This document shows positions 1 to 64,000 of a stretch of 64,000 nt of DNA, piece after piece. The notes under the pieces are model-generated. The model saw only the letters and a list, made by a program, of their open reading frames with translations. It was not told the DNA's origin and searched no databases. This stretch comes from Periplaneta americana (lineage: Eukaryota; Arthropoda; Insecta; Blattodea; Blattidae): positions 128,007,914 through 128,071,913 of the forward strand of contig NC_091130.1 of the NCBI RefSeq assembly GCF_040183065.1, read 5' to 3'. How positions within the stretch are numbered: position 1 is the first letter of the stretch; each line of letters starts with the position of its first letter. The translations under genes and the position numbers were made by a program.

Positions 1-664
1 CTCTAACACTCTATATGCATTTCTGGATTCGCCCATACGTGCTACATGTCCTGCCCATCTCAAACGTCTGCATTTTATGTTCCTAATTATGTCAGGTGAA
101 GAATACAATGTGTGCAGCTCTGCGTTGTGTAACTTTCTCCATTCTCCTGTAACTTCATCCCTCTTAGCCCCAAATATTTTCCTAAGAACCTTATTCTCAA
201 ATACCCTTAATCTCTGTTCCGCTCTCAAAGTGAGAGTCCAAGTTTCACAACCATAAAGAACAACCGGTAATATAACTGTTTTATAAATTCTAACTTTCAG
301 ATTTTTTGACAGAAGACTAGATGACAAAAGCTTCTCAGCCGAATAATAACACGCATTTCCCATATTTATTCTGCGTTTAATTTCCACCCGAGTGTCATTT
401 ATATTTGTTACTGTTGCTCCAAGATATTTGAATTTTTCCACCTCTTCGAAAGATAAATCTCCAATTTTTATAGTTCCATTTCGTACAATATTCTGGTCAC
501 GAGACATAATCATATACTTAGTCTTTTCGGGATTTACTTCCAACCCTATCGCTTTACTTGCTTCAACTAGAATTTCCGCGTTTTCCCTAATCGTTTGTGG
601 ATTTTTCCCCTAGCATATTCATGTCATCCGCATAGACAAGAAGCTGATGTAACCCATTCAACTA
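1..664 (-). mobile_element. LINE family A, fragment cut by the window start
   Basis: Minus-strand remnant of the non-LTR retrotransposon family that recurs through the window. It covers the segment from the YAD/NMLG region of the reverse transcriptase through the fingers-and-thumb extension and distal C-terminal part, in several broken frames. The same DNA is closely matched at 1950-2790 and 27790-28570. It breaks off at about 664, which looks like 5' truncation, and continues past base 1. It is non-functional. Confidence 0.85.
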
Positions 665-826
665 CCCTACTGGCGGAGGTTAAAATTTAGCCGGCCAAAC
701 CTGCTTAGCACGCGTACTATTCCTAACACTGGTTTGTGAATACGAAAAACGTTAGTTCGCTGATCATCCACCGGAAGTAGCTATTTAGCTCGCTCTAAGA
801 ACGTCTATGAATACGGCCCTACTGGC
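665..826. repeat. 142-bp segment flanked by 10-bp direct repeats
   Basis: CCCTACTGGC occurs at 665-674 and 817-826, enclosing 675-816. The right end (GTCTATGAATACGGCCC) resembles the terminus of Harbinger-type elements such as the one at 54589-55621. The left end does not mirror it, so the element type is uncertain. It could be a one-ended MITE remnant. Confidence 0.35.
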
Positions 827-1865
827 ACCCATTTCAGTTGAACTGTGTTATGTTCAGCCAGTATCATGAGGGACTCGCAGCACTCCAATACCAATACCAA
901 GATTATATTAGAAATAGAATGTTTGGTGGACGGTTTGACATCTCCTCTTCGGACATTCCGCAATATACATATGAAATACAACTTTCCGGTAATATTTACA
1001 TAACAATTTTTTACCAATGGGCGTGGAGTCTTGTTTAAGCAAAATGAATCAATGTTTAGCACTTAAGCGGCAAAACAGAAAGAGACTTCCAGGTCTTATA
1101 CAGATCGGCGTTATGGTTGGAGGCGTCACTGATGACACAAATCCGCCGCTAGCTCTGTTAGAGAGGTCCCAAGAAGGAAGAACCGTTGTGTGTGGTATGC
1201 ACAACACGAGAAGACATCTGCCTGTCTAAGCAGCATCCAGGAAGGGGGTTGATAATGTCGAACTGTGGGGTGGATGTTTGTTTTAAGGTGGCTGCTGCTG
1301 TAAAAATGTTTTCGTTATAGTGGAAAGAACGGAAGTCTTGTCTGTTTAATTCTGAAGCCATCATCGCGTGCTGCCTGGAGATAGAAGTGCGTCAACAAAC
1401 AGGACCGAGCACATAGTGTACCACATACATGCAAGCCCCTTCTCTTAATACTCTTTGAATGCACATTTGCATAGACGTAAGCGAGAAACTTCTATTACAG
1501 CTGATGTTACCACAACTATTATCATTACACATACTACAGATAATAGTCTATTACATTTACTGCCGATACCACTAATGCTGATGCTATACAACTCATATCA
1601 CTTGTACATCTTCCTATTTTATTACTTTATAATGTTACTATTTTTAGCTATTTCTTTTTCGCTTTTTCTTTTTTATTATAATGATACTTTCCTTCTTTGT
1701 TATCTCCATGATAGTAAACCTATTGCTTTTACTTCTCCTCCACCTTTATTTTCCTCTGTTACTTCATTAGGCCTTACAAAACATAAAGAGAAGATATAGT
1801 GAAGCTGCAAAACAATCTATTTAGGGTTTTCGGATAAATTAATGTCTTTAACATTCTAATCAATT
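827..1865. other. no recognised feature
   Basis: This is unique-looking AT-rich sequence. Openings at 838-1364 and 1455-1799 are short, of low complexity and without recognisable domains. The last is a Leu/Phe/Tyr-rich product of T-rich DNA. Confidence 0.5.
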
Positions 1866-1884
1866 TAAAATACTTACTTACTTA

Positions 1885-1934
<50 letters not shown>

Positions 1935-3165
1935 GGCTTTTAAGGAACCCGGAGGTTCATTGCCGCCCTCACATAGGCCCGCCATTGGTCCCTATCCTGA
2001 GCAAGATTAATCCATTCTCTATCATCATATCCCACCTCCCTCAAATCCATTTTAATATTATCCTCCCATCTACATCTCGGCCTCCCTAAAGGTCTTGTTC
2101 CCTCTGTCCTCCCAACTAACACTCTATATGCATTTCTGGATTCGCCCATACGTGCTACATGCCCTGCCCATTTCAAACGTCTGGATTTAATGTTCCTAAT
2201 TATGTCAGGTGAAGAATACAATGGGTGCAGTTCTGTGTTGTGTAACTTTCTTCATTCTCCTGTAATTTCATCCCTCTTAGCCCCAAATATTTTCCTAAGC
2301 ACCTTATTCTCAAACACCCTTAATCTCTGTTCCTCTCTCAAAGTGAGAGTCCAAGTTTCACAACCATACAGAACAACCGGTAATATAACTGTTTTTATAA
2401 ATTCTAACTTTCAGATTTTTCGACAGCAGACTGGATGATAAAAGTTTCTCAACCGAATAATAACACGCATTTCTCATATTTATTGTGTGTTTAATTTCCT
2501 CCCGAATATCATTTATATTCGTTACTGTTGCTCCCAGATATTTGAACTTCTCCACCTCTTCAAAAGATAAATTTCCAATTTTTATATTTCCATTTCGTAC
2601 ACTATTCTCGTCACGAGACATAATCATATACTTTGTCTTTTCGGAATTTACTTCCAAACCTATCTCTTTACTTGCTTCCAGTAAAATTCTCATGTTTTCC
2701 CTAATCCTTTGTAGATTTTCTCCTAACATATTCATGCCATCCGCATAGACAAGCAGCTGATGTAACCAGTTCAAATCCAAACCCTCTCTGTTATCCTGGA
2801 CTTTCCTAATGGCAAGTTAAAAAGTAAAGGTGATGGTGCATCTCCTTGCTTTAGCCCACAGTGAATTGGGAACGCATCTGACAGAAACTGACCTATACGA
2901 ACTCTGCTGTACGTTTCACTAAGACACATTTTAATTAATCGAACCAGTTTCTTGGGAATACCAAATTCAATAAGAATATCATATAAAACTTCTCTCTTCA
3001 CCGAGTCATATGCCTTTTTGAAATCTATGAATAACTGATGCATTGTACCCTTATACTCCAATTTTTTCTCCATTATCTGTCGAATACAAGATATATGGTC
3101 AATAGTTGATCTATTACGCCTAAAACCACACCGATGATCCCCAATAATTTCATCTACATAAATTA
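1866..3165 (-). mobile_element. LINE family A, longest copy, with (TTAC)n tail
   Basis: Minus-strand non-LTR retrotransposon remnant. The 3' tail is a (TAAG)n run (plus-strand ACTT repeats at 1873-1934), typical of LINE 3' ends. Reading from 3150 down it shows RT motifs: GDHRCGFRRNRSTIDHI, FIDFKKAYDSVKRE, LKQGDAPSPLLFN, then a deletion, then LLVYADGMNMLGEN. The catalytic YADD is YADG here and the frame is interrupted at least twice, so it is dead. The C-terminal region (WAGHVARMGESRNAYRVLVG ... DREWINLAQDRDQWRAYVRA) matches the copy at 27771-28573. The endonuclease is missing through 5' truncation. Confidence 0.9.
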
Positions 3166-3259
3166 TCTATTTTATTCAAATTTTAATTTGCATGTAAGAG
3201 AACTACTTTATTAAACGGAATAGACCTTTATTTTTTAACTTTGCTCTAGAATATAGCTT

Positions 3260-3685
3260 TAGGAAAGTCCAGGATAACAGAGAGGGTTTCGAATTGAACG
3301 GGTAACATCAGCTGCTTGTTTATGTGGATGACGTGAATATGTTAGGAGAAAATCCATAAACTATTAGGGAAAACACGGGAATTTTACTTGAACCAAGTAA
3401 AGATATAGGTTTGTAAGTAAATCCTGAAAAGACCAAGTATATGATTATGTCTTGTGACCAGAACGTAGTACAAAATGGAAATATAAAAATTGGGAATTTA
3501 TTGTTTGAAGCAACAATAAAAAATATAAATAACACTTGGAAGGAAATTAAACGCAGAATAAATATGGGAAATGCCTGTTATTATTCGATTGAGAAACTTT
3601 TGTCATCCAGCCTGCTCTCAAAAAAGCTGAAAGTTAGAATTTATCAAACATTTCTATTGCCGGTTGTTTTGTATGGTCGCGATAT
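3260..3685 (+). mobile_element. LINE family A fragment, opposite orientation
   Basis: Plus-strand copy of the middle of LINE family A. YMIMSCDQNVVQNGNIKIGN and NMGNACYYSIEKLLSSSLLS are readable at 3441-3640. With the minus-strand copy at 1866-3165 it makes a tail-to-tail inverted pair about 100 bp apart. A deletion removes the FEEVEKFKYLGATV segment. It is a non-functional relic. Confidence 0.85.
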
Positions 3686-4013
3686 ATGCGATTTCATTGT
3701 AATGACGAGGAGCAAACACAACTCCACTATTCAAGCAGTTACTCCACATTTACGGCTTGTAGGGTAGTGCCAGTTGGAATTCGGATGGAGGGAGGACCAA
3801 GGTCAAACATATCTCTGGTAGGAGGCCTTATCAGGTGGGAAAAACAATCAGTATTAAAATCAATATTAAGTATGAAAAGTTTTGTTCAGTTAGCTTTTAT
3901 AGTGGCCGAGATATAAATAAAATGAATTTCACTAAATTTTTGCAAGTCAGTGGTGTACCTCCCCCCTTTAAGTTGCTCCTATCAGCCATAATTTAAAGAT
4001 AAAATACTATGTT

Positions 4014-4273
4014 TTCTTTTAGTTGGTTACTTAACGACGCTGTATCAACTACGAGGTGATTTAATATCGATAAGATTGGTGATAGCGAGATAGTATTTGG
4101 CGAGATGAGGCCGAGGATACGCCATAGATTACCTGGCATTCACCTTACGGTTGGGGAAAACCTCGGAAAAAACCCAACCAGGTAATCAGTCCAAGCTGGG
4201 ATCGAACCCGCACCCGAGCGCAACTTCAGACCGGCAGGCAAGCGCCTTAACTGACTGAGCCACGCCGGTGGCT
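4014..4273 (-). mobile_element. tRNA-derived SINE (family 1)
   Basis: This 260-bp insertion is flanked by the 10-bp target duplication ATACTATGTT (4004-4013 and 4274-4283). Read on the minus strand it has a tRNA-like head with A box (GTGGCTCAGTCAGTTAAGGC) and B box (GGGTTCGATCC). The shared body follows (ACCTGGTTGGGTTTTTTCCG, CAACC), ending with TTGATACAGCGTCGTTAAAT. Related copies are at 7200, 13101 and 27390. RNA polymerase III transcription is expected from the boxes. Confidence 0.88.
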
Positions 4274-4416
4274 ATACTATGTTAGAATACTAAACTTAAG
4301 GACAACAAAATGGTATAAAAAAGTAACATTCATTATAAATATTTTGATACAATATGAATATCAAGCGATTTTTCGGGTATAGATTAAGCACGATCCCACG
4401 AGAAACTTTAAATCAA

Positions 4417-5124
4417 TTTATGCTCGACCATGCCTAAATGTACTAATTTTACACCTGGTAGCAGACCTTTAATGCATGTCATTAAAGTACACCTACTCAT
4501 TAAAGTACAGGTCTTCAGCCAATGATAACTCAGCTTACATGTGTTCAGCCAATGAGAAGTCAGCTTTGTACCGTTATAAAACCGCAAGTATCGATTATTC
4601 TCGGATATGCAATCGAAAGAGAATTAGCGAAAAGTCACTGAGGCTGAAAGCCAATACTGTCGCAGAAGGTTATGTTCTATTACTATAATAATTAGCGTTA
4701 ATTGTAAATAATATTCAAATAAATTCAATTTGTCATCTCGTTTTTCAATGTCGAATTCAATAATCAAGGTTATAATATTATAATATTATCAAGTTTAACG
4801 GGATTATACATCAAGGTCAATGACATTATTGTTCCTCGGAAAAAATCAATACTTTCGCGTCTGCGCACATCTCACAATTCACGATCTAGAACAAGGTCAC
4901 TTCCGATCTTGTCAGTTACAAATAAAATGTATACATCTGAATACCGGTAATTTCAAGTTAGAAATATGGTCGAGCATGAAAAGTCGTATGAAACTCGCCT
5001 ATAATGGTAATTAAGAAGCTCGTATGAAAATTATGAAACTCGCTTGCGCTCGTTTCATAAACATCCATACTCGCTTTCTTAATTACTATCATTATAGGCT
5101 CGTTGCATAATGTACTATTAAACA
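4417..5124 (+). mobile_element. promoter-bearing repeat (family P), copy 1, with possible tyrosine-recombinase tail
   Basis: First of three copies (also 8330-8928 and 39438-40092). It begins TTTATGCTCGACCATGCC. Inside lie two CCAAT boxes (4519-4523, 4549-4553), a TATAAAA (4575-4581), a short reading frame and an AATAAA (4718-4723). The inverted copy of its start, ATGGTCGAGCATGAAAA, lies at 4967-4983. A hairpin-rich end follows (TATAATGGTAATTAAGAAGC against GCTTTCTTAATTAC...ATTATAGG) and stops at GCATAATGTACTA. The reading frame in copies 2 and 3 ends HAGWKSNTVAEGYVLLL or HGGWKSNTVAEGFVLLL, resembling the His...Gly-Trp...Tyr tail of Crypton/DIRS tyrosine recombinases. In this copy that frame has stops. 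Confidence 0.6.
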
Positions 5125-6300
5125 ATTTAAAATTTCTGATGCAACGATTGATTCCATAGGATCTCATGTGTTAAAATCATCCTTAGCTGTAATTACTGTA
5201 ATTATTAGTAATCAATTGTACTCAAGAAACTTTTATTGTAAATGATTTTCCATGTTTTCTCATCATTTATCTTAATGTTTTTCTTTCAAATTGTCATATT
5301 TGTTTTTAATCATTGTTTATTGTGAATGGATTAGTAGGCCGATCTATGAACCCTTATTCAGAGCGGCTTTTGTTGATACAAATTCATTATTATAAGAATA
5401 TTTTTTACACTTTATTCCGAAGTGTCTCCATATTTTAAGAATATCCATCCATGACTGGAACTACTATGAACAGTTAAGATTAATAATAGTAATTATAGTT
5501 TGCACACACATAACCTACATACTTTGGGCCATATTCTAATTTTCTCAAATAATGGAATAGTAATGCAACACTTCTCCTTTCAGACAAAAATAGAATGTGA
5601 CATGTCTTGCTCTGAAACTAAGTCCTTTATGATATAAAGTATTTAAGGAATAATTCTTAACTCCATTCTGATTAAATTAATACGTAGTAAGAGTTAAAGA
5701 AATACAGAAAGATGAATGTAATCGAAAATATTATGACCGCAGCACAAGCTACGTTGTTCTCGGGCACATACAGTATTAATTAAAGCGAGATTCGCATTTC
5801 TAAATCTTTTAAAATATCGCATGCAAATGAAAATCATAAGCCGATTTGGGGAATAAATTACTTTTAAATCCCCCATCATTTTATTAAAGTGATTGTCAAC
5901 TTTATTGCAGCTCATATTTCGTGGGGAAATTGAACATGCATCACATCTAAACTATAGCTAATATTTCCGTAACGGCTAGACTATGCATAAGTTAATTTTG
6001 GAAAGTATAAATCTTTTGTCTAAGTAAGTTTTCGTTCCAGGCATAATTCTGCAAATACTTATTTTTACCAGAAATTAAACCACGGTAAGTACCCTTCTTG
6101 TTAGGTCCCCTACTTTTTCTAGTGTTCGTAAATGATCTTGCCTCCCTGATAAAACCCCTTATTATTTGCAAATGGCACAAAGAATAGTAATTACAATCAA
6201 TAACTCCAAAGTATTCCAATTTTCAACAGAGGCAATTATCCTCAAAATATGTTACCAATAAATTAGTATTAAATTATAACAAAACTAAATAATCCAATTA
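5125..6300. other. no recognised feature
   Basis: AT-rich sequence. Openings at 5694-5915 and 5992-6219 on the minus strand are short and domain-free. I see no splice or repeat signal strong enough to call. Confidence 0.5.
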
Positions 6301-6399
6301 TTTAAATCCTGCCCAAATTCAACCTCACAAATTTCAAGCGCAATAATTAACAACAAGTCCCTAATAGAAACAACAACTAAATGTCTTGTCTTATAAATC

Positions 6400-6725
6400 G
6401 ATAATATGTTAAATTGGAAAAATTATATTAAAGAAATTACCCCCAAACTAAAGTCAGCTTGTTTTGCTATTAGATCTATGCAAGAGACAGTAGACATCAA
6501 TATCTTAAAAACAACACAAATTGCAAACTTCTACTCGTAATGAGTTTTGGAATAATATTCTGGGGAAATTCTACAGATAGTAACATTATATTCCTACAAC
6601 AATAAAGAGTAATTAGATTAAAAGCAGGTGCCAAACCCAGAGAATTGTGTAGGATAATTTTAAAAGAAACTACAAATAATGCCCATGGCTTGTCAGTATA
6701 GGCCTATTTGAAAGGCATGTTGGTC
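6400..6725 (+). mobile_element. Jockey-like LINE fragment
   Basis: Plus-strand relic of a LINE C-terminal region. Broken frames read ITPKLKSACFAIRSMQETVD, then SFGIIFWGNSTDSNIIFLQQ, then AGAKPRELC and NAHGLSV. The same family, longer, lies at 48965-49595 inside psq. The peptide pattern is the one found after the reverse transcriptase of Jockey-clade LINEs. Both ends are truncated. Confidence 0.7.
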
Positions 6726-6962
6726 CGACAAGTTAACAAGTAAATGAAGATAAATATCAAAGGTCCTTCAATAACTGTCTATATTTTAAACCAAATGCAT
6801 AATACAAAAGATTACATTAGGTTACACACATAAAACACCATGTGACTAGCGCTTTCGCTATTAAGATAGCATCTTCAGGTCTGGTTTGCGTATTATTAAG
6901 CTTTTCACATAAAGACATAGATGGAAATGTAACATAATAATATTGGACAATATCTGTAAAAT

Positions 6963-7183
6963 TTAAATTATGGTTTATTTAACGACTTTCGCAACTGCAG
7001 AGATTATATCAGCGTCGCCGGTGCGTCGGAATTTTGTTCCGCAGGAGTTCTTTTACATGCCAGTAAATCTACTGACATGAGCCTGTCGCACTTAAACACA
7101 CTTAAATGTCATGACCTCGGCCGGGATCGAACTCGCAATCTCGAGCATAGAAGGCCAGCGCTATACCAACTACGCTACCGACA
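6963..7183 (-). mobile_element. tRNA-derived SINE (family 2)
   Basis: This 221-bp insertion is flanked by the 16-bp duplication ACAATATCTGTAAAAT (6947-6962 and 7184-7199). The tRNA-like head is at the right end (minus strand: GTTGGTATAGCGCTGGCC, then GAGTTCGATCCCGG). The body contains GCATGTAAAAGAACTCCTGC and ends in the TTAAATAAACC motif. The family-2 sister copy is at 13983-14208. Confidence 0.9.
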
Positions 7184-7199
7184 ACAATATCTGTAAAAT

Positions 7200-7448
7200 C
7201 CACCGCTGTGAAGTAACGGTTAGCCTGCCTGACCGTGTAACGAGCGAGCCCAGATTCAAATCCTGGTTGGGGAAAAATTATCTGGTTCAGGTTTTTCCGG
7301 GGTTTTCCCTCAACCCATTAAGAGCAAATGCAGGTAACTTTCGGCGCTGGACCCTGAACTCATTTCGCTGACATTATCACCATCTCATACAGATGCTAGA
7401 TAACCTTAACAGTTGATAAAGCGTCGGAAAATAACCAATTTAAAAAAC
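7200..7448 (+). mobile_element. tRNA-derived SINE (family 1), adjacent to the preceding SINE
   Basis: Plus-strand family-1 SINE. The degraded tRNA-like head (GTAACGGTTAGCCTGCCTGA, B box CAGATTCAAATCCTGG) is followed by the body TCTGGTTCAGGTTTTTCCGG and CCCTCAACCC, ending GTTGATAAAGCGTCGGAAAA. A short duplication, CTGTAAAA (7191-7198 and 7449-7456), may be its target site and would overlap the duplication of the neighbouring SINE. The two SINEs lie head to head. Confidence 0.75.
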
Positions 7449-7456
7449 CTGTAAAA

Positions 7457-8329
7457 GCATCTTAGTTGCAGATGTAATTTGGTTTGCCAGCGAAGCAACT
7501 TTTGGGGAGTACGATGCTTTAAATATAATCATTTTAATTCTAGTGTGTGAAAAATGATCAATGTAGGCTACGTCGTTAACACAAATTAGCTGAAATGAAA
7601 AAAAGTCAAGTAAAAGTCCATTTGAGTTCTTATTCTGACTATCTCTATCCCATAGCACAGCCACACTTGATCCTATCTCTTGTGCAAAAGAGGTAGTAGC
7701 ATTGTTTTTGGCAATGGATGCGACACAATGCAGTAGGACCTACACACGCGGGGTCCGTAGGGCAGTGATTTACGACAAGTACCCTCACGCATGCCCTCTC
7801 TCCCTCTCCCCATACCCCGAAAAGGATTACATCACCCGGTAGCTCTCTCTTTCTGTGGCAATACATTACCCCTCCGAGCTTAGCCAGGTTTAATACTGAG
7901 ACTTATAAAAGCACACAAATAATGGTAGTTCAAATTAATCAAATTGGAGCTTACCAGCTGGCTCTTAGTCACTAATGCGAGAATTAGAGATAAAACATCA
8001 CCTATATCTACTTAATTATATAGGCTACAGTGGTTATAGAGCAAGAGCACTCGGTAATTTCTAATGGTTAACATTTAGATAATATTCTACAAGCATTGAC
8101 TATCAATGTTCTACACTTCTGCATCTATTGAGAAGACTGTCAGTCTCTGAGGAGAGTTAAAGAATTAGATCTTACAAGTAAATAGTACAGGGAAAAAAAC
8201 TTGATGTCACGTTTCACTGTTTTTTACAGGAGATCAAATTAAAATTTTCAAGACCCATTATATCCTATCTGGGTAAAAAAAAAATTCAAGACCCATTATA
8301 TCTTATCTGGGTATGTCATAATTATGTTT
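7457..8329. other. no clear feature; small tandem duplication at 8248-8313
   Basis: The unit CAAGACCCATTATATCYTATC with TGGGTA occurs twice (8250-8278, 8286-8314), separated by a poly(A)-like run. The G/C-richer stretch 7640-7870 is probably repetitive, but I cannot classify it. Confidence 0.4.
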
Positions 8330-8928
8330 ATGCTCGACCATACCGAAATGTAGTAATTATACACCTGGTAACAGTCCTTTAATGCATGTCATTAAAGTAC
8401 ACCTATTCATTAAAGTTCAGGTTTTCGATTATTCTCGGATATGCAATCGAAAGACAACTAGCGAAACGTCACGCAGGCTGGAAATCAAATACTGTCGCAG
8501 AAGGTTATGTTCTGTTACTATAATAATTAGCGTTAATTGTAAATAATATTCAAATAAATTCAATTTGTCATCTCGTTTTTCAATGTCGAATTCAATTTCA
8601 AGGTTATATCAAGATTACGTTTATCTTACTCTCTAGATTATATCAAGGTCGTCGACATTCGTTTCCCGGAAAAAATCAATATTTTCGCGTCTGCGCACAT
8701 CTCACAATTTATGAGGTAGGCTATTTCACTCACTCACATAACAATAACATGAATACTTACGAATAATTTCAAGTTAGAAATATGGTCGAGCATAAAAAGT
8801 CGTATGAAACTTGCCTATAATGGTAATTAAGACGCTCGTATGAAAATTATGAAACTCACTTGAGCTCGTTTCATAAACATCCTCGCGTCTTAATTACTAC
8901 CATTATAGGCTCGTTGCATAATGTACTA
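8330..8928 (+). mobile_element. promoter-bearing repeat (family P), copy 2, promoter deleted
   Basis: Same family as 4417-5124 and 39438-40092. The start TTTATGCTCGACCAT and the end GCATAATGTACTA are both present. The CCAAT/TATA block is deleted. The short frame survives (IERQLAKRHAGWKSNTVAEGYVLLL up to TAA, read at about 8445-8521), followed by AAATAAA. The inverted start sequence ATGGTCGAGCATAAAAAG is at 8782-8799 and the hairpin-rich end follows. Confidence 0.65.
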
Positions 8929-9030
8929 ATATATTTTATGTAACTATTTGTACAGGGCTATAATATGTATGATTTAATTACAGCCCTAATATACCTTCGG
9001 GTAAAATAGGGTTCTATAAACTTGGAAATT

Positions 9031-9085
9031 CAATAATAATGATGATAATAATAATAATAATAATAATAACAATAATAATAATAAT
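9031..9085. repeat. (ATA)n microsatellite
   Basis: Imperfect AAT/ATA trinucleotide run lying between the family-P repeat and the hAT element that starts at 9191. Confidence 0.9.
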
Positions 9086-9190
9086 ATCTGGGTACTGTCT
9101 TTGGGTTATCATTCTTCAAATTTCTTTGGACTAATGAGGTTGTTATTCTGACAGCTAAACTACACAAATCTACACTACCTGAGTTATTAC

Positions 9191-10130
9191 CAAAGCTCGG
9201 AACTTGGGGACTTGTGTTTCATGTGCACGAGTAAGGTTACAGGTGCAACGTACACACAGCTCACGCTGCAAGTGCTCAGGGATAGTTGTATGTACTAAGA
9301 AGTTGTCACATCGAATGAGAGGAAGACGGACGAGGAAACTGTGGCATGTCGAAGACAATGACATTCAGAGAATTACAGATAAACGGTCTGTTTGAGCAAT
9401 TAGAAAATACGTGTTATTCGAATGCATATTATACAAGTTTCAAAATACATTTTTTTAAACTTTAGGTACAGAATTTCGTAGAGGAATTCGAAGGAGATAC
9501 ATTATTTTCTTCAAATGGAGAGTTTATATTTTGTAAGTTGTGCTACACACAAACTAAAGGCTGGAAACCGGCATTCATTGAAAGACATTACAGTCCCTTA
9601 AATTAGTGGAAAATTTGTCCATAGCCATGGATTAAGTAGCAGAGGAACCAACCGTAGAACAAACTGAAAACTATTTTTGAGAAAAATTTAGGATATACTT
9701 ATCTTTCTCACATACGAGGTCAGCTAGCAATTGCTCAAAATCAAACAGAAAACAGTGACAGTGAAAACATTCAGTATTTTAAGTTTGCTCCCGTCACTTC
9801 ACATGACTTGGAAATAAGCTTTTCTTGCTTCATATCAGCGAAGAAGTTATGGGTTTGAAAATATTGGAATGTACGTAGTCATACACTGTAATAAAATGTA
9901 CAGAGCAGAACAGTAAATTTGATATATTTCTCATGTTTATTTTTTATTATATATGGTGTAAAATTACGTGTTTCAACCTACCATAATACTATCAATATGT
10001 TGTTCCAGTCAGAAACCACTTTTATAGCAGACTTGACAGTATCTCCGTGCTGGAAGCGGGAGTTTGTTGATATTGAAGTCCGGTCGCTTAGCCACGTGCA
10101 AAGACACAAGTCCCCAAGTTCCGAGCTTTG
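9191..10130 (+). mobile_element. hAT element with CGGBP1-like/BED transposase relic
   Basis: This 940-bp element has a perfect 27-bp terminal inverted repeat beginning CAAAGCTCGGAACTTGGGGA. The exact 8-bp duplication GTTATTAC (9183-9190 and 10131-10138) is typical of hAT insertion. Inside, plus-strand pieces read FVEEFEGDTLFSSNGEFIFC and KLCYTQTKGWKPAFIERHY (9470-9600), an N-terminal zinc-finger-like segment. FKFAPVTSHDLEISFS (about 9778-9830) is the C-terminal dimerisation motif. Most of the catalytic domain is deleted, so it is non-autonomous. The relic at 14630-15240 is the same kind of protein. Confidence 0.88.
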
Positions 10131-10250
10131 GTTATTACGGTACATGACATCTAAGACAGAAAATCGATCATTTTCGACTTATCACGCTTTCCCCCTGTGC
10201 TCTTCCAGGGTTGGACATGTTAAGTTATTTTCAATTATTTTGACGAATCT

Positions 10251-10487
10251 ATATATCGTCGCTGCGCCTCCAAAATAAGAAAGAAGCGCTGCAATTTTTA
10301 ATTCCCTTGATTTTCAAAGTTACTTTCGGTACAATTTAATCACTTTTCTTGTAGTGATTGAAATTATACGGAAAGTAGCCTTGAAAATGAAGGCAATTAA
10401 AAGTAGCAATGCTTTTTATTTGTCCTGCAAAATCGTTAAAAAAAAAAAAAAAAAAGAACGGATTTTGGAAGCGCAGCGACGATATAT
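10251..10487. mobile_element. palindromic MITE, 237 bp
   Basis: The two halves are near-reverse complements about a centre near 10369. ATATATCGTCGCTGCGCCTC at 10251 mirrors GAAGCGCAGCGACGATATAT ending at 10487, and TAGTGATTG/TTTAATCAC lies at the centre. A 15-A run sits in the right arm. Ends next to T and A fit a TA target. There is no coding capacity. Confidence 0.75.
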
Positions 10488-10670
10488 CATGCTGTGTGTG
10501 TGTGTTTTTTTACAAGGAAAAAAACAATCAAAGTCACCATTCTCATAAGGATGTCATCTAATTCAGTATATTACTGCAAAATGTATTTGTTTTTCTTACC
10601 AAACTGGTAAAGGAGGATTATCACCACGGATAGTTATCCTTTCCTACTTTTTCATTAGAAACAGCATATA

Positions 10671-12158
10671 CAGGGTGTTTAAAAAATACGGGGCAAAATT
10701 TCAGGTATGTATTTCCCACATGTAAACAATCAAAATAGTTCATTACAACATGTGTCCGGAAATGCTTTATTTCCGAGTTATGGCCTTCACAACATTGAAA
10801 TTCACCGGAACGTTTTCCTTTCCGCAGGTCGTTGCCGTCAAAGGAGACATTAAGAGGGCACTCTGACAGTTCATTCCGAGGCGAAAGTTACATTCAGTGT
10901 TGTGTAGGCGTTAGACTGTGCGACATGTATTCAAATCAAGAGCTGGCAGAGATACACTTCATGTACGGTAAGGCGGACGGCAATGCTGCGCTGGCTCGTC
11001 GTTTGTACCAGGAGAGGTACCCACAGCTACAATGTCCAGATCGGAAGACATTTGTACGTCTCCATTACCGTCTGTGCGAGTATGGAAAATTTAACTCTCC
11101 TGGTTTGGGAAGGGGACGACCAAGATCTACAACTCCAGAAGTACAGGAGGAGATTCTGGAGGCTGTGAACATGACTCCTTCTATCAGCACACGAAGGGTA
11201 GCGTTGCAAGTCAATGGTCCTCATACGACTGTCTGGAGACTGTTGAAAGAGTATTAATTGTATCCTTATCATTTGCAACGTGTACAGGCTCTGTCACCAG
11301 CAGATTACCCTGCACGAGTTAGGTTCTGTCAGTGGTTCTTGCAGCAGTGTGGTGTAAATCCGAACTCTCCTGCCTTAGTATTATTTACAGATGAAGCACA
11401 GTTCACACGAGATGGCATAACAAATTTCCACAATCAGCATGTATGGGCGTATGAAAACCCACGTGCAACTGTTCCATCTCATCACCAGGTGCGGTTCTCC
11501 CTCAACATGTGGGCCGGTATCATTGGTGATCGATTAGTTGGACTCCATGTACTTGTAAACAGACTTACGGGGCAGGCGTACACAAACTTCCTGGAAAACA
11601 CCATACCTCATGTTTTAGAAGACACTCCACTGATCAATCGTCAACACATTCACTTCTTGCATGATGGCGCTCCTGCACACTTCAGTCATACGGCTCGCCG
11701 GTACTTGGATCGAAGGTTTCCTGATTGATGGATAGGTAGAGGTGGCCCAATTGCTTGGCCTCCACGCTCACCTGACCTGAACCCTCTCGATTTCTACTTG
11801 TGGGGCCATTTAAAATCATTGGTTTATTCGTTTCCGGTGCCTGATTTGGAATCCCTTCGGAATCGAATTGTGGCATGTTCTGAGGACATACGCAATACTC
11901 CTGGAGTTTGGGATCGTGTTCGCAGGTCAATAAGACATCGATGTGAGGTCTGTATTCAAGCAGGAGGTGGACATTTTGAACATCTTCTGTAATGACAACG
12001 ACCTGCGGAAAGAAAAACGTTCTGGTGAATTTCAATGTTGTGAAGGTCATAACTCGGAAATGAAGCATTTCCGGACACATGTTGTAATGAACTATTTCGA
12101 TTGTCTACATGTGGGAAATACATACCTGAAATTATGCTCCGTATTTTTAAACACCCTG
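10671..12158 (+). mobile_element. Tc1/mariner-superfamily element with 166-bp terminal inverted repeats
   Basis: The left terminal repeat (10671-10836) starts CAGGGTGTTTAAAAAATACG; the right (about 11993-12158) is its mirror with about 90 percent identity. It sits in TA-rich target (TATA on both sides). It encloses one transposase frame broken only by two stop codons. The long, well-preserved repeats and nearly intact gene suggest a fairly young insertion. It directly abuts the element starting at 12165. Confidence 0.9.
10925..11992 (+). pseudogene. DDD transposase with N-terminal HTH (DUF4817-like), two in-frame stops
   Basis: A single frame runs from MYSNQELAEIHFMYG to GGGHFEHLL, interrupted by TAA at 11255-11257 and TGA at 11726-11728, with no frameshift. 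The N-terminus (NAALARRLYQERYPQ, RKTFVRLHYRL, then GRGRPRSTTPEVQEEIL) is the HTH plus linker common in insect copies of this family. The catalytic triad is visible: Asp in LFTDEAQF, Asp in IHFLHDGAPAHFS, and Asp in PRSPDLNPLDFYLWG, with 36 residues between the last two. An upstream in-frame ATG at 10832 lies inside the terminal repeat, so I prefer 10925. It cuts and pastes its own element; this copy cannot without stop read-through. Confidence 0.88.
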
Positions 12159-12164
12159 TATATA

Positions 12165-12495
12165 CAGGGTGGAAGTGAAATAACCTTGCAGATTGAAAGG
12201 TAATATTGAAAATTTTCTTTGCAAGACGAAAAATTATATTTTTTGGGATCAAATTTTTACATATTTGAAGGACAAAACTATTTTTTTTCTTTCAATCATT
12301 TATTATCATAATACACTGCTGTCTTAAGTTGACAGAGCATATTGAAAATTCAATCGTTTCCCAGAACACGCTATGAAATGTTTTATGTAAAACAATTTTT
12401 ATCTCGAAAAGGAAGCAAAAACGAGCAAAACTGTACTAAACTTTTTTATTTGAAATATCTCACTGAAATTAATGATATTACTTGCGGTTCACCCT
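12165..12495. mobile_element. candidate non-autonomous TA-targeting element abutting the previous one
   Basis: It begins CAGGGTGGAAGTGAAATAA immediately after TATATA that also ends the preceding element. It ends TTACTTGCGGTTCACCCT followed by TA. The ends match imperfectly as inverted repeats (CAGGGTG/AGGGTGAA). There is no open frame. The pairing is weak, so the right boundary is uncertain. Confidence 0.4.
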
Positions 12496-12667
12496 ATATT
12501 ACATGACACGTGTCTCTTTGTTCCACCCTATTTTTCGAACGGTGTCACAGAGAAAGACTAAAAACGTTCCATTTTGAGAGACTATCCCGGAAAACAATTG
12601 GTTTCTTTCTCAGCTCATTGTGGGCCACGGACCATCACCTCAATCGAATTGTGTAAATGGAAAACTA

Positions 12668-12809
12668 TTGAAGAGTACAGGGAAAAACAAAGTCACATTT
12701 CTCTTAAAGGTGATGTCATCTTCTAATTCAGTATATTACTGCAAAATTTATTGCTGTTCCTAGTGAAAAAGTAGGAAAGAATGATTGTTTTTCCCTTGTA
12801 CTCTTTTAT
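12668..12809. mobile_element. short MITE-like inverted repeat (GTACAGGGAAAAA ends)
   Basis: AGAGTACAGGGAAAAACAAA at the left mirrors TGTTTTTCCCTTGTACTCTT at the right. The interior (TCTAATTCAGTATATTACTG CAAAA) is shared with 10555-10580, just left of the long-repeat element, so a second partial copy lies there. Confidence 0.5.
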
Positions 12810-13100
12810 TGGTATTTTATTCGTCTTTTTTTTGTTTTTTCGTTGTCAAGAAAGAGCCCGTTACTAGACAGCAGTGATTTGTTTGAAGAGTTACTTATAT
12901 CGCTTTTCATTGAAGCGTCTCAAAAGTCACGGAATATCCTCTTCAGATATCTTTACTGGTTTCAGTGTAATAAATAAAAATGGTAAAGATACATTTGAAG
13001 GATCAAGATGCCCACTATATATTTTGTTATCCTGGAAAAATTGTTCTCCTCTTAACAAGTATTTAGTTGCATTATATAATTGCAGTGAAGCACGACTATT

Positions 13101-13350
13101 ATTTTAATTGGTTATTTTACAACGCTTTTTCAACTGCTATAGTTAGGCCTATATAGCGTCTGAATGAGATGAAGGTCATAATTCCAGGTCCAGGCTCCAG
13201 CGCCGTAAGTTACCCAGCATTTGCTCTTATTGTATTGAGGGAAAATCCCGGAAAAAACCCTCAACTAGGTAACTTGCCCAACTAGGATTTGAACCCGGGC
13301 CCCCTCGTTTCACGGTAAGGAATGCTAACAGTTACTCCATAGCATTGGAC
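13101..13350 (-). mobile_element. tRNA-derived SINE (family 1)
   Basis: This 250-bp insertion is flanked by AGCACGACTATT (13089-13100 and 13351-13362). The minus strand shows the tRNA head (GCTATGGAGTAACTGTTAGC, B box GGGTTCAAATCC), the AGTTGAGGGTTTTTTCCGGG body, and the terminal TTGAAAAAGCGTTGTAAAAT. Confidence 0.88.
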
Positions 13351-13766
13351 AGCACGACTATTTCAGAAAGATTAATACGACACTCAATGAAAAATCTATA
13401 TACAGCGTGTTTCAGAATTTAATCGAAGAAATTTATCTGGCTATAAAGGGGTTGTATGTAAGTAATTTGAGATAGGGAATCTAGGCTCTCCGACGAAAAA
13501 TATCTGAAATATCAGTTGTTTATATTGGATACTCATAATCCAATATTAAAATGAAATGGGGGGTATGGAATGGTATGGGTTGGTTTCGGATCTTATTAAG
13601 CATTGGATGAAGCCCAACTGTTAAGAACTAATCAACCGTGTTTTCAAAATTTAGTTTTCATGAAATCTGTAAAATTGCCGGCGAATATTGAGAAAGTACA
13701 TTTTCTGTTTCACTCTCATTCATTTTTGTTATTATTGTATCTCTTTTAGAAAAGCATTATCGACAT

Positions 13767-13840
13767 GAAGCTGTGGTCTAATGATAAGGTCTCAGGCCAA
13801 AAGGAAGTACGTTCGAGTCCCACTGTGGCAGTTTTTTTAA
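13767..13840 (+). repeat. tRNA-like sequence with T-run
   Basis: It has an A-box-like TGGTCTAATGATAAGG and a B-box-like GTTCGAGTCCC followed by TTTTTTT. The T stem and acceptor stem do not pair, so it is a tRNA pseudogene or an isolated SINE head and not a working tRNA. Confidence 0.4.
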
Positions 13841-13982
13841 AATCCCAATACCTTTTATTACTTTATTTTCCAAACCACCGAAATACGAGTAAGTACGTAT
13901 TGCGATATTTATTTATTTGTCTGTCTATCTATCTATTTATGTATAGTATGCCTATTATTTTATTCCTTGGAATTTAAAGTCT

Positions 13983-14208
13983 GGTCGGCCTGGGTAGCGT
14001 AGTCGGTATAGCGCTGGCCTTCTGTGCTAGAGGTTGCGGGTTCTACCCAGGTCCAGGTCGATGGCATTTAAGTGTATTTAAATGAGACAGACTCGTGTCA
14101 GTAGATTTACTGGCATGTAAAACAACTCCTGCGGGACAAAATTCCAGCACACCGGCGACGCTGATACAACCTCTGCAGTTGCGAGCGTCGTTAAATAAAC
14201 TATTTTTT
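13983..14208 (+). mobile_element. tRNA-derived SINE (family 2)
   Basis: Plus-strand copy of the family at 6963-7183. The head is GGTAGCGTAGTCGGTATAGC with B box GGGTTCTACCCAGG. The body includes TTTACTGGCATGTAAAACAA and CTCCTGCGGGACAAAATTCC, ending GTTAAATAAACTATTTTTTT. The target duplication is unclear (TTTAAAGT against TTTTAAGT). Confidence 0.8.
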
Positions 14209-14629
14209 TAAGTGTGTGTAATCATTTGGATAACAGATTTTCTGATTATGAGTTAGCACCTGGCAAGCTTTCGATCACCTTATTAAGGCGAAGGAAACTA
14301 AGTTTGATTTTGGAGAAGAAAATATTAAAAGAATAATACAAAATATTCATTACTAGACTTCGTGGAATTGCCACGGGAATCTTAAGGTTTACTACGCACG
14401 CGGTATAGATTGTATGAGAAGGGGACGTGCAACGGATGGAGTATGCCTCTGATGTAAACACTGAGCAGTATACTGCGGTTACAATAAAACCTGTATCCTG
14501 CATTCAAGAAATATAATGAATGATCATTGAAGTAGGAAATGTCCAAACAATTATTTTATAGTGAGATATATTAACTCTTAAAATTTAATGTAAGATACTC
14601 ACATCATCCTTGAATATGTGCACTGCAGT

Positions 14630-15240
14630 TAAGAGTTACGTACATTTTGAGCGACTGCAAAGTGAACCTCCTCCGATGGTCACTCAAACAGTTTTTATAT
14701 TGGGAAAATGTACGTTCAACATCACACGATGTAATAGGAGCATATTTGAAGAACGGGAAGTCACTACTTTTTAGTACACCAACTTCAGACGTCTTATCGT
14801 GACCTATAGTACATCATTTATAATACGAAGTTGTGAATAGGCAGAATTTTTAGCAATAACGTTCCTCACCTTACATTTTACTTTTTCTAAAATTAGTGAA
14901 TTGTTATTTTGGATAACGGTTTGTGATACTTTATACACTATATTAAGGGCTTCTGAGAGTTGTAGTTTAGATGATTCTAACAGGGTGATGCTTTTGGACA
15001 CGATTTTAAAATTAGAATCAATGGACAGAATATCTTCCAATAGCTGTTCAGAACGCAATGATTTTACTGCTGCAACAGCGGAACTGTCTGTGCTATCCAA
15101 TGCATCAATTACCACCATTATTTTGCCGTAAGTTAATATTCTGCATAATAATTAACAGCATCCAACCACTTTTTCCAACGGGTCAAGACGGGCTGCGGGG
15201 GTAAGGGTATTCAAGGGGCAATTGTTTGGAACAGCAACAC
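14630..15240 (-). pseudogene. hAT-like (CGGBP1-type) transposase-derived relic, C-terminal half
   Basis: Minus-strand pieces read, in order, KWLDAVNYYAEYLTYGKIMV; the open frame 15118-14804 (LDSTDSSAVAAVKSLRSEQL ... ALNIVYKVSQTV ... KCKVRNVIAKNSAYSQLRII); then SSDFPFFKYAPITSCDVERT and FSQYKNCLSDHRRRFTLQSL, with a stop at about 14605. The last block is the hAT dimerisation signature. A frame change lies near 14800. Terminal repeats were not found, so this could be an old element or a dead copy of a domesticated CGGBP1-like gene. I favour the former. Confidence 0.72.
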
Positions 15241-15763
15241 TCTCATTGCAGTATGTTTGATTGAATTCTTGTCTGCACTGAACAACCACAGTAATGCAAA
15301 AACAAGTGCTTACATAGGTATACATTAGCTGTAGTTGCTCTATCTATTTGGACCGGTCACATCTCTTAACATGAACTGTTTATACTACGAGACCGGGAGG
15401 TCGCTCACCTCTTCTACACTACCGTAGATCGGCAACCTGATTGCATGCTGCGTGTGACAATTCAACGAAGTCTATTCATTACCAAGGTAATTTTATAAAT
15501 GAAAGCACTGCGACACCAATATTGTGATTTGAAATCCGTTGTTTTTGAGAAATCACTCTTAAGTGGTTCAATTGAAACTTTTCACTAATAGGCTGAATTA
15601 CTTTTTTGGAAACAAAGAATTTGAAGAAATCGTTAATTTTCTTGGTGACATACAGTAGCCTATGTAGAACATTTCAACTTCTAGTGTTAAATGCGAACGT
15701 AAATCTATCAGGCTCGGCTCTGGGGTAATTGAACAGGTGACTAACCAAGTAATTTTTACGCAA

Positions 15764-15842
<79 letters not shown>

Positions 15843-15843
15843 T
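15764..15843. repeat. (ATA)n microsatellite, about 80 bp
   Basis: Nearly perfect AAT/ATA run. It produces a spurious poly-leucine frame on the minus strand. Confidence 0.95.
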
Positions 15844-16000
15844 ATTAACACTTTTGATGGTTTCAGTTTTGATGTAATTGTCAGTGACAAACACCGTAAA
15901 ACAAGGAATCATATCCAGGATTGGAAGTGATATTGCATCGCGGAAGGCGAGAAGGAATCGCATGAGGGAGGCATGTCACCAAGAAACGAGTTTACGATGA

Positions 16001-16514
16001 GCGTATTCCGAATCTCACCGGTGAGCAATCCGATGGCATCACGGTGTTCCGAATTCCACCGATGACGTCAATGATGCTCCACCGGTGTCGCACCGGTGCC
16101 ATCAACTTGCAGAGGTGGTGGCAGTCTCCATCAGCCACCATCAGTGAATCTGATTGGTTCTTGTACAGGGCGGGAATTAGCAGACGAATAACATCGTGCA
16201 CTGTTGTGTCATGGCGGTGTGTTCTGCTGTATTGTTTGTAATGAGCACAACGTAAAAACAATATGTTAATGGCTTATGAGCGAACATGTCAACGGACCCG
16301 TTATTACTACCGGTTCAAAAAATAAATTATTTATGCTATCTTTTCTTTGAACGAGATGGGAGTACGAAAATTTCGCAAAATTTTGCTAGCGTAGCACAGA
16401 CAACAACTTGTACAGTCGCCATGACAGCCATCGATCCTTCCAGCAGTTTTGTTCCTTATTTCGCTGCAACGTGATGTCATTGATGCCACCGGACCGGTGA
16501 GATTCGGAATATGC
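16001..16514. mobile_element. candidate inverted-repeat element (CCGGTGAGATTCGGAATA ends)
   Basis: GCGTATTCCGAATCTCACCG at the left mirrors CCGGTGAGATTCGGAATATG at the right. Several further ACCGGTG and GATGRCATCA words occur in both orientations inside. The interior short openings are domain-free. I could not fix a target duplication. Confidence 0.5.
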
Positions 16515-17187
16515 TGTACGACAGTTCAGCGGCCGAGCTTGGAACTACAGTACCATGTTGCCAACATGGACTACCAGCTGCCAGCTGATGGAAGCTAGCA
16601 ATTGTCGTTAAGACGGCTGACGTTAAAACATTCACTGACAATTGACGCGAAGGTAAGAAAACAATACAAAAATCGACAGAGAATCAAAGACGAAACGTAC
16701 CAATGCTAACACTGTGTGCACAATAAATGTTTCCAAGAGAGCTATTAAACACTCGCCATGTGGGATCTGTAAGTTTGGCAACTCAACCGTTGTTACCATA
16801 GCAACAGGCCTACCACGCTATGTGATATTCAGTTTTTTTTCCGATCGCAACGCTCCTGTCATGTCCCTTCTATAAAAAAAAAAACAAGTATAGTCTACTG
16901 TTTCCTACTCAGGCCCGTAGCCAGGACGGGAACTGCCAGCCCTAGGACTTGTTTTGCCTGACCTAAGATCGAGATTTGAACTATACAAGCTAAAGCATTC
17001 ATCTTATAAATATCTAAAAATATCGAATATTCAATCTCAAATACTCTCACGTCACAATACAATAGAGACCAGGAAGTGTTAAAAGTACGAAAGCAAGGTC
17101 GCCATATGTTACGTATTGCAATCGCAATGCATCCAGGCACTCCATGGTGTGTTAAAAACATTCTGCGTAATTTAAGTGGTTACAGTA
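16515..17187. other. no recognised feature
   Basis: Mixed AT-rich sequence with short poly(A) runs at 16876-16884. I see no coding or repeat signature. Confidence 0.5.
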
Positions 17188-17194
17188 GGTTTAC

Positions 17195-17376
17195 CACAGT
17201 CTAGTATATACAGTCACGAAGCTCAATAAGTAGTAAATATGCATCCATAGATAGTTGCTAACCACTAGGATCGGTATTATCATCTCATTACAGACAAAGC
17301 GAAATAGTACCGGCACAGTCTATTGTTTCCAGCACCCTCACAACTCAAGCTTCGTGACTGTATATACTAGACTGTG
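17195..17376. mobile_element. MITE with 7-bp target duplication, copy 1
   Basis: This 182-bp element is flanked by GGTTTAC (17188-17194 and 17377-17383). The terminal repeat is about 33 bp, beginning CACAGTCTAGTATATACAGT and running into CACGAAGCT. The second copy, in the opposite orientation, is at 29654-29836, with the same length to within 1 bp and a different 7-bp duplication. Confidence 0.85.
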
Positions 17377-17910
17377 GGTTTACTCTAGTTCGAGAGACAC
17401 CGCATTCTGTTATGAATGTATTCAGTATCACTCGAATGAGACAAAAGATATGGCCTACACGTAATCTGGATTTAGGAAGCGGAAGAAAGCATTATATACT
17501 GAAAGGGGATTTTCAGAACATGAAAAATCTTAAACTCATGTGCAGACAGTAATGATGTAGAAACAAAGAAAATCGCGTTAATACTTGCACATATGTTTCA
17601 AGTATGATACATGAAACTTCTCGAAAAATATCGCTACTACGGTACAGTACAAAAATCGATAATTGAGGTTATTCTGTTTTTGGTAGTCTGTGAACTTGCT
17701 CTACAGGGCAATTATACAATTGAGGAAGTAACTGAGTGAGGTTTTTTCGCCAAACATTCTGACTATACCAGTACAATGAAAAACGATAAAATCCATGCTG
17801 AATGTGCTGTTCATATTCCAAAAAATGTTACCGGTACATACGCGTCTTCTGAAATTTAGAATCAGATCATACAAGTAACGACAACAAATTGTTTGTGAGT
17901 GCATCAGAAA

Positions 17911-18701
17911 GAATGGCGCAAGCTTATACAATTGAAAGTACATGATAATAGAAGCAAAAAAGTCCCAGTAAACATGGATCCGCAAACGAGCTGCTTGCGA
18001 GAAAATTATGAATATATGGTTACAAGCCGCCACTGACTTCATTGTAAATATCGTCCCAGTTAGTACAAATTAATTTGAAATTTATTAATTTTTTATCTGA
18101 TTTAGTTCACATTTCACTTATGGCTTACCTTAACAAGGACTACAGTACTGCTTTAGTATGTTACATTTAGGTACTGTACACTCTTACCTCTTAAAGGTTG
18201 TGTTCGAAGTATTGTCCGTGCATCTCGATACAATACTGTACCCGTCTCTGCAATGAATTTCGAATTCTTTCCAACACTCCCGGATCATTTCGGACTTTCG
18301 GCGTGTCTTCGATCACGATATGTTTTTTGGTACAAGCGTGCATTGCCGTTAGTCCTGCATATCCGCATAGTCTTCGTTACTCTACAGTACAGCACAACTG
18401 GCACTCTTCAAACAAGAGACGTGACTGATACCTTTTGAAACTGTGTATTGTATCCGTCCTGTACGTTTTAAGTGTATGCTTTGATTACAACTCCACCTCT
18501 CGGCAATGATCAGTTTTGTAAACAAATGGTATACGACCGCTTCTAGTGCGCAAGGAGTAAAGTACACGATGTTACTAACAATGACGTCAGTGGCGGCTTG
18601 TAATCATACATTCGTAATTTTCTAGCAAACGGCTCATGTTTACTGGGACTTTTTCGCTTCTCTTATCGTGTACTTTTAACCGTGTAAGTTTGCGCCATCC
18701 T
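17911..18701 (-). mobile_element. long-terminal-repeat foldback relic of a Tc1/mariner-superfamily element
   Basis: The left arm 17911-18044 and right arm 18579-18701 are inverted repeats: GGCGCAAGCTTATACA against TGTGTAAGTTTGCGCC in mirror, with AAAAAGTCCCAGTAAACATG shared. Between them, on the minus strand near 18190-18260, RRVQYCIEMHGQYFEHNL resembles the C-terminus of DUF4817-type transposases (compare GGGHFEHLL at 11980). Most of the transposase is deleted. Confidence 0.65.
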
Positions 18702-18705
18702 TTTT

Positions 18706-19435
18706 ATACACCTGTAGAGAGTGATGTAAGAAATGCCGATGTTCTGTGGTTTATGCTGATGAATGAAAGAAGAAACGGGACATAAAATAATAGAGAGCAC
18801 GTTGCATTTGCTTTACAATATGACAACAAAGAAACTACAGGCCTACAACTCGCAAAACTCCGTTGTAGGAGGTTACTAAATCTTACCGCTATGCTGGAGG
18901 CGGAGTATGGAGTTTCCATTAATCTGAACCATTGTCGCTACTGATTGACAAGTCATCTCATGTATCACTGCTATCAGTACGCGCTACTATTGGCTGACAA
19001 TTAGGAAGGAGGAGGTGAATAGTACATTGTCACTCTTTAAGATTGAAGCATGCGCAGACCAACGGAGTTTTGTAAGTTGTTTTCCTATATATTCCAAGGC
19101 TTTCATGGAAGCAACACTAACATCTCTGGAAGAAAATGGCTGGATACATCTCAGGATCATGAGCGGTAACTCAGGAGGGTATCTACTCGCATATAGACAA
19201 CACTAAATAGAAAAATATACCTACGTACTGCTACAACCATCGCCTCCATTCGGTTGTTGTGAGGACTGTATCAGAAATAACACTGCTATTCGACAATTTT
19301 TTACCAATAAATTATGTTGTACGAGTTTTTCCATAATGGAAAAGTAACGGCTATATATGAAGGGAATATGACAGTCCGTATTTTGGAACAGCGATGCTCT
19401 GGTCATCTAGACATAACCAAATTATACTATAAGAG
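18706..19435. other. no recognised feature
   Basis: Short openings on both strands lack domain content. Nothing supportable was seen. Confidence 0.45.
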
Positions 19436-19447
19436 AATTATAAGGGT

Positions 19448-19555
19448 ATAGAATAACTCTTCTCGGGTTCTCAGCCAGGTGAGTTGGAGATTAGCTTCCA
19501 AGCTTTCGACGGCTAGCTCTGCCATCTTCTTCAGGGATGAAGCCTCAAATCATAC
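19448..19555 (-). ncRNA. 108-bp insertion with a hammerhead-ribozyme-like core (Penelope-type)
   Basis: The segment is bounded by the 12-bp direct repeat AATTATAAGGGT (19436-19447 and 19556-19567). Minus strand: CTGAAGA (19534-19528), stem II ATGGC...GCCGT closing a 7-base loop, then CGAAA (19508-19504). A short stem III (GCT/AGC) ends in TA. These match the conserved CUGANGA, stem II, GAAA, stem III and UH layout of hammerhead RNAs. Minimal hammerheads are known in the terminal repeats of Penelope-like retroelements. Stem I is not convincing, so activity of this copy is doubtful. Confidence 0.6.
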
Positions 19556-19567
19556 AATTATAAGGGT

Positions 19568-21190
19568 GTTGGATACGTAAAAAAACGGTAACCTCAATGC
19601 TGAAGACATTGCCAACAGCAAAGAAATGAAAACTCTAATAGTGATCTCTGAATTTCATTTCTGTCTTCTTTTGTGCAAAAGAATCTTGGGACGCCTACAT
19701 CCGGCTGATGCTGTCTTGCAGAACCGAAAAACTGGTTTAAGCAACGCTATAAAACATGTACAGTCTGTTAAGTCGTCATTGATTCTGTGAGAAAAGATTC
19801 AGGATTTGAATCAATTCTGAAACAAAGTCGAGAACTTCTGTTCTCCCAAAAGGATCTGATGATGGTGGGTCATGAAGGCATATAAAAAATGTGGAAAAGA
19901 TATCAGAGCAATTGCCAACTCACAGTGAAATGTGCAGTTTCAACACTCAACAGTTAAGGGTGTGTTTTATGTAATTTTAGATGTCGCCATGTCCCAGGTG
20001 AATGAACGATTTTCTGATAGCGAAGCATAGGCGGCACTGGCCCCGCAAACTTGCCTCAACTCTTTTTATTCTCTTGACGTTAGAAAATATTGAATTCAAA
20101 GGACCTTTTTTGCTTTTGTTTGGGATCAAGTTTTTGTGCTTAAAATGATGAATTAATGTCTTCAGATCATGTGTCTGGACTATAATAGGCCTGTTTATTT
20201 TTAATTTCTGAATGTATAAGGATTTCTATACCTCATTTGAGGAATGGAAGAAGTGTAATGTTTTTTTTGTAACAGCCTGTACTCATGTGTTAGAAGTCTA
20301 CAGGCCGCTACTTGAAGAAATATGAATAACATACTGCACAACAATGCAGAAAAAAGAAAAGTGATCCCGGTATAATATGCAAACTTAAAGACGAGATTAA
20401 ATAAAATAATTAGAGTTTATATTTCATATGATATCTTCAGGGAGGTAAACTTCATATAAAAAGGTTTCTGTTAGCACTGTTACGTAGTTTTATTGATGTA
20501 TGAATGTGTTTCTGTACGAGAGAGAAAAAGGGGAGATTGTTTTAAGTTATGCTCTATTATAATTTGTAGCAGACCTACAGTTCAAGTGCTACACAAGTCG
20601 GTCCGAAAACATCGCGGATGTGGATGTAACACTGTAAGAAACACGCTCTCGAAAATATAGTAATCATATTCCGATATACTGTACCAGGGTCAAACTATGA
20701 GATAAATGATGTCGAAAATCGAAAAATCGAAGGAGATTTGGGAGGAAAATTTAAAAGGTACGCAAAACGCGTCCTTGCAAGGGGTTGGGGGCTGTACAAA
20801 ACTAAATATGTGAGCTCCAAGCCTGTTGGCCACTAGTCTCACTCCGGGTTACGCTGCTCCCCTGAAGGAGCTCTAGAAAATTTTGAAGGAGAAGCCGAAA
20901 TTGGACGTAACCTCTTAGGTACCACATACGCGAGGGGGGCTGAGATTGATCAATTGATCACGGAACGGGGCGAGGAGGAGTTGGCTGGTGTTTGCCGTTA
21001 GGATGGCAAGACGCCGTCATCTGTTGTTCGATGACAAAGCATGTGAAGGCCGTCGGAAGAAGCGCCGTGAAATCTAATCTGCAATTTGAGAGGTCCCTGT
21101 CCTTTCAATTTGCGACTTATTGAGTGACCTCGTATATTTAATAGACTATTAATATTATCTGAACTAGGGCATACATGGTTTATAATAAAG
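19568..21190. other. no recognised feature
   Basis: A long stretch without domains or clear repeat structure. The G/C-richer part at 20740-21120 has no coding frame. Confidence 0.45.
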
Positions 21191-21211
21191 GTGGAATATA
21201 TATGGGGAAGG

Positions 21212-21584
21212 GCATATAGGTCCGTGGCCCATTTCTTATAGGGCTCATCCCGACATTTGTCTTACGCCTGAGGAAAACCACGGAATACCTTAGGCGAGAT
21301 GAGTTGTCTCATGTATAGGAGACTAGCCAATTTGGCTATTATGTATGAGGTGATTGTTATCATGAGCCTTGTTAAATCGTCTCAATTTTGAGATAAGCCA
21401 TTTGGCTATATGATGGCTCAATTACGAAGAGGGGGGAGAGATGTAATTAGTTAATTAATTTAAAGTAATTAGGGAGATTAATGGGGATATGAGTGCAGGT
21501 CCGTGGCCCATTTCTTTTAGGGCTCATCCGGACATTTGTCTTAGCGCCTTAGGAAAACCACGGAAAAACCTTAGACAGAATGAT
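21212..21584 (+). repeat. pair of about 90-bp direct repeats, 275 bp apart
   Basis: GGTCCGTGGCCCATTTCTTW TAGGGCTCATCC plus GACATTTGTCTTA and AGGAAAACCACGGAA recur at 21218-21300 and 21493-21580 with about 90 percent identity. They could be a local duplication or two partial copies of an interspersed repeat. Confidence 0.7.
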
Positions 21585-22204
21585 GTCCCCCGTAACCCCG
21601 TTATATGGAGATTCTACAGTTTTGCTTTGCCTCCCCCCCCTCCCCAAGGAAACGGTTCTCTCTCCGCCTATGTAGCGAAGAACTGTCGAAAACAATGTCG
21701 AGAATGGAAGAATTTGACATTTTTGTTTAAAGTGTCAGCAAAATTTAAGATTTTCACAAATATCTTGAAAATTTGATGCGATGTCATATAAACTAATAAC
21801 TTCAATAAATCCTGTAACAAAATTACATCAGCATGTAAAAGTCACTTTTCACATAGAACTGTTAAGTAGTAAAGCAGAGCATAAAGCTGACTGTCAAGAC
21901 ATAGCAGCGGCAATAGGGTGGCGGTTGTTGGTAAACCATATGGCACGCATTCATCAATTGACACGCGACCTCCCAACTCTCGTTTAATTAATCGATATTT
22001 TTCTTGTTTACAGTTTGCTTTCTTCATAGACTACTAGACGTCACACTCCAGCTAACACCGTGCATAAATATTCGAACATTATGTTCAGCCATCTAAGTAA
22101 TTATTTCTCTCACACAACCGGCAACAGGGCTTTTGTAGACCAATTTTTACGTAATATTGAAAACGTATTGCTGTAATCAACACATCACACGGTAATAAAA
22201 ATAG

Positions 22205-23790
22205 TGCCACGCCTGTATCTCAAGAGCTAGCTCGCTGGTCTTCCATCTAGGACAGGCATGTCAATTGATGCCCACAGGAGCAAGCGCGCGCTTTAGAGCC
22301 CAGGAGAGCCTGAGCGCTTTACAGCGGAAAGGAAAGAGACAGACGAAAGAGGTGGTATATGCCGCTTGGTCGAGCTATATTCAGGGATGGCAAGCACTGG
22401 TTCAATAGATAAAGGGAAGAGAACTTATTAAAACTGTATCCATGTTAATTTTTTATTTGCCTGAGAAGTATAAGTGCATTATAAGAATGTAAGTTTTAAT
22501 TTTAATGCTCATTTTTCACAAGTTTGATTTTTTAATTCAAAAGAAATATTTTCTCAACTTTTCGTATAGAAAAGTGAAATTTTCAGGTATAAGCCTATTT
22601 ATTTAGTAGCCTTACAGAATGTTTTCGTAAATCTAATATACCGTATATACGTATTACTGAAGATAGTGTATTGAACATTTTGAAAATATTCGCATGGAAA
22701 TTGTTTGTAAGGAAATGAATTAACAAAGCAACTACTGTTACATCATAATCAAAAGATACGTGCCCACGTGTTGTAAAAATATCAGCTCTATAGCTTCAGC
22801 AGATTTCGAGAAAATAATTTAATATTCTGATGATAGGAAGTTGCTTACAAATATCACCTTAAAAGCATAATGCGATAAGAGTTTTGTTATGTAATATTAA
22901 TTACACTTAAAACAGTTACAGTACCTAGGTAACTTTGCTTTGTACTGTAATATTGTTTTGATTAGTTTATTGATTACTTTTGTAAGGCTAAAGATACCAT
23001 CAATATAAATTCCATGTTATCATGTCATACTCAATCTCTTTCTTTGGAATATCACTTTCTTTATGAATGATGTATTTCATCCACTTATTACAGTATAATA
23101 TTATAGTACTATGGAATTTAAGTGAATATTCCTTCTTAACTCTCTATTATGTTATGAAGATTTAAAACACAAGTGCAATATTAAGAAATCAGTGTTAGTG
23201 CTTTTGTTTTACAGACAATATAGATAATATTAAACATAAAAAAGCCATATAAAAATAACGACATAAAATTTCACGTTCCGTTTGAAGTTTGTGCACCATT
23301 GTTTTCTTAATCTAACAGGTTGCTTATTCATATACACAACCCTTCCTCTTTCCATACTTAGCGCTTACTGCCCGCGCACGACGTCAAGATCAGAAAAATG
23401 CGCTTGCTTTGACATCACTGATCTAGACGGTCTGGGTTCGATCCCTGGTCAGGTCGTGACAGAATTTTTTCTCGAGGAACTCTCGTTTCCATCTATCATT
23501 TCACCAACAATCTCCACCTACCCTCATTTCATCTATCACCTGCAGTAGTAAAATTAGGCAGGGGTGAAGTCTTCGGGGTAGTATGGGTTTTAAATGCGGA
23601 TATAGGGAATGGGGCAGACACCGGCTAAGCAGATGATACGCCCGTAACTGCCTGTCGTCTGGCTTGGATTCCGGCGTAGCTGCAGAGCAGGTTAAAATTT
23701 AGGACTGGCCCATTCAGCCCGGGTTTTATAAGCCCAGTCCAGGCGGGACCCGAGACAGCCTGTCTGTGTGCTCGTATTGTGGAGTGACTT
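22205..23790 (+). mobile_element. tRNA-headed SINE (family 5) split by a hAT element
   Basis: The left part (to 22252) carries an A-box-like TAGCTCGCTGGTCTTCCATCTAG. After the inserted element (22253-23420) the sequence resumes ATCTAGACGGTCTGGGTTCG ATCCC, the B box, and a long body to about 23790 (GGGGCAGACACCGGCTAAGC, TTTATAAGCCCAGTCCAGGC). The tRNA-like head is continuous only when the insertion is removed. Outer boundaries are approximate. Confidence 0.65.
22253..23420. mobile_element. non-autonomous hAT element inside a SINE
   Basis: The ends CAGGCATGTCAA and TTGACATCACTG are inverted repeats of the hAT type. Flanks ATCTAGGA (22245-22252) and ATCTAGAC (23421-23428) agree at 6 of 8 positions. 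The 1168-bp interior is very AT-rich and has no transposase frame. Confidence 0.68.
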
Positions 23791-23959
23791 GCATTCAGGT
23801 ATCATGAAACAGTATTAGTCTGAAATCTAAGTTCGTTGGCTATTTACTCACTTAAAAAAATCTGTATTTTCTGGTAAAATACGCCAGAAAATTCTTGATT
23901 AAAGTACCACAGTTTTACAATTTATTTATTGCACTACAGGATTTAATAAAATTGCATAT

Positions 23960-24250
23960 TCTCAGTGGTTAGTGTTCTGGGACGAGAAGCTTGGCAAGCC
24001 CTAGGGGTCAAGAACTCCAAGTCCTTCCTCATCAGCCGATGGTAACAGGTGGGCCATCCTGCCTCAGCTCCTAATAGAGCCAGTCCACCAGATTCCATCT
24101 CATCCATAGTCTGATAAGCCCTAGGGGTCCAGAGAGCCCCAATCCAGAGACAGGCAAAACCTCATTCAGACCTACCCGTAACTGTTTACCTTCGTAAGCA
24201 GGCTTACACACGGTATCGTTCACTTGCAGTCAACCTTTCCTCACAAGCAG
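23960..24250. repeat. possible interspersed repeat with internal duplication
   Basis: AAGCCCTAGGGGTC occurs at 23997-24010 and 24116-24129, each followed by similar AGAG..CCCAATCC-type sequence. The base composition differs from the AT-rich flanks. I could not classify it. Confidence 0.35.
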
Positions 24251-25352
24251 GCAGGCACGTGACTCCCAAACAGTCTAACAGTCGAGAATATGAACGAAGT
24301 TCCCTGTATCTTTGCACTGTACGTGAAACCGTCGACGGAGTTGTATCCAATAACATAAGCTGCGGCCATCCTCTACCAACCTGACTGTTCTAGCGGTGTT
24401 CATGAGGTTTAACGGCATCTTAACTTTCTTTAATGTTGTTTAAAACTGAGTTCAATATCACAGAATTCCATTATATGAAAAAAAAAAAAAAAAAAGGAAA
24501 TAGTGTTGTAACTTTGTTTTGGCCGCTTGTGTTTAGGGTTGTAAATTTTAATGGCACAGCAACAAATATAGGATGAGAGACAAGAAATGGCAACGAGGGT
24601 GTCACAAACCATCCAATAGGTGTATGGTTATAAATCCAGAATAATTGCAATAGTTTTTAATAAATATATTAATCGGTTTCTATTAGGTCAAATAATTGAA
24701 TTAGCATGAACAATTGCTAATTATTTTTCCTACTTACTTACTTACTGGCTTTTAAGGAACCCGGAAGTTCATTGCCGCTCTCACACAAGCCTGCCATTGG
24801 TCCCTATCCTGAGCAAGATTAATCCAGTCTCTTATCATCATATCCCACCTCCCTCAAATCCATTTTAATATTATCTTCCCATCTACGTCTCGGCCTCCCC
24901 AAAGGTCTTTTCCCCTCCGCCCTCCCAACTAACACTATATGCCCATACGTGCTACATGCCCTGCCCATCTCAAACGTCTGGATTTAATGTTCCTAATTAT
25001 ATCAGGTGAAGAATACAATGCATGCAGTTCTGTGTTGTGTAACTTTCTCCATTCTCCTGTAACTTCATCCCTCTTAGCTCCAAATATTTTCCTAAGCACC
25101 TTATTCTCAAACACCCTTAACCTTCCTATTGTGAATGGGTCTAAATGACCCATTGCATTTACTAAAATTAACACAAAACCTACAAAAACAGCGATAATGT
25201 GACAGGACTTTGAGTAATCCTAAAAAACATCATTAGGAATATTTCCTATTACTTTTAGCCACAAAAATATAGTACTTGGTCATATTTTTCACTTTGACAC
25301 ATTTATTGTGTTGGGTCATTTAGACCCAGTCACGTAATGTTGCTGTGTTCCG

Positions 25353-25485
25353 ATACACACACACTCACATTCCCTCACACATACACACTCACTCTCACAC
25401 ACACTCACACTCTCACACACACTCACTCTTACACACTGTCACAATCTCACACACTCTCACTCACTCACTCATTCACTCACACTGA
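25353..25485. repeat. (CA)n/(ACTC)n microsatellite
   Basis: Run of ACACAC and CTCACT units inside the piggyBac relic. Confidence 0.92.
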
Positions 25486-25689
25486 TTTTAGCCGGTGTGT
25501 ACAGATCTGCTGGATAATCACTTCAAGAACTATGGGACAGTATGTATAGTAGACCTGTTTTCTGTGCAACAATATCACTTCAATTTTTTCATACTACTAG
25601 CAGGTTTCTCAGGTTTGACAACAAATCAGTCCGACCAGTTAGATGACGTCATGATAAATTGGCTGCTATTATATCTTTTTCTACATGTC

Positions 25690-26760
25690 AAAAATGTTCT
25701 CACCCTACCAAGATGTCACAGTATATGAGCAGTTGGTGCCATTTCGAGACAAATGTCCCTTCTGCCAGTACACACTTTCAAAATCCAGAGGCAAGTATGG
25801 TATAAAATTGTAAAAACAGCATAATATGTTTGCGCAGCAGAAGTGTGCAAAGTAAAGCCAGAAAGTGGACCACGAGAAACAAACGAAGGCAGAAATATTG
25901 GTAGCATTGAAAAGACTGATCAAAACATCACCACGAACAATTTTTTACCGGCTATATTTTGGCCGGTCCCATGCCGTGGCGTCGTGGTCTAAGTCCTGCC
26001 TAGGACTCGCGTTACAGAATGCGCGTTGGTTCGAGTCCTCATGAGGGAAGAAATTTTCTCATGAAATTTCGGCCAATGTATGGGACCGGTGCTCACCCAG
26101 CATCGTGATGCACTTGGGGAGCTATGATAAGTAGTGAAATCCGGTTACGCAAACCAGCTATAACGGCTGGGGGCTCATCATGCTAATCACATGATACCTC
26201 CATTCTGGTTGGATGGTCGTTCACCCCTGCTTCGGCATGTGGCCGTGAGGCCAGCAGCCGGCTGGTCGGTCTTGGCTCTTCGTGGGCTGTAGCATCACAG
26301 ATTATTATATTTTGGCCGAGGAACTTCTCAAGAGGAATCTAACGTTAGTCAGAACTCTGAGAAAAAACAAACCATAAGAAACGCAGCTGAACTGCACGAG
26401 ACCAGGGTGTCCAACCATTTTCGGATTTCAGTCCGACGTAACTATGGTGTCGTATGTGTCTTAGAAGAATAAATCAGTGATTTTGCTGTCCACAGTGCAT
26501 CACGACTGCAGTCTATCTTCAGAAGAACACAGAAAGCCTGAAATCAAATTACATTACAACAAAACGAAGGGAGGAATTGACACCACAGATAAACGTGTCA
26601 GTACCTACTCTTGCAAAAGGAGTACCAAAAGATCGTCTGATTATGTGTTTTATAATGTACTCGATATTGTAGGAATAAATGCTTATGTATTATATGTTCA
26701 TGCGAATACAATCCAAATAAATTGTACAGATGAAGACTGTTCCTGAAGGAATTGGACTAG
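25690..26760 (+). pseudogene. piggyBac transposase relic (DDE_Tnp_1_7)
   Basis: Recognisable blocks are FSPYQDVTVYEQLVPFRDKC, PFCQYTLSKSRGKYGIKL (25697-25810) and KPEIKLHYNKTKGGIDTTDK, STYSCKRSTKRSSDYVFYNV (26537-26670). These are the catalytic-core and post-catalytic signatures of piggyBac (compare YNxTKGGVD and TYSCxRxTxRW in the family). The N-terminus, one catalytic region and the Cys-rich C-terminus are lost or broken, and the SINE interrupts the middle. It is not functional. Confidence 0.88.
25966..26305 (+). mobile_element. tRNA-derived SINE (family 3), full length, inside piggyBac
   Basis: This 340-bp insertion is flanked by the 13-bp duplication TATATTTTGGCCG (25953-25965 and 26306-26318). 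The head is GCCGTGGCGTCGTGGTCTAA with B box GGTTCGAGTCC. The body includes AATGTATGGGACCGGTGCTC and GGTTGGATGGTCGTTCACCC. Other members are at 37348-37640 and 41622-41700. Confidence 0.93.
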
Positions 26761-27389
26761 GCCTACAATTAACACAAGTAATGCGAGAAAAAAAAAAGAT
26801 GACAAGAAGCTTGGCTCAGAAGAAAAAACTAATTTTGGAAAATGTTCCAAGAACGAGTTCAGAAGAAAGTGCAACAAAAAGAAATTTAGACCGAAGAAAG
26901 ACCAAATTACTATAAAATGCAATAGGTGCAAAGCGTTCCTCTGCCAAGATCATGCAAACATTTTAGGCCTATTGCAACATTTGCATAGAATAAAGTGGTA
27001 ATTATTTTGTGTTCACACATTGGAAAATAGGATATTATTTGCTTTTTTTTGAACCAAGGCTTAAATAAAAGATGTTTTACTATTATATCCATTTTTCAAA
27101 TCCTGGGTCAAACTGATCCATTCACAACATGTGTGACAAAGTTTCAAACATAATAGGCATGTTAACCTATGTTCCTCTCTCAAAATGAGTGTTCAAGTTT
27201 CACAACCATAAAGAACAGCCGGTAATATAACTGTTTTATAAATTCTAACTCTCAGATTTTTTGACAGCAGACTGGATGATAAAAGCTTCGCAACCAAATA
27301 TTTTTCTTACTCCTTTATTAAATTGTTTACCTTTTTATTTAAAGACTTTAGTATTGTCAGTTAGATTAAAACATGAATTTACACTTACA

Positions 27390-27641
27390 GTCCACACCTG
27401 TGGAGTAACGGTCAGCATGACTGGCCGCAAAACCAGGTGGCCTGGGTTCGAATCCCAGTCGGGGCAAGTTACCTGGTTGAGGTTTTTTCCGGGGTTTTCC
27501 CTCAACCCAATACGAGCAAATGCTAGGTAACTTTCGGTGTTGGACCCCGGACTCATTTCACCCGCATTATCACCTTCATATCATTCAGACGCTAAATAAC
27601 CTCAGATGTTGATACAGCGTCGTAAAATAACCCAAAAAAAA
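27390..27641 (+). mobile_element. tRNA-derived SINE (family 1), well preserved
   Basis: This 252-bp insertion is flanked by ACACTTACA (27381-27389 and 27642-27650). The head is TGGAGTAACGGTCAGCATGA with B box GGGTTCGAATCCCAG. The body is TACCTGGTTGAGGTTTTTTC and CCCTCAACCC, ending TTGATACAGCGTCGTAAAAT with an A-rich tail. It is the best reference copy of the family here. Confidence 0.93.
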
Positions 27642-27770
27642 ACACTTACATACCACAAACTGGTCCACAGAAGCACACAGTAATGTTATAATTTGTATGA
27701 TGGTTCAATATTTCAAATTTATTTAAGTGTTGCGTTTTTTTTTTTTGCTCCCCAGTGTATTTAGATATAA

Positions 27771-28573
27771 ACTTACTTACTTACTTACAAATGGCTTTTA
27801 AGGAACCCGAAGGTTCATTGCCGCCCTCACATAAGCCCGCCAGCGGTCCCTATCCTGTGCAAGATTAATCCAGTCTCTATCATCATACCCCACCTCCCTC
27901 AAATCCATTTTAATATTATCCTGCCATCTACGTCTCGGCCTCCCTAAAGGTCTTTTTCCCTCCGGTCTCCCAACTAACACTCTATATGCATTTCTGGATT
28001 CGCCCATATGTGCTACATGCCCTGCCCATCTCAAACGTCTGGATTTAATGTTCCTAATTATGTCAGGTGAAGAATACAATGCGTGCAGTTCTGTGTTGTG
28101 TAACTTTCTCCATTCTCCTGTAACTTCATCCAGCTTAGCCCCAAATATTTTCCTTAGCACCTTATTCTCAAACACCCTTAACCTATGTTCCTCTCTCAGA
28201 GTGAGAGTCCAAGTTTCACAACCATATAGAAGAACCGGTAATATAACTGTTTTATAAATTCTAACTTTCAGATTTTTGGACAGCAGACTGGATGATAAGA
28301 GCTTCTCAACCGAATAATAACACGCATTTCCCATATTTATTCTGCGTTTAATTTCCTCCCGAGTGTCATTTATATTTGTTACTGTTGCTCCAAGATATTT
28401 GAATTTTTCCACCTCTTCGAAGGATAAATCTCCAATTTTTATATTTCCATTTCGTACAATATTCTGGTCACGAGACATAATCATATACTTTGTCTTTTCG
28501 GGATTTACTTCCAAACCGATCGCTCTACTTGCTTCAAGTAAAATTTCCGTGTTTTCCCTAATCGTTTGTATAA
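27771..28573 (-). mobile_element. LINE family A copy with a 238-codon open C-terminal frame
   Basis: Minus-strand LINE 3' end with a (TAAG)n tail at 27771-27788. An uninterrupted frame from 28514 to 27798 encodes the end of the reverse transcriptase and the distal domain: MEVNPEKTKYMIMSRDQNIV, FKYLGATVTNINDTREEIK, LPVLLYGCETWTLTLREEHR, RRLRWAGHVAHMG, and the end AYVRAAMNLRVP. The YADD motif and endonuclease are absent through 5' truncation at about 28573. It is the least decayed member of the family here and probably the youngest. Confidence 0.93.
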
Positions 28574-28600
28574 ACTGACATTAATATTGATAGTTTAGTA

Positions 28601-28719
28601 CAGGGGCGGCAAAGGCAAACTCGTATAGTACAACAGAGCAGTCACCATATGAATACCCGTACAACAGTAATTGTAGCGGAAGAAGCTAAGCGCTCGGAGT
28701 GCAGCTATTCCCGGCCCTG
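28601..28719. mobile_element. 119-bp hAT-type MITE
   Basis: The ends CAGGGGCGGC and GCCGGCCCTG-like (CCCGGCCCTG) are inverted. Flanks GTTTAGTA (28593-28600) and GTTTAGTG (28720-28727) agree at 7 of 8 positions. It has no coding capacity. Confidence 0.65.
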
Positions 28720-29030
28720 GTTTAGTGGGTACTAATCAATGCAGTAATTTTTTTCTGGTGATCCTGTTTTATTTGATGTAAAGGCTGGTTCACAATAAAC
28801 CGGGAACGGAAACGACAACCAGACCGAAAACGGAAATAGTTAAAATAAATGTATTTAAATGTGAGCATTCACAATAGTTTGTGAACCAGAATTAACTACA
28901 TGCAGGTATGACTGTAACGAGTTTCTTTTTCAGTTTGCATATCAAGATACAAAATTCAATATTCTGCAGCATCCTGGGGGGGGGGGGGGGCAAAAACATA
29001 TTTTTAAATATTATTTTACTTGAGATATAC

Positions 29031-29152
29031 TCTATATGCATTTCTGGATTCGCCCCTACATGCTACATGCCCTGCCCATCTCAAACGTCTGGATTTAATG
29101 TTCCTAATTATGTCAGGTGAAGAATACAATGCATGCAGGATAGGGACTTGAG
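29031..29152 (-). mobile_element. LINE family A short fragment
   Basis: About 120 bp matching 27985-28090 (CTCTATATGCATTTCTGGAT ... GGTGAAGAATACAATGC), ending GGATAGGGA. Both ends are truncated. A 12-base G run at 28979-28990 lies just left. Confidence 0.85.
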
Positions 29153-29653
29153 ATATATAGAGATATACCTCATATTTCTATTTATTTGTTTTATAATTAA
29201 GTAGATAGTTGTGTATTATTTAATATATGAACCAATCAATGAATTGTGATCTCACATCCCAAACAATTGCACTAAAATTTGTCCTGACCAAGATGTTGCA
29301 CTAACCATGGTCGTTATAACTAAGTTCAACTGTATTACTATCTCAAGAAGAAAGGAAGTTTTCTTCATCATGAAGTGGCAGTAATATGCATAGGCAATAT
29401 ACATTATAAAAATACAATGAATTGTAGTATAATAATTATGTCTTCTGGTTTTATTGCTGCATGTGCTTCAGATATTATATAACTTACAGCAATACTTGTA
29501 TTTCAGCACAAGTAAATTTTCTCATGCTTTACCAAATGATTACTCATTCTCCTTTTCCTATAAACACGAGATCCCAATTGAATATGTGTGAAAATGTTTA
29601 ATATATGGAACGAAATAGAACTACTGCTGAAAGTTTATGCATCATAGTACTAG

Positions 29654-29836
29654 CACAGTCTAGTATATACAGTCACGAAGCTTGAGTTTAAGAGGGTACT
29701 AGGAACAATAGACTGTGCAGATACTATTTCGCATTGTCTCTAATGAGGCGATAGTAGCGATCCTAGTGGTTAGCAACTATCTGTGGATGCATATTTACTA
29801 CGTATTGAGCTTCGTGACTGTATATACCAGACTGTG
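29654..29836. mobile_element. MITE with 7-bp target duplication, copy 2
   Basis: This 183-bp reverse-orientation copy of 17195-17376 is flanked by GTACTAG (29647-29653 and 29837-29843). The terminal repeat CACAGTCTAGTATATACAGT is intact at both ends apart from one change. Confidence 0.87.
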
Positions 29837-30179
29837 GTACTAGTATTTTCAGTAAATAATCACATAGTTTGTAAAGTGGAATATTGGAAGTTTGGAGTCT
29901 TGTACGAAAATTATTACTGAATAATGGAGATCTGGATAAGGTAATGATGGTAGACAAAATAAGACTAACCACTTAACAAGAATACAAATAATAATAATAA
30001 TACAAAATGAACTTATGATATGCTTTCGAACATTACCCAAATAGCTAGTGCACTGACTTTTCCACATTAGAGACTTAGTGAAATTTGTAATTAAAGAAAG
30101 ATGTTGCTGGAAAAGATTTCTCGGGGTTTCTCTGATTTCTTTTTCAGCAGCACTTTATTATTAGTGCCTTTATGAATAA

Positions 30180-30610
30180 GAGTATGGTGATGTTACCTAT
30201 AGTCGCGACGCTGTTATTCCCGGCGTGACTCCTCCTCTTTGCTTACGTCTTAGGAAGTGAAGGCTCTATAAAGTCTAGGTAGGTAGTATCGTTCGCCATT
30301 TGTTTCTTTCGTTGCCGAGCTATCAGACGAGGAATCTATTTGCCATACCGTTAAACATGATCATGTCGTAGCTCCTACAATAACAAATCAAACGCACTGT
30401 AATTGAGCAAATAATTGAGCGGCAAATAACGTCCTCGTGTGCTTTCTCCGAATGCCAACGAAAGAGCCAAAATGGCGGGCGATTATATTAAGTATTTATC
30501 GAGCCTTAGGAAATATATAATGTCGCCATCAGCGAATCACAAGACGCACACGTTTAAATGTAGCCAACCTGCAACGTGATTGGCTGCCGGAAATTAGTGT
30601 GACGGGACTT
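30180..30610. repeat. probable interspersed repeat, unclassified
   Basis: G/C-richer block beginning TCGCGACGCTGTTATTCCCG and including AAAGAGCCAAAATGGCGGGC and AACGTGATTGGCTGCCGG. Its composition and sharp edges suggest a mobile element, but I found no terminal repeats or duplications. Confidence 0.35.
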
Positions 30611-30623
30611 TAACATTAAACTA

Positions 30624-31227
30624 CTGGGTGTTCATTTCAAAGTGTGTCATGACATCACTGTTGATGAGTCAGCGATTTGAAGAGAGTTTCAGATTTATGT
30701 CAGAGAAGTTGCCTATTAATCAAGGCGTTCAATTTGAACTTGAGAACGTGTACGGTATAACTTGAACGTCGTAGCAACAGATGGCGGTCTGTACGGTCTG
30801 TGTGCTACCATAACCTCTTTCGAATTGTTTCGCGAGGCCAAGTTGTACACAGGGTATTTGTTATCATCGTTTGCGTACGGCAACATACCACAACACAAAT
30901 CAAATGCTCCGTGTCCATGTTGACCGTCGAAATTAATGTCAACAAATACTTAAGTAATCGTCTTAACCCCCTCCCCATATCTCGGCAGTAAGAAAAAAAC
31001 TCACCTCAGTGTATGTTTCGAAGCAGTTCACACTCCTGTCACTACCGGGTCACCGTACGTATCGGTAAGTACTCTTCAGAATGAACGCCGTATTTGCTAG
31101 GCAACTTCTCTGGCAGATAGGTAATACACCTCTGCGGAAGTGTAGGAAGATTGAATTCTCTAGGCTCATCGACTAGCCACATGATGGCATACAGCGAGCC
31201 ATGACACACTTTGAACTGAACACCCAG
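30624..31227. mobile_element. TA-targeting element with long inverted ends, 604 bp
   Basis: The left end CTGGGTGTTCATTTCAAAGT continues GTGTCATG and mirrors the right end CATGACACACTTTGAACTGA ACACCCAG. TA flanks both sides. A second inverted block (AGAGAAGTTGCCTA...GGCGTTCA at 30702-30731, mirrored at 31084-31120) shows that the inverted region extends over more than 100 bp with an indel. It has no transposase, so it is a non-autonomous Tc1/mariner-superfamily element. Confidence 0.8.
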
Positions 31228-33480
31228 TATATTGTCTTAACTGATCAGGCATTATAGCTGCGAACATAAGGAAAGTGTAATGAAGTCAATGGGACATCTT
31301 TCAAATTTTCACTGCATGCAAAGTTGTCATCAATTCAATGTATTTATCTCTCTAGTGTGGTGGAAACGAAAAACTTCAGCCGTGGTATAGTTATATACTT
31401 TTAAGTGGTCAGTTTTATTTATGATTTCAGTTCATGTGAGAAAATATAACATCCTTCTCTCTGACATGTACCTTTCCTTTATTCCAGAAAGATTCTAACA
31501 ATGGACAGAAAGCAAGTAGTAAAATCTGATAGAAACACAAGGTATATAACTTCCAACCCTTTAACTAGGGGAAATTATTTCTTGCACCATTAATTTTTAC
31601 TTCTTGAACACTTGATTTCCTAAGATCAGAGAGACATTATCTAGTTTCCTAAAAAAACGTTACATAATAGTTACCTATTATAATTATCTCTCAGTTCACA
31701 TTTTTCATGTTCACAGCATACTGGTGTTTGCTACAGAAAATTGACAAGAACTTTCCTTCCCCTACCTCAACGAGACAGCAGTAGTACAAAGTATTACGTT
31801 GGAGCAAGTGTCAACGCAACACCACACTGGCTTCAGCAATGTTTGTCAGAGATACAAAATAAAAATATAAAATGTGTATATAAAAAGAAAGACAAGGAAA
31901 TAGGTATACACGTAGATTTAAATATATAAAAGTAAGGGTTAGATGTTTATACCACATAACTTAAAAACAAGGTATCACAGATATACAATCCTAAACTCAA
32001 TCAATTTAAACTTAGTAGTAGTTAAAAGGAGTTTCTTGCTTTAAAAATTCACTGTAACTACAAGAAAATTCCCAACCCCAGACATAACTAAGAATAAGTC
32101 TGCTGTTAAGAATGACTGTACACTATATAATTCTTCATATGTCTTACATATACACGTTGAAAATCGTATTTTAACAAATTTTATTAACCATATACGCTTC
32201 ACTGATTGTACTACTAGTATTTTTGCAAGAGAGTTTGGGTTATGTTCTACTTATTGTAACTCTTTATACATTTCTCTCGGTTATGACACTTCTTGTACTC
32301 TTTTCTAAAAATCAAAATGGTAGATATGTAGGTACTTTTAACATCAGTGCTGAAATATAAGACATGGATTAATATTTATTTAGGACATTACAAGATTCAC
32401 AGCCTTTGCATTTCTAATGGAGTATATTATTCTGCATTTTATTTTTGACAATAGTAATAACTGCACTGGCACAAATATAAATTAAGATATCCAAAGAGAA
32501 CAGAATATTCACGGCCTTTGCCCGTTATTATTATTACCTCATCTTGCAGCCTACGAAATGCTAACAAATGTTATAGCTTGATACTAATAAGGAAAACAAT
32601 TCTGTAAGACCAAGAATACTTCGAATTTAATTTCAGTAAGCACAATTTCAAATGCATTAAAAAGAGAGAGAGCAGTTATGCTAAATGATAAGACTATGAA
32701 GTCACAATTTTTATATTCCAAACTCTTTCTACGAGTGTTTAGGTTTTCTAGGCTTTCACAGTGACTACGTTGAGAAATAGACTTTTGGCCATATCAACAT
32801 GTGCTGGAACTTAACTACAATAATGGAGATTTAAGTTCCAGTGCATAGCGGATTACCCAAAAGTCTACTTCTCTTGTTCTAATATACTTTTGAATGAAAT
32901 GCATATCAAAGATATAATATTTCTCTTAAATAAAATTAATGGATGATCACAGAATGATTTCAGTCCTACAGACAAGATCTGATAACGTATTTCTTTGTCA
33001 CAGACTTAATATAGATAAAGCAATATTTAAGCAGGCTTCATTATTATATGCAATAATGTGTGTTAAGGACTTTCAACATATTGGTGATTTGGGCTAGATT
33101 CACTCTCTAGAAACTTATAAAAACAGATAATTATCAATAATTGTTACTTTTTGTTCTAATGATGACTTAGGATCAAAACAGCTAAACATTACTTCACTAT
33201 GAAACTCTTAGCAATTACTTAATTATTATTTTGTCTGAATATTGTTAGAGTTCGTAAAATTTGGTTAATTAAATTTAAATATATTACAACCAAAATTTCT
33301 TTAAAAAATGTAGGCTAACTTCAGAGTATCTCGTTTCTATGAAAAGTTTTGATAAGAAAATCTATAGATTCTTATGGTTTTCGTGGACTTCGTTTAGTTA
33401 TTGTTGTATGTTGAAGAAATATATTTGTCTATGAATGTATAAACATTTATGAAGATTACAGGAATCATAAATTCAATTTT
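31228..33480. other. no recognised feature
   Basis: Very AT-rich intergenic DNA. The opening 31741-31929 is short and lysine-rich without a domain. An inverted pair TTAAGTTCCAGCRCAT/AACTTA-type near 32790-32850 is too short to call. Confidence 0.5.
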
Positions 33481-33489
33481 TAAAACCTG

Positions 33490-33785
33490 TAAAAATATGT
33501 AATATTTTGGCAAGACCACTACTAATATATGAAAGTGAGGCATGGACTATGTATAAAGAAATTGGATCAGTATTGACACAAAACAGTGGTATATATAATT
33601 CAGTATTCACTTTTGGGCCATAAAAAGAACTTCAATATCTCGCAAGGATTACATAAGCAGCCAATTTTGGAATGTATTCCGAACTACAGATTGAAATGGA
33701 TACAGACATAGGATGGATAATGGCATGATCCCCAAGAACTTCCACACTACTAACCTAATGCAAAGAGAGGATGACTGAATAAATG
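33490..33785 (+). mobile_element. LINE C-terminal fragment (third LINE type)
   Basis: Broken plus-strand frames read LLIYESEAWTMYKEIGS and, later, a motif resembling the region after the RT of endonuclease-RT LINEs (YGSETWT..., ELQ.E...). It is strongly degraded. Confidence 0.45.
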
Positions 33786-34523
33786 ACTGACTGAGACCAT
33801 AACAGGGCATGAGATCTACTGCACTGTTAAGTTATGCAGAATGAATGGAGAAAATGCATGTTATTCTTGCATAATGAATATATTATTACTAGGGGTGTGA
33901 TTTTATAGTGATTATTTTACCCTGATTTCAGTGGTTAAATGGTTTGATTTCAGTGAATATTTCGTAAAAAAAAAAAAAAAAAAAAAAATACAAGCAATTT
34001 CGTGCATATTTCGCACAGAAACTTAAAAAGAATAAAATAACATTTTTTTAAATGATTACACAGGTCAATACAGATTTTCCTTTTTTGGTTTTGACACTTG
34101 TTTCATATTCAGTTTGTTCACCTGACTCCAGAAATGTCAACGGTTTTGTCCTATCACATACCAATTTTTAATAATTTCAGTATTTGTGATTATTAAGACA
34201 TTAAAAAATACACAATATCTCCAATTAAATAGGAACACAACAATTTATTTGAGGGTACACAAACACTCTAATTTTGTTAATTTTGCATCACTGTGTTGTT
34301 GGAGGTGACAATATTTTAAATATTTTATTATATTTTATGATCCAAAGCCCGGCATTAGATAACAACAACAACATATTTTATGATCAAATGGCAGCACTTT
34401 CTACTGTTGTAATGGCGGACATTGGAGAAAAGTTACATCAACCAGTTCTGAGAATTCTATTCTATTGCAGTGTGTTTCTGTGGACTATTTGGTGTGGTTT
34501 AGTTTGTTTGTTGTGCTATAGCC

Positions 34524-36262
34524 ATGAACAGAAGGCAGTGTTTGAATGATCCAAATATATTTTGTTATATTTGTGGACGTTTCATGATTGCAAAACAGAG
34601 GCACAATATAACTTCACATGTTAAAAGCGTTTATTTTGCTTATTTTGGAATTACGCTGGGCGATCAGGATAAACCATGGGCCCCTCATACAGTGTGCAGT
34701 GTTTTATTGCGGAATTAAGTAACAGGTTAAAGGAAAAGAAGAAAGCCCTTAGTTTTGGAATTCCGATGGTGTGGCATGAGCCAAAAAACCATACTGGCGA
34801 CTACTATTTTTGTATTTGCAAAGTTAAAGGCTTCAATACAAAAAACAAAAAAAGGAATGATTTATCCTGATTTGGAATCTGCTTAGACCTGTACCACATG
34901 GTCCTGATATTCCTGTACCAAACCCTCCTAATAACCTTCATATACAGCATTCTGAAACAAATTCTATACCTGTCGAGTCATCTGAAGATTCTGATTGGGC
35001 ACACACACGAGGCATGCTCCAACCTTTCACACAAAATGAGCTGAATGATTTGATGAGAGATTTAAATCTCCCAAAGACACTTCAGAACTTTTTTTTTTTT
35101 AATTTACCAATGTTAACAATTGAAATACCAGCGCGGCAAGATAATAGCACACGCTACCATGTTAGGCGTTGCAGAGAAGGAAAATGAGGCAATTTTGCCA
35201 ACTTCATTTCGAATAAGACGCGCACCCTTATTTTTACTTGTATATTTCGGAAGAAAAAGAACTGCGCGGGATATTCGAGAAAATACGGTATTGACTGAAT
35301 AGTAGATGAACTTATAGTAATTTTTTTAACGTACCAATCTTCATTCAAATATAATTTTCTTTAATGTTACAGAAGCTGAAGAAGTGAATTTTCTGAAAGT
35401 TAGGAACATTTTGTTATATCAATCGGTTGAGGAACCCGAAAACTATATCACATCCTACCTACGATGAAGATTTCAAATATGTCTCTTTAACTTACAGGCT
35501 GTGGTGTAGAAAAAATGCTTTGCATAGCATTCCCATGGACACATCTGCACACCAAGACAGTCTCTGTACTTTATTTTCAATGTCTCACAATCGTAACCGA
35601 AAACATGACAAGTTCTCAATCTAGGAGAAATGCTCGTGATAAGCGATAAAGTTGCAGAACTTATAGCTTCAAAGCTGAAAGAGAAGAATCTGCTAGCTGC
35701 AGGAACCTAAGTAACCTTTTACAGAAATCGAGAGAAAGATCTACAACAGTATTTTAGCCCAGAAGACACTTTAGTATATTGCACTGACATTCCAAACCCT
35801 ATAAAATGTTTAGAGCTGCGTACAAAACAAATGAATGAAGGCTCTTCATCGATCCAAGCATGAGAAGTTTAAAAGGTGTGTTACTACATAATGGTAACCT
35901 TCTAGTATCAGTTCCAGTCGCTCATTCTATCTATCTCAAGAAAACGTATGAAAATCTTGAGTGGCTACTCGACAAAGTCAAGTACAAGAAACATCAATGG
36001 ATGCTCTGCGTGATTTGAATTTTTTGTGCATGTTGTTAGGACAACAATAGGATTACCCAAGTACCCATGTTACATATGTGAATGGGACAGTTGACATAGA
36101 CAGAATCACTGGACAAAACGAGAATGGCCTATAAGACACACACTGTTCCAAGAACATAATGAAGAAGAGCTTAGTAAATCCTGAATAAACTCTGTTACTG
36201 CCCCTACATATAAAATTTAGCTTAATGAAGCAATTTACTAAGGCATTGAATAAAATGTATTT
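34524..36262 (+). pseudogene. relic of a multicopy Cys-rich protein family of uncertain function
   Basis: Broken plus-strand frames read CLNDPNIFCYICGRFM, ITLGDQDKPWAPHTVC, FGIPMVWHEPKNHTGDYYFC, RPVPHGPDIPVP, FTQNELNDLMRDLNLPKTLQ, SKLKEKNLLAAGT, LPKYPCYICEWDS, then LPLHIKFSLMKQFTKALNKM. I recall this combination from many copies in other arthropod genomes, annotated only as uncharacterised, so it is probably transposon-borne. Paired Cys motifs (CYIC, CYICEWDS) suggest zinc binding. There are at least four frameshifts or stops. A foreign segment of about 550 bp (35088-35640) interrupts it. I cannot assign a function. Confidence 0.6.
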
Positions 36263-37032
36263 CCATTTAAGTTTTTCCCTTGAACACTTATATATTACAA
36301 TAAGTCATAAGTTAATGTGTTAATAATTTTGATGTTCTAAAAATCTAAGCTGTATTTATATTAAGGAAACAACTGAATCCAATGTGTATTTGTATGTTGG
36401 TCATATGGTTCCCATATATTGAATATCGTCAATTTAAACATGTTATAAAGATTTGTATTACATGTAATTTTTTAGAAACGTGATGTGATACAGGAAAATG
36501 GAAGTCATTTCTGCAATCCATACGGTTTGAATATACAAAATCAGTTATTAGATTTCAAAAAGCTCTCAATTTTTTTTTTTCTTTGTAGACCTGTGTTATT
36601 GAAACAATCCCATTGAAACTAACAGAAAATTGTTTGTGTCGCTAATTAAATTCATAATTCAATTTCATATGACTGTGAGGGAGTAACAGCATTGCCTTCT
36701 TGATCACACAAAGACGCTGTTGCGGGAAAGAGAAATAACCGTTCTTGGCTTGTGCTGCTTCTTGGAAGTAGTCCATGAAATTAGGCACATATCATTGCCA
36801 GATACTACACATATGCAATGCTGAATGATCAAATATATAGAAATGTTTATTGTATTTTATAACAAAGAACATTTTCACTTTTTATGTGGAAGAAAGAGTA
36901 ATTTTCCATGCAAATTCTCCATGAAATCTTTTTTTGTTGAAAAATATCGTGATCATGAAGTAAGTTCGTGAATTTATATCAATTTTGCGAAAATTCGCGG
37001 ACATATTAATTCTGGACTTTCATTATGCAATT

Positions 37033-37250
37033 TTTATTAAAATCATCAGTACCAGTTGCAGAAGACACAGCCCTGCAGTATATATTGACTACACCCCAAC
37101 TCTGGCTACTAGCAACAGGCATCTATAATGAACACCAATCAAAATACCCCTCATTTCTCGTGAAATACAACAACTGAATAGACTACAGTGGACTATAGTG
37201 AACTTTATGTTGTCGGCAAACAGCTGGATACATTAAGAAGATTGATTGAT
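37033..37250 (+). mobile_element. LINE 3'-end fragment (same family as 51639-52204)
   Basis: About 215 bp matching 51988-52204 at roughly 95 percent (AAAATCATCAGTACCAGTTG ... GATACATTAAGAAGATTGAT). It ends in the GATT-type tail of the family. It is a 5'-truncated dead-on-arrival copy. Confidence 0.87.
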
Positions 37251-37347
37251 TAAGCAATTTGCATTTTCCATGTACAAAATTAAGTTTTTAACACATTTTG
37301 TGTATATCGTTAATAACAAAAACTCACACCTCTACTTATCACATATT

Positions 37348-37640
37348 CTATTCGGTCTATAAAAACATTGTGCGATAGTCCACATGTCTCAGCAGAGGTG
37401 AATGATCATATAACTGCAGTAGTACATGGGATAACATATGGTTAGTATGATGACTCCCTTCTCCCGTCAGTCATTATAGCTAGTTGCAAAACTGGATTTC
37501 ACATAGTTACTATGACGGGCGAATACAGGTCTCATACACTGGCCGAAAATTTGTTTCCTCATGAAGACTCGAACCAGCATTCATTCTGTGTCACTAGCAC
37601 AAGACATGATGCCTTAAACCACCTAACCACGATGCAGGAG
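37348..37640 (-). mobile_element. tRNA-derived SINE (family 3)
   Basis: This 293-bp insertion is flanked by TCACATATT (37339-37347 and 37641-37649). On the minus strand: head GCATCGTGGTTAGGTGGTTT, B box GGTTCGAGTC, then AATTTTCGGCCAGTGTATGA as in the copy at 25966. It is more diverged than that copy. Confidence 0.87.
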
Positions 37641-37649
37641 TCACATATT

Positions 37650-39437
37650 ATAATATTCTTAAAAATTAATTATGCAATTATACCTTGACCAAAACTACTT
37701 CCGACTTGACAGTTTACAGAGAAGAGGGAGCAGTGTTGTCATGTTGCCCATCTTTTGTGTAAGCGAGCGCGCTGCCGATAGAGTGCAGTAATGAACGGCT
37801 GACACGAACACATACATTTCTAACCAATTTGTTAAATACTAGGCATTAAAATTTGTGTACATTATTATTTTTATTAGAATATTATTATTATTATTATTAG
37901 CAGTAGTAATAGTAGTACCGGTACTCTTCAATGTAATACCGTTAGAAAAGCGTCGAAAGGACTGTAAAATGTAAAAACAGGTTTAAATTTAATACGAAGC
38001 CTTTACTTTTATGAGTGTCGGTATTCTTCAATGTGATATTGTTAGACGGCGTTGAAAAAATTGTAAACTGTAAAAACATTTATGATTAAAAATCTGCACG
38101 GCCTTTTTCTTTTCCAAAATCGATAACAGTGCTCTTATTAATTTTAACACAATAGCAGTTCTCATTATGACTTGCGCCAAAGGTAAAAGAGGCCCGCCAT
38201 TATCTTTTTCCCTCTCAAAATACTTATATTACAAACCATCTCTCGCGCTTGACTCTTTAACGGGGCACCTTGTAAAATATTCTTTGTTCTCTGCCTGCCT
38301 TTCCTTCCTTCCTTCCTTCCAACATTGCACAAGTCACCTGTTTACAAACTCTCGCAGAAACTAGAAAACGCACACTAGCCACACACTCCACCAATGACAA
38401 CGAAGATAATACGTGTAATATAATTTAAACACAATAATTATCGATAGACTAAAACAATAATACAACTAAATAATATTTTTAATTCACACAAAGCATGCGC
38501 TAACCAGCCAACTCAAAGTCACTCAGGGCATTGTATTCACCACTAGGCCATGGTATTCACATGCAACTTGTAAACATAGACACGGCAACACCGTCCCGTT
38601 ACCATGGTTACGCATCTCTCATGATTGGTTGATTTGAATGGCTGCCATGGTAACATGCTAAAGGCACCATTTGTCAGGTCGGAAGTTGTTTTGGACAAAC
38701 CATAAGCAACTCTTTCTATTTTTGCCATTTCCAGAGGATAGAAACAATTACATTAGTACCTAACAAAATATTAAAAGCTGAACATTACAACGTAAGTTCA
38801 ACAACAAATGTCCTAACCAGTGAGCAAAATTTCTAATACCTAAAATCACTGATGTGGGCACATTTCTTAAAAGTTATCATCAATTCAATCAGAACAATAT
38901 GACTCTAACTACAGCATGAAATCCAGTTTCATTGGCTACATAAAATTAAACACATTTCCAGGAAATAAAATTATAGCATAAATGGAAAACCATGAATAAA
39001 TATTCATTTTTAACTGCAGCTAGATCCGCCAATTTTGGCTCTTGTAAAAAATAAACAGAAAGGCAAAGATAGAGTTCTTTCCATAACTGGTTGAATCACT
39101 GATATTGGCACTCTATGTCGTTGCCATCAGTGTTAAGATACTGACTGTATAAGAAGTGTCTAAGAAATTTACGTCAATTTCTACTATGCAAAATGTTTGG
39201 TGATCATCACACTATCCAACATTCTTATTTAAGATGTTCCAGAAATGCTATCTTCAGACTCTGACTCTTCCTCATCCGAACGTTACTGTCTGCTGTATCT
39301 TTAATTAAAAGTTATTCAAAAATATTTTCCACCGCACCTTTATTATTCTTCAATACAGTCCACATGTTGGCACATATTTTGTTCCTTCTACACTCACATT
39401 TCTTTGAATCTTTTGTAGCACAGTTACTTAATGTCTT
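37650..39437. other. no gene; local tandem duplication at 37917-38087
   Basis: Two related units of about 70 bp, TCTTCAATGTAATACCGTTA ... CTGTAAAATGTAAAAACA and TCTTCAATGTGATATTGTTA ... CTGTAAACTGTAAAAACA, lie 100 bp apart. A (ATT)n run is at 37863-37899 and CCTTCCTTCC at 38308-38321. The rest is AT-rich without coding signal. Confidence 0.55.
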
Positions 39438-40092
39438 TTATGCTCGACCATGCCGAAATGTAGTAATTATACACCCGGTAGCAGACCTTTAATGTATGTC
39501 ATTAAAGTACACCTACTCATTAAAGGTCAGGTCTTTCAGCCAATGACGACTCAGGTTACAACTGTTCAGCCAATGACAGGTCAGCTTTCTACCGTTATAA
39601 AACCGCAAGTATCGATTATTCTCGGATATGCAACCGAAAGAGAATTAGCGAAAAGTCACGGAGGCTGGAAATCCAATACTGTCGCAGAAGGTTTTGTTCT
39701 GTTACTATAATAATTAGCGTTAATTGTAAATAATATTCAAATAAATTCAATTTGTCATCTCGTTTTTCAATGTCTAATTTAATTTCAATGTTATCTCTGT
39801 AGGTTCTTATGGCCTAGCAAGGTCAATGTCGACATCTGTTCCTCGAAAAAAATCAATACTTTCGCGTCTGCGCACATCTCACAACATACGGAACATTGCT
39901 CCAGGTCAGATACAATAAAATTAATAATATCAAGTTAGAAATATGGTCGAGCATAAAAAGTCGTATGAAACTCGCCTATAATGGTAATTAAGAAGCTCGT
40001 ATGAAAATTATGAAACTCGCTTGCTCTCGTTTCATAAATATCCATACTCACTTCTTAATTACCTTCATTATAGGCTCGTTGCATAATGTACT
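39438..40092 (+). mobile_element. promoter-bearing repeat (family P), copy 3, best preserved
   Basis: The start TTTATGCTCGACCATGCC and the end GCATAATGTACTA are conserved. Two CCAAT boxes (39540-39544, 39570-39574) lie 22-56 bp upstream of TATAAAA (39596-39602). The frame from 39450 reaches TAA at 39708-39710 and ends ERELAKSHGGWKSNTVAEGF. AATAAA is at 39740-39745. The CCAAT, TATA, short transcript, poly(A)-signal order within about 250 bp is what an LTR or a compact gene would show. The inverted copy of the start (ATGGTCGAGCATAAAAAG) is at 39942-39959, followed by the multi-hairpin end. Confidence 0.65.
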
Positions 40093-41600
40093 ATTATTAT
40101 AAATGTGGTATTATTGCTATCAACCTATTGTGACCATTTTCTGCAAGGGTTCGGCCGGTTATGTACTTAATGGATTTTTTTTTATATTCTTTCCTCAAAT
40201 TGTAAACTTTCGTCTTTGTTTTTATCTGAAAGCCAGATTTTTATGGTTTTAGTGAACTTCATGATAGAGACTTGTCTCAGGTAATATGGAGGGGGCATTA
40301 TCTAACAATAGGAAAGAATTTTGAGGGCAAATTTGGAATAAGTTTAGTTTTTAATCACTGGATGTAATTTTTGAGTCAATTTTCTTCTAATTGATTGTTT
40401 TTAGGTTACATTTATATATAAGGTAGTTATGAAAAAAATCTGTCCCGGATTCCAGCATTACTTTCTGAAACCGGAAGTAATTAATCTACTCTGCTGGCAT
40501 CAGTCTTAAGATTTTGAATGTTTGTTTCGCCTGTACAAATTATGGGTCTTACTCCTACCTTATCTATCTTAAGCCTTTCAAAATACCTAGTTTACAATGA
40601 GTGTCTTCTTCATATGTACATTCATACACATTTGAAACAACTTCTCTACTCTGGGTATGAAGTGTTTTGGAGCCTAACTTTGATAGCAACAGTGGCATGA
40701 CTAATTTAATGGATAACTAACATCAAATAATGGATAAAAACAATAAAGAAACAATATTGGCTACTTCAATTAATAATGAGCACCTCACTAAATTATGTTA
40801 CTTGAACACAGTTCTCCACACGTCAGTTTGGTATGAAATATTTCTGTAAATGAAACAATGTGAATTTAGCTGAAAGAATTGATCAACCCTTCTGCTCCTT
40901 ATGCAAGTGCAATATCCACACAATTGTTATGACGACTCCCAGTCGAGACTTGCTTACTAGCATAACAAGCAAGTGTAATATGCATGCTTTGCAATTTGAG
41001 TTACAACCCTAACAGAATAAATTACTTAATAACAATCTTTACAAAAAGAAAAGCAGGATAGTTTTTGAGGTGACACAACATAACAAAGTAAGATTATTTT
41101 TCATAATTAAAAACTACTTTTATTTCATTTCCAATTTCGACACACAACCTGTGATTTGTAAATTAAATTAGCACTAAAAATACATCTTATCCATTTTACT
41201 TTCTTATTATATGAAGTATAGAGAGAAGAGAGAAAGTATTTTGATGTAGCTAAAAATCAATTTCGACATTTCTGAAGACACACATATTGTCAGTGTCCCT
41301 CATACCATAAAAGTGGTTCTGGGCATGTCATCTGTCTCTCTGTCTGCCATCTGTGTTCAACGATTTCTCCAAACCTATTGGTTGAATCTACAAGTTAATT
41401 ATCCAGGAATGATGCCCATGCATATAATTATTTTTAGTAAAAAACTAACGAGTCTTCATATAAAATAAAAAAATATGACACTATACATAAAGAATCATCA
41501 GATAATTTTCTTTATGAATTTTTGTATTCTTCCCTTCATCAAAAACACAAGGACACTCCATTTAAAGATTCGCCAGATGATTCCCTTTGTGAATTTCTGT
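40093..41600. other. no recognised feature
   Basis: AT-rich intergenic sequence. Small openings are domain-free. Confidence 0.5.
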
Positions 41601-41617
41601 ATCTTTATTTCATTTCG

Positions 41618-41700
41618 AGGTATAACAGCCCATGAAGGGCCAAGACCGAGCAGCAGATTGTTGGCTTCACGTCCACAAGCCTCAGCAGAGGTGAACAATT
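41618..41700 (-). mobile_element. SINE family 3 tail fragment
   Basis: ACAGCCCATGAAGGGCCAAG ACCGAGCAGCAG and GGCCTCAGCAGAGGTGAAC-like sequence match the mirrored 3' end of the SINE at 25966-26305 (AGCAGCCGGCTGGTCGGTCT). The tRNA head is absent. Confidence 0.65.
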
Positions 41701-41811
41701 ATTCAACCAGTAACCATAAGGACTTGCAGCTATGATGCAGGACGAAATTTTGTATGCAGAACAAACTGACTAATTAGATGGGCGAGTCTGAAAAATGTTT
41801 CACTAAGGCCT

Positions 41812-41940
41812 GGTTGTATAAACAATTTGATCTTAGATCAGAGAGCCTCAGCACGTACAGCTGCAAACCCGGGTTCAAATCCCGGTGCTGGAGAGAATTT
41901 TTCTCAGTTTCACTCATCTTTCATCAAATTAATTTATGTT
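41812..41940 (+). mobile_element. SINE family 4, degraded copy
   Basis: CTCAGCACGTACAGCTGCAA ACCCGGGTTCAAATCCCGGT and GGAGAGAATTTTTCTCAGTT match the unit used in the inverted pair at 56417-56860. The A-box part is decayed. Confidence 0.7.
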
Positions 41941-43348
41941 TTACGAGTAAATAAAATACTGAAGTTCTTCTATCTCAAAAAATATGATTTAGTTCCATAT
42001 ACAATTTTAAAACTTAACCCAAACTCCTTTGCAGTAACAGGAGGTAGATTTTGTAAGATCTACAAATTCTTACGTATTTTTAAAATTTCATAATTATGTC
42101 AAAGCAGTGGTACTCTCCATGCATTCACGATTTGAAAATTAACAATCTTACGAAGTTCTATCTTTTTGCTACCCAAAAATTGTACAAGGGGGATATTAAT
42201 GAAATCTGACTTCTATATTACAAAATTATAGAATACTATTATCCATACAGTCCCTAATAATGAATAAAATATGTAGAAAACTAAAGTTCGGTTAATATAA
42301 AAAAAATATATATATACATATTTGTACACTGCCAGTCATTCTGGTTTCCAATGATTCTGTTCAGAAAATATTTCAACATAATTATTATATAAAAGTTTAA
42401 TATTACTGGTTTCATCTAGGGAGGAAAAATAACTGCCTGAGTATTTTACTCTGGTCAGGTTGCGTACATTAATACTGAAATCAAACTTTTACTGTACTCT
42501 GTTTACAAAAAATGTACTCAAAGAATGACAAAGTCTTTTGAAGTCTTTCCTTTTGCTTTGTATTTTGTTGATTATTTACATTTAAGCAGCTTGTATGCAA
42601 CATGACCGTCAAAATGAAATGAAAATTGCTCTTTGACAAAGTCATATCTCTGTACATTTTACAAACCACTGGTTTGATAAAGCACTGAATTAACATGTAC
42701 AGAAATAAAATTAAAATAAAAAAAAAATGAAGAATAAATATAAAAGAAAGGAAAGTGATTACAGTATTGTGCATTTTCCTACAATACAACTCATCTTATT
42801 GTATTGTGCATTCTCCTACAACACAAATCTGATGTATAAAATTTCTGGCTAGAATACAGACAATAAATACCATCTATAGTCAGAATTATTGCACTTTAGA
42901 CGATGCTCCCAGTCAATATGAAGTTCGCCTTACAATTATAATCCTTAGTGCACTATCCAACAACAGCATCACCTGTCACAACAAAGATAGCATTAAGATT
43001 TTGTACTAAGGCAGTGGATCTGTAGAAACCTAATTTTGCAAGTGGGGTCTCGAATATATGGCACTGCAAGTAGAAAACCTTGTCATGGATTACGTATTTC
43101 CAATGCTCAAGTTGGTTGACACTTACTCCATTCTCATCAATCATCCCAGTCAAAAAATTAAGTCTCTGCAAGGGTACAATACAACACATTTTTGTCTGCA
43201 ACGTTCTCACTGGTGTTACAGTGCTCGGCTGTGCAGCAACGACCATGTTGATATGCACAGAAAAGAGCTGCATATGTTGTTGTCCTGGAAGCTAAGATGG
43301 AAGAAGGTAGGCAGGAGACGATTTACCTTCATCACATATATGCATACC
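41940..43348 (-). other. probable start of the psq 3' untranslated region; otherwise no feature
   Basis: The sequence downstream of the psq stop is AT-rich and has no coding frame worth calling. I could not fix the poly(A) site. Minus-strand AATAAA appears at about 41597 and 41116, and an ATTAAA lies near 42389, but these words are expected by chance in such DNA. Short openings on either strand here (for example 42953-43273 and 43058-43390) lack codon structure and known domains. Confidence 0.4.
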
Positions 43349-43890
43349 TCAACTATTACTATGTTGGTACATCGGATGCTGCTGGGGTGAGTGATGTTGT
43401 TGATGGTGTTGACTGTGGGGAGGTTGCTGCTGAGGGGCCTGTTGATAGGGCACCACCATCACTTGAGGTGGTGGTGGTGGAGGCGGTGAAGCTCCATCGT
43501 CTGGATGATGTCCCTCTGCCTCATATTTACCCCTCTTGAATCGACCATACAGTGACGAGTAAGGTAGATTGTAATGGATGGCTGCTTGGTTAATACTCAT
43601 CTGTCCAACACGTACGGCTTCTAGGGCCTCACCCATAGCATCCTCTGACCATGGCGTTGGATTTGAACGTGATAACTCTATTCCTTCCCTCTTGCAACGT
43701 CCATATAGTGTCCCAGTTGGAATACCAAACTCTGTTGATGCACGCTGAACAGATGTGGCACCTGAACGAATGGATTCTAATGCTCTTTCCAGATCATCTG
43801 GACTCCATGTGGTAGGTGCTGCATTGAAAGGGGCTGCTAATCTGATTCCTTCACGTCTTGCTATCTTGTACAGTGTGCTACTTGGTATAC
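43349..43890 (-). CDS. psq: psq terminal coding exon: rest of Psq motif 2, motifs 3 and 4, Pro/Gln/His tail, stop
   Basis: This 542-nt exon has acceptor CTGTACATTGCAG then GTATACC; the stop TGA is at 43351-43349. It encodes residues 250-428: the recognition helix of motif 2 (IPSSTLYKIARREGI), motif 3 (WSPDDLERALESIRSG to IPTGTLYGRCKREGI), and motif 4 (WSEDAMGEALEAVRVG to LPYSSLYGRFKRGKY). A seven-proline run at 384-390 and a Gln/His-rich tail ending HPMYQHSNS follow. The tail is low complexity and may act as an activation or interaction region (inference). The ATG-started opening at 43636 is only the 3' part of this exon; the true reading frame runs upstream to the acceptor. Confidence 0.95.
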
Positions 43891-46800
43891 CTGCAATGTA
43901 CAGATGAGTAACTGAACTACATTGTTACAAATTGTTTAAGTATTGCTCTACTTAATAATTTCCTCTTAGAATGTGTAGTCAGTTGGCTGGAACTGAAAGT
44001 ATGAATTGAAGAAAAATGATACAATGAACACTTTAAGAACTTCACTGATATATGTTGTTGTTTTCTAATGCCAGGCGTTTGACAATAAAGTCATTTGACC
44101 TCTTGCACTCCAATATTTTTCAAAGATATTATCATGACCAGCCACTGAAGCACAGATTTTGAGGTGTTCCGAAACTATTTCTTGGTTTGAGTTGCACAAT
44201 GGGCAGTTAGGGGACTGATATATTCCAATTCTATGCAGGTGTTTGGCCAAACAATCATGGCCTGTTGCCAATCTAAATGCAGCTACAGACGATTTTCGTG
44301 ATAAATCGGGAATTAACTGTGGATTTTGATGCAGAGAGTTCCATTTTTTTCCCTTGAGATTTTGTTATCAAATTTTCTTTGTTAAAGTCTAAGTATGTAG
44401 ATTTAATCAATCTTTTCACAGAGTAAAACGTAGATTTAGTAACAGGTCTGTAAGTAGCAGTGCTGCCCTTCTTTGCTAAAGCATCTCCATTCTCGTTTCC
44501 CAGGATTCCACAATGGGATGGTATCCATTGGAATACAATTCTTTTATTGAGTGATATTAATTGAGAGAGCATTTTAGTTATTTCTGCTGTTTGAGATGAA
44601 GGTGTGTGTTTAGAGACTATTGATAGAATAGCTGCTTTGGAGTCTGACAATATAACTGCATTCTTAAATTTATTGATACTTTACTGATATATTAATTAAT
44701 TGGTTCATATGCCATAAGATTCTTTTATAGTCACAAACTTACTACGGGTTCATGAATTACATTCCAAAAAGTAACCTTACTTTGGATTTTTTTATCTGAA
44801 AAAAATCCACCGCCTTCAGTTGGGTGGGAACTTACAATTCTAGGGTCTCAAGGGAAGCACATTAACTACTAGACTAACTAGACTTGAGAAATTATTTTGT
44901 ATTCTTTCTATACCACAATTACCCCATAACTTCGTACAACTGTAGTTCAGAGAGCAAACAGCCTATAAATGGAGTAAGAGGGATTCATTTCTCAATATAT
45001 CTGGTGAGATAAAGGACTAAGTAACTGTGGAACTGTTTTTTTCCCGAGTATTTTGGTACACACGCAAAAAAAAGAGAGAGAGGGGAAAAAAATAAAACTA
45101 GAGCTCTAGAGATAATCATAAAACAGAGGAAATACCTTGAAACAAAACTGAGATAAGAAGTGCCATCAAAATGTATCAGACGGTACCTGCTTTCACTATT
45201 TTCACATAGCACACTCTCACACTCTTGTGGCAGCAGAAGTCATTACCCCAGTCCCTCATGCATCAGTCTGCCAAGCTGCATTAAGCTGAGAAGGCTGTAA
45301 TGCTCGCTGTGTGCAATTATGTAAAGTAATGTTAAACTGGTTTTGCGATTTCAAAATGGATTCGAAATTGGAACAAAGTGTTTTTCGTTTTACTTAGAAA
45401 GTCTGCTTCAAAGACCCTTGAGATATAGGGGAGCATATGGCAATGACGTCCTGGGTCAAACACAGTGCTTTGAATGGTACTCCCAATTTAAAAATGGCCG
45501 AAAATCGTTGGAGGACGACAAGAAATCTGGATGACCCAGCACAAGCACAACCCCTAAAAATGTTTAAGAAATCACACAACTGATACAGAATGACCGTCAC
45601 GTCAGATTACAATTCAAGAAGCTGCAGACATCAATGGAATTTCATTTGGTACAGATCAGATAATCATCACAGGCGAACTGAACATGAGATGCACATCGCT
45701 GCTAAGTTTGTACCCCAGCTGTTGTCCCTGGATCAGAAGGACCTTCATATCAACATCTGCGAAGATCTCAGATTCAGACCAATGATGACCCTACATTCAT
45801 GTCAAGGATCCATCACAGGGAATGACTATGATCCATAGAGAAGAAGACAGTACATTTTGAAGAATTCCTAAATGTAGACAATGAGAAAGAAAGATATTTA
45901 GAGATGCTAGGCAATGCGAAACAAATCATTAAAGAGTCCTCATTTGAAGAATTAATGACAGTGATAAACAAGATGAAAACAATAAAGCATTAGGAATAAA
46001 CAACATACTGGCTGAATTTATTAAGGAGGACTGAACTTACATCGCCTTCTCCAAAGTCTAACCAAACATATGAAAATAATACCTATGAATTGCATAACTG
46101 GATCCTATATCCCATACATAAAAAAGAAATCTCCTGCACTGAGGAACTTAGAGAGAGATAACACTTTTGAACACCACGTACAAGATTTTGGCGAACTTTC
46201 TATATGCGCATCTGTGATAGGCTGACCAGACATCCCCAATTTCTGGGGACAATCCCAAGTTTTGAGTTGCTGTCTCCGGGGAGCAAATGTCCCTGCTTTT
46301 ATCCCCGGAAATTAATTTTTCCCCCAGAAGCTTTGATTTTGTTTCAATAACATTTTACACATAAATATTTAAGGCTCGTGATGAAACTGCAGCGATTCAT
46401 GCACATTTCTGAACGCTTCTCAGTATCAAACAGATGAACCAGCGAGCACAGTATGAGATATTCTGCACTCTTTGAGAAGAATATAGCATTTTTGTCTTTG
46501 GTCATCTTAGCATTCGTGTTGCACGGAAGTGTGAGAAATGCCGCAGCGTCCATTTGTAAGTAGTCAAAAAAATGAGAAATTTTGTGACAAACCAACAGCC
46601 GAAAGTGGTATGATGTTTTTCAACATTCCAAAAAAAAAATTCATTCCGTCTGAAAATCTTCTCAAAATAGTGTCATTAATCATGTGACTTCCAGTCAGTA
46701 ATTCTCAGTTGAAAGACTTTTCTCCACAGTGAACTCAATCTGGACTGATGAAAAGTAAAAAAAAGAAAGTTGAAACAGTTACAGCCTTGTTAGACCTACA

Positions 46801-48860
46801 AGTGAAAACAAACTTTCATTTCTCATTTGAAGAACTTAATGTGAAGCTGTATGGGAATGAATAGATCCTTAAAAAGATACATTCTTCAGAGTAAAATGTG
46901 TGTGTTAGAGTTCAGTGTGTATACAATATTATGTGAAAGACTTCCATATATGCGTCAGTACTGAAATTGAATTCTTAGTGGCTGTAATTATTTATATATA
47001 GGAGTTACGTGTGTTTATGCATTTAATTCAAAACGTTATGATACTCTACAAATTTACTGTGCAAAGTTCTATCATTGTATCTACTGTAGCATGTATTTTC
47101 TGTAACATTTCAATGGAGAGTGACTAGGTAAGCATTTGTGGTTTTTCTTGAAACTGCCAATGTCCCCTGCTGGACCATAAAAAATCTGGTCAGCACAATC
47201 TGTGACCAATGGTAGAAAAGAAAATAGGTGAATTTCAAGCAGACATTCGAAAAGCAAATCAACGACTGATCATATCTTCACACTGAGACAAATATTAGAG
47301 AAGATCAATGACATTACATAGAAACACATAATTTCTTTGTAGATTTTAAAGCAGCTTACGAGTTTTCCGGCACATTAAAGACCTCCAAGTCTAAATTAGA
47401 GCCTCTAGATCAAAATTTCTCCCCTCTCGCATTCTAATAATACCTTAGTTACATACTAGGTTGCATTTGAGGCAGTGAGCTTACCACTTGCCCTTCTGCC
47501 CCTGTTGGCAAATAAGTGTAACTAAATTCCTTGTAGGTAGTGAAACTTCCATCAGAGGATACCTATGTTCTGGCATTGGAACGATGAGTTAAATACATAC
47601 ATGCAGATTAACTGACACAAGTATAAAGAATAAAATCTGGTGTGAATTATAAAGTACCCATATAAAATAGGTAAAGAGAATTAAACTGAGCACAGATAGG
47701 GATAAATAACACATACGATTAGCCTAAGAAGAAAGGTTCATGGGGAGTTAAGAATTGTGAACTACCAATGACGCATTTTTGTTCATGTATACCATGATCT
47801 TCATTTCCATTATTTTTTGTGGTCCAACGTTATTCTTTCAAGAAGCAGCTGGAACAGAACTCCCATACATTTACCCTGTTATACATGTCCTCACTATCCT
47901 TCAAACTAATTATACAAAGTAATATAATACAAAAATACATCCGATGATAACCAATTCAGCAAGGGAAATAAATATTTTTATGGCCTGGAAGTGCATCTTA
48001 AGAACAGTCACAACTGTACATATTTATCTAATGTCTTAAGTCCTGAGTCGGGAAGTGAATGTATAGAAAGTAGACCACGAACTACTCACCATATGCTTTA
48101 CTTGCTTTGTTTGCTGATATTGTTCCAGTTCGTAGTGCTTCTAAAGCATTATTAAGATTTTCCTCTGTCCACGATTTTGTTGGTCCTTCCTTTTTTGGTG
48201 TGTCTATGCCCATACGATGTGCCCGCTGCCAAAGTGTTGTGGAGGGGATACCGTATGTTGCAGATGCTTTAGTTAAACTCATGTTATGATTTCTCAGTGC
48301 ATCCAGTGCCAGCTCCATATCCTCTTGGGTCCATGTTTTTGGACCGCCTTTCCCTGCATCACTACTCACATCTGCAAATTAAATTAATAAACACAGACTA
48401 TGAGTTGAAAGCTCTTGAATTCATAGCCATACATGCTTGAAACTATTTCTATAAATAAAGTCTCACTTTCAGTCACTTATAGCCTGGTAGATAAATCACT
48501 GCTATGAGTCCTTCAGTTATCATTAATGCATGTTCATTGTAAATCATTAGCAGTTTCAGTGTTTCATTCGTTGCTGGTTACGAGAAATAAACTAACTCAT
48601 CACAGCAGCAAGAAGTGAAATGGCATGCTAATCTCCCTACAACAAAATGATATGCCTGGCAGCGATCACAAATCTAATCAATTAAACCAAAGGAATATGA
48701 AATTAATCTTGATGTAGTTTAAAAAGAATCATACATATAAATATCTACACTACAATGCCATTAAACAGCTGAAAAGATCCACACCACTTGATTAATAACT
48801 GTAAAAATATTTCATTTTTAATAACAATATGTTATTTTACGTAAGTTTTGTAGTTCTCAG

Positions 48861-48943
<83 letters not shown>

Positions 48944-50331
48944 TCAGTTAATATACTTTCACTTGGTAATGAGTTTTGGAATAATATTCTGGGGAATTTC
49001 CACAGAAAGTAACAGTGTATTTCTATTACAAAAAAGACCAATTAGTAGGTGCCAAATCTAGGGAATCTTGTAGGACTATTTTCAAAAAACTACAAATAAT
49101 GCCCATGGCTTGTCAGTATATCTTTTCATTAATAATCTTCCTCTTATGTAATTGTGAAAACTTTGTAACTAATTCAACAGTTCATAGCATACACATAAAA
49201 AAAATGACTTTCATACTCCATCACCAAGTCTATCATGCTATCAAAAAGGAGTGCGTTATACGGCATTAAAAATTTTTAATAGCCTCCCTATCGATATAAA
49301 AAATGAAACTCAAAACATAAAATTATTTAGGGCCAAATTAAAGAAGTACCTAATTTCTCACGCCTTCTATTCTGTAGGTGAATTCATGATATTCAATAAC
49401 GCTTCATGAAATTGATACTAAAACTTTGTGTTGTACTAGTAGACTATATTGTAAATCTCTTCTGTATATATTTCATCTAGACTATGACTATAAATTAAGA
49501 CTTTACAATAGTATTAAGTTTTTTGACTTGTTCCATATTCTAGTTGTGAAGCACTGTATGAATACCATGGAATGTTAATAAATACAATACAATAGAAATG
49601 AAGATCTAATTTAAGATATTATCTACGTCTATTTATATAACCCCAAAAAGTTTCATTTTCATATCATCAATATACTGTAGCATTAATGTGTATAATTGGT
49701 AACAAATATGTCATGGCATTAACTACAGTATAATATTTCATTTTTAATGGTAATAATGTCATCAAAGTTTTTAAGTTTTGTAGTTTTTAATATCCAATAC
49801 ACAGCTGTACTCAGAAAATTACACATCAGACAATCAGACCTGTAAATTATTTTTAATAAGTCTGACGACAGATGGATTTTGGAAAATAGGAAAATTATAT
49901 AGGAAATTTGACATTTCACTGAAAACGACTATTTTTCCACATATCCTTGGATGCCAAACTTCAAAATGAGGGATCATTAATTAAAATCCATTCAGCCATT
50001 TTCCCATAATTTCCATTACCAGTTCAAATTATATATATAGATAGAAGATGGGTACTACCTACCTGAGTGTCCTGATGATGATGGAATAAGCCCAAGAAGC
50101 TCAGGTGTAATCATCATAGTATGCATTGTATGCTCATCTTCACCCACATTTTGCTGCAATAGAGCAGCACCATTAAGGTTCTGGTAGGTAGGACTCTGGA
50201 GAAATTCCGAAAGAATTACAACTACAGCAAACATTAATTTGCAGTACAAGTAAAAAAACAAGAAATGCACATTCTATAAAAGACAGTACAACAGAGCTTC
50301 GACATCCTGTATTTCAATTTTGTATCAATTA

Positions 50332-50387
<56 letters not shown>

Positions 50388-53300
50388 GTTTGATTCCAGT
50401 AATATAAATTATCTTTGAATATTGATAAATAACAGTATTATTTCTTATAATATTGCTTGGACATTTTTATTCAATACTTACTGCTATAAAGTAAATACAC
50501 AGAGAATTTATGGATATACAGTATACCATTTCACTACATCTGACAATTAGTTAAATAAGAAAAGAATTTGTCACCTTTAGGTAGATGATGTATATAAGTA
50601 ATGATTAAGATATTCCTTATTCCACAAAATGTATCTATTCATTAGGGCATTTATATCCAGAATAGTTAACAACATAACAAAGCTTCACAAAACTTCAATT
50701 CGTTACAGAATTTATTTAAAAAAAAAATAATAAAGTCAATTTTTTATTTGAATTAGGCTGACCAGACATCCCAAATTTCTGGGGACAGTCCCTGGTTTTG
50801 AGTTGCTGTCCCCATATTTGTCCCCAGAAGTTTTGATTTTGTTTCAATAACATTTTACACGTAAATATTTAAGTATTATGATGAAACTGCTGTGATTCAT
50901 GCACATTTCTGAACGGTTTTCAGTATGAGACAGAAGAACCAGACAGCACAGTACGAGATACTCTGCATTCTTTGACAAAAACATAGCATCTTTGTCTTCA
51001 TTCGCATTGTGCAGAAGCGTTAGAACTGCTTCAGCATCCATTTTTAAGTAGTTAAAAAAATTAGGAGTTTTGTGACAAACCAACAGGTGAAAAGTGGTAT
51101 GATGTTTTTAACATTTAAAAAAAAATTCCATTCCATTTGAAAATCTTCTCAAAATGGTGTCGTTAATCATGTGTCATTCAGTCAGTTATTCATCAGTTGA
51201 AAGACTTTTCTCCACAATGAACTCAATCTGGACTGATGTAAAGTCAAGAATGAAAATTGAAACAGTTAAAGCTTTGTTACAAGTGAAAACAAACTTTCAT
51301 TTCTCATGTGAAGAACTTAGTGTGAAGCTGTATGGGAATGAACAGATCTTTAAAAAGATACATTCTTCAGACAAGTACTTGTAAAATGTGAGTGTTAGAA
51401 TTCAGTGTGTACAATATTATGTGGAAGACTTCCATGCATGCGTCAGTACTGAAATTGAATTCTTCGTGGCTATAATTATGTATAGGAGTTATGTGTGATT
51501 GTGCATTTAATTTAAAAAGCTAAGATACTCTACAAATTTACTGTGCAAAGTTCTATCATTGTATCTACTGTTACATGTATTTTCTGCAACATTTCAATGG
51601 AGAGTGACTAAATAAGCATTTGTAGTTTTTCTTGAAACAGGCAACATATTTACAACCAAGACCTCTTCAAGTGATATCTCTATCCAGAGCTTTTGCTTCA
51701 GTAAAGTCTCATTTTACGAACCTATGGATCAACAATTGGCTCTCTTCTGACAAAGAAAAAATTTTACAGTCTGTACAAAAGAAACCAAATGACCTGGAAA
51801 TGTACAAAAACTTGCCCAGACATGTTCAAACATTTTTAACATGAGCCAGAACAGGTCACATTGTCACTCAATTGTACCTACACTGATTTCACATTTCTGA
51901 TAATCCTACTTGTTTTGGTGTAAAAATCATGATGAAAATCTGGAACACATTCTTCTATACTGTCCATCCATAAACCACAAAAGAAGTAAATTAAAATCAT
52001 CAGTACCAGTTGCAGAAGACACAGCCCTGCAGTATATATTGACTACACCCCACCTCTGGCTACTAGCAACAGGCATCTATAATGAATACCGATCAAAATA
52101 CCCCTCATTTCTCATGAAAAACAACAACTGAATAGACTACAGTGGACAATAGTGGACTTTATGTTGTCAGCAAACAGCTGGATACATTAAGAAGATTGAT
52201 TGACTGAAATTGCTGATGTCCCCTGCTGAACAATAAAAAATCTGGTCAGCCTAATTTGAATGTCTGTCAATAGCACAAAACAATTTTCCACTACTGCTTT
52301 CACCTTAGTCTGAATAAAACTTTCGATACATTTGCATAGTAGGCTGTTGTGGTTACATTACCGATCACATAAATACATGTGACAAGTTCACTCCCATGAA
52401 GATGTGATAATGGCGAACACAGATCATTGTCAACAGGGTCAAGTCTTACTTCCCACGCACAATGTGTGTATGTGTATGTAAAAATCGTTCTTTATAACAA
52501 GTAGTAGTAAATAATGACTATGACAGTGACGACGATGATTATGATAATAGTTATAATAGTTCAGCTATTTGCAACTTACCCTGTCAGACATGTGACTATC
52601 AATATCAATTGTTTCAGCTTGCTCCATTGCACGGAGTGTTTCAAACTTAACTTTTACATTTTCCTCATCCCTTGTGCCTTCAGAAGTATCTATAAAAAAA
52701 AAAATGAAGTAGCAAATCATCAGCAGTAAAACAATATAAACATAAGAACTAAATTATAAAACAAATTAACATGTGTGAAAGCACAAATTTAAGATTAGTT
52801 TCAGTTGGTATGTACAGCTTCCTTTTCAGTGTACACACACTTATTTATTTACTCAAAACATACAAGGGGGAGTCAAATGAAAACTTTGAAAATGTAATAA
52901 AAATTCGAAATTTCGCGCCATTGTCTTGCAAGTTGACAGTACTGTTACCACTGCTATTAACAATGACCTATAGATGGCAGTATAGTGCAGACAAGCGAAA
53001 CGCTGTCATAGTATCAGTTTAAAGATGGTTGCCCCACTTGCGACATGTACCAACGAAGAACAACATTTTGTCATACATTTTCTGAGCAGTGAAGGTGTGA
53101 AACCTATTGAAATCCATTGGTGAATGAAGGTCCAATATGGTGATGCATGTTTATCACAGCAGCAAGTGTATGAGTGGAGTAGAAAGTTCAGCAACGGCTT
53201 GACTTCTGTGATAGACGCTCCCTGCGAGGGTCAGGCACACCGTGTTGTGATACCAGAGTGATGGAAAATCGACGTGTAATGGTGGATGCAATAGCCACAA

Positions 53301-56013
53301 ATCTGAATATTAGTCATGGTTCAGCAAATCACATTATTCATGATGTGCTTAAGTTTCACAAAGTAGGTGCACGGCAGCTCACTCCAAAACTCAAACAGCG
53401 ACGTGTTTTCGCATGTCAAGAACTTTTGTGGCACTTTGAAGCAGAAGGTAATGATTTCCTTGCAAGACGAAACCTGGATACACTACCACCAACCCGAAAC
53501 AAAGAGAGCAAGCAAGGAATGGTGCCATTCCTTATCATCAAAATCCACGAAGTTCCGGAAGCAGCCATCTGCAGGGAAGGTTATCTATGCTGACTCTCTT
53601 TTGGGATGAACGAGGCATTATCTTTGAGCACTACATGTCTAGGGGAAACACCATCACCACTGAGTCACATTCAGATATGTTAAAAAATCATCTTCGGCCT
53701 GCAATCAAATCAAAGCGACGTGTAGGCTATATTTGACTACAGGTGTCATTTTACAACATGACAATGCTCGGCCTCATTATATTGTCCGTGCAACAGTTGC
53801 AACCATCAATGACCTTCACTTCAATACTCTTCCACATCCGTCACACTCACCAGACCTCGCACAGAGTGATCATCACATGTTTGGACCACTTAAAGAGGCG
53901 ATGGGAGGAAAGACATTTTGTTCTGATAAAGAGGTACACTAGGCTGTGCATGAGTCACTGTGCACACAACCACAAGATTTTTTTTTTCAATGGAATCCAT
54001 GCACTTCCTACGTGCTGGAGGACCTGTGTTGAACGTCAAGAAGACTGTCGAAAAATGATACACTTGTGTTTCACTTTTGTTCAATAAATTAAATAAAAAA
54101 AAATATTTACGGTTTTCATTTGACTTTCCCTGATGCAAAATAGTTTTATTTACTTGTCAGTTCACTCCATGTACACCACTTGTGTGCCTCCAGTTCAATA
54201 TCTTTCCTAAATATTTGTTAAATAAGGTGTATCTTTAGACAGTAACTGCTACCTTTCTGACATAATTCTGAAGTACCTATATAATGAATTCAAAACTGCG
54301 ATGGGAAATTAATCACATCAATAACAACAGATAATTAGTCTCAATTGTACTTAAAACATAGAAGAAAATAATGAATGCTATGAGGATAATGAAACATTGG
54401 GGAAGAACTCAATTGTGGAAATAATCCAACTAATTTCGTAACTGCTGCAGGTCCTCTAGTCAACTTATCAACTATCACACTATGTATGGAATTAACAATT
54501 ATTTTAAAGTTATAGAACACAGCTATACATAATCCTGCAATTATCTTGTTTGTAAGTGCTTCAAAGCCAACTATTCTTGACAGATTAAGGGTCGAATTCA
54601 TAGTCGTCACTTATAAAATGAGGAAACACTTAAATAATGAGTGTTTCCTTACCACTTATTTTAGATCGTATTGCAGAGACGCTACTCTTCCATATGCACT
54701 GAGCATTCCCTTGACATCGAAAGAAATATGGCAACATGGCTAGACATGAGCGTTTTCGTACATTCAATTGTTTTCCAGCACCTTCAAATTGTTAAATCGG
54801 CATTATTATCGTACACATATACAGAAGTAAATACTATAGAGCTAAAAATTATACAAGATGTCGAGAAAGCATTTTACAGAAGAACAAAGAAGTGAGCTAA
54901 GAGAAATAGTTATGAAATATAGAATATCGTTGAAAGTAAAAAATCTGATAATTGTTCTCTCCAAAAGAAGAACTTGACATGAGACAAAATTACGGTTGAA
55001 TTTAATGCAAACTCCGGAAATATTCCTGTAAGTAAATCATTTTAATTTATTTTTCCGTATAATTACGAAAATTTTAACAGCTTATTCCTTGGGTAGAATA
55101 TAAACGAAAATGCAAATAGGCCCTAATACTTCGTTGGAGCCTGCAAAAAATACCACTTAAACCTAACTGAAATGATGCTGTAGCATAAAATCTCAAAGCG
55201 ACCAGTATTTTCAGCAGTGGTGAACTCGGTAAGCCTCATGGTTGTATTGTAAATTTCAATGAGACACATCAGAATATCCACAACAGTGTCCTTGTCGAGG
55301 TATCTCCTCTTAAATTGTTGGTCATTGTACATCTCTAAAGGGCTTTTCATATCTCGAATATAGGCCTATCTTTTGTTTTGCCTAAATACGTTTTCATTTT
55401 TATTTTCATTATAGAACTCAATAAATTCGTCAAAACCAAAATCATCATCCACTGTATACTGAATCAGCTGATTACAATGAATATGAGGAAACACTTGAGT
55501 AAGCTGACAAGCTACCTTATTTGAATAAGTGTTCACTTGAGTGGGATTTATGAATTGGAAATTATTATAAGCAACTGCTTAAGGGTTTCCTTACGATAAG
55601 TGGTGACTATGAATTCGGCCCTAAGAGATACAAGGATTGAGAAAAGCTGTTAGGCAGGAATGGTGTGTATAGGATAGACAATCTGGTAAGTGCATAAATA
55701 ATCCCATAAATTTCCTTCCTCCTTCTGGAGGAAATTAAAGCTGAAACAAAATACCTGTGTTACATTGTAACAACTACTATTTTTAGCACTAACCTGTTAA
55801 ATCTCTGTTCCTGTCATGGGCTGAGCACTCATTCATGTCCATGTCTTCAACTAGTGTGGCTGCCGGAGCGGGGGGCTGGGCCTCAGGGGGGATGTCCACT
55901 TCTGTTGCGTTGCTAGAACTATGACTTGTCCCTTCCATTACGATCTGTGGTGGTTGTGACAGCCCCCCGTGGGGCGCCATCACCCCCGCTGTCGGCCCGG
56001 CCCCATTCCCCAG
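43349..56013 (-). CDS. psq: pipsqueak (psq) transcription factor, 3' five exons (5' partial gene)
   Basis: Gene-level entry; coding parts are complement(43349..43890, 48090..48371, 50063..50195, 52580..52689, 55794..56013), 1287 nt giving 428 residues and a TGA stop. Pipsqueak proteins are nuclear BTB/Psq factors that bind GAGA-type DNA and act in Polycomb/trithorax silencing, oogenesis and eye development (family knowledge). Seen here: an acidic, Pro-rich linker (residues 1-155), four tandem Psq helix-turn-helix motifs (about 164-211, 217-264, 273-320, 326-372) and a Pro/Gln/His-rich tail (380-428). All exon phases match, all donors are GT and all acceptors AG. The BTB domain is absent and must lie upstream, so the first exon here is internal unless a short isoform starts in it. 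Introns of 1.7-4.2 kb are full of transposon relics, but no element enters an exon. Four consecutive Psq motifs are the hallmark of psq itself and argue against single-motif relatives. Confidence 0.93.
44065..44685 (-). mobile_element. LINE 3' part encoding RNase H (psq intron)
   Basis: The minus-strand frame 44650-44273 reads LSDSKAAILSIVSK, RIVFQWIPSHCGILGNENGD and ALAKKGSTATYRP, carrying the Asp and His...Asp residues of a LINE-type RNase H. After a frameshift near 44340-44270 comes AAFRLATGHDCLAKHLHRIG, CPLCNSNQEIVSEHLKIC (a C2HC-type knuckle) and a stop at 44065. The upstream reverse transcriptase is missing. It lies in the same orientation as psq, in the intron between exons D and E. 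Confidence 0.85.
45330..45835 (+). pseudogene. mariner transposase fragment (psq intron)
   Basis: The plus strand reads GAYGNDVLGQTQCFEWYSQF KNGRKSLEDDKKSG (45433-45531), the second helix-turn-helix and linker of mariner-type transposases. Further pieces (TIQEAADINGISFGT and later KFVPQLLSLDQKD) continue the order of such proteins up to about 45780. The catalytic half is missing. It differs from the mariner at 52863-54134. Confidence 0.75.
45850..47375 (+). mobile_element. LINE RT fragment interrupted by a hAT element
   Basis: Left part 45850-46217: KEKRYLEMLGNAKQIIKESS, INKMKTIKALGINNILAEFI, LYARICD-like. Right part 47206-47375: PMVEKKIGEFQADIRKANQR, TLRQILEKINDIT, FKAAYEF. These are RT motifs 0-2 in order, continuous once the hAT (46218-47197) is removed. 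Frames are broken. Confidence 0.75.
46218..47197 (+). mobile_element. hAT element, copy 1 (psq intron D-E)
   Basis: This 980-bp element has the exact 8-bp duplication ATCTGTGA (46210-46217 and 47198-47205). The ends TAGGCTGACCAGACATCC and TCTGGTCAGCACA are inverted repeats. The interior encodes a broken hAT dimerisation segment (SQLKDFSPQ*TQSGLMK-type frames at 46700-46860). It is the sister of 50754-52253. The catalytic part is deleted. Confidence 0.92.
48090..48371 (-). CDS. psq: psq exon D: Psq motif 1 and most of motif 2
   Basis: This 282-nt exon has acceptor TTAATTTGCAG then ATGTGAG and donor GCATATG then GTGAGTAG. It encodes a whole Psq motif (WTQEDMELALDALRNHNMSL, continuing to TTLWQRAHRMGI) and the first two helices of a second (SWTEENLNNALEALRTG to KASKAYG). 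The intron falls in the turn before the recognition helix of motif 2 (IPSSTLYKIARREGI in exon E). Psq motifs are about 50-residue HTH units related to CENP-B/transposase HTH domains; the recognition helix contacts DNA. The motifs are separated only by a short basic linker (DTPKKEGPTK), as in Drosophila Psq. Confidence 0.95.
48862..48940. repeat. (TA)n microsatellite, about 79 bp
   Basis: Perfect alternating TA tract in the psq intron between exons C and D. Confidence 0.97.
48965..49595 (+). mobile_element. Jockey-like LINE 3' end (psq intron)
   Basis: Plus-strand frames read SFGIIFWGISTESNSVFLLQ-like, KLQIMPMACQYIFSLIIFLL (49080-49140), HSIHIKKMTFILHHQVYHAI and, after frameshift, IKIFNSLPIDIKNETQNIKL FRAKLKKYLISHAFYSV with a stop at about 49408. 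The tail is AATACAATACAATAG. Family as at 6400-6725. It is antisense to psq. Confidence 0.8.
50063..50195 (-). CDS. psq: psq exon C
   Basis: This 133-nt exon has acceptor TTTCTCCAG then AGTCCTACC and donor CACTCAG then GTAGGTAGT. It enters in phase 0 after exon B and leaves one base over, which with AT from exon D makes a GAT codon. It encodes residues 111-154, including ALLQQNVGEDEH and the hydrophobic ITPELLGLIPSSSGHS. Such short hydrophobic and acidic linker blocks are common just before the Psq array. No catalytic or binding residues can be assigned. Confidence 0.85.
50334..50389. repeat. (ATT)n microsatellite
   Basis: Perfect ATT run in psq intron B-C. Confidence 0.95.
50754..52253 (+). 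mobile_element. hAT element, copy 2 (psq intron B-C), carrying a LINE insertion
   Basis: This 1500-bp element has the exact duplication ATTTGAAT (50746-50753 and 52254-52261). The ends TAGGCTGACCAGA and TCTGGTCAGCCTA are perfect 13-bp inverted repeats. The plus-strand frame 51154-51384 encodes YSSVERLFSTMNSIWTDVKS RMKIETVKALLQVKT, the hAT C-terminal dimerisation signature, so the source was a hAT transposase. A LINE end (51639-52204) sits near the right terminus. The catalytic domain is deleted. Confidence 0.94.
51639..52204 (+). mobile_element. LINE 3' end inserted into the hAT element
   Basis: The insertion point is exact by comparison with the sister hAT: CTTGAAAC at 51631-51638 resumes as CTGAAAT at 52204-52210. 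It encodes LQPRPLQVISLSRAFASVKS HFTNLWINNW, a zinc-knuckle-like CFWCKNHDENLEHILLYC and TTPHLWLLATGIYNEYRSKY. It ends with the GATT-type tail. The order RNase-H tail then knuckle resembles 44065-44300, another family of the same clade. Confidence 0.87.
52580..52689 (-). CDS. psq: psq exon B
   Basis: This 110-nt exon was found by splice-site and phase matching. The acceptor is a T-rich tract ending TATAG before ATACTTC; the donor is GACAGG then GTAAGT. It completes the Asp codon begun in exon A and encodes 36 residues (74-110) with a charged stretch (EGTRDEENVKVKFETLRAME) and the end DIDSHMSDR. It ends in phase 0. No domain is recognised; it is part of the linker before the Psq array. Only this frame is open across the whole exon and agrees with both neighbours. 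Confidence 0.82.
52863..54134 (+). mobile_element. mariner element (psq intron A-B)
   Basis: The terminal repeats AAGGGGGAGTCAAATGAAAA (left) and TTTTCATTTGACTTTCCCT (right) are inverted, with TA before the left end. They enclose a broken transposase frame. The right boundary is diverged by a few bases. Orientation is opposite to psq. Confidence 0.85.
53025..54087 (+). pseudogene. mariner transposase, frameshifted
   Basis: In order: LATCTNEEQHFVIHFLSSEG VKPIEIHW, then QYGDACLSQQQVYEWSRKFS (N-terminal HTH). VMVDAIATNLNISHGSANHI with KFHKVGARQLTP is the second HTH. DETWIHYHQPETKR holds the first catalytic Asp. GVILQHDNARPH holds the second, and LPHPSHSPDLAQSDHHMFGP the third. About 35 residues separate the last two, consistent with the mariner DD34D group. 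At least three stops or frameshifts make it inactive. Confidence 0.9.
54589..55621 (-). mobile_element. PIF/Harbinger element (psq intron A-B)
   Basis: The ends GGGTCGAATTCATAGTCG and (mirror) GGGCCGAATTCATAGTCACC are inverted repeats flanked by TAA (54586-54588 and 55622-55624), the usual Harbinger target. On the minus strand, SPLEMYNDQQFKRRYLDKDT VVDIL (55347 down) followed, after a frameshift, by SLRFYATASFQLG matches the N-terminal region of HARBI1-type transposases. The catalytic core is deleted. Confidence 0.85.
55794..56013 (-). CDS. psq: psq internal exon A (acidic/Pro-rich linker)
   Basis: This 220-nt exon encodes residues 1-73 of the window's psq protein. Minus-strand acceptor is TTGCATGGCAG then CTGGGG; donor is ACAG then GTTAGTGC. 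It enters in phase 0 and ends with one base of a split Asp codon completed by the next exon. The peptide is rich in Gly, Pro, Ala and Ser and then acidic (VEDMDMNECS). No fold is recognised. Its GC content is far above the flanking introns, as expected for coding sequence. Reading on to the in-frame TAG at 55789 would give an artificial end; the donor and the perfect phase match with exon B favour splicing. An in-frame ATG at residue 12 could start a short isoform, which is speculation. Confidence 0.82.
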
Positions 56014-56416
56014 CTGCCATGCAACACATAACACCAACACAAGCTTTGATAACCACAGGCCAAATTGAAAATAAATAAAAATGTTTGAACATTACAAAAA
56101 GTGCCTAAAAATAGCTTATTTTCTGTTTTAACTATTGTGAAACTATTTTCCAGAAATTAAAATTTTACTTGTGAATATGTGTCGCACTTTATTGCCATCT
56201 TCTGGATTGACTAAAGTTGTCAGCACACTATTATAATGGTGGATAATACAAGGCTGATTCATCAAAATTTAAGAGGTGATTCTACATGTTAAATATAACA
56301 AAACTTTTATTGCTCTTTTTCTTTGATGAAGCGCCGTTAAGCAGGAAAAAAAAAATATATTATTATAATGTACCGAAGTACATATGACATTTCCATGCAG
56401 ATATTCTGCGTCATCA

Positions 56417-56860
56417 TACGATGAAAGAGTAATGGAACGGAGAAAAATTCTCTCCGGCGCCAGGATTTGAACCCGGGTTATCAGCTCTACGTGCTGACGC
56501 TTTATCCACTAAGCCACACCGGATTCCACCCCGGCGTCGGAAGAATCGTCTCAGTTTTAAGTTCCAACTCTTGGGTTCCCTCTAGTGGCCGCCCTCTGCA
56601 CTACGTCACTCATTACGAGTGCACCTCAGCACATGTGTGGACTTCGGTCCTAGGTTCATAGATATCTATGACGTAGTGCAGAGGGCGGCCACTAGAGGGA
56701 ACCCAAGAGTTGGAACTTAAAACTGAGACGATTCTTCCGACGCCGGGGTGGAATCCGGTGTGGCTTAGTGGATAAAGCGTCAGCACGTAGAGCTGATAAC
56801 CTGGGTTCAAATCCCGGCGCCGGAGAGAATTTTTCTCCGTTCCATTACTCTTTCATCGTA
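56417..56860. mobile_element. inverted SINE pair (family 4), 192-bp arms
   Basis: The left arm 56417-56608 (minus-oriented SINE) and right arm 56669-56860 (plus-oriented) are reverse complements over all 192 positions, with two mismatches and no gap, around a 60-bp spacer. Each arm holds a tRNA-like head (TGTGGCTTAGTGGATAAAGC, GGGTTCAAATCCCGGCGCCG) and a body with TTGGAACTTAAAACTGAGAC. The left unit extends to about 56356. AGG plus ten As on both sides (56343-56355 and 56860-56872) may be a target duplication but is low complexity. It lies upstream of psq exon A, presumably within an intron. Confidence 0.92.
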
Positions 56861-56872
56861 GGAAAAAAAAAA

Positions 56873-57248
56873 ATGTTTGCAGTGCTCTATTGCAATAATG
56901 ACCCAAGAGAAATGGCTGGTTGCTATACAAGCAGATAGATAAAAATAATCTCAATAGTTAGTTATCTTGAGTCTTTTTTTGCTAATTGAATTGTTTAGCC
57001 ATGAATATAAATTGAATAATTGCGAAAATCGTTAAAATAAATCTTGCAACAAAGCGCACTGTCGCATGTCTCCGAGTACAGCAGAGGGGGAGAAGAAGGT
57101 AAGAGATGGGTGACTGTGCTTGCTAGAGTTATTGGAGTAACCGTGATGGTATCAAATGCTTAACAGAAACATAAAGATTTCCTCTAAAATGGTGCATGTT
57201 AGACTCTCTTCATGATCTATTATTAGTTTCATTTTGGTGCAGTGGTTA
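56873..57248. other. no recognised feature
   Basis: AT-rich sequence between the inverted SINE pair and a hAT element. Confidence 0.5.
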
Positions 57249-57256
57249 CCTTCCAC

Positions 57257-58383
57257 CAGTGGCGGCCGGTGAGGCATTCTGGTGGTGGTGCCAAAAATGA
57301 AAAAAGGTTGTATGCAAATTACCCTAGTGAAATTGATAATCGCAGTTCACGTTTGCATTATGTTAAATAAAACACATTAATTAAACCAGCTATTTTACCA
57401 GGTGTACAGTTAATAATGCATCTAGTAACAGTTACAATAACATTTCCGAAACTAATAACGAAATTTACAGATACAGATAATCAAAACTTTCACAGTATTG
57501 TTAGTCAAATACAAATAATTTTTATAACTAGTAAAATTACTGGCAAAAACACAAGAGATAAACAGTGATATAGATAATAAACAAACACGTTTGCACTTTA
57601 AGAGGCCGATGAATCCAAGGCAGTGGCCTGAATAACACATGTTCATGTCCTGCACAGATCTCCTGTATCGTTAACAGAAGCATCAATACTAAACCATTTT
57701 GAGAATTTTGAAGAGGAAGGCCGAAAATGAAAGTAATCAAATATAGCAACAGTGTAGCAATATTTAGTTGCCGCAAAATAAAACAAATATTACACAACAT
57801 TAACAAACAGTTTTACATAGGCCTAATATGAAAAAATATTTATCTTTCTAAAAAGAACCATGACTATCTCTGCATTCAATATAGTTAAATGGATAATAAT
57901 TTACACATTCAAATCCAAGTTATGTGCATTAGTTTTGAATTGGCAACATTACATTAACATTTGGCACGGAACTTTAACTTGTGTTTTTGTGCAAGTCTGC
58001 GGTTGATGATTCCCTTCCTAACATCTCCAACAACCCTGCCATCTAGCGAAATTTCTGCATTACTGTGCTCTAGCGAGTGGAATGTTAACTACTGAGTCAA
58101 ATTGAATTCGGCTCAAAGTCTGCCATAAGAAACGCATATAAACTAGAATCCGTAGCCTTTTGTACAGTGTTATATGGATGTAGGCAGTGCCACACCGAAG
58201 TGGCTCAAACGTTCGGAAAAACGCTGCAAGAGTTCGTCCGGATCTGTGCGCGCGCTCGTTCAAATGAAATACGAATAAAATGTGTAGAAATAAACTATTA
58301 CAACTGCTTTCTAGGATATTATTTTTTGTTTCTTTCATTGGTGGTGCCATGGCACACTGGCACTACCCCAAAAGCTGCCCCTG
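57257..58383. mobile_element. hAT element, non-autonomous
   Basis: It begins CAGTGGCGGCCGGTGAGG and ends AAAAGCTGCCCCTG, with the exact 8-bp duplication CCTTCCAC (57249-57256 and 58384-58391). Subterminal GGTGGTGCCA appears near both ends. The 1127-bp interior has no transposase frame; openings there are short and domain-free. Confidence 0.82.
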
Positions 58384-58391
58384 CCTTCCAC

Positions 58392-59400
58392 CCATAATAG
58401 AGATCGATAAAGAATATAACAATATTATTGTATCTCCCTTTACGGTTCTCTCCATACTGATTCCATGTTACAGTACAAACAATATAACATAAGTGCCAAT
58501 AAATTGGAAAACAAAAGTTGGTCGTGCTATACTATCAATATCAATATTGTATTATATACAGTATTTTATCCCAAGTTAAATCTGCTGAGGGTGAAGATGG
58601 TAATATTAATGAGCTCATCATGTCGAAACCTCTCTTCAAACTACACACACACACACTGTTTCATCTCCATACCACACACACAAATATAAGCACCAATGTT
58701 TCTCAATGCAACATTCAAAGCAAGTTTTCATACTCTTATAATGTAGACCTGTGGACTATAATTTCTTTTTGTATTTGCCTTCTGTTGTAGAAATCTGTGT
58801 GTACAGTTTGTGGGAATGTTATGGCCAAGCTCATAAAACAGTTAATTTATCGTAAGATAAGCTGTGACATGTATCAAAAACAAGTGGCCAGAATTTTCAT
58901 AGGTTAAAATACTATTTCTTTCAGTCCTATCATCAAGAGTAATATAAAAAACTATTTTATTAATTTTACATGTTATTATCGACACGCTTCCCTTCTGAAA
59001 GAAGTCATGCTAAAGATTTTTATTGCCCTTAAAAATTCATTGCTCTTGGAAGGGTTTGAATCTTCGAACCTCAGGATCTGGCAAGCATGGTAACCACTAG
59101 GTCACCAAGAATGTCAGCTATAGACAGAACTATGTGAAAAGAATTAGAGTTACTATATAATGAAACAGAGTACCAGACCCTATTTTTTAGTGCTTCCTAG
59201 AACAGCAAAACTGTACTTTAACATAACTCTATATAAGCTTCCAGGTTAAAATTTTCAGAGCAAAAGATATCCACATGCAAAACGTCCAAGGAAAAATGCC
59301 CATAGACAAACATGTCCAGTCAGGAAAATGTCCACTACTGAATGTCCATGAACAAAACTGTCCATTCTATTGCATTGAGCAAATTCGGAATACTAAGTTT
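58392..59400. other. no gene; a weak tRNA-like head near 59044-59105
   Basis: AT-rich. On the minus strand TGGTGACCTAGTGGTTACCA and GGTTCGAAGATTCAAACCC are A- and B-box-like, so a worn SINE head is possible. Confidence 0.4.
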
Positions 59401-59403
59401 TCT

Positions 59404-59665
59404 GTTACTTACTTACAAATGACCTTTAAGGAACCCAGAGATTCATTGCCGTCCTCACGTAAGCCACCATCAGTCCCTATCCTGAGCAAGATTAATCCAG
59501 TCCCTATCCTGAGCAAGATTAATCCAGTCCCTACCATCATGTCCCACCTCCCTCATATCTATTTTAATATTATCCTCCCATCTATGCCTTGGCCTCCCCA
59601 TAGGTCTTTTCCCCTCAGGTCTTCCAAATATATGCATTTCTAGATTCACCTATACATACTACATG
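59404..59665 (-). mobile_element. LINE family A 3' fragment with an internal duplication
   Basis: Minus-strand 3' end of family A (short TTAC tail at 59404, then AAGGAACCCAGAGATTCATT). A 27-bp unit, CCCTATCCTGAGCAAGATTA ATCCAGT, is duplicated in tandem at 59476-59529. Confidence 0.85.
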
Positions 59666-59935
59666 CTCTATTGGAAAGAGTGGGTGAAGAAAGAATGATG
59701 CTGAAACTGATCAGAAAGAGAAAAAGGAATTGGTTGGGTCACTGGCTGAGAAGAAACTGCCTACTGAAGAATGCACTGGAAGGAATGGTGAACGAGAGAA
59801 GAGTTTAGGGCAGGAGAAGATATCAAATGGCAGACGATATTAAGATATGTGGATCATATGAGGAAACAAAGAGGAAGACAGAAAATAGAAAAGATTGGAG
59901 AATGCTGGGTTTGCAGTGAAAGATCTGCTCTTGGG
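59666..59935 (+). mobile_element. LINE C-terminal fragment, another family
   Basis: The plus strand reads ERMMLKLIRKRKRNWLGHWL RRNCLLKNALEGMVNERRV and, after a stop, GRRRYQMADDIKICGSYEET. These are typical of the extreme C-terminus of endonuclease-RT LINEs. Decayed. Confidence 0.65.
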
Positions 59936-60195
59936 CAGAACATTATGAATAAATATTGGATCTTTTTACATTGGACATTTATGTAATGAAATTAAATAAA
60001 TTGGGCTTTTTTTCAGTGAACATTTTAAATTGAGTAGACATTTTAACCTCCAACCCTATATAATATTAATTCTGTTAATCATGTCTCCAAGAAACATCCA
60101 ATTTATCTTCTTTACAAATAACTCTGTTTAAAATTTTCTTGGGATGATTTTTATGTTAGAATATAATTATTAGAATGATATGCTATGAACTGTGA

Positions 60196-60620
60196 TGGAA
60201 CTGAGTTAGCTCTGTTGGTAGAGCAACAGACTACAGATTGAATAAGTCCAGGTTCAATCCCACTTTTAGTTTGCCGTAACTTAAAGTGGAATCTACTCAG
60301 TTTGCTACAAATTGAGTACCATATCTTCCCTGGAGGTAAAAGTGGTTGGCACACGATGATCACATTTCCTTCTAGTGCAAAAGTTAAATTTTCAGCCTCT
60401 TGTACAGTCTTAGAAAAAAGTTTTACTGCACAGATACTTATAAGTCCTAGAAAGGAGACAGTGTGTATGATCAGAGGACGTGCGATCTGAGTCACAAGAG
60501 GACTAGTTGAGATAATAAAATTAGTTTTGTTTCGTTGTATGTCTGAACATATGCACTGTCTCCTTTCTGGGACTTATAAACGTATCTGTAGACAAACTTT
60601 TTTCTAAGACTGTACATCTC
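60196..60620. mobile_element. SINE (family 6) with an inverted partial second copy
   Basis: The plus-strand head TAGCTCTGTTGGTAGAGCAA with B box GTCCAGGTTCAATCCCAC lies at 60205-60265 and its body runs to about 60475. The segment 60401-60469 (TGTACAGTCTTAGAAAAAAG ... GGAGACAGTGTGTATG) recurs reversed at 60549-60616 with about 85 percent identity. The second copy is 5' truncated. Confidence 0.7.
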
Positions 60621-60904
60621 AGTGGTGTCCATAATAATATTTCATTTTCTTTTACAAATACTGGTACCAATGTATGTATTCTGCCAGTGGCTCTGATAAA
60701 CTGTGGGTAATATGACTCTGAACATGAATGGAAATTTGTCAAGGACAGTGATCATTTTTCAAGTGATAAATCTGTGTTATTTCTGCAGTAAACTCACTTT
60801 TCAACAGACACGTCATGTGAGTTACGAAAAATGTATTCTAATCCTAACTCTACTGTGCGGTGCTAGTGAAGCTTCATTCTTTCTTCATGGCAACTCACAG
60901 TGTA

Positions 60905-61101
60905 GGGGAGAGTCGGGTAATATTGGACAGTGAATTTCTTTCATCTACCACACGATGGTAGTACCTGATTGACATGGTTACATTTCTGTGATGTCGCATA
61001 GAGAAACGTAACCATGTCATTCAGGTACTACCATATGGTGGTAGATGAAAGAAATGCACTGTCCGATATTACCCGATGTCCGATACTACCCGACTCTCTC
61101 C
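60905..61101. mobile_element. palindromic TA-flanked MITE, 197 bp
   Basis: It starts GGGGAGAGTCGGGTAATATT and ends in its mirror (GATACTACCCGACTCTCTCC), flanked by TA at 60903-60904 and 61102-61103. The two halves (TTTCTTTCATCTACCACACG ... GGTAGTACCTGA and mirror) pair almost throughout. It has no coding capacity. Confidence 0.88.
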
Positions 61102-61103
61102 TA

Positions 61104-61903
61104 AATACTGAGTAGGCTGAAAAAAATTTGCTTACCTTATGTCTCTTTATTGAGCAGATGTCTATTGGCTTTTCTATCAAAATCTAGATGATGACCACTC
61201 ATTTTCACCCCCAAACAGAATACAGGCAAAACAACATAATTTATTTGTCTCAGAGCACCTTGTTAGCCAAGAATATTTCTTATACTATGAAAATTTAAAA
61301 TTTATATTTTGTCTTCCTCCACCCACTATTTTAATATGTAAATATGGTGTAGATCTCCTCTTTGTAAGGACATTTTGTTTCATACGTCCAGCTTGAAAAC
61401 GGTTTCTCTTTTAATTCTACAAAATAATGACCTCAATGTTGTCTCAGTATGAGCCATTTTACACAAAATATGTAACACACACACGCAAGCACTTTTGATT
61501 AAACTCAATGCAATGCAATGCTTTCAGAGAATACCAATATAGCACGACAAAATATTGTACGGAAGGCTAACCTCATCCCATACGGAGATGTAGCGAATCG
61601 ATCCCATCCCCCCTCAAGATTGCGAGTCAAGGTCGTAGCTTGCCATTAGAAGCTTTTTTGGCTGCTCACACTGATCTCTCCATACTGGAAAGACTGCCAA
61701 CAGTGAACTTAATATATGGAAGGATCAGAGTGCAACCAAGTGTTACAATATATTGCTATTACAAACTTATAGGTCTACTGTTACTAGGAACAATAACTAA
61801 AATTTTTTAGTTAGGCTCAACCTCAAAAGCCTCGTAAGAGCTTCGCCACTGAAATATATATCTACTGATGGAATGTTTAAATTAGACTTTTTTTTTTCGC
61901 AGT
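61104..61903. other. no recognised feature
   Basis: AT-rich. I see no coding frame and no terminal-repeat pairs. Confidence 0.45.
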
Positions 61904-61911
61904 GTATAGAG

Positions 61912-62337
61912 CAGTTTTGAATGAAAAGAATGCAAGAATATTTTGAAAAGTTAAGTACGAAGTTCTTACATTTTTTATAATATTCTCAACCTAGTATTTA
62001 TGCAAAATAAGTTTCTTGTCTATGATATCAATCAAAACAAAAGCGAGATATTTCTTTGAACTTAAAAATATCATTGTATGTATGGAATACGGAGTTCAGA
62101 TTTGAAAAGTTACTTTCTAAAAAAAGAATTATTTATCGCATTATTTTTTACTTTATAACCACTGAAACATTTTTTTATTTTTATGTTAAACATATTTATG
62201 TTCATGTTTCTAAATACAAAATAAATGTAAGTTAATAAGATGCTTTTGTCTTATTTTATAAATCATCTCACGATCCCCTCAGTTGTTTACACGACCCCCC
62301 CCCCCCAGGGGTTGCGACTCCTACTTTGGGAACCACT
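61912..62337. mobile_element. short hAT-type element, 426 bp
   Basis: The exact 8-bp duplication GTATAGAG (61904-61911 and 62338-62345) encloses a segment starting CAGTTTTGAATG and ending CTTTGGGAACCACTG. CAG/CTG ends and the TTTGGGAACCACTG terminus fit hAT. The terminal repeat is short and imperfect, with a C run at 62295-62306 inside. Confidence 0.72.
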
Positions 62338-62344
62338 GGTATAG

Positions 62345-63140
62345 AGAAATGGGCATGCCTATAGTTAATAATTATTTATTCATTTTGAATTTTGAACATT
62401 ACCAGGAAGGCCTAATATTTGCTCAAGATGCCGAGGACTTAGAATTCAGCCTTCTGAGACTTTATAAACAAATCAGGAATATGGAATGACAATTATTAAT
62501 TCGGGGTACTAAATATGAAATCATGCTGAAGGAGAACTGATTAAACAGGTGAATGAACTGAAATATTTAGGCACCACAGTCACTAAAGATTAAATTGAAT
62601 CTGCAGATATTAAAATACATATTGAACAGGCAAGCACAATTTTGAAATCTCTGAACCCAATATGGTAAGACAAAAACACATAAGTTACAGAAAGTATAAA
62701 ATAAACATAGACAACACACTGGTTGAAACTGTCCTCTGTGAAGTACAGACTCAGAATGCAGAAATGAAAAAGAAGAGACTATTTAAGAAGTGAAAGAGAA
62801 TCTCAACTACAAAGAATCTGGAATGAAAAATTAGGGAGACGAAAGAAAGCAGAGAAGACAGTTAAAGAAAGAAAAAAAAAAAAAAAATGATTTGGACACC
62901 TTATGATGGATCATCTACAATGGCTTAAAAGAATGTTTCAATGGTATCCAGCTGGAAATATTACATTTGGCAGATTCTGGAGATCATGGTATGAGAGCAT
63001 CAGAGAAATCATTTCTACCAAAGGACTTAAAAAAAAGAAAGATGCTCTAAATCAAGAGAGGTGGCAATCTGGAACAAAAAGTGGCCACAGCTGCAAAATT
63101 TCTGATACTACTACTATTTATTTACACTGGTGGAGATAAG
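62345..63140 (+). mobile_element. degraded LINE (endonuclease-RT type), C-terminal part
   Basis: The plus strand reads LIFAQDAEDLEFSLLRLYKQ (RT motif C region; the YADD equivalent has become FAQD), then KQVNELKYLGTTVTKD-like sequence across frames. At 62903-63139 comes DHLQWLKRMFQWYPAGNITF GRFWRSWYESIREIISTKGL. The order matches the end of RTE-like LINEs. Many stops. The hAT at 61912-62337 lies at its upstream edge. Confidence 0.65.
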
Positions 63141-63149
63141 GCCATAAAG

Positions 63150-64000
63150 CCTTCTCTTACACTCCATCAGGTCACAAAATACACAAACATTGAAATTTAA
63201 CAAAAAGTGAAAAGAACAAAATACTACTACTTCTACTACCATGACTATTAATTCAAATAAGATCATAATAGTGAAACTTAATGCAATTATTAGAAATAAA
63301 GGTAGCCTGTTGAATTTCGGTCAACATCAATAGCAATAACAATTCAAACTGTTACCAGAACCCCAGATCACATATAACAGATTGCTCATCCTTATAGGCT
63401 TTGATGGCAACATTTATTCATTTCACTACACTGCCGTCTAGCTACTGCATAAAAGTCACATTATAAATCTCAACTGAATTGCATGGAGCAACTGTACTTC
63501 CATCTAGTGGTCATTCCCAACCGACGGTGGCAATCTTGGTGGTTGTTCTCGTCCACATGTTACTGTTTTTAACATGGCCAATCTGTTATATATATATATA
63601 TCAGAGCCAGAACTTCTATAAAAAATAATAGGTTGATATGACATTTCACGTTTTCACAATGAATTACTTGTGAAGAAGAATTTGGGGTTTTCATACAATA
63701 TTCAGATTTAATATCTGACTTTTGGAACTACTTAACCATTTCACTTTCATGTCACATGACCTGGAAAGACTACCTGTCTTGTCTTGTCCATCATACTTGA
63801 CGAGACTGAAAAACTAGATAACCTCTACAGGTCTAGTGCAATACAGAGTACTGTTCCTGTATTCGTCCATGGTCTGGAATTTAGGTTAAGTCTATATTTA
63901 AGCTCTCTTCTAGCGCTACATATTCATATGTGCTTATTCTACCATATCATTGGAGCAACATAACTCTGCCTTCCAGGTACTCCAATCTCAGAAGTGTGTT
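63150..64000. other. no recognised feature; no psq exon found
   Basis: AT-rich DNA with a short TA run at 63590-63601. I searched the minus strand for an upstream psq exon with a phase-0 donor and saw none with coding character. Confidence 0.4.

What the first reader, a model, noticed from the sequence alone, without database searches (positions are those of the whole stretch)
19448..19555. 108-bp insertion with a hammerhead-ribozyme-like core and 12-bp target duplication
On the minus strand the insert has CTGAAGA, a 5-bp stem II, CGAAA and a tiny stem III followed by TA, in the order of type I hammerheads. Such minimal ribozymes are established in Penelope-like element terminal repeats. Here the mobile unit seems to be little more than the ribozyme itself, bounded by AATTATAAGGGT on both sides. 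That would be a very small retro-inserted ribozyme RNA. Stem I is weak, so it may need dimers or may be dead.
Basis: partly seen in the sequence, partly recalled or inferred. Interest (0 to 1): 0.75.

Follow-up and report, generated by a model that had tools for sequence, protein, structure and literature searches.

The report
Tiny Penelope retroelement double-primed insertion
The 108-base insert is a very short stub of a Penelope-type jumping gene, copied from the start of its RNA where a hammerhead ribozyme overlaps the start codon, and sister copies in the same genome suggest that insertions are primed at two different fixed points of the RNA, one for each end.

Summary
The insert and its 12-bp target duplication are real. 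The minus strand holds a complete minimal type I hammerhead core, but the mobile thing is not a free-standing ribozyme. The insert is the 5' leader plus the first 26 codons (26 of 26 residues identical) of a Penelope-like element (PLE) abundant in the same 3.23-Gb genome; one full copy with an intact 817-codon frame was read. The insert is two arms joined head to head: an antisense arm from ORF position +78/79 to the presumed transcription start (-17), and 13-14 nt of sense sequence ending at +108. Nearly all two-ended insertions examined (29 of 31, 6 of 6, 19 of 20) have one outer end near +77 and the other near +108/109, in opposite orientation, mostly with 9-16 bp duplications. These points match the two internal reverse-transcription start sites and 'tail' of a lizard PLE studied in vitro. 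Exact-string counts give about 1,265 ends of one kind and 1,312 of the other. No examined arm ends at the predicted ribozyme cut. Best explanation: both target strands prime reverse transcription near the 5' end of PLE RNA, run off at its end ('strong stop'), and are joined by microhomology. The stub lacks the promoter. The end rule is the new part.

The parts
19436..19447 (.). left copy of the 12-bp target site duplication AATTATAAGGGT
19448..19542 (-). antisense arm: PLE leader and ORF start from about +78/79 (outer end, start site 1) down to -17 (presumed transcription start); 100% identical to the common family sequence
19543..19555 (+). sense arm: last 13-14 nt of the 'tail', CCTCAAATCATAC, ending at +108 (start site 2; the A at 19556 could be +109 and is also the first base of the duplication); joined to the other arm through an AAG microhomology
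   Evidence: microhomology read from the sequence
19556..19567 (.). right copy of the 12-bp target site duplication
19497..19537 (-). minimal type I hammerhead: stem I UCC (19537-19535)/GGA (19499-19497), CUGAAGA 19534-19528, stem II GAUGGC 19526-19521/GCCGUC 19513-19508, GAAA 19507-19504, predicted cut between 19500 and 19499
19448..19525 (-). first 26 codons of the PLE ORF (MAELAVESLEANLQLTWLRTREELFY), 100% identical to L047
   Evidence: tblastn E 3.9e-10

Best explanation
The insert is a non-autonomous, 5'-leader-only insertion of a Penelope-like retrotransposon. The PLE enzyme cuts both target strands about 10-12 bp apart. Each of the two DNA 3' ends primes reverse transcription inside the RNA near the start of the ORF, one near +77 and the other near +109, and both copies run toward the RNA 5' end (strong stop at -17, about 30 nt after a TATATA box) or stop earlier. 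The two cDNAs then join head to head by microhomology (GAAG/CTTC, or AAG in the window) and gap filling makes the duplication. When the template is an ordinary single mRNA only about 125 nt can be copied per arm, so many insertions are stubs; read-through RNA from tandem copies gives long or full elements. The hammerhead lies over the start codon and is in the insert because that part of the RNA is copied; it does not make the ends. Shown: sequence identity with a full PLE, the two-end rule in the samples examined, duplications, head-to-head order, pile-up at -17. Inferred: the enzymatic steps, use of two RNA molecules, -17 being the cap site.
For: (1) L047 is a full copy: duplication, antisense +77..+19, upstream ORF end, pLTR, intact frame of 817 codons from the ATG, pLTR to +108, duplication. 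The frame matches RVT_1, E 3.2e-13, and shares 24/44 identity with the N-terminus of the lizard element PAc. (2) Two-end rule. First sample, 39 rows: 28 with both outer ends found by BLAST; 26 of 28 have one end at +75..81 and the other at +107/108; 0 of 28 have both ends of one class; exceptions L009 (+79/+98) and L036 (+58/+108). Adding WIN, L025 and L043, whose short arm was read by string, 29 of 31. Large head-to-head PLE pairs: both ends readable in 6 of 10, 6 of 6 mixed. First 100 listed leader places (all on C1, of 2,465): 22 of 24 head-to-head pairs have exactly one arm running past +77, 0 both, 2 neither; 20 of the 24 fetched, 19 of 20 mixed, including the two 'neither' cases; exception L103 (+77/+98). 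(3) Whole genome, exact strings: 2,465 up to +77, 1,200 run on to +88; 1,338 up to +109, 26 run on into the ORF, so roughly 1,265 and 1,312 ends. (4) Close neighbours (within 5 kb) are head to head in 12 of 13 pairs among the 150 scored endonuclease hits and 24 of 26 leader pairs; none is tail to tail. (5) The second start site aligns with PAc's mapped start region. (6) Duplication match of 10-16 nt in 29 of 31 and 9-15 nt in 19 of 20.
Against: The first sample was chosen by similarity to the insert; the C1 list and the exact-string counts are less selected but miss diverged copies and pairs more than 5 kb apart. 8 of the 39 first-sample rows show only one readable end (L010, L020, L021, L022, L027, L029, L038, L039) and none of these has a duplication match longer than 7 nt. 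In the exact-string subtraction mutated copies count as stops and copies with a change inside the string are missed. Arms of one insertion differ about as much (87/3690, 2.36%) as arms of different insertions (2.75%), which fits two templates but also plain later mutation. At the most polymorphic position (next to a CpG, near -13) 5 of 14 insertions have discordant arms, but L030 and L097 are junction artefacts, leaving L014, L017 and L107; at +16 4 of 38 and at +33 2 of 44 are discordant. In six long pairs the arms differ by 1.3 on average against 1.8 between insertions, and two pairs share private variants (L048/L049, L054/L055), which points to one source. Two inner ends (+28, +29, of 42 aligned pieces) lie within 3 nt of the predicted ribozyme cut. 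The in vitro lizard study saw no strand difference in start-site use. Start site 2 is not perfectly fixed: +107 in five copies, and no A at +109 in L051, L054, L067 and L091.
Confidence: 0.82

Rival explanations
1. Self-priming: one cDNA (or an antisense RNA) folds back and is copied into the second arm, as proposed in 2013 for rotifer Penelope elements to explain head-to-head palindromes.
For: Head-to-head order and palindromic junctions such as L019 and L026; the proposal is in PMC3846280 (passages); unequal inner ends such as L088 (-8, +7) and L091 (+11, +31) are also what a fold-back would give; some arm pairs share private variants.
Against: A fold-back copy of a +77 arm cannot contain +78..+109, and a copy of a +109 arm would have to stop near +77 each time; yet one of each is the rule. 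In L098 both arms reach -17/-18 with only about 3 nt between them, which leaves little room for a fold-back loop. Arms differ at polymorphic positions in L014 and L017 (with a CpG caveat).
Confidence: 0.1
2. A free-standing, retrozyme-like ribozyme RNA that is cut out by the hammerhead and spreads on its own.
For: Complete hammerhead core; 2,465 exact leader strings in the genome; two loci with direct tandem units of 157-161 bp that carry the core.
Against: Outer ends are near +77 and +109 and inner ends pile up at -17, none at the cut (+26/27); the stubs lack the promoter-like stretch; the window's join occurs 3 times genome-wide, with different alleles in the third; the unit is part of a full PLE.
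Confidence: 0.04
3. Solo pLTR left behind by recombination or deletion of a larger PLE.
For: Solo pLTRs of that origin are proposed in PMC3846280 (passages).
Against: Duplications flank most stubs read; outer ends obey the two-end rule; inner ends pile up at -17 (12 of 42 aligned pieces at -17/-18), which recombination would not give.
Confidence: 0.03

Closest known systems
Penelope/Poseidon-type Penelope-like elements with GIY-YIG endonuclease; PAc of Anolis carolinensis (PMC11167929, parts 1-3 of 4 of the text read)
   Same: Hammerhead overlapping the ORF start; internal RT start about 110 nt into the ORF; two start sites with the 30-40 nt 'tail' between them; both target strands cut and extended; local sequence around the start site alignable. 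A+T is 73% in the 20 nt after +108 here (genome background not measured), AT-rich targets there.
   Different: Genomic copies here show that the two starts are divided between the two ends of one insertion; 18 of 24 head-to-head pairs on C1 are short, arm spacing 264 bp or less; predicted cut after ORF nt 26 here, 29 in PAc by the same descriptor.
Adineta vaga Penelope elements (PMC3846280, passages)
   Same: Two direct pLTRs plus an inverted pLTR, a 31-bp tail on one of the inverted pLTRs, head-to-head order most frequent, 8-10 bp duplications in the passages seen.
   Different: Low copy number there and a self-priming explanation; here more than a thousand leader arms allow the ends to be counted.
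Animal retrozymes with type I hammerheads (PMC7229834, abstract and passages)
   Same: Type I hammerhead core, short non-autonomous retro-copies.
   Different: Retrozymes are tandem repeats expressed as circles of about 170-400 nt; here most units read are single or head to head and are bounded by RT start sites.

Membership tests
Penelope-like element (source of the insert) | telomerase-like reverse transcriptase in a single ORF | tested here: met
   L047 frame: RVT_1 E 3.2e-13; in the PDB the best matches are group II intron-like RTs (E 1.3e-05), telomerase RT is weaker (E 0.011); so RT is met, telomerase-likeness only weakly
Penelope-like element (source of the insert) | C-terminal GIY-YIG endonuclease | tested here: inconclusive
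   GVYRIPCECGKCYIGQTGR and downstream R, H and E read by eye (motif recalled); Pfam gives no hit
Penelope-like element (source of the insert) | pLTRs with an inverted copy, ~30-bp tail, target duplication | tested here: met
Penelope-like element (the insert itself) | carries RT and endonuclease | tested here: not met
   the insert holds only 26 codons; it is a fragment, presumably mobilised in trans
Hammerhead ribozyme, type I minimal | CUGANGA / GAAA core, UH at the cut, stems I-III | tested here: met
   (descriptor loosened); the same descriptor accepts PAc and two further sequences of this genome with different stem sequences
Hammerhead ribozyme, type I minimal | Rfam hammerhead model match | tested here: not met
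   the whole-genome RF00163 search was uninformative (72 of 394,108 candidates scored, nothing rang in 14 controls)
Hammerhead ribozyme, type I minimal | self-cleavage | not testable with these tools
   needs RNA
Animal retrozyme | tandem repeat units with ends or circle junction at the ribozyme cut | tested here: not met
   tandem units seen in L109 and L110 have their junction at +139..141/-18, not at the cut

The most novel reading that the evidence does not exclude
PLE integration is obligatorily asymmetric: an enzyme dimer holds two RNA 5' ends, one protomer starts at +77 and the other at +109, one per target strand, so that every insertion is a head-to-head pair of two separately templated cDNAs. 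Stubs made this way can, by repeated copying of one unit, turn into 157-161 bp hammerhead tandem arrays (L109, L110), a possible birthplace of animal retrozymes.
Probability: 0.4. Interest if true: 0.75.

Novelty: new variant of a known kind. Interest (0 to 1): 0.55.

Why it matters
How Penelope-like elements insert is not settled, and their inverted, tailed copies have been an oddity. Here more than a thousand near-identical leader arms, most of those read being very short insertions, give a readable record: two start sites, one per end, strong stop at the presumed RNA 5' end, microhomology joining. That makes the dual-primed model directly testable in vitro with existing PLE protein, and it argues that the hammerhead is not used to make the inserted ends.

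Tried and rejected
MFE folding neither supports nor excludes the ribozyme; in the short leader RNA an alternative hairpin CUUCA/UGAAG hides part of the core. Amplified mini-element: rejected. Start site 1 showing more microhomology than start site 2: an impression that vanished when the RNA sequence past +108 was included (means 1.67 and 1.67 nt over 30 copies); no chance control was run for the size of this overlap. 'A at +109 always': true in 28 of 28 hits of the first sample but not in L051, L054, L067 and L091. A plasmid search with the endonuclease fragment found nothing. Pfam did not recognise the endonuclease. Allele discordance as proof of two templates: weakened by a CpG position and two artefact rows.

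Print: in the three papers opened (PMC11167929 parts 1-3 of 4; PMC7229834 abstract and passages; PMC3846280 passages) I did not see the one-start-site-per-end rule or the stub class stated. The other papers were seen as listings only. Three further PLE papers were looked up and are not held, so earlier description cannot be excluded.

Full report
What is there. The window insert lies at 19448-19555, flanked by AATTATAAGGGT on both sides. It is one of many near-identical copies in its own genome (68 matches listed, 40 of 992 first-look candidates scored). The genome has 3.23 Gb in 91 contigs.

Anatomy of the copies. Reading 38 loci plus the window shows that the copies are not simple. Most have an antisense arm and a sense arm joined head to head. 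Positions are counted from the A of the PLE start codon. The outer end of one arm lies at +75..+81, that of the other at +107/+108, and the inner ends pile up at -17. In the window the antisense arm is complete (+78/79 to -17), while the sense arm is only 13-14 nt long (CCTCAAATCATAC). L025 has the same inner join with a different duplication and shares a tail variant with the window. An exact search for that join finds 3 places in the genome, the third with other alleles, so it is best read as a recurrent AAG microhomology join and not an amplified unit.

The parent element. L022, L024, L010 and L014 carry more of the source: the end of a long ORF and a promoter-like stretch upstream of -17. 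A search with that ORF end gave 11,029 first-look candidates, of which 150 were scored and all 150 matched. L047 is a full copy: duplication GAGCTAAATTGT, antisense arm +77..+19, the end of an upstream ORF, pLTR, an intact frame (828 codons stop to stop, 817 from the ATG), pLTR to +108, duplication. The protein matches RVT_1 at E 3.2e-13; its best PDB matches are group II intron-like RTs, with telomerase RT weaker. A GIY-YIG motif is visible but Pfam does not call it. The window insert encodes its first 26 residues without a difference. In the 5' part of L047 the sequence runs on past +108 (CATAC then ATTGTTCACC), so +108/109 is an internal point of the RNA.

Match to a studied mechanism. In the lizard element PAc (PMC11167929, parts 1-3 of 4 read), reverse transcription starts inside the RNA at two nearby sites, the main one 111-118 nt into the ORF; the stretch between them is the 'tail'; both target strands are cut and extended; the hammerhead overlaps the start codon and its inactivation does not affect insertion in vitro. 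Here +103..+109 (TCATACA) aligns with PAc 111-118 (ACAACACA) inside a short alignable stretch (score 30, best of 200 shuffles 28), and the N-termini are homologous (24/44). In 28 of 28 hits of the first sample that reach +108 the next base is A, as in the RNA; L051, L054, L067 and L091 lack it and five copies end at +107. So the start is usually +109, with a spread of a few nt.

The two-end rule. First sample: 28 of 39 rows have both outer ends; 26 of 28 are mixed, none has two ends of one class; with three short-armed copies read by string, 29 of 31. The other 8 rows show one end only, with no duplication match longer than 7 nt. Long PLE pairs: 6 of 10 have both ends readable, 6 of 6 mixed. 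Of 40 windows taken downstream of PLE ORFs (20 of them are those pair windows), 15 end at +107..113, 10 at +75..81, one each at +74 and +84, 11 break near -17 or -28, one runs off, one has no match. The least selected sample is the capped list, its first 100 of 2,465 places, all on C1: 26 neighbour pairs within 5 kb, 24 head to head and 2 in tandem; in 22 of 24 exactly one arm runs past +77, in none both. I fetched 20 of the 24; 19 are mixed, one is +77/+98, and the two apparent 'neither' pairs are mixed with mutated tails. Genome-wide, 2,465 exact strings reach +77 and 1,200 go on to +88, while 1,338 reach +109 and 26 go on into the ORF. So about 1,265 ends of one kind stand against 1,312 of the other. 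Mutated copies count as stops and copies with a change inside a string are missed, so both figures are approximate.

Duplications and joins. Duplication matches are 10-16 nt in 29 of 31 and 9-15 nt in 19 of 20, including some ambiguous bases at each end. Inner ends, by aligned piece: 12 of 42 at -17/-18, 13 at -12 to -4 (the partner side of the GAAG/CTTC microhomology), 9 between +7 and +43, and 8 upstream of -18 (read-through templates, or pieces of a broken alignment). None lies at +26/27; +28 and +29 occur once each. The first sample has none at +26/27 either. In the C1 list 18 of 24 pairs have arms no more than 264 bp apart, so among pairs within 5 kb stubs are the common product.

Mechanism. 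If both DNA ends prime inside the RNA near its 5' end, an ordinary mRNA can give only about 125 nt per arm, like retroviral strong-stop DNA. Long copies need read-through RNA from tandem elements, and L047 does begin with the end of an upstream ORF. Self-priming, proposed in 2013 (PMC3846280, passages), does not explain why the second arm has the other end. Two separate templates are likely but not proven: arms of one insertion differ as much as arms of different insertions (2.36% and 2.75%) and L014, L017 and L107 have different alleles near -13, but that position is next to a CpG, L030 and L097 had to be dropped as junction artefacts, most insertions are concordant at +16 (34 of 38) and +33 (42 of 44), and some long pairs share private variants.

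The ribozyme. The core, 6-bp stem II and 3-bp stem I are intact in the window copy. The descriptor accepts PAc, the family, a second motif in the window (6878, minus) and a third in L024, with different stem sequences, so pairing is kept while sequence changes in four motifs. That supports a real hammerhead in the parent. It does not show that the stub cleaves, or is even transcribed: it lacks the promoter-like stretch.

Verdict. Observation confirmed; interpretation partly supported. The insert itself is an ordinary product of this PLE; what the family shows about PLE insertion is new as far as I could search.

Noticed in passing
window 6844-6881, minus strand: A second hammerhead-like motif (GAC CTGAAGA T GCTAT..ATAGC GAAA GCGCTA GTC) with an ATG at a similar place, possibly a remnant of another PLE family.
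   Followed up: partly
L053, L056, L065, L069, L071, L081, L084, L086 (281-base windows); L021; window 20715-21583: 11 of 40 PLE windows break at -17/-18 or -25..-28, and in 8 of these 11 the sequence that follows matches one non-LTR retrotransposon region (L021), at different points: a LINE that seems to insert at TCCCACATCA just upstream of the PLE start. The window holds a related 3' end, followed by ACATCA.
   Followed up: partly
L108, L109, L110 (C16:128980250, C17:131037750, C5:139142050): Short tandem arrays with PLE leader units (173, 161 and 157 bp apart). In L109 and L110 direct units run from about -18 to +139..141 and carry the hammerhead core; L109 is flanked by GGTTAAGGG. The break at +139..141 recurs in all three loci and is unexplained (L110 is cut off at one end).
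   Followed up: partly
L024, around 3758-3805, plus strand: A third hammerhead-like motif (GTAT CTGATGA T GTTGG..CCAAC GAAA ACGTTT ATAC) beside a PLE end.
   Followed up: no
L009 5026-5502 and L018 4734-5108: Direct repeats of a stub together with about 45-55 bp of flanking DNA, as if a second insertion or a local duplication followed the first.
   Followed up: no
window 19542/19543 and L025: Two insertions with different duplications share the same inner join and the same tail variant (CAAATC for CAAGTC); a third copy with the join lacks the variant.
   Followed up: partly
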